Shown here in pieces: positions 1 through 24,291 of a stretch of 24,291 nt of DNA. The stretch is taken from contig NW_003112965.1 in the NCBI RefSeq assembly GCF_000003605.2, forward strand, positions 4,186 to 28,476, in the 5' to 3' direction. A model generated the notes under the pieces. That model saw only the letters and a program-made list of their open reading frames with translations, was not told the DNA's origin and ran no database searches. Made by a program: the position numbers and the translations under genes. Numbering within the stretch: the stretch's first letter is position 1; the number at the start of each line of letters is the position of its first letter. The DNA is from Saccoglossus kowalevskii (lineage: Eukaryota > Hemichordata > Enteropneusta > Harrimaniidae).

Positions 1-1469
1 TGGCATGTGTTTGTACTTTCTAGCAGACATTCGCAAAAAAAAAAACTGTGCTTTTGGGTGATTTTATTTTAAGTTCATTTTAAGAAATGAACATTTTCAT
101 CACGGTGATTTGTAATATTGAAATTCTGTTCTTCTAATCTATTCATTTATATTCATATTGCTTATATCCAATTTTCTAAATATGCAATAAAGATATTATT
201 ACTTTTATTATTTATTGTGCCAATTTTAATCAACACAAGTATTTATTTTTGATGAATTTCATTAAACATTATGAACCATTATATTCCTTTAGCTGAATTT
301 CTAAATAATTTAAAATACTTCATTAAAACCAACTTTTGTATCATAATATCTTTTTTCCCTTGAAAACTCTGATGGTTTCAGCAGTGTAATAAAGTTATTA
401 TACTAATAAAAAGGGAGTCTTTTCTAGTGGTACAATAATATTATTGCTATGTTATGGCTATCATTGGATAGGGGAGTTGATGGCATATGTAGTGTTTCTA
501 ACAGTTTCACTTGGCGTCACAAACCTTCCTAGAACCATGATTGACACGTCATTACATGTAGAAGCAAGAGGGACTGTAACAACACCTATCTAACGTTGCA
601 AGAACGGCAATCTGTCATCTAAGAGTAAATGCAAATATTGCCAAAAGTTGCCTAGCTAGATGTGATGTAGGCTAGTTTGTGGTTGCTCTGGACATCGCGT
701 TTTGGGTTTGGATAGGCTCCTAGATCCGTCTGTGGGTTATCAGTACCCTAAAACGACGCGGAACCACGGATACATCAATGCCACGAGAGGGAGCTAAAAA
801 CAACACCGGTAGTTAATTAATAAGTTTAGACATCAAAAATTGAAAATGCACGTTACCTGGGTCTTTTAGGATCTCGGGATTGAAATGGAAATTCAATAAT
901 GTTGTAAACGCCATCATTTTGCCTCGATCAATTGATCACTGATTAATCAGACTCAATATTACAGCTGACAACGTGCTCCCGCTACCGGTTGACCCCCGGT
1001 GTTATAAAGCTTCGGAACAAACTATTTGAACTTTACTTGGAGGGTTTATGGAGGTAATCACCTCATCAAAAAACGTCCAACGTAATCGCAAATTGTGTAT
1101 TACAACTAATTGTGCATAATGTTAATATTAAGTTAATAATAATTGCTTTAACAGCTCATAGTGTAATAATAATATATCATGAGCATTGATATTCACCCCA
1201 CCAATATACGATGCAATACGATGGTTCAGTCCACTTTCCCAGAATACCACGCAACTTAGAAAACATGGCAGCGCCCTGTTCGTAGACATTATTTGTTTGT
1301 TTTTATTTCATACGGAGTACGAGACAAAGGGTAAATGAAAACTCCACCGGGAAGGCTACAAATATTCGAATATATGTTGATTTATACAATCGGATAGTAG
1401 TTGTTTTTAGCTTTCGTCTTTGCAACATTTACTAAGTAAACTTTGCAGGCGACGAAGTTGTCAACAACA
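1..1469. other. Upstream flank of the ASB-like gene, no gene recognised
   Basis: AT-rich with a more GC-rich stretch at about 660-1020, including GGTTGACCCCCGGTG near 985. No ORF, RNA gene or recognisable domain was seen on either strand. The promoter and 5' UTR of the ASB-like gene must lie here, but no TATA box or strong core motif could be assigned. Confidence 0.4.
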
Positions 1470-1725
1470 ATGGCGGCGGCTGGTGGCGCAGGACACGGTG
1501 GTTTCAATGTGATGTTCGGAATTCATGAGACACGTCTGACGAGATCGCTCGAAGAAAGAAGATACGCCGAAGCTGAAAAAATCATTCAGGAAACGCAAGT
1601 TCCTTCGCATTTGGATGAAGGCTTTTATCAGAGAACTCCACTGTTCATTGTTTTGAGTGGGTATGATGAACTGGGTCAACCAAGTCCTGTACATCTAGAA
1701 TTAGCTAAATTATTGGCGGAAAAAG
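1470..1725 (+). CDS. ASB-like gene, coding exon 1
   Basis: It encodes residues 1-85 plus the first base of Gly86. The chosen start is the ATG at 1470, in a good context (ACAACAATGG) followed by an Ala/Gly-rich stretch. The frame is open upstream to about 1443 without another ATG. An AG at 1447-1448 (CTTTGCAG) could be a splice acceptor, so an upstream non-coding exon is possible. The exon ends AAAAG before a GTGTGTGT donor; the frame remains open into the intron for 11 codons and then stops at 1755. The peptide has a basic and acidic helix (EERRYAEAEKII, 28-39) and a first degenerate ankyrin unit. Confidence 0.85.
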
Positions 1726-4700
1726 GTGTGTGTGTTATGAAAAAATATAAATACTAATAGTTGGTGTATTGCTTTATATTAACGTGCTGCTTTTGAATAA
1801 TAAGGTTTACGGTTTGATAACACAATGCAAATACATTAATATTCCATATGTTCATTAGCGAGCCGAGATACGAGATACTGTAAAGGGGGTAATTATTCAC
1901 TGGGTTTTAATTTAGCTTATTTCGCTGACTGAAAAATGCGCTAAATTAAAACCCAGTGAATATGTAAAATTTAGCATAGAACACATTATCTAAATCACGA
2001 AACCGTGAATTTAAAACCCACTGAATATGCCTGAAATGGAAAATCAGTGAAATTTAAACCCAGTGAAAATTAGTCATTTTACAGTACCTAATTACTGTTC
2101 CTCTGGTTACACTCTCTCCATCGAATTAGACAGATGTTGTCAGAACGATTCAGCCCTGGTCGCTTATGGCCCTGATAAATAAAAGACATTACGGCCCTTG
2201 TTGTACGTTTAAGATATGAACACATATAAAATTTATACCAGAGTCGTAACACCCAACCTGTTAGGGGCCGTAACATCCAAACCAGGGTCGTAACTTTTTT
2301 TTTTAACCAGAGCCAATAAGGACTAGGGCTGGAACGTCTAGAAATTAGATAAATGCTGGAAAGACTTTCCTTTGAACCCCCTGCCCTAATTCTAACTCTA
2401 TCCCTATCTTCCATTGCCCACAAATTATTTGTATATGCCTCGCTTGAGATATTCTTGAGAACACCTGCATGTACATCTAGAGGGGTTTATACAATTGAAT
2501 CAAGGGTTTGAGTTAGGGTAAGTGAAGGGGGGTACAATGAATAGTCTTACCATAAATTGGTGGAGCAGAGAAGTGTGGTATAACAAAAGGATGTTGCAGG
2601 TATAACACAGAGATGCTACAGGGTTAATGCAGGAATGGTACAGGTATAACACAGGTATGGTGTAGGCATAACTCATAAATGCTGTAGGCTAACACAGGGT
2701 GCTGCAGGAATAACACGGGTGCTGTAGGCATAACACAGGTATGCTGAAAGCATAACACAGGAATGCTACAGGGTTAACACAGGCATGGTACAGGTATAAG
2801 ACAAGGATGGTGCAGGCCTAAATCTGGAATGCTATAGGCGTAACACAGATGCTGCAAGCATAACAGGGATGCTGCAGATAAAACAGGAATGCTGCAGGCA
2901 TAACACAGCAATGCTGCAGACATAACACAGGAATGCTATAGGCATATTACAGGAATGCCACTGGTATAACACAGGGATGCTACAGGCATAACACAGGAAT
3001 GCCGCTGGTATAACACAGGGATGCTGCAGATAAAACATGGGAATGCTGCAGGCATAACACAGAAATACTGCAGGCATAACACAGATAAACTGCAGGCATA
3101 ACACAGGAATGCCACTGGTATGACACAAGGATGCTGCAGGCATAACACAGGAATGCCACTGGTATAACACAGGGATGCTGCAGGCATAACACAGATGCTG
3201 CAGGGATGCTGCAGGCTTAACACAGGAATGTTGTAGGCCTAACACAGGGATGCTGCAGGCATAACACAGGAATGCTGCAGGCATAACACAGGAATGCTGT
3301 AGGCATAACACAGGGATGCTGCAGGTATAACACGGATGCTACAGCATTACACAGAGATGATGCAGGCATAGCAAAAGAATGCTTCATGTATAACACATGG
3401 ATGCTACAGGCATAGCAGGGATGCTACAGGCATAACACAGGAATGCAGCTGGTATAACACGGATGCTGCAGGTATAACATGGATGCTACAGGCATAACAG
3501 GGATGCTACAAGCATAACACAGGAATGCAGCTGGTATACCACAGGAATGCTGTAGGCTAACATAGGGTGCTGCAGGCATAACACAGGTATGCTGAAGGCA
3601 TAACACAGGAATGCTACAGGGTTAACAGAGGCATGGTACAAGTATAAGACAAGGATGGTGCAGGCCTAAAACTGGAATGCTGCAGGCATAACACAGCAAT
3701 GCCACTGGTATAACACAGGGATGCTGCAGGCATAACAGGGATGCTGCAGCAATGCCGCTGGTATGACACAGGCATGCCGCATGCATAACACAGCAATGCT
3801 GCAGGCATAACACAGAAATACTGCAGGCATAACACAGGAATGCCACTGGTATAACACAGGGATGCTAAGGCATAACACAGGAATGCAGCTGGTATAACAC
3901 AGGAATGCTGTAGGCATAACACAGGGATGCTGTGGGCATAACACAGGGATGCCGCTGATATAACACAGGAATGCTGTAGGCCTAACACAGGGATGCTGCA
4001 GGCATAACACAGGAATGCTGTAGGCATAACACAGGTATTCTGTAGGCATAACACAGGAATGCTGCAGGAAAAACACAGGAATGCTGATGGTATAACATAG
4101 GAATGCTGCAGGCATAACACCAGAATGCTGTGGGCTTAACACATGGATGATGCAGGTATAACACGGATGCTACAGGCATAACACAGAGATGCTGCAGATA
4201 GAACATAGGAATGCTGCAAGCAAAACACAGGATTGCTGCAGGTATAACACAGGAATGCTGCTGGTTTAACAGGAATGCTGAGGGCATAATACAGGTGTGC
4301 AACAGGCATAACACAGAATTGCTGCGAGATAACACAGGAATGCTGTTGGCATAACAGGGATGCTACAGGCATAACACCAGAATGCTGCTGGTTTAACAGG
4401 AATGCTGTAGGCATAACATAGGAATGCTGCAGGCATAACATAGGAATGCTGCAGGCATAACATAGGAATGCTGCAGGTATAACACGGATGCTACAGCATT
4501 ACACAGAGATGATGCAGGCATAACAAAAGAATGCTGCATGTATAACACATGGATGCTACAGGCATAGCAGGGATGCTACAGGCATAACACAGGAATGCAG
4601 CTGGTATAACACAGGGATGCTGCAGGTATAACATGGATGCTACAGGCATAACAGGGATGCTACAAGCATAACACAGGAATGCAGCTGGTATACCACAGGA

Positions 4701-7700
4701 ATGCTGTAGGCTAACATAGGGTGCTGCAGGCATAACACAGGTATGCTGAAGGCATAACACAGGAATGCTACAGGGTTAACAGAGGCATGGTACAAGTATA
4801 AGACAAGGATGGTGCAGGCCTAAAACTGGAATGCTGCAGGCATAACACAGCAATGCCACTGGTATAACACAGGGATGCTGCAGGCATAACAGGGATGCTG
4901 CAGCAATGCCGCTGGTATGACACAGGCATGCCGCATGCATAACACAGCAATGCTGCAGGCATAACACAGAAATACTGCAGGCATAACACAGGAATGCCAC
5001 TGGTATAACACAGGGATGCTACAGGCATAACACAGGAATGCAGCTGGTATAACACAGGAATGCTGTAGGCATAACACAGGGATGCTGTGGGCATAACACA
5101 GGGATGCCGCTGGTATAACACAGGAATGCTGTAGGCCTAACACAGGGATGCTGCAGGCATAACACAGGAATGCTGTAGGCATAACACAGGTATTCTGCAG
5201 GCATAACACAGGAATGCTGCAGGAAAAACACAGGAATGCTGCTGGTATAACATAGGAATGCTGCAGGCATAACACCAGAATGCTGCTGGTTTAACAGGAA
5301 TGCTGTGGGCTTAACACATGGATGATGCAGGTATAACACGGATGCTACAGGCATAACACAGAGATGCTGCAGATAGAACATAGGAATGCTGCAAGCAAAA
5401 CACAGGATTGCTGCAGGTATAACACAGGAATGCTGCTGGTTTAACAGGAATGCTGAGGGCATAATACAGGTGTGCAACAGGCATAACACAGAATTGCTGC
5501 GAGATAACACAGGAATGCTGTTGGCATAACAGGGATGCTACAGGCATAACACCAGAATGCTGCTGGTTTAACAGGAATGCTGTAGGCATAACATAGGAAT
5601 GCTGCAGGCATAACATAGGAATGCTGCAGGCATAACATAGGAATGCTGCAGGCATAACATAGGAATGCTGCAGGCATAACATAGGAATGCTGCAGGCATA
5701 ACATAGGAATGCTGCAGGCATAACATAGGAATGCTGCAGGCTTAACATAGGAATGCTGCAGGCATAACACAGGAATGCTGCAGGCATAACATAGGAATGC
5801 TGCAGGCATAACATAGGAATGCTACAGGCATAACATAGGAATGCTGCAGGCATAACACAGGAATGCTGCAGGCATAACATAGGAATGCTGCAGGCATAAC
5901 ATGGGGATGCTGCAGGCATAACACGGGGATGCTGCAGGCATAACATAGGAATGCTGCAGGCATAACATAGGAATGCTGCAGGCATAACACGGGGATGCTG
6001 CAAGTCTAACTTTCCTACAAATGTTCGGGTAATTTTTGAATTAGTCTTAAACTTGTTCACTTATTCTTTCAAAATCAATATGGGCTCCCCTTTGTAGCAC
6101 CTATCAGAATACAGGGATTTATATTTTTACCTCAGTGTATTTAAACATTGCGACATATGCACATCCATTTATTTCAAGATGATCGAATGTAGACTATTTT
6201 GGAATAAAGAATCATCAATATCAAGCATTTCTGCCATTCCGGAACCTGCTTTTAGATATGTATTGGCAGATTTCATTAAAACTTGGTACATACATTGGAC
6301 ATTATGGGGCCTTGATGCATGTCATTTTGTTTTTGCAGAGCAGATTTAAAATGGCCGACTGGTGGCTATTTTGTTTTAATATCATTTCACACATGTGCGT
6401 ATTTATTCATTGTGTTATCAGATTCAAGATGGCTGAATTGTGGTTGTTTTAATGTCATGCATTTTGTTGCTTTTTGTTCACACTTAGTATGTACATTGAA
6501 CTTTATAAGACCTTAATGCATAATCTCAAAATGACCGACTGATGACCATTTTGTTTTACTGAATTATCTGACTGTTCATGTTCAAACTTTATATTTCTTA
6601 GACTTTCAGAAACTATGTAATGGCAATTACTTGTTATTTGTGTGTTGTTGAAACCTACATGTATCAGGGGTTTAAGAGCTGGCCGTATGTTCGGCTACAA
6701 ACCAAAATTTGCCGTCTACTTTCTCCCTTTGTCTGCCTATGTTGGCCTCGCTCCAGCGCTTCGCTTCGCTATTTTTGTTTTGGCCTGTTGTTACAGGATG
6801 ATGGCCTGCTATTTAATTTATTTGTGAAACCCTTATGTATTGTGCAAAAATCGTGAAATATTAAGTATCAGAAATTCGTAGCAAAGTATATTTTGTTCTT
6901 CGATCTAGCTCAATTTTATTGTGGTATGTTCAGAAACTCAGATTCTGATAATCATTTTTTTTATAGTCGTGACAAATGTCATTTGCCCTCTTAGTGGTCT
7001 GGTTAAAAATAACAAACGTTGTCAGCTGAGACCGATTTCACAAAACAATGGATCATCAGTGATTGTAGTCAGCTGTTACCCTTCAGTATAGATCATGGCA
7101 TTGTCATAACTTAGTTTTCAATTAAGCATTCATTAGGTTAAATTGTGTTCATTGTTGTTTGTGATTTATTTCAGGTGCTGATACTGGTCATAGAGTTCCT
7201 GAGGTATGAACTTAAACTCATTAATTCTAGTAATACACATTCATTGCATGCTACTAGTGGACTGTACATTAAACATCACAGTCCCACAGTGTTGACTTAA
7301 CATTGTATTTATTGATTTTCATTATTAATTAATTTACTCTTTGTTCTGTCACAGATTTAAAAAACAGAGTTCCATATTTATTCAATTGCATTTGGTTTAC
7401 AATATCTATTTCACTCCTTCTCGTTGAACATGTTGCAAGCTGGTAATAAATTTAAATTAAATCTTCGTTAAATTTTATTCTTTTTACTGCTGGTTTTACA
7501 CCATACCAACACATGGTTCACCCTAACTACAATATTTAATTAGCTCATTAGTTTAGCTGCATCTGTGGTATTACCTGTTTTACATCCATGATGAAAGTAA
7601 CACCCATAATCAGCTAAAAACCCAAGTGCCGAAATACTACAATGCAGGACTTTTCTACTGTGCTGTTACCTTTTTAACATGGGTCTATTTGCTATAAAGC

Positions 7701-10700
7701 TAAAACACCCGTCGTACAAACCGACTGGGGCCCAAGTGCAGGATTGTCATAATATACTATACTGATTCATATCAAAAAAAAGAAGTAACATTTTTTGCAT
7801 GACATCATGACTGAGTAAGAGGAATTAGTGGTATAACCGGTGTATAACATCGCAAAGTCAGTTATAACACGTCATAACTTTGTTTTATTTGTTCATTCAT
7901 AAATTAAATGTAAACGTTGTAGAAACTGATTGTACAAATATTAAACAGCAATGCGCCAATAATAATCTGGTCGATTTTTTTGAAGTAAATACGATGAAAG
8001 TCATGAACATATTCCTGGCTGAAACATTTCAAATGCGTTTCATTTTAACCTGTTACAATAGACATTGCCACAATAATTTATTTGTTTCTGTTTTTAGACA
8101 CACTTCGAGAATGTTTCATTTTTGAATTTTTCTAAATTGTGATACATAATATTTTGACTCCAATAAAAAAAAATATTTGCACTGTGACCGAGCTCATTAA
8201 TATTCATGAGTGACCGGCACTCCCATTGCGCTGGCGAGATCCCTGATAACAGAACTAAAGAAACTTAGGGCAACTGAAACTAACAAATCATGGTATAGAA
8301 AATGTTCACAAATAATATGAAGATACAACATGCCTTATAATCCAGAATTTTTTTATAAAAAAAAAATGTCAGAGAATTATTATTATGTGTCACCTTTATA
8401 GTACATGTTGTGTACTGCTTAACAGAATAAAAACTTGTTTTATTTCAAAAAACATATTTAAGTATTTTGTATTTTCTTTATGCATGCAGTTTTTAAATAA
8501 TGAAATCATAGATTTGCTGGACAAAAAAAATGTTGGAGTTATAAATAAAGCAGAGAAACCTGGGAATGTGCATTACAGAAATACACACAGAGTATAATGA
8601 AGATGAGCTTGCTAATCTAGGATTTTCTAAAATCTACCAACGAAATGTTGTCAGTAAAAATATTTATACCGGTATTACACCATGAAAAAGTATATTGAAA
8701 AGAAAAATAATTTAAAATACATGTATATAATATGTATTCTATTACAAATACTTTGAGGTTAACTAATCCAGCAGCCATGTTTAATGTTTTTTACTTTCTG
8801 GATTCAGTACATACATGCCCAGAATGCACTGTTCCCCTATGCAACTTGGATGCTAAATTGTTACGCCAACAGCGGTGGGTGGCCAGCGGCCTCTGAATGA
8901 GGTAAGCCAAGATGTCATCAGTTCGCCTTCCCCATGCTGTTTCATGATAAAAATCGAGAAAATATGGCTTTTTTTTGTTTGAGTTTACATGCAAACTGCT
9001 AATATATTTGTTTATTTTCTTTGGTTATATATTTCATTTGTATTTATGAATACACTTTATAACTGCTTGCAGACTTCCAGTGGTCATTGTTTATATCTAA
9101 ACTCTTGAAACAATAGCGAAATAAACCACTTAATGGATTTTGATGAAACTTGTTACTTACAATGTAGATGCTCTGGGACAATGCGCAGACCTAATTAGTC
9201 TTGAGTAAAAGTCCATGCATATTATTACCAAATTTGCATAATGATTAGCAAATTCTCCACTCTCAAGCACTGATCATTACATTTCAATAAAACATGGTAC
9301 ATAGATGTAATATGACAATGCACAAACCTTATTGGTTTTAAGGTAATATCTGTGCATGTTAATTAATTTGCATAATTAGTAAATTTTTAGTCTTTTCTGC
9401 TGATCATTACATTTTAATGAAACATGGTACACAGGTGCTCTAAGACAATCCAACAATCTAATTAGTTTTGGGTTTATATACATTTTTACATCCATAATAA
9501 TTACCTGATTTGCATAATAATTTAGTTTTCAGCTTTCCGATTTTTCAAGATTTTTTTATAAAATCCTTCACTTGTCCTCAAATGTCAGTTCAGATTAATA
9601 AAATAGCAATGGGAAAGACTTGTTAAAGGAAAATATGCTAAGCCTGGTGTGCTTTTCCTATTCTGTCAGGGAACTCACAACAACTAGCTTTGTGTTACTA
9701 CTGGAAACTAAAAAAAAGACTTGAGATAATTTGATGTGACCTACAAAAAAAGAATTGCTTACATAGTATTTTCATTTAATTTATTATTGCATGTTTCTAT
9801 TATCAGCCTAGTGCAATTGACTTCATAGCTTTATGATAGCCATGTTGTACAAATTGAGCCAAAATAAGCAGCCTGCAAAAGCACATTTCACAGTAAATTA
9901 AAAACTTTTATTCTTGATTGCAGACCTTTGGATCCGAGTTTCTGAACCCAGGATGCTCTCCCCTGCAGTTGATGGTGGAGTTTTTCAATAATACAGTAAA
10001 GAAACGCAATAACGAAGGTTCTGATGCAATCTTTGGTCCAAATGCAGTGATTGGATTTGGTCACAAGAAGAATCTGACAGTCAAAGAAGTTATCAATGAA
10101 ATAGTTCACCTTGCTTGGGTGTTCCTTGGTGAGTTCAACAGATAAAATGTTTTCATACATTGTATTTATGCACCAGACCCATTCCCATAGAAATTATGGT
10201 GATAAACTTGGGACATTGGTGCTCAGAGAAGTCTGGTAGTGTCTGAATAAATCAGGTTAAAAATAATCAACAATATCCTCAGGATTACACATCCACAAAG
10301 TGTCTCAATTTGTTTAAATATTTTGGACAATGGAAATTAACATGATCATATGGCATTTTTGTTTACTACAGGTGTTTGCACACTACCGATTTAGCTTCAT
10401 CAGTGATTGTCCACGTCCCCACATATCGTGTGGTGGGGAATGTCAGGGTTTATATCTGATAAATGTAGATAAGGGGCTAGTGGGAAATCAAACAGGTGTG
10501 GTCATCGCCACAGGTCGACCACCTTTTATGCAAATTTATGCATAGATTCCATGACTATGTAGGGTGAGTCCTGCAATCGTAAAGCTATCCAGAACGATCA
10601 ACAAATGCCTTAACCGATCATTTTTTCATTCACATATATATATTGGCATACATATGTACGTCTATTCGTTTCAATTCAAAATGGCCAAATGGCATTTATC

Positions 10701-13700
10701 AAAATCAAGCATTCCTTCCATTCCAAAACCAGACTAGTTTTGTTCAAACTCGGTACAAACATCAGACATTGTGGGACTTTTATACAAATCATTTCGTGTT
10801 TTAGATCAGAATCAAAATGGATGACAGGTGGCCATTTTGTTTAAACAAATGCAGTTTGAGAGGTATGTGTCTGACATGCCTTAAAGTGCGACTCTGCAAT
10901 CCCAGGGATTGCACCAGTGCATAATGGGAAATGTAATTTGTATGGTCTGCCCAGTTGTTTATTTGGTACATAGCTGTTATCATTTCAACCGAAGGTGTTA
11001 ATTCCGTAAGCTAACATCATGCATTACTCTATTATCCAATTTGAAAAGACTTATTGAATCGTGTTCAATGCTCATGGGTCCCCCACAATCTTTTTAAAGC
11101 AGTTTTCTTACTTAAATCATAGAGCTTCTTATTTAGTTCCGTGCTTGCAATGGATAGCATAGTACAACATTTTCCATAATGCGTCTTGTTCGCTAGGCAA
11201 TAATGGCGTTATGCAATGTGGAAAAAAGGCTCCAACAAATTAAAAAAAACAAAAAAAACTTTGCGATATGGCTGTGTGGCACGGGCATACCCAGTTGCCC
11301 AATGCCAAATATACACAAATATGTGTGTGACACATACGTTACAAAACATGGACACGTATACCTTTTTTTACGCAATGCTGTTGGTCAACAATCATTTCAT
11401 TGCGGGGATACATGTCATAGATTAAATTCAAGAAGCATTCGCATATTCAAAGCATATTGTTGAGGAATGATTTGTTGACGCTCCCCTCGAATGAACCCCG
11501 CTATTATCATGACCAGCCAGGCCCGTCACATTCGCCAATAAACTAATCTAGGGCAGTACCCACAGCTTTGTTCGTCTTGTCATCGACAATAGGGTGAAAA
11601 CCATCTTTTTTCCTTCTAGTAACTGTTTCCACTGGAAAAATAAGAATCGATCAAGTTTACAACCTCTGTAACCACGAACGTCTTTTTTTGCGCACATACA
11701 CTAAGGAAGTTAGTCCCTCCCCTTTCGTGCACACCTCAGCTCGTGCCATCCGCACTCACTTGGGACGGACTACTTTGTGGAGTGCCGACGAGTCACAACG
11801 CCCCTGAAGTGACCGGACAAACAGCTCATAGCATATCATTTCAATGTAATTATATAAACATACCTAGAGATAAAACAAAAAACTCAGGATTAACACATTG
11901 CATTTGCATAAACAGTCAAAACGACTGTCTGAATCATGCTTTCCTGTAGCTTTTACATGAAAATCACTCGGACATTGCTCTGAACTTGTAAATTAACATC
12001 AAAATTGTATCGCAGATATATTCATGTTTGTGTACGACATGAAAATAAAGCACCACAGGCGGTAATATTGCCGAAAAGAGTGATTTTGTGGAGCACCCTG
12101 AAGCGATGTTTCACGTTTGAGTGTCATTTATTTCTTAAACTTGATAACTCACTGGAACTACATGTACGTACCAGGGGTAATGCTGTTACTTGTTTTTATT
12201 GAAATGATATGATTTTTCAGGTCATGGAGCTGATCCCAATGTGAGAGATGAAAACAACAAAACACCTCTACATGATACTTTAATAAACTGCAATGACCTG
12301 TCCTTGGCCGAAGTGTTATCTGATAATGGAGCTGATGTTAATGCCAAGGACTGCTTTGGTAATACTCCATTGCTATCTGTATGTACCTCATTTCCACATG
12401 GTATGAATAGCATTGAAAATCCTTACCAAGAAGTTCATAGTCTTGAAAGCAAAGATCATGCTATACCATTTCTGTTGTCAAGACCACAAATACAGGTATG
12501 TTATATACTACATCATTAGGAAACATATGGTGCTTGAATTCATCAATTGTTATGGTAACACTCTAACCTGTGCATTATGGATTTGGCACCTTGACTACTG
12601 TGTAACAATAGCAAATGTTAATCACCTCTGTTGTATTCAGTTTAACGCATAGTGATCTCCAATATCATAGAGTTAGGAGGGGAGGGAGCTGTTCTATAAC
12701 GCTCTACTGGGGAGAACCCTACCTCTACCCTTTGATTCTGGAATTGACTTCTGACCTGTCAACCATTAGAGAATTGACTCTACCTGCACCAGAACTGACC
12801 TCAGATCATTGATGGCTCCCACACCTACCATATAATCTCCGAAATAGGCGTAATTTTTTGAACATTTCAATCTTTCCTGACACCTATTCAAGAATATGAT
12901 GTTTATTGTGGCGAAACGTGAATGGGTAAAACTTCGTTTCGACAATGAGCTTTTATCACCGTAAAATTATGGGGGATATCTTATTGCGTCAAGCATTTAC
13001 ATGTGACCGAAATCATTTGTTTACATTGAAACTAAGTTGATTGATGGCTCCCACATCTATCACCTCTAGAATTGACCTCTGACCTGTCAGCCATTAGAGA
13101 ATTGACTCTACCTGCACAAGAATTGACCTCAGATCATTGATGGCTCTCACACTTATCTCCTCTAGAATTGACCTCTGATCTATCAATCATGATGGACTTT
13201 TCATTTTCTGAACTTGGTGACAAGTGTACTATTTTTGTTTGCATTATAACTTAATGTGCCTTAGTGATTGGTCAATGTGAACTAACCCTTCCTATAACTG
13301 TATCTATTAATATCTTTCAGATAAATGCTCAAAATAAACAAGATAGAACAGCACTGTTTGAATGCATGTCAAGGGGGGATACTAGAAACGTGTTACGACT
13401 ACTTGAATGCAGGGCTGATCCGGATATATTTGGTTGGGTTAATGATTTATCTGAGCATGGCAGGTAATCTTGTGATTGCAGCTTGACTAATTGGAAACTA
13501 ATATAGAATAACATTAACAATGTTTGCATGAATTGTGCTGCATTTTGTATATTGCTGCTAAATGTAGTTACCTGTAATAATAAAATATTTTTTTCCTGTC
13601 TGTCATTATCAACGCTTTTTAGTGGCCTGGATAAGTTAATTAAATGTTGTTCAAAACTGTTTATGTAATGAATGCATGTATACAGTGCAGTTTTGGTGTC

Positions 13701-15207
13701 ACTGGCCTATATATTTTTGGAGATATTCGTGATATTTATAATAATTGTGGCCAAAATATTGCCTTCCACTTTTCTGACAATGTCCAGTGAAATTTATAAT
13801 AATTGTGGCCAAAATATTGCCTTTCTCCATTCAGACAATGTCCTGTAAAATTTATAATAATTGTGGCCGAAATATTGCCTTCACTATTCTGACAATGTCC
13901 AGTGACATTTATAATAATTGTGGCCAAAATATTGCCTTTCACCATTCAGACAATGTCCTGTAAAATTTATAATAATTGTGGCCAAAATATTGCCTTCACT
14001 ATTCTGACAATGTCCAGTGACATTTATAATAATTGCAGCCAAAATATTGTCTTCACTATTCTGACAATGTGCAGTGACATTTATAATAATTGCAGCCAAA
14101 ATATTGCCTTCACTATTCTGACAATGTCCAGTAAAATTTATAATAATTGTGGCCGAAATATTGCCTTTGTGTCCAGTGAAAACTTTTAGAGAGATGATTT
14201 GCTTTGTGCCCTTGATACATCAATGTGCTTTAAATGTTTCTATTTATTTTATAGGCATGTATCACCATTGTTTGTGTCTCTGATGTCATCTAGAGTTGTT
14301 TGTTCTACTACTCCAATGATGTCTAATAATTATCAATTTATTGCTCACCTTGTTGACAGAGGTAAACATGTGTTAAGTTTTATTTTCAAATTTTCATGTA
14401 CTGGATACAGCTTTTATGGTCCATTATTGTTCAGCAGAATTGCCAAAATGCAGATCTGATTTTGACTACATTGTAACTGTATTTCTAATGTTAGTTAGTA
14501 GGTAATGCTACTGATGTTGTACTACACTGAATACCACAACATAACACCAATATCATGTCAAGATAAAACAAGTTCCTTACACATTTCAGTAACAATAATG
14601 CTAAGTACCAAAAAAATAGGCGCTAGAACCAGTTCAAAAGCACTTGCGTTAATCCAAAAATGGAATACATTTGTTCAAATATGGTAAAACAGATATAAGT
14701 TATATTGCAATATTGGTAACTATTACGTTTTTTTCAGGGTATTTCAGCACTGCTAAGACGTACAATGAATTACTGGACTACATTGCAGAGTTTCCTGGCT
14801 GCAGCCATCTTGGGAAAATTGGACCAAGACTGATCCATTTGTTGTTTGGTGGTACAACCACCTCTTTACTCCAGTTATGCACCAGGAAGTTATTCCAGAC
14901 GTGTTACATGAGGAGTACTGACACGTTGAATAGTAAATTGTTCCCAAATTCTGATGAATTAAATCTGGAATGTTATGATCACTATGGTGATTATTATGAA
15001 AGCTATTTACTTGGAATTCTGAATAGAAGTCAGTTTGAATTCCTGATCGATATTTTACATCTACCAAAAAATGCTATCCTCAATTTTGAAATTGAGCTTC
15101 TACGACAGAGACTATTGAGTAAATTTTTTCAACATGATTGGTTTGATGAGAGAAGTATTGGTTCCCATAGCGACAGTGAAAATGAGTCTGATGGTGAATA
15201 CTGGTAA
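1470..15207 (+). CDS. Seven-exon ankyrin-repeat protein with divergent SOCS box (ASB-like), 494 aa
   Basis: The coding exons are 1470-1725, 7175-7203, 9924-10128, 12221-12495, 13321-13463, 14255-14361 and 14738-15207. Every junction is GT-AG and the phases match throughout (1485 nt, 494 residues). Visible ankyrin signatures are RTPLF (55-59) with LLAEKGAD (81-88), SPLQL (107-111), HGADPNV then TPLH (165-181), NGADVNAKDCFGNTPL (199-214) and DRTALFE with RADPD (263-290). In the last exon, S381-L382-xxx-C386-xxx-L390 fits the elongin-BC-box pattern, and LPKN (447-450) could be a weak Cul5-box LP motif. In known families, ankyrin plus C-terminal SOCS box defines ASB proteins, cytosolic substrate receptors of elongin-BC/cullin-5 ubiquitin ligases. 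The tail (475-494) is acidic and Ser-rich. The spacing between the two SOCS halves is unusually long, so a plain ankyrin protein remains possible. The gene structure is very likely; the ASB identity is moderately likely. Confidence 0.85.
1876..2086. mobile_element. MITE-like element with TA target duplication and internal hairpin
   Basis: The boundaries read TA-CTGTAAA (1876-1884) and TTTACAG-TA (2078-2086), giving 7-bp inverted termini flanked by TA on both sides, the target duplication of Tc1/mariner-type elements. Inside, 1894-1916 and 1940-1962 are perfect 23-bp inverted arms around a 23-nt loop. The motif AAACCCAGTGAA recurs near 1949, 2014 (as AAACCCACTGAA) and 2056. There is no coding capacity. 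It lies in intron 1. Confidence 0.65.
2087..2580. repeat. Degenerate simple-sequence stretch in intron 1
   Basis: Short imperfect repeats of the type GGGCCGTAACATCCAAACC recur between about 2150 and 2310. CCCTAATTCTAACTCTATCCCT (2391-2412) resembles decayed CCCTAA telomere-type repeat, and GAGTTAGGGTAAG (2511-2523) shows the same motif in the opposite direction. No gene is seen; the open minus-strand frame here has no recognisable content. Confidence 0.35.
3331..5657. repeat. Higher-order tandem duplication inside the 22-bp array
   Basis: The block 3331-4482 is repeated next to itself at 4483-5657. Landmarks set the offset: CACGGATGCTACAGCATTAC at 3331 and 4483 (1152), GTTAACAGAGGCATGGTACA at 3621 and 4775 (1154), and GGGCTTAACACATGGATGAT about 1175 apart after one extra 22-bp unit. 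Rare variants are shared in order, so this is block duplication rather than convergence. A third, more diverged relative with the GGGTTAACACAGGCATGG landmark lies near 2770. Confidence 0.9.
5570..6005. repeat. Homogeneous sub-array of the 22-bp unit
   Basis: About 19-20 successive units differ from one another by very few bases, mostly CATA versus CACA and rare GGGG. The earlier array is heavily diverged by contrast. This indicates recent expansion or local homogenisation at the 3' edge of the array. Confidence 0.85.
6010..7174. other. Remainder of intron 1, no gene
   Basis: It contains the first copy of a dispersed repeat (6150-6560). Near 6660-6800 there is a GC-richer fragment with GCTCCAGCGCTTCGCTTCGC, which looks like old transposon sequence. 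No domain is recognised in the short open frames here. Confidence 0.4.
6150..6560 (+). repeat. Dispersed repeat, copy A (with partial second unit)
   Basis: The order of blocks (TCAAGCATTTCTGCCATTCC, then AACTTGGTACATACATTGGA, then a CATTTTGTTTT tract, then AAAATGGCCGACTGGTGGC) matches copy B at 10660-10850 with many point changes. A truncated second unit follows at 6490-6560 (AAAATGACCGACTGATGACC). There is no coding content. Start and end are approximate. Confidence 0.7.
7175..7203 (+). CDS. ASB-like gene, coding exon 2 (29-nt microexon)
   Basis: A 29-nt exon lies between a TTTATTTCAG acceptor and a GTATGA donor. It completes Gly86 and adds ADTGHRVPE (87-95). It turns the end of exon 1 into LLAEKGAD, a typical ankyrin turn, which is the main reason to believe it. 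The phase is 1 in and 0 out. It is far too short to appear as an ORF. Without it, exon 1 (phase 1 end) cannot join exon 3 (phase 0 start) in frame. Confidence 0.8.
7204..9089. other. Left part of intron 2, no gene recognised
   Basis: AT-rich sequence with a GC-richer patch at 8790-8950 and another near 8190-8240 (GACCGGCACTCCCATTGCGC). The minus-strand frame at 8791-8994 has no recognisable domain. Nothing further could be supported. Confidence 0.4.
9090..9560 (-). repeat. Inverted cluster of the 115-195-bp repeat, about 3 units
   Basis: Read on the minus strand, it repeats the order ATGCAAAT, TAGGT-type AT stretch, ACCAATAAGGTTTGTGCATT, ACATCTATGTACCATGTTT, TATTGAAATGTAATGATCAG. That is the same order as the units at 18990-20387 on the plus strand. 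The perfect octamer ATTTGCAT occurs at 9232-9239, 9366-9373 and 9508-9515. It lacks the CATA tail seen at the downstream cluster. Confidence 0.75.
9924..10128 (+). CDS. ASB-like gene, coding exon 3
   Basis: The acceptor is CTTGATTGCAG and the donor is G|GTGAGT. It encodes residues 96-163 plus one base of Gly164. The peptide GCSPLQLMVEFFNN resembles an ankyrin helix. VINEIVHLAWVFLG runs directly into the HGADPNV turn of the next exon, so the ankyrin unit is split by an intron at the Gly. The middle (KKRNNEGSDAIFG) looks like an insert between helices. Confidence 0.88.
10660..10850 (+). repeat. Dispersed repeat, copy B
   Basis: It is collinear with copy A at 6150-6380: ATCAAGCATTCCTTCCATTC, AAACTCGGTACAAACATC, then ATCAAAATGGATGACAGGTG followed by GCCATTTTGTTT. 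It lies in intron 3 in the same orientation. It is diverged and has no open frame of note. Confidence 0.7.
10851..12220. other. Remainder of intron 3, no gene recognised
   Basis: Mostly AT-rich, with a GC-richer patch at about 11700-11815. Several open frames under 90 codons exist on both strands, but none shows a domain, codon bias or splice logic. A hidden regulatory element in the GC-richer patch is possible; no motif cluster was convincing. Confidence 0.35.
12221..12495 (+). CDS. ASB-like gene, coding exon 4 (core ankyrin repeats)
   Basis: The acceptor is GATTTTTCAG and the donor is GTATGT. It encodes residues 164-255. This is the clearest ankyrin segment: HGADPNVRDENNKTPLHD followed by a second unit NGADVNAKDCFGNTPL, at a spacing of about 34 residues. 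A longer, less conserved stretch (216-250, with HSLESKDHAIPFLL) follows and probably forms an expanded loop plus the next helix. Confidence 0.93.
12730..13200. repeat. Local duplication with 30-bp sub-repeats in intron 4
   Basis: The block GAATTGACTTCTGACCTGTC (12741) to GATCATTGATGGCTC (about 12818) recurs at 13069-13146 with an offset of 328 bp. Inside each copy, GAATTGAC followed by a CTCTGACCTG-type or CTACCTG-type segment repeats about every 30 bp. The 240 bp between the copies looks unrelated. Confidence 0.8.
13321..13463 (+). CDS. ASB-like gene, coding exon 5
   Basis: The acceptor is TATCTTTCAG and the donor is AG|GTAATC. It encodes residues 256-302 plus two bases of Arg303. The unit INAQNKQDRTALFECM...VLRLLECRADPDIFG is a recognisable ankyrin repeat, with TALFE in place of TPLHL. 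The phase (2 at the end) matches only the next exon. Confidence 0.92.
13735..14187. repeat. 57-58-bp minisatellite, 8 units, in intron 5
   Basis: TTTATAATAATTG starts at 13735, 13793, 13851, 13908, 13966, 14023, 14080 and 14137. Each is followed by a GGCC or CAGCC variant, AAAATATTGCCTT, and a GACAATGTCC block. Two sub-types partly alternate (CAATGTCCTGTAAAA versus CAATGTCCAGTGA). When the unit is 57 bp (19 codons) the plus frame at 13902-14189 stays open. This is an array effect, with no start or splice logic linking it to the gene. Confidence 0.92.
14255..14361 (+). CDS. ASB-like gene, coding exon 6
   Basis: The acceptor is TATTTTATAG and the donor is G|GTAAAC. It encodes Arg303 to Arg338 plus one base of Gly339. 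HVSPLFVSLM resembles the first helix of an ankyrin unit and QFIAHLVDRG the second helix and turn, separated by a Ser/Thr/Met-rich loop. The exon lies right after the 57-bp minisatellite of intron 5. Confidence 0.88.
14738..15207 (+). CDS. ASB-like gene, terminal coding exon 7 (SOCS-box-like region)
   Basis: The acceptor is GTTTTTTTCAG. The exon encodes Gly339 to Trp494 and ends in TAA. It contains ELLDYIAEFPG (349-359), then GPRLIHLLFGG, the BC-box match SLLQLCTRKL (381-390), an acidic and Tyr-rich insert of about 50 residues, and then FLIDILHLPKNAI (440-452). A normal SOCS box has its LPxP segment about 15-25 residues after the BC box. Here it is about 55 residues away and lacks the second Pro. 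The C-terminus SHSDSENESDGEYW is acidic, and the Ser residues lie in casein-kinase-2-like contexts. Confidence 0.92.
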
Positions 15208-16550
15208 TCATAGTAAAATAGAACACAGTTGCTACGGGAGATGTTAATTAAATATAGTTATCAATCTGTAGTCAGTGCTAAACATTTTCAAAAAAATATG
15301 GAAACCCATTTATAAATCATCTGATTTATCAGTGACCATCTATCACACAGTTCAAAAAAACAAGATTTCACTTCCCTTTTTGAATTGTTTTTGTTATTGG
15401 ATTGTGTTCACTTGAGAATACTGCTGATAATGGAATGGAAGATTCCATTTATGACCCCATGTGGTCCACAATCATTGACTACTATGGTACTTACTAAATG
15501 TGTTTCAATTTCTCACATTCAGGATTTATAATTATATTATTGTATGATCAAGACTATAGCAGTACAGCTTCGAATACAGGTGTCATTATAATATTATCTT
15601 TCATCGCTGTACATTTAGACTGGCCCAGCTGTGGTGATTTTTTTAGTTAAATTATAATACCGGGGTAATTAAAAAACTAGAAAAAAAAATAGTTTTGTCA
15701 AATTTGGAGTATACATGATTTCGCGGTCACAGGGGATTTCATGTTAACCATTTCGTGATATTTTCTATTTACTTTAAACTTTAAAGAGAAATACATTGCC
15801 CAGACTGTGCCAGTCTACTGTACATTGTATAGTCAATGTTACTAACTACTAGTACTCTAAATTACATTAAAGCAGTCACATCTTGTCTTGTTTGACCTGG
15901 GTTCGATGCAGTGTATAGCATGTGTGTGAAGTTGTACCTGAAATTCAAAATTACTTTCTCTTTAATTTCATAAACATTCAAGGGCATCAAATTTAGTTGT
16001 ACCTGAAGACTAAATTTCACAATGATAGCTCTCCCCTTATCTCCTGAACTGTAGTGCTATTTTCAGTCATTTTCAACAATCTACACTTCATGTAATTAAT
16101 AGTGCCAAATGTATACGCAAGCACATTATTAGTTTCAGTCCATATTGGATTTCAAAATATAACTCAAAATTGTCTCAGATATAACGAGTCATTCTAATTA
16201 AAGCGATTGCTGCATTTGTCTTGTTTACAAGTATCAGCATTTGTAGAAATATTTCTTAAAAATAAATTCCCATTGAATTTTATTATATGATAAACCTCAA
16301 GAAATTTTCAATATCGTATTTGTGTTTTTCTATTTTAAATAATATTGCTTAATATTTGTTTGTAAATATTTTTTCAAACAGTATATGTAAAACATGGAAT
16401 AAATATTACTTCATATATCTATAAATATTCATAATTTATTTTAATCTGGAGTTTTAATACATTTTGAATTGCAAGTGGCTGATCATTGTTTTCAACGTTG
16501 AAATAAATCACTTTTAACAAGAATTGAAGTTGTTTGTTTCTATTATAGCT
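15208..16550. other. Likely 3' UTR and downstream flank of the ASB-like gene
   Basis: AT-rich non-coding sequence. A short hairpin (AAATTTAGT at 15989-15997 with ACTAAATTT at 16009-16017) lies beside a 13-bp duplicate AGTTGTACCTGAA (15930 and 15995). No domain-bearing ORF. The 3' UTR extent is unknown. Confidence 0.4.
16261..16266 (+). terminator. Candidate poly(A) signal for the ASB-like gene
   Basis: AATAAA lies about 1.05 kb after the stop codon. Others occur at 16398-16403 and 16502-16507. No nearer canonical signal was seen in 15208-16260. The region is very AT-rich, so chance matches are expected and the true 3' end cannot be fixed from sequence. Confidence 0.25.
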
Positions 16551-16781
16551 CCACGGTGGACATTAAAAGTTTATGTTTGAAATTCATGCAATTAATTTAT
16601 TTACATAAGTTAGGAAATGTTCAGCTGTTCGATACATATCACAATAACCACTCATCCATTAAACTTAATAGGTTCTATAAAATGTACCACAGAGCACAAA
16701 CAACAGATGTACAATCAGATTTATTCTTTTTAAATCATTTCCGGGGTTTTCTGTTAGAATTATGAAAAAAATCAAATTCAA

Positions 16782-16970
16782 TACTGTAAAATTATTTTAG
16801 CTGGAATTAATTTTTGCTGAAAAGAGTTTTTGGGTATTTTGTATGGAATTTATTTTTACTGATTTCTGACAAGGTGAATGTTACATATAGGAAAAAGGTA
16901 TATTCGCTGATTTTAGTTTCACTGAATCATTCCTTCTGCAAAAATAGTTAAAAATTTTTTTTGCTCACTT
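16782..16970. mobile_element. Partial relative of the CTGTAAA-ended MITE
   Basis: It starts TA-CTGTAAA (16782-16790), as the element at 1876 does. It continues with AATTAATTTTTGCTGAAAAG and later ATTCGCTGATTTTAGTTTCACTGAA, which resemble the internal arms there. No matching right terminus was found, so it appears truncated. The right boundary is approximate. Confidence 0.4.
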
Positions 16971-17020
16971 GCTTAGAAAACGCTGATAACTGGGATGAGT
17001 AGTCAAAGTGGTGGTTTTAA

Positions 17021-17125
17021 CGTAGAAACTTCTCATAATTTTTGAGAAAGTTTGCCATAAATCACATGACAGTATTCATTGCTTTATTATGTAAAATCAT
17101 GAATCATCAATGACACCACATGCTT
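17021..17125 (+). mobile_element. Truncated copy of the 22498-23081 TIR element
   Basis: CGTAGAAACTTCTCATAATT then TTTGAGAAAGTTTGCCATAAATC-type sequence aligns with 22525-22630, including the following CATGACAGTATTCATTG and TTTATTATGTAAAATC blocks. Only the left end of the element is present. Confidence 0.65.
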
Positions 17126-18989
17126 TCATATTTTCAAGCTGAACATACACTGATCGAAATAAAAAAAATTGCATCAGACTGGTGCCATTTGAGGCAGTAA
17201 CAAACAGGAACAGCAACTAGGATACAAGGGACAGTCGTATGAATTTTGTTTCATTTAAAAACTCTTTTGTATTCAAATTTATACAGGGACCTTTTGACAA
17301 TAGCATTGTTGGATATTCTGGTTGTTGAAGATAAAGCTGTACCATGGCTTTTCCAAATAAAGTGAACAGCACACGAGAGCTTAGTTACAGCATAAACACT
17401 CTACAATTCAGATGTTACTCTGGGCAATGGTCACAGTTCAGTTGCATTTAATATTGATGAGGGGTGGTGATTAGCGTATGTTTACAATACTTGTACCACT
17501 TTTGGTGTCACCCATTGTTCTGGCAGCACGTTTATTTCTGGAAATCCACACGTTTTTTTTTTATGCTATTGTAAATTAGACCTTGCACCTTGTTCTTCCT
17601 CAACTACTGAAAAGTTTTGCCAAAGAAAAGGTTTGACCCTCAATATAAACCACTTGAATCTTTCAAGTTTATCGTTTTTGTCGTGACACAAGTCTGAAAC
17701 ACTCCCTCAAAAGCATGGGTTTACGGATATAAACCCACATTTGACTTGACTGACCAAAATTATGGGCTTGTAAACTCATGCTTTCTCATGTTTCTAATAC
17801 ATATATATGTTGATTCAGTTACTACGAGCTCAGATAACTTTTATGAAATTCAAGTGATACTAAACATTAACAATCAAAACTTAGTATATGTAGTCACTCT
17901 AATACAATTATCTATAGATGCAATACCAGATACGTTCACAGTGGTAAGCGTTTTATTTCATAAGAAAGTAATTAATATAATTATAAATAACAAAATAATA
18001 TTTAAATGGAGAACAAAACAAATATAATCTTCTGTTGACAGTAATTTTATTGCGTGACATGAATGTTCTGTAAAATAAAACTAGACTGTAAAAGTTTCTG
18101 GTAAATTTGTTCTACAAATTAATGTGTGTGTGCAGTTTTCTGTTTAGTAAAATTATCAAAAAAGTTTATTTTATTTTGATTTTCCATGACAATTTAATTC
18201 TGTTCTAATTGTTTTTAAACTTTTTAAACAGCATTGTTACCTGATGTAAAAACATAATATATATTTGAATTGTGCCATGTTATTAACATAAATATGACAA
18301 ACAAATATCACATCCTGAATACAAAGTGGAATAAGTGCATATGATTATCAGTCTCCTCATCATCTTGTGAAGTGATTTAGAAAGAGATATCACAATCACC
18401 ATGACAACATCCATCCTTCTATCTGCAACAATAAAAAGCGAGATATTCTTAAAATTCAATGTGCATTGAACATTCAAAATAACAATTTTTTTGAATTATT
18501 AATCAAGTCTTCTGTTATTCTCCAAGAATTGGTACAAGACATATACATTACCAGCAAATAAATAAATAAATCAGCTAGAAGATGAAAAATATCTTTTCAA
18601 GTTCAGCTATTGTAAAATACTCCCATCAAGTTCCAGTCAAGTAATTCTTTTGTTGCTTTTTGTTCACAGTATGGATATAGCTGTGACTATGGGTATTACA
18701 GCAGTGATTGTATGCCACAATTACCAACATAAATTGTGTTTGAAGATTTCTTCCCCAAAAGTCAAAGAGAAAAAAACGGAAATACACATGCATCACCAAT
18801 AAACAAGGATTAGCATGCTACTAAAATATATACTATGAAATATTTTAGTATTTATAAAGTTTATGATGACAATTTATAACTTTCAGAATGTATAATAGTT
18901 AATACATCAAATCACATCATAATCAAAGAAAGCTTAGAAACAACTCCCGTGTGCTGTGAGTGATGGAGGCACATTAAAAATTAATTCAA
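17126..18989. other. Intergenic stretch, no confirmed gene
   Basis: AT-rich. The 93-codon plus frame at 17746-18027 has no recognisable domain and composition like its non-coding surroundings. One weak exon-like segment lies at 18670-18731 (see findings). Otherwise nothing could be supported. Confidence 0.4.
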
Positions 18990-20387
18990 AATTACTTGAA
19001 CTTGAGATATTGATGGAAAAAGCTTATGCAAATAGGGTAACTAATAGGAACAGATTTAAGTGTAAAACTAATAAGGTCTGCACAATGTAAAAGTAATAAG
19101 ATCTGCATAATATAATATCTATGTACAAAATTTCATTGAAATGTGATTAGAACCAACAAATTATTAATTATTATGGAGAATTAATATGAACAGATTTTAA
19201 CTCAAAATTAATCAGGCCTGTCTATTGTCCTAGAGCATTTATGTACCAAATTTTATTCAAATGTGATGATCAGAACTTGAGATACCAGTATTAATTAATT
19301 ATGTTAATTAGGTGATTAAGAAGCATAAATATTTACCAAAAACTAATATGGTGTATAGTCCTAGGTTCATTGAAATATGATGAGCACTCTTTAAACGTGT
19401 CATTAAAATCCAATGAGTGGTTCTTTAGACATCAGTGCAACAGCCATGGAACAGCAAATAATTAACTAATTATGCAAATTAGGTAATTAATACGCACAAT
19501 TATTTACCCCGAAATTATTCAGGTCTCAATTCCATAGTCCTAGAAGATCTATGTCGCAAGTCTCATCGGAATGTGATGATTAGTACTTGAGATATCAGGT
19601 GAAAAGCTAAAAATTAACTAATTATGCTAATAAGATGATTAATATGCACAAATATTTACCCCAAAAACTAATTAGGTCTCTGCACAGTCCTCAAGTAACT
19701 ATGTACTAGTACCAGGTTTCATTGAAATATGATCATTACTACTACTAATATCAAAAGCTGAAAATTAATTAATTTTGCAAATTAGGTAATTAATATGTAC
19801 TGATATTACCCTAAAAACTAACAGGTCTGTGAAGTATCATATGACATCTATGTACCAAGTTTTATTAAAATGTTCTGATTAGTACTTGAGATATCAGTGG
19901 AAAAGCCGAAAGTTGATTTATCATTATGCAAATTAGGTAATTAATATAAACAAATTTTTACCCAAAACTAATCAAATCTGTGCATTAGTTCAGAGCATCC
20001 ATGTGCCAAGTTTCATTGAAATCCAATGAGTGGTTCTTCAAAAATCAGTGGAACAGTCATGGAACAGCTTGAAATCAGTTAATTATCATTCAAATTAGGT
20101 AATTAATATTCATAGATTTTTACCCAAAACTAATCAAATCTGCACATTAGTTCAGAGCATCCATGTGCCAAGTTTCATCAAAATCCAATGAGTGGTTCTT
20201 CAAATATCAGTGGAACAGTCATGGAACAGCTTAAAATCAGTTAATTATCATGCAAATTAGGTAATTAAACAAATTTTTACCCAAAATCTAATCAACTCTG
20301 CACATTATCCCAGAGCATCTATGTGCCAAGTTTCATCGAAATTTGATTAGTGGTTTTTGAGATAACGGTGGAACAAAAAAAAGTGAC
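18990..20387 (+). repeat. Cluster of about 9 diverged 115-195-bp repeat units
   Basis: The landmark TTTCATTGAAAT (or close variants) recurs at about 19131, 19251, 19366, 19561, 19717, 19861, 20011, 20173 and 20331. Each is preceded by an ATCTATGTACCAAG-type block and a CAAATTAGGTAATTAAT block. The last two full units (20011 to 20173 to 20331) are the most alike, with periods of 162 and 158 bp. It is the same family as 9090-9560 in the opposite orientation. Perfect ATGCAAAT octamers lie at 19026, 19472, 19926 and 20250. Confidence 0.85.
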
Positions 20388-20430
20388 ATACATACATACA
20401 TATACATACATACATACATACATACAGACA
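20387..20430. repeat. CATA tetranucleotide microsatellite
   Basis: A run of CATA/TACA repeats with one CAGA interruption directly caps the repeat cluster. It is followed by a small hairpin, GACTCC (20453-20458) with GGAGTC (20478-20483). Tandem CATA tails at one end are common in non-autonomous repeats of marine invertebrates; the element class was not determined. Confidence 0.85.
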
Positions 20431-20556
20431 TACAAGACAGGGTAGCTGCAAAGACTCCCTTTTGAGCTTCGCACACAGGAGTCAAAAATGGAGATTTTAT
20501 CTTTCTAAACAAGGAACAAATCCCAGGATGTGATCTATTAGTTGTTTTATGCAAGT

Positions 20557-20562
20557 TTTATT
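20557..20562 (-). terminator. Poly(A) signal AATAAA for the microprotein gene
   Basis: On the minus strand TTTTAATAAAACTTGC lies 41 nt past the stop codon, giving a compact 3' UTR. An earlier AATAAA overlaps the tandem stop codons themselves and is less likely to be used. The inverted satellite cluster begins only about 75 bp further on. Confidence 0.55.
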
Positions 20563-20602
20563 AAAATGTATTATAATAACAACAACATACTTTTTTGGTT
20601 TA

Positions 20603-20676
20603 TTATTTCCGCGGACATTTACAGCGTTCATTTTCTGGTACATCTTTTAAAACTCTTGCAACATGATTACCACAAC
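20603..20676 (-). CDS. Microprotein gene, coding exon 2
   Basis: It lies after a pyrimidine-containing acceptor (ATTTCACTTTCACAG). It encodes Gly17 to Lys40: the GCGNH motif, a short helix-like VARVLKDVPENER, and the CKCPRK tail, then TAA with a second in-frame TAA directly after it. The intron between the two exons is 1370 bp (20677-22046). Confidence 0.85.
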
Positions 20677-22095
20677 CTGTGAAAGTGAAATTTGAACAAA
20701 ATGCATTATAAAATTGTGGGAATCATTATTCCATTGTTCAAAAGTGTAAATATAGCAGCCACTGGATAATGCACACAATGGCACTGACTTAGGCAATGCA
20801 CAGATAGGCAATGTTTTGGTTGATCGTGTATTTCATTTTTTTGTGTAGTTTTTCAATAAAACAATCATAGTAACATGCAACTGTGACACGATTTTCTAAG
20901 AACTGATTACCGGCAAGAAAAACCAAAAAATCAACATATTCAAACTAAAATATAAATAAATATTATATAAAATGTCATATAAAAAAAAAAATAATAATAA
21001 TAAAAAAAAAATTGGAGCCTCATCGGATTTTAATCAGATTGAGTAACATGCATGCTCACATGTTTATCTTTTACATCATCATAAATTGGTGTAAAGGGAC
21101 ACAAGAAACAGATGTAAATACAATACTAGTACAGTGTTCACACATGTAGCACAATGTGGGGTTTGACCTAGAAAAAACCCACATGTGAACAGATTGACCG
21201 GGTGTTGAACTGGGATAATTTAGCTATACGAGTCAGAAGACTGGCTTTGACTTCGAGTTCTGTTTTTAACTCAGCAATGAGACACGTATGAACAAGGTCT
21301 TGAGGCTATACAATTTTGTTTGCAGCAGTCAACTAGTAAGGTGCATAGAACAGGAATACATGTAGGTATGATCGCCGAGTTAAATATAAACCATTGTGAC
21401 GTACATTGATTTTAAATACCCCGATTATTCTTGACCCAAATCGATGCTCTGAGCTATGAACAATTGGCAAATTTGTTTTTCATGCCTGTTATCGTAAGGC
21501 ATTATTTCCAAATAGTCCAACCGGTAAGGAATATTGCTGCCTGTCAACACGACAAGAGAAACTATACAAAAAATGCGCGCACGCGCATAACTACCCATGT
21601 TGACCACGGTATTAAACTGGACTCTAACCTAACCGTGTTGTGTCAACTTAGCACTGATCGGCGGAACACCGGAAGTCAAAGTGGTGTTTGTTCAACCATG
21701 GATGTACTAAGAATACATGGATGGTTCAACTTTGAAAACATTTACCGGAAATTTTCCGACTATTTTTGCATTAATAAACGATAGATAACAGCCCAGAGCA
21801 TGTAAACATAGCATCATTTCAGTAAAATATGTAAGTATTTTGCCCGTATTTTGGTCCCAGACAGCCATTATTTGTATCACTCACTCCGATATGTTTAACC
21901 TTTCATTCACAAATATTCGGTTGAAAATTCTTTGCCCTCGATGTATATACAAAATGATGGTGGTCAGAGTTGCACAACTTCACTCTATTTATATACTAGT
22001 GGTTGTACTGTTTTTAATACAGCCAAGCCAAAAGATTCGAGCTTACCCTTCCACGTGAATTTCTTGCACTTGTCGCACACAACCTTGAAACACAT
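20603..22095 (-). CDS. Two-exon gene for a 40-aa Cys/His-rich TWxGCGxH microprotein
   Basis: The coding exons on the minus strand are 22095-22047 and 20676-20603 (123 nt, 40 residues plus TAA). The junction is AAGG|GTAAGC to TTTCACAG|GTTG and rebuilds Gly17. Key residues are C7-x2-C10, T14-W15, G17-C18-G19-x-H21 and C35-x-C37, a set suited to binding one zinc ion. From memory, short proteins with a CxxCxKxTWxGCGxH pattern and a CxC tail occur widely in fungi, plants and bacteria with no settled function. The family match was not searched. The ATG at 22095 is the first in its frame after the in-frame stop near 22183, and it has A at -3. A poly(A) signal lies 41 nt past the stop, and CRE/ETS motifs lie about 140-165 bp upstream of the ATG. 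The gene is too short to be found by ORF length. Confidence 0.85.
21576..21676. promoter_or_regulatory. NRF1 and ETS motif cluster, promoter-like patch
   Basis: CGCGCACGCGCA (21576-21587) matches the NRF1 consensus YGCGCAYGCGCR at every position. ACCGGAAGT (21668-21676) is a strong ETS site. The patch 21480-21740 is richer in CG than its flanks and lies inside the microprotein intron. An ATG in good context (CAACCATGG) follows at 21699 but opens only 28 codons. A plus-strand GTAAGT donor-like site lies at 21830-21835. It could be the promoter of an unseen plus-strand transcript. Confidence 0.4.
22047..22095 (-). CDS. Microprotein gene, coding exon 1
   Basis: It encodes residues 1-16 (starting MCFKVVCDKCKKFTWK) plus the first base of Gly17. 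The donor is GTAAGC. It holds the CxxC pair and the TW part of the signature. The 5' UTR continues upstream with no other in-frame ATG. Confidence 0.85.
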
Positions 22096-22234
22096 CTTGT
22101 TCGTCGGAATATATAGAGTCAGCACTAATGTGGGCTTGGATGTTTTCGACAACTGACCGGATCGTTTCCTCGGGAGAATATACTAGTACACGAGATATTC
22201 TCGTGTCCGTTAAGTCGTCCAAGCAAGCAACGTA

Positions 22235-22259
22235 CAGGAAGTGAAACCAGATGACGTCA
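22235..22259 (-). promoter_or_regulatory. ETS and CRE motifs, likely promoter of the microprotein gene
   Basis: CAGGAAGTG (22235-22243, ETS-like) and the palindrome TGACGTCA (22252-22259, full CRE/ATF site) lie about 140-165 bp upstream of the ATG at 22095. They sit in a patch richer in CG than its surroundings (about 22160-22320). A TATAAA-like string lies near 22311-22316. ETS plus CRE pairs are typical of broadly expressed promoters. Assignment to this gene rests on position. Confidence 0.5.
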
Positions 22260-22497
22260 CTCCATTGCCGTTTAACGTACCTCGAGCGTTGCTATGGTGC
22301 CATAGACGCTGTATAAATGCAATGACCAATGATTTTCGTTATTGTGTTGTATGGGGTTCGTAATGAGAAAATTATTACAATAAGAACAATATACCATCGT
22401 CCCGAAGTACAGTGGGCACTTCCTTAATTAGTTATACAGTTGAAATCAAATGTAGACGTACGTCCATGTAATTATTGCACAATACTTGGTTTTATCA

Positions 22498-23081
22498 TAG
22501 ACCTTAAAATACATGTATTTTCAGGTAGAAGCCTACTCATCATTTTTGAGAAAGTTGGTCATAAATCGCATGACAATGTCCATTGGTTTATTATGTAAAA
22601 TCGTGGAGCTATTGACCCATGGCACCATAAAATAGCATTCTTTTGTGTGTTACAGTGACCTATTTTGAAAAACTTGTCCTAATATTTTTCAAAAATAACT
22701 ATTTTTAGAACAATTCCATAGAGCGCAATGTTAAACAAAAACTGCATTTTACGACACTTTTTAAAACCCAGATTTTTGAAAAAAATCAGGAAAACAAATC
22801 CCATCAGTAACAATATATTATTTTTTCAGCCTATGTCACCAGCCTACAATTTGAAATATGGCATAATATCTCTGCCATAGGAACCTATGGTAAAAGCACT
22901 ATAATACTGCCAAAATGGCCGGTATTCACTAAAATACAACCATGATTTTCTTGAAAATTAACCTGGTGACCCACAGCTTTTTTTAAGTCAATATTCTTAT
23001 ATTGCCCAGAAGTACAATTTATTATAAAATGAATAAATTCTGGGTATTTAAATCATGAGTAGGCTTCTACCTTAAGGTCTA
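22498..23081. mobile_element. 584-bp non-autonomous TIR element
   Basis: The ends are inverted: TAGACCTTAA (22498-22507) with TTAAGGTCTA (23072-23081), and AGGTAGAAGCCTACTCAT (22523-22540) with its exact complement at 23055-23072. TA at both edges suggests a TA target duplication. The left end carries about 15 extra bases within the palindrome AAAATACATGTATTTT (22506-22521), absent on the right. There is no transposase ORF. A truncated relative is at 17021-17125. Confidence 0.75.
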
Positions 23082-24291
23082 AGGTTTTATGACGAGCCAC
23101 GCATGGAAAAGTCTTGGAAATCATTTGGCTTTTGGTGCTATGGACCTTGTGTGATGCTGAACAAAAACTATGGCATTTACAGTTGTAAACGTGCAACAAC
23201 GAAATTCGATTAACGATTTATAACACGAAGGAAACGATAAAATTGAAAGATTCAGCAAATCAGCTGCATTACTAGTGCACAGCAATGAACGTATGTTTAA
23301 TTTACATACTAATATTTTATTGACACGACACTGACGCAGAAGGTATGGTCTTTTAAAAAAAATAAGACATACAAAATACAACACGAGTAGGAACTATTTC
23401 AGGAAAAAATTGCATATTTTATTTATTTTATACACAGTCTGGGCCTTATTGTGTTCGGTCTAGAAGGTGCTGTCTTATATATAATCTAGTATACATTTTT
23501 CTACGTACTTTGCTCAACACGATATTAATTAAATGTTATATGTGAACTCATGACTGCGAACAATTTGTTGTTTCGTCAGAACAGTGGAATTTTTAATTAC
23601 TCTTGCTGCGTTGTCAAAAAGTAAATTTCTTTGCTGTTCGTATTTTTACATGACATTACGAAATGTGTCTTGTCTTCAAATTCCATAGCATAAATACAAT
23701 GATCCAGTGATTGATGTGCGCCCTCATAGGCAGCAATCACAAATACCATTGTTAGCTAGAACTTATACAATCCATAGCATGGAAACCAGTGCCCTTCCCA
23801 GTAGATTTTCTCACGATAATAGATGGCCTCTAGTCTATATAATCCCTTTCGTAGACGCAAAATTTCGTGACAGATCAAGATTAAAAAAAAATCCAAATTC
23901 AAGTTTGTTACCCTTGCAGTTGTGTCACTTGTGACCCTAACACTGTCTTCGTGTTCTTTCTCACAACACACATTGTTTCAATACAGATGATCTAACACGG
24001 AAAAAATGAAAAATAGCTCAAAAGCCAAAGACTAACAATTAGTTAAATAAGCAGTATGCCTCTCAGATCAACTGGTGTATGAGTTTGAAGTGGCGAGTGT
24101 TACAAGCATAGTGTGTGCAATACAAACCCATACTATGGAAAAATAACACTGTAATCTTTTTGGGGCATAAAGTCATAGTAATGTCACTAGCATGTCTTTT
24201 TCGCCTATGTAATATAACTACATGTGTAAAAAGCCAGTACGATCAAAACAAGTCATTGAAAATGACACAGTCCCCGTTAAGTTCTCTTTGT
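23082..24291. other. Right flank, no gene recognised
   Basis: AT-rich sequence with open frames under 90 codons on both strands (23121-23384 minus, 23707-23934 plus, 23756-23971 minus). None shows a domain or splice context that could be defended. Confidence 0.4.

Follow-up and report, generated by a model that had tools for sequence, protein, structure and literature searches.

The locus raises the question whether two very short open stretches, separated by 1,370 nt in the genome of the hemichordate Saccoglossus kowalevskii, belong to one protein-coding gene, and which kind of chemistry its product could perform. They lie in a window of 24,291 nt, by which we mean the whole stretch of DNA analysed here (contig NW_003112965.1, positions 4,186 to 28,476). 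The first-pass annotation had joined them at a Gly codon into the gene of a zinc-finger-like microprotein, and its exon coordinates as well as the junction turned out to be exact when the sequence was read again. Proteins of 40 residues encoded by exons of 49 and 74 nt fall under the usual limits of gene finders.

A two-exon gene and its paralogues

The elements of the gene and two flanking motifs are the following.

22095-22047, minus strand: exon 1, 49 coding nt, MCFKVVCDKCKKFTWK plus base 1 of the Gly17 codon; ATG at 22095; E 7.4e-5 with the bacteria-only profile
22046-20677, minus strand: intron of phase 1, GT-AG, 1,370 nt, GTAAG...TTTCACAG; position and phase common to the paralogues on contig C3770
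20676-20603, minus strand: exon 2, 74 coding nt including TAA, remainder of Gly17 and then CGNHVARVLKDVPENERCKCPRK; E 1.1e-12 with the bacteria-only profile
22252-22259, no strand assigned: CRE-like palindrome TGACGTCA, putative promoter element about 157 nt upstream of the ATG, single copy in the window
20599-20604, minus strand: AATAAA that shares bases with the stop codon, candidate poly(A) signal; another AATAAA at 20557-20562

Joined at the Gly codon, the exons encode a cysteine-rich product of 40 residues, MCFKVVCDKCKKFTWKGCGNHVARVLKDVPENERCKCPRK. A profile was built exclusively from the 86 bacterial sequences supplied by the 80 top-ranking bacterial loci and run against the 1,536 stop-to-stop segments of both window strands. 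Exon 2 (E 1.1e-12) and exon 1 (E 7.4e-5) were the top two segments, both on the correct strand, and the third segment reached only E 0.4. The spliced product scored 64.0 bits over profile positions 1-38.

The same genome was searched for further copies (a 572-Mb assembly of 4,830 contigs, the matches being lower bounds), and 27.5 kb of contig C3770 were read. The genome contains at least four genes of the family, namely the window gene and three genes in tandem on the minus strand of that contig:

C3770 421448 to 420653, minus strand: paralogue A, exon 1 of 49 nt, same intron phase
C3770 419063 to 417752, minus strand: paralogue B, exon 1 of 49 nt, same intron phase
C3770 416259 to 410982, minus strand: paralogue C, exon 1 of 49 nt; exons 5 kb apart and paired by order, phase and splice sites

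In all four genes exon 1 comprises 49 nt and the intron splits the Gly17 codon between bases 1 and 2. Position 15, encoded by exon 1, is Tyr in paralogues A, B and C and Trp in the window copy, and paralogue C carries Ser instead of Cys at position 18. The paralogues end in CSVM (A and B) and CIVL (C), which fit CaaX prenylation boxes and from these four residues lead us to predict prenylation; a CaaX end is absent from the window copy.

That the bacteria-only profile singles out both exons and that paralogues share the intron bears out the gene and the splice junction proposed earlier, and from these sequence comparisons it is near certain that the two tiny exons form a real, conserved protein-coding gene. 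A chance pair of open stretches resembling the domain, or bacterial contamination, might be considered for exons as short as these, but it is hardly credible given the two profile E-values and the intron position that four genes, spread over two large contigs, have in common. The lack of a CaaX tail in the window copy could also point to a decayed or unexpressed pseudogene of the C3770 genes. This is very unlikely too, since frame and splice sites are intact, Trp15 is retained, and the window copy outscores paralogues A and B on the bacterial profile (64 bits versus 52.5 for each of the two).

Substitutions among the paralogues point in the same direction less strongly. Exon 1 of B and C is identical at 47 of 49 positions, both changes being synonymous, while the upstream flank agrees at 453 of 544 positions, the intron at 310 of 368 and the nearest 100 upstream bases at 91 (binomial p 0.007 against the upstream rate, p 0.17 against these 100 bases). 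The core of exon 2 agrees between A and B at 61 of 66 positions, the intron at 286 of 386 and the downstream flank at 214 of 249 (p 1.5e-4 against the intron, p 0.08 against the downstream rate). These rates suggest selection, with a signal that is weak against the nearest flanks and short of proof; a better case for the gene is made by its conservation to bacteria.

The gene had also been credited with promoter motifs and a poly(A) signal of its own. Among such motifs the CRE-like site alone is conspicuous, and weakly so: TGACGTCA occurs once in the window versus 0.14 expected, and 12 of 100 shuffles contain at least one copy. Seven occurrences of the TATA-like TATATATT are found in the window. 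The one at 22108-22115 was rejected as TATA box of this transcript, because it is situated too near to the ATG, 13-20 nt upstream of it. As the window contains 80 AATAAA hexamers on both strands, the motif at the stop codon has little value as poly(A) evidence.

The window contains several other features. A 162-bp tandem repeat (19759-20342) lies immediately downstream of the microprotein gene. A large minisatellite with a 22-bp unit in about 158 copies (three repeat rows summed) and strongly strand-asymmetric composition occupies 2580-6002, and a tandem array of about 7.6 copies of a 57-bp unit is found at 13729-14168. On the plus strand there are an ankyrin-repeat stretch (Pfam Ank, 12208-12519) and an open stretch of 184 residues without Pfam match (14653-15207), which perhaps belong to one ankyrin-type gene.

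Distribution and conserved residues of the family

The window product contains the Met-Cys start, C7xxC10, GC18GxH21, C35 and C37 at the fixed spacing of the family. The aromatic residue at position 15 (W15), the VP pair at 29-30 (V29, P30) and R34 are present as well. It ends in CKCPRK and has no amphipathic basic tail, which is frequent in the family without defining it.

C2, C7, C10, K12, W15, G17, C18, G19, H21 and C35 are invariant in the 86 bacterial sequences behind the profile. This invariance is partly biased because the search pattern fixed C10, K12, W15, G17 and C18; a looser pattern also gave 86 sequences. A second set of 41 members was obtained from 20 Actinomycetota stretches (21 of 22 places) and from 20 of 29 Myxococcota places, the nine unfetched ones including the weakest; L120 and L137 belong to both sets. 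All 41 keep C2, C7, C10, G17, C18, G19, H21 and C35. The regular expression used required these Cys, Gly and His residues, but no member was lost to it, since the 40 stretches (one with two places) yielded the expected 41. Position 15 is always aromatic in this set (W, Y or F), with Y or F in 15 of the 20 Myxococcota members. At positions 37-38 every sequence of both sets has either Cys37 (28 of the 86, 35 of the 41) or Gly-His (58 and 6, respectively). According to the first-pass annotation, the gene would stand or fall with the conservation of Cys, His and Trp. Every sequence of both sets (86 and 41) retains C2, C7, C10, C18, H21 and C35, whereas Trp15 is not strict.

A C-terminal amphipathic basic segment (e.g. 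GFFARLFGR) follows the core in 77 of the 86 bacterial members by a loose pattern and in 61 by a stricter one. Six of the fetched stretches (L035, L057, L068, L073, L077 and L081) carry two microprotein genes. The second copies in L057, L068, L073 and L081 have 4-5 residues after the core, that in L077 has ten and that in L035 a full tail. As some second bacterial copies nearly end at the core, tailed and tail-less forms exist in bacteria as they do in the animal.

Our peptide-pattern search of genome contigs matched at least 592 stretches, at least 563 of which encode a relative, and the best 80 were kept. Two phyla were sampled at the level of whole genomes, defined from a Corynebacterium genome (Actinomycetota, G005) and from a genome titled Myxococcales (G003). 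Relatives were present at E 0.001 in 19 of 198 Actinomycetota and in 25 of 95 Myxococcota. Both figures include the positive genome around which the sample was drawn, and three weak Myxococcota matches start only at position 7. These homology and profile searches, proposed as a check in the first-pass annotation, hence provided relatives in bacteria and three more copies in the same genome. The claim that the family spans eukaryotes and bacteria is supported for one eukaryote genome and for Actinomycetota and Myxococcota.

A third phylum, Acidobacteria, was rejected. The title of the metagenome-assembled genome concerned (L045) is probably wrong, because the genomes of its phylum (G002), apart from its own genome, belong to the Actinomycetota set, and it was counted there. 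Another such genome titled Acidobacteria (L035) perhaps carries the same mislabel. On plasmids, a consensus-like query found a match at E 1 or below in 84 of 72,556 records. All 60 plasmid matches listed come from actinobacterial genera, and 50 of them have no annotated gene at the match in the PLSDB table, which is incomplete; where the family is annotated in these rows, it is as 'hypothetical protein'. Among three loci matched on viral contigs, L092 lacks the signature and was set aside as a chance match. An unverified and unannotated phage record from human faeces (L095, MT835623.1:16139-22246) encodes a likely member with 66.7% identity to the consensus-like query.

Domain catalogues hardly cover these proteins. 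The window product has no match in Pfam and a single one, at noise level, in NCBIfam; TIGR00703 (E 0.11) and phrog_7026 (E 0.4) were dismissed as noise. Three bacterial members gave no Pfam match, and none of 64 aligned members matched Pfam, NCBIfam or PADLOC at E 0.01. Because of the tiny exons and the missing significant entries in these three collections, the presence of the family elsewhere is probably underrated. The family profile found no match among PDB sequences, for which reason eight PDB look-alikes near 'FTWxGCG', mostly Kunitz-type inhibitors (best E 0.052), were rejected. No paper on the family appeared among the literature matches listed.

Paralogues A and B resemble myxobacterial members more than those of the sampled Actinomycetota (mean matches of 37: 22.0 versus 18.7 for A, 21.2 versus 17.6 for B), and for the window copy the two means are nearly equal (19.1 versus 18.5). 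In a FastTree tree of 127 tips and 37 columns three animal sequences group together (support 0.87), leaving out paralogue C, and this group falls within a clade (0.80) of mixed composition, in which 16 of 24 tips are myxobacterial. The alignment is too short for the tree to settle between transfer and descent.

Gene neighbourhood and possible function

Neighbouring genes were searched by tblastn with neighbour proteins over the 80 best loci, the queries being drawn from the same loci; domain assignments of representative neighbours were confirmed. CsoR family proteins were found in 37 loci, metallo-beta-lactamase-rhodanese proteins of the persulfide dioxygenase type in 35 and CoA-disulfide-reductase-rhodanese proteins in 29, followed by rhodanese (18), thioredoxin (12) and heavy-metal P-type ATPase (6). 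At least one of the three core partners (CsoR, persulfide dioxygenase, CoA-disulfide reductase) is present in 50 of the 80 loci and in 41 of the 59 loci of 10 kb or more, while 28 of the 80 contain none of the tested partner genes. Within the 5-kb flanks, midpoints at no more than 2.5 kb compare with those beyond as 34:4, 26:5 and 32:5 (binomial p 1e-6, 3e-4 and 1e-5).

As the 80 loci had been ranked by similarity to an Arthrobacter sequence, the neighbourhood test was repeated on the sampled genomes. Core partners occur in 8 of 20 unselected Actinomycetota loci (12 have none), in 2 of 20 Myxococcota loci and in 1 of 20 control stretches, which were placed arbitrarily in twelve actinobacterial genomes and are unmatched for replicon type. 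Compared to these controls the core genes are enriched in Actinomycetota (Fisher p 0.02; CsoR alone 8 versus 0, p 0.003), and the 2 of 20 Myxococcota loci with sulfur genes are no more than in the controls (p 1.0). With TauE, DsrE and DUF302 added, the counts for all queries are 10, 5 and 2 of 20, respectively. The only cluster common to four myxobacterial loci looks like a sigma factor. Among twelve plasmid loci with NCBI annotation, eight carry at least one of MBL-fold hydrolase, rhodanese, TauE/SafE and DsrE, one more has a CsoR-type gene only, and three have none of these. The family gene is linked to persulfide genes in Actinomycetota, not universally, and not in Myxococcota. This sulfur context may not transfer to animals, because it is the myxobacterial members, unlinked to sulfur, that paralogues A and B resemble most.

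An AlphaFold model of one bacterial member (L025, alignment of 64 rows) is of moderate confidence in the core, its first 40 residues having block means of 77-84, and it comprises two strands and, following GCGxH, a short helix. Foldseek and VIA-align comparisons of this model to the PDB gave no fold match. Given the moderate model and the missing PDB match, the assignment of ligands rests on conservation. C7, C10, C35 and C37 (Gly37-His38 in many bacteria) would hold one zinc ion, as suggested by the last ligand swapping Cys for His. C2, C18 and H21, which are conserved to the same degree, may form a reactive thiol patch that could pick up, carry or sense sulfane sulfur (persulfide) or another thiol modification. 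It is the gene company that points to persulfide chemistry: persulfide dioxygenase-rhodanese, CoA-disulfide (persulfide) reductase-rhodanese, rhodanese, thioredoxin, TauE and a CsoR-family repressor would all be fitting partners in actinobacteria. A zinc-binding, thiol-rich microprotein for reactive-sulfur chemistry is the best reading of these sequences, although we give it somewhat less than an even chance. The family had been described as one of unknown function; the sulfane-sulfur clusters around many actinobacterial genes do suggest a role, and the function is still an inferred one.

The same CxxC...CxC or CxGH ligand pattern would also suit a small zinc ribbon adaptor that binds a protein, an RNA or a membrane complex and performs no sulfur chemistry, the actinobacterial sulfur clusters being one host of several. 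The amphipathic tails of most of the 86 bacterial members and the CaaX ends of the paralogues resemble tails for localisation or docking, and sulfur genes are not enriched in Myxococcota. Such an adaptor leaves the conserved extra thiols C2 and C18 unexplained, as well as the enrichment of persulfide genes in Actinomycetota, and we consider it possible but rather unlikely. One could also think of a metallothionein-like metal buffer or a copper, zinc or cadmium chaperone under CsoR-type repressors, since there are seven Cys and His within 38 residues and since 37 of the 80 loci have a CsoR-family neighbour and 6 a heavy-metal P-type ATPase. However, all 37 CsoR-type neighbours have two Cys and lack the copper-ligand His four residues before the second Cys, a layout which we take to be that of persulfide-sensing (CstR) and not of copper-sensing proteins. 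The ATPase is rare. The spacing hardly varies, and neither do the Gly, Pro and aromatic positions, as one expects of a folded domain; a buffer or chaperone is improbable.

Provided that the reactive-sulfur reading holds, paralogues A-C could act at membranes through C-terminal prenylation, and the window copy would be the soluble form. The Met-Cys start of the window product would fit the Cys N-degron substrates of ADO in animals, whose turnover depends on O2. Cys2 probably serves something else or older than an N-degron, because it is kept in all 86 bacterial sequences. It is a long shot that animals keep a bacterial-type persulfide carrier or sensor in soluble and prenylated forms, with an N-terminal Cys, the GCGxH thiol and a possible link of sulfide to oxygen via the Cys N-degron. 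If true, bacteria and animals would have a new kind of persulfide carrier or sensor in common. The linkage to persulfide genes gives an anonymous family a concrete, testable role, to which the CaaX tails of the paralogues add a testable claim on localisation.

Comparison with known systems

Bacterial members follow the pattern MCxxxxCxxCxKxxWxGCGxH...VPxxxRCxC/GH, and the window product is 45-50% identical to four of them, with seven Cys and His in common and no gap over positions 1-38. The bacterial genes have no intron, in contrast to the phase-1 intron of the animal genes. Most of the 86 bacterial members carry the amphipathic basic tail, whereas the animal proteins have no tail (window copy) or a CaaX box (paralogues). 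The plant microproteins of PANTHER PTHR34724 ('OS12G0596101 protein') presumably share the CxxC...GCGxH layout; a literature search with these two names found nothing. We know of no GCGxH or C2 signature in the C(P)xCG micro-proteins of Haloferax. These one-domain zinc-finger proteins are likewise very small and have paired CxxC-type motifs (PMC11241148, PMC10716476).

In Streptomyces coelicolor a circuit of ScCsoR, ScPDO, RHOD and TauE serves sulfane-sulfur homeostasis; the excerpt of the source at hand describes it as four genes and names no microprotein (PMC7533328). The partner gene types of this circuit, as given in the same excerpt (PMC7533328), also surround many actinobacterial members of the family. 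What is new here is the reactive-sulfur linkage in Actinomycetota together with the tandem, possibly prenylated paralogues.
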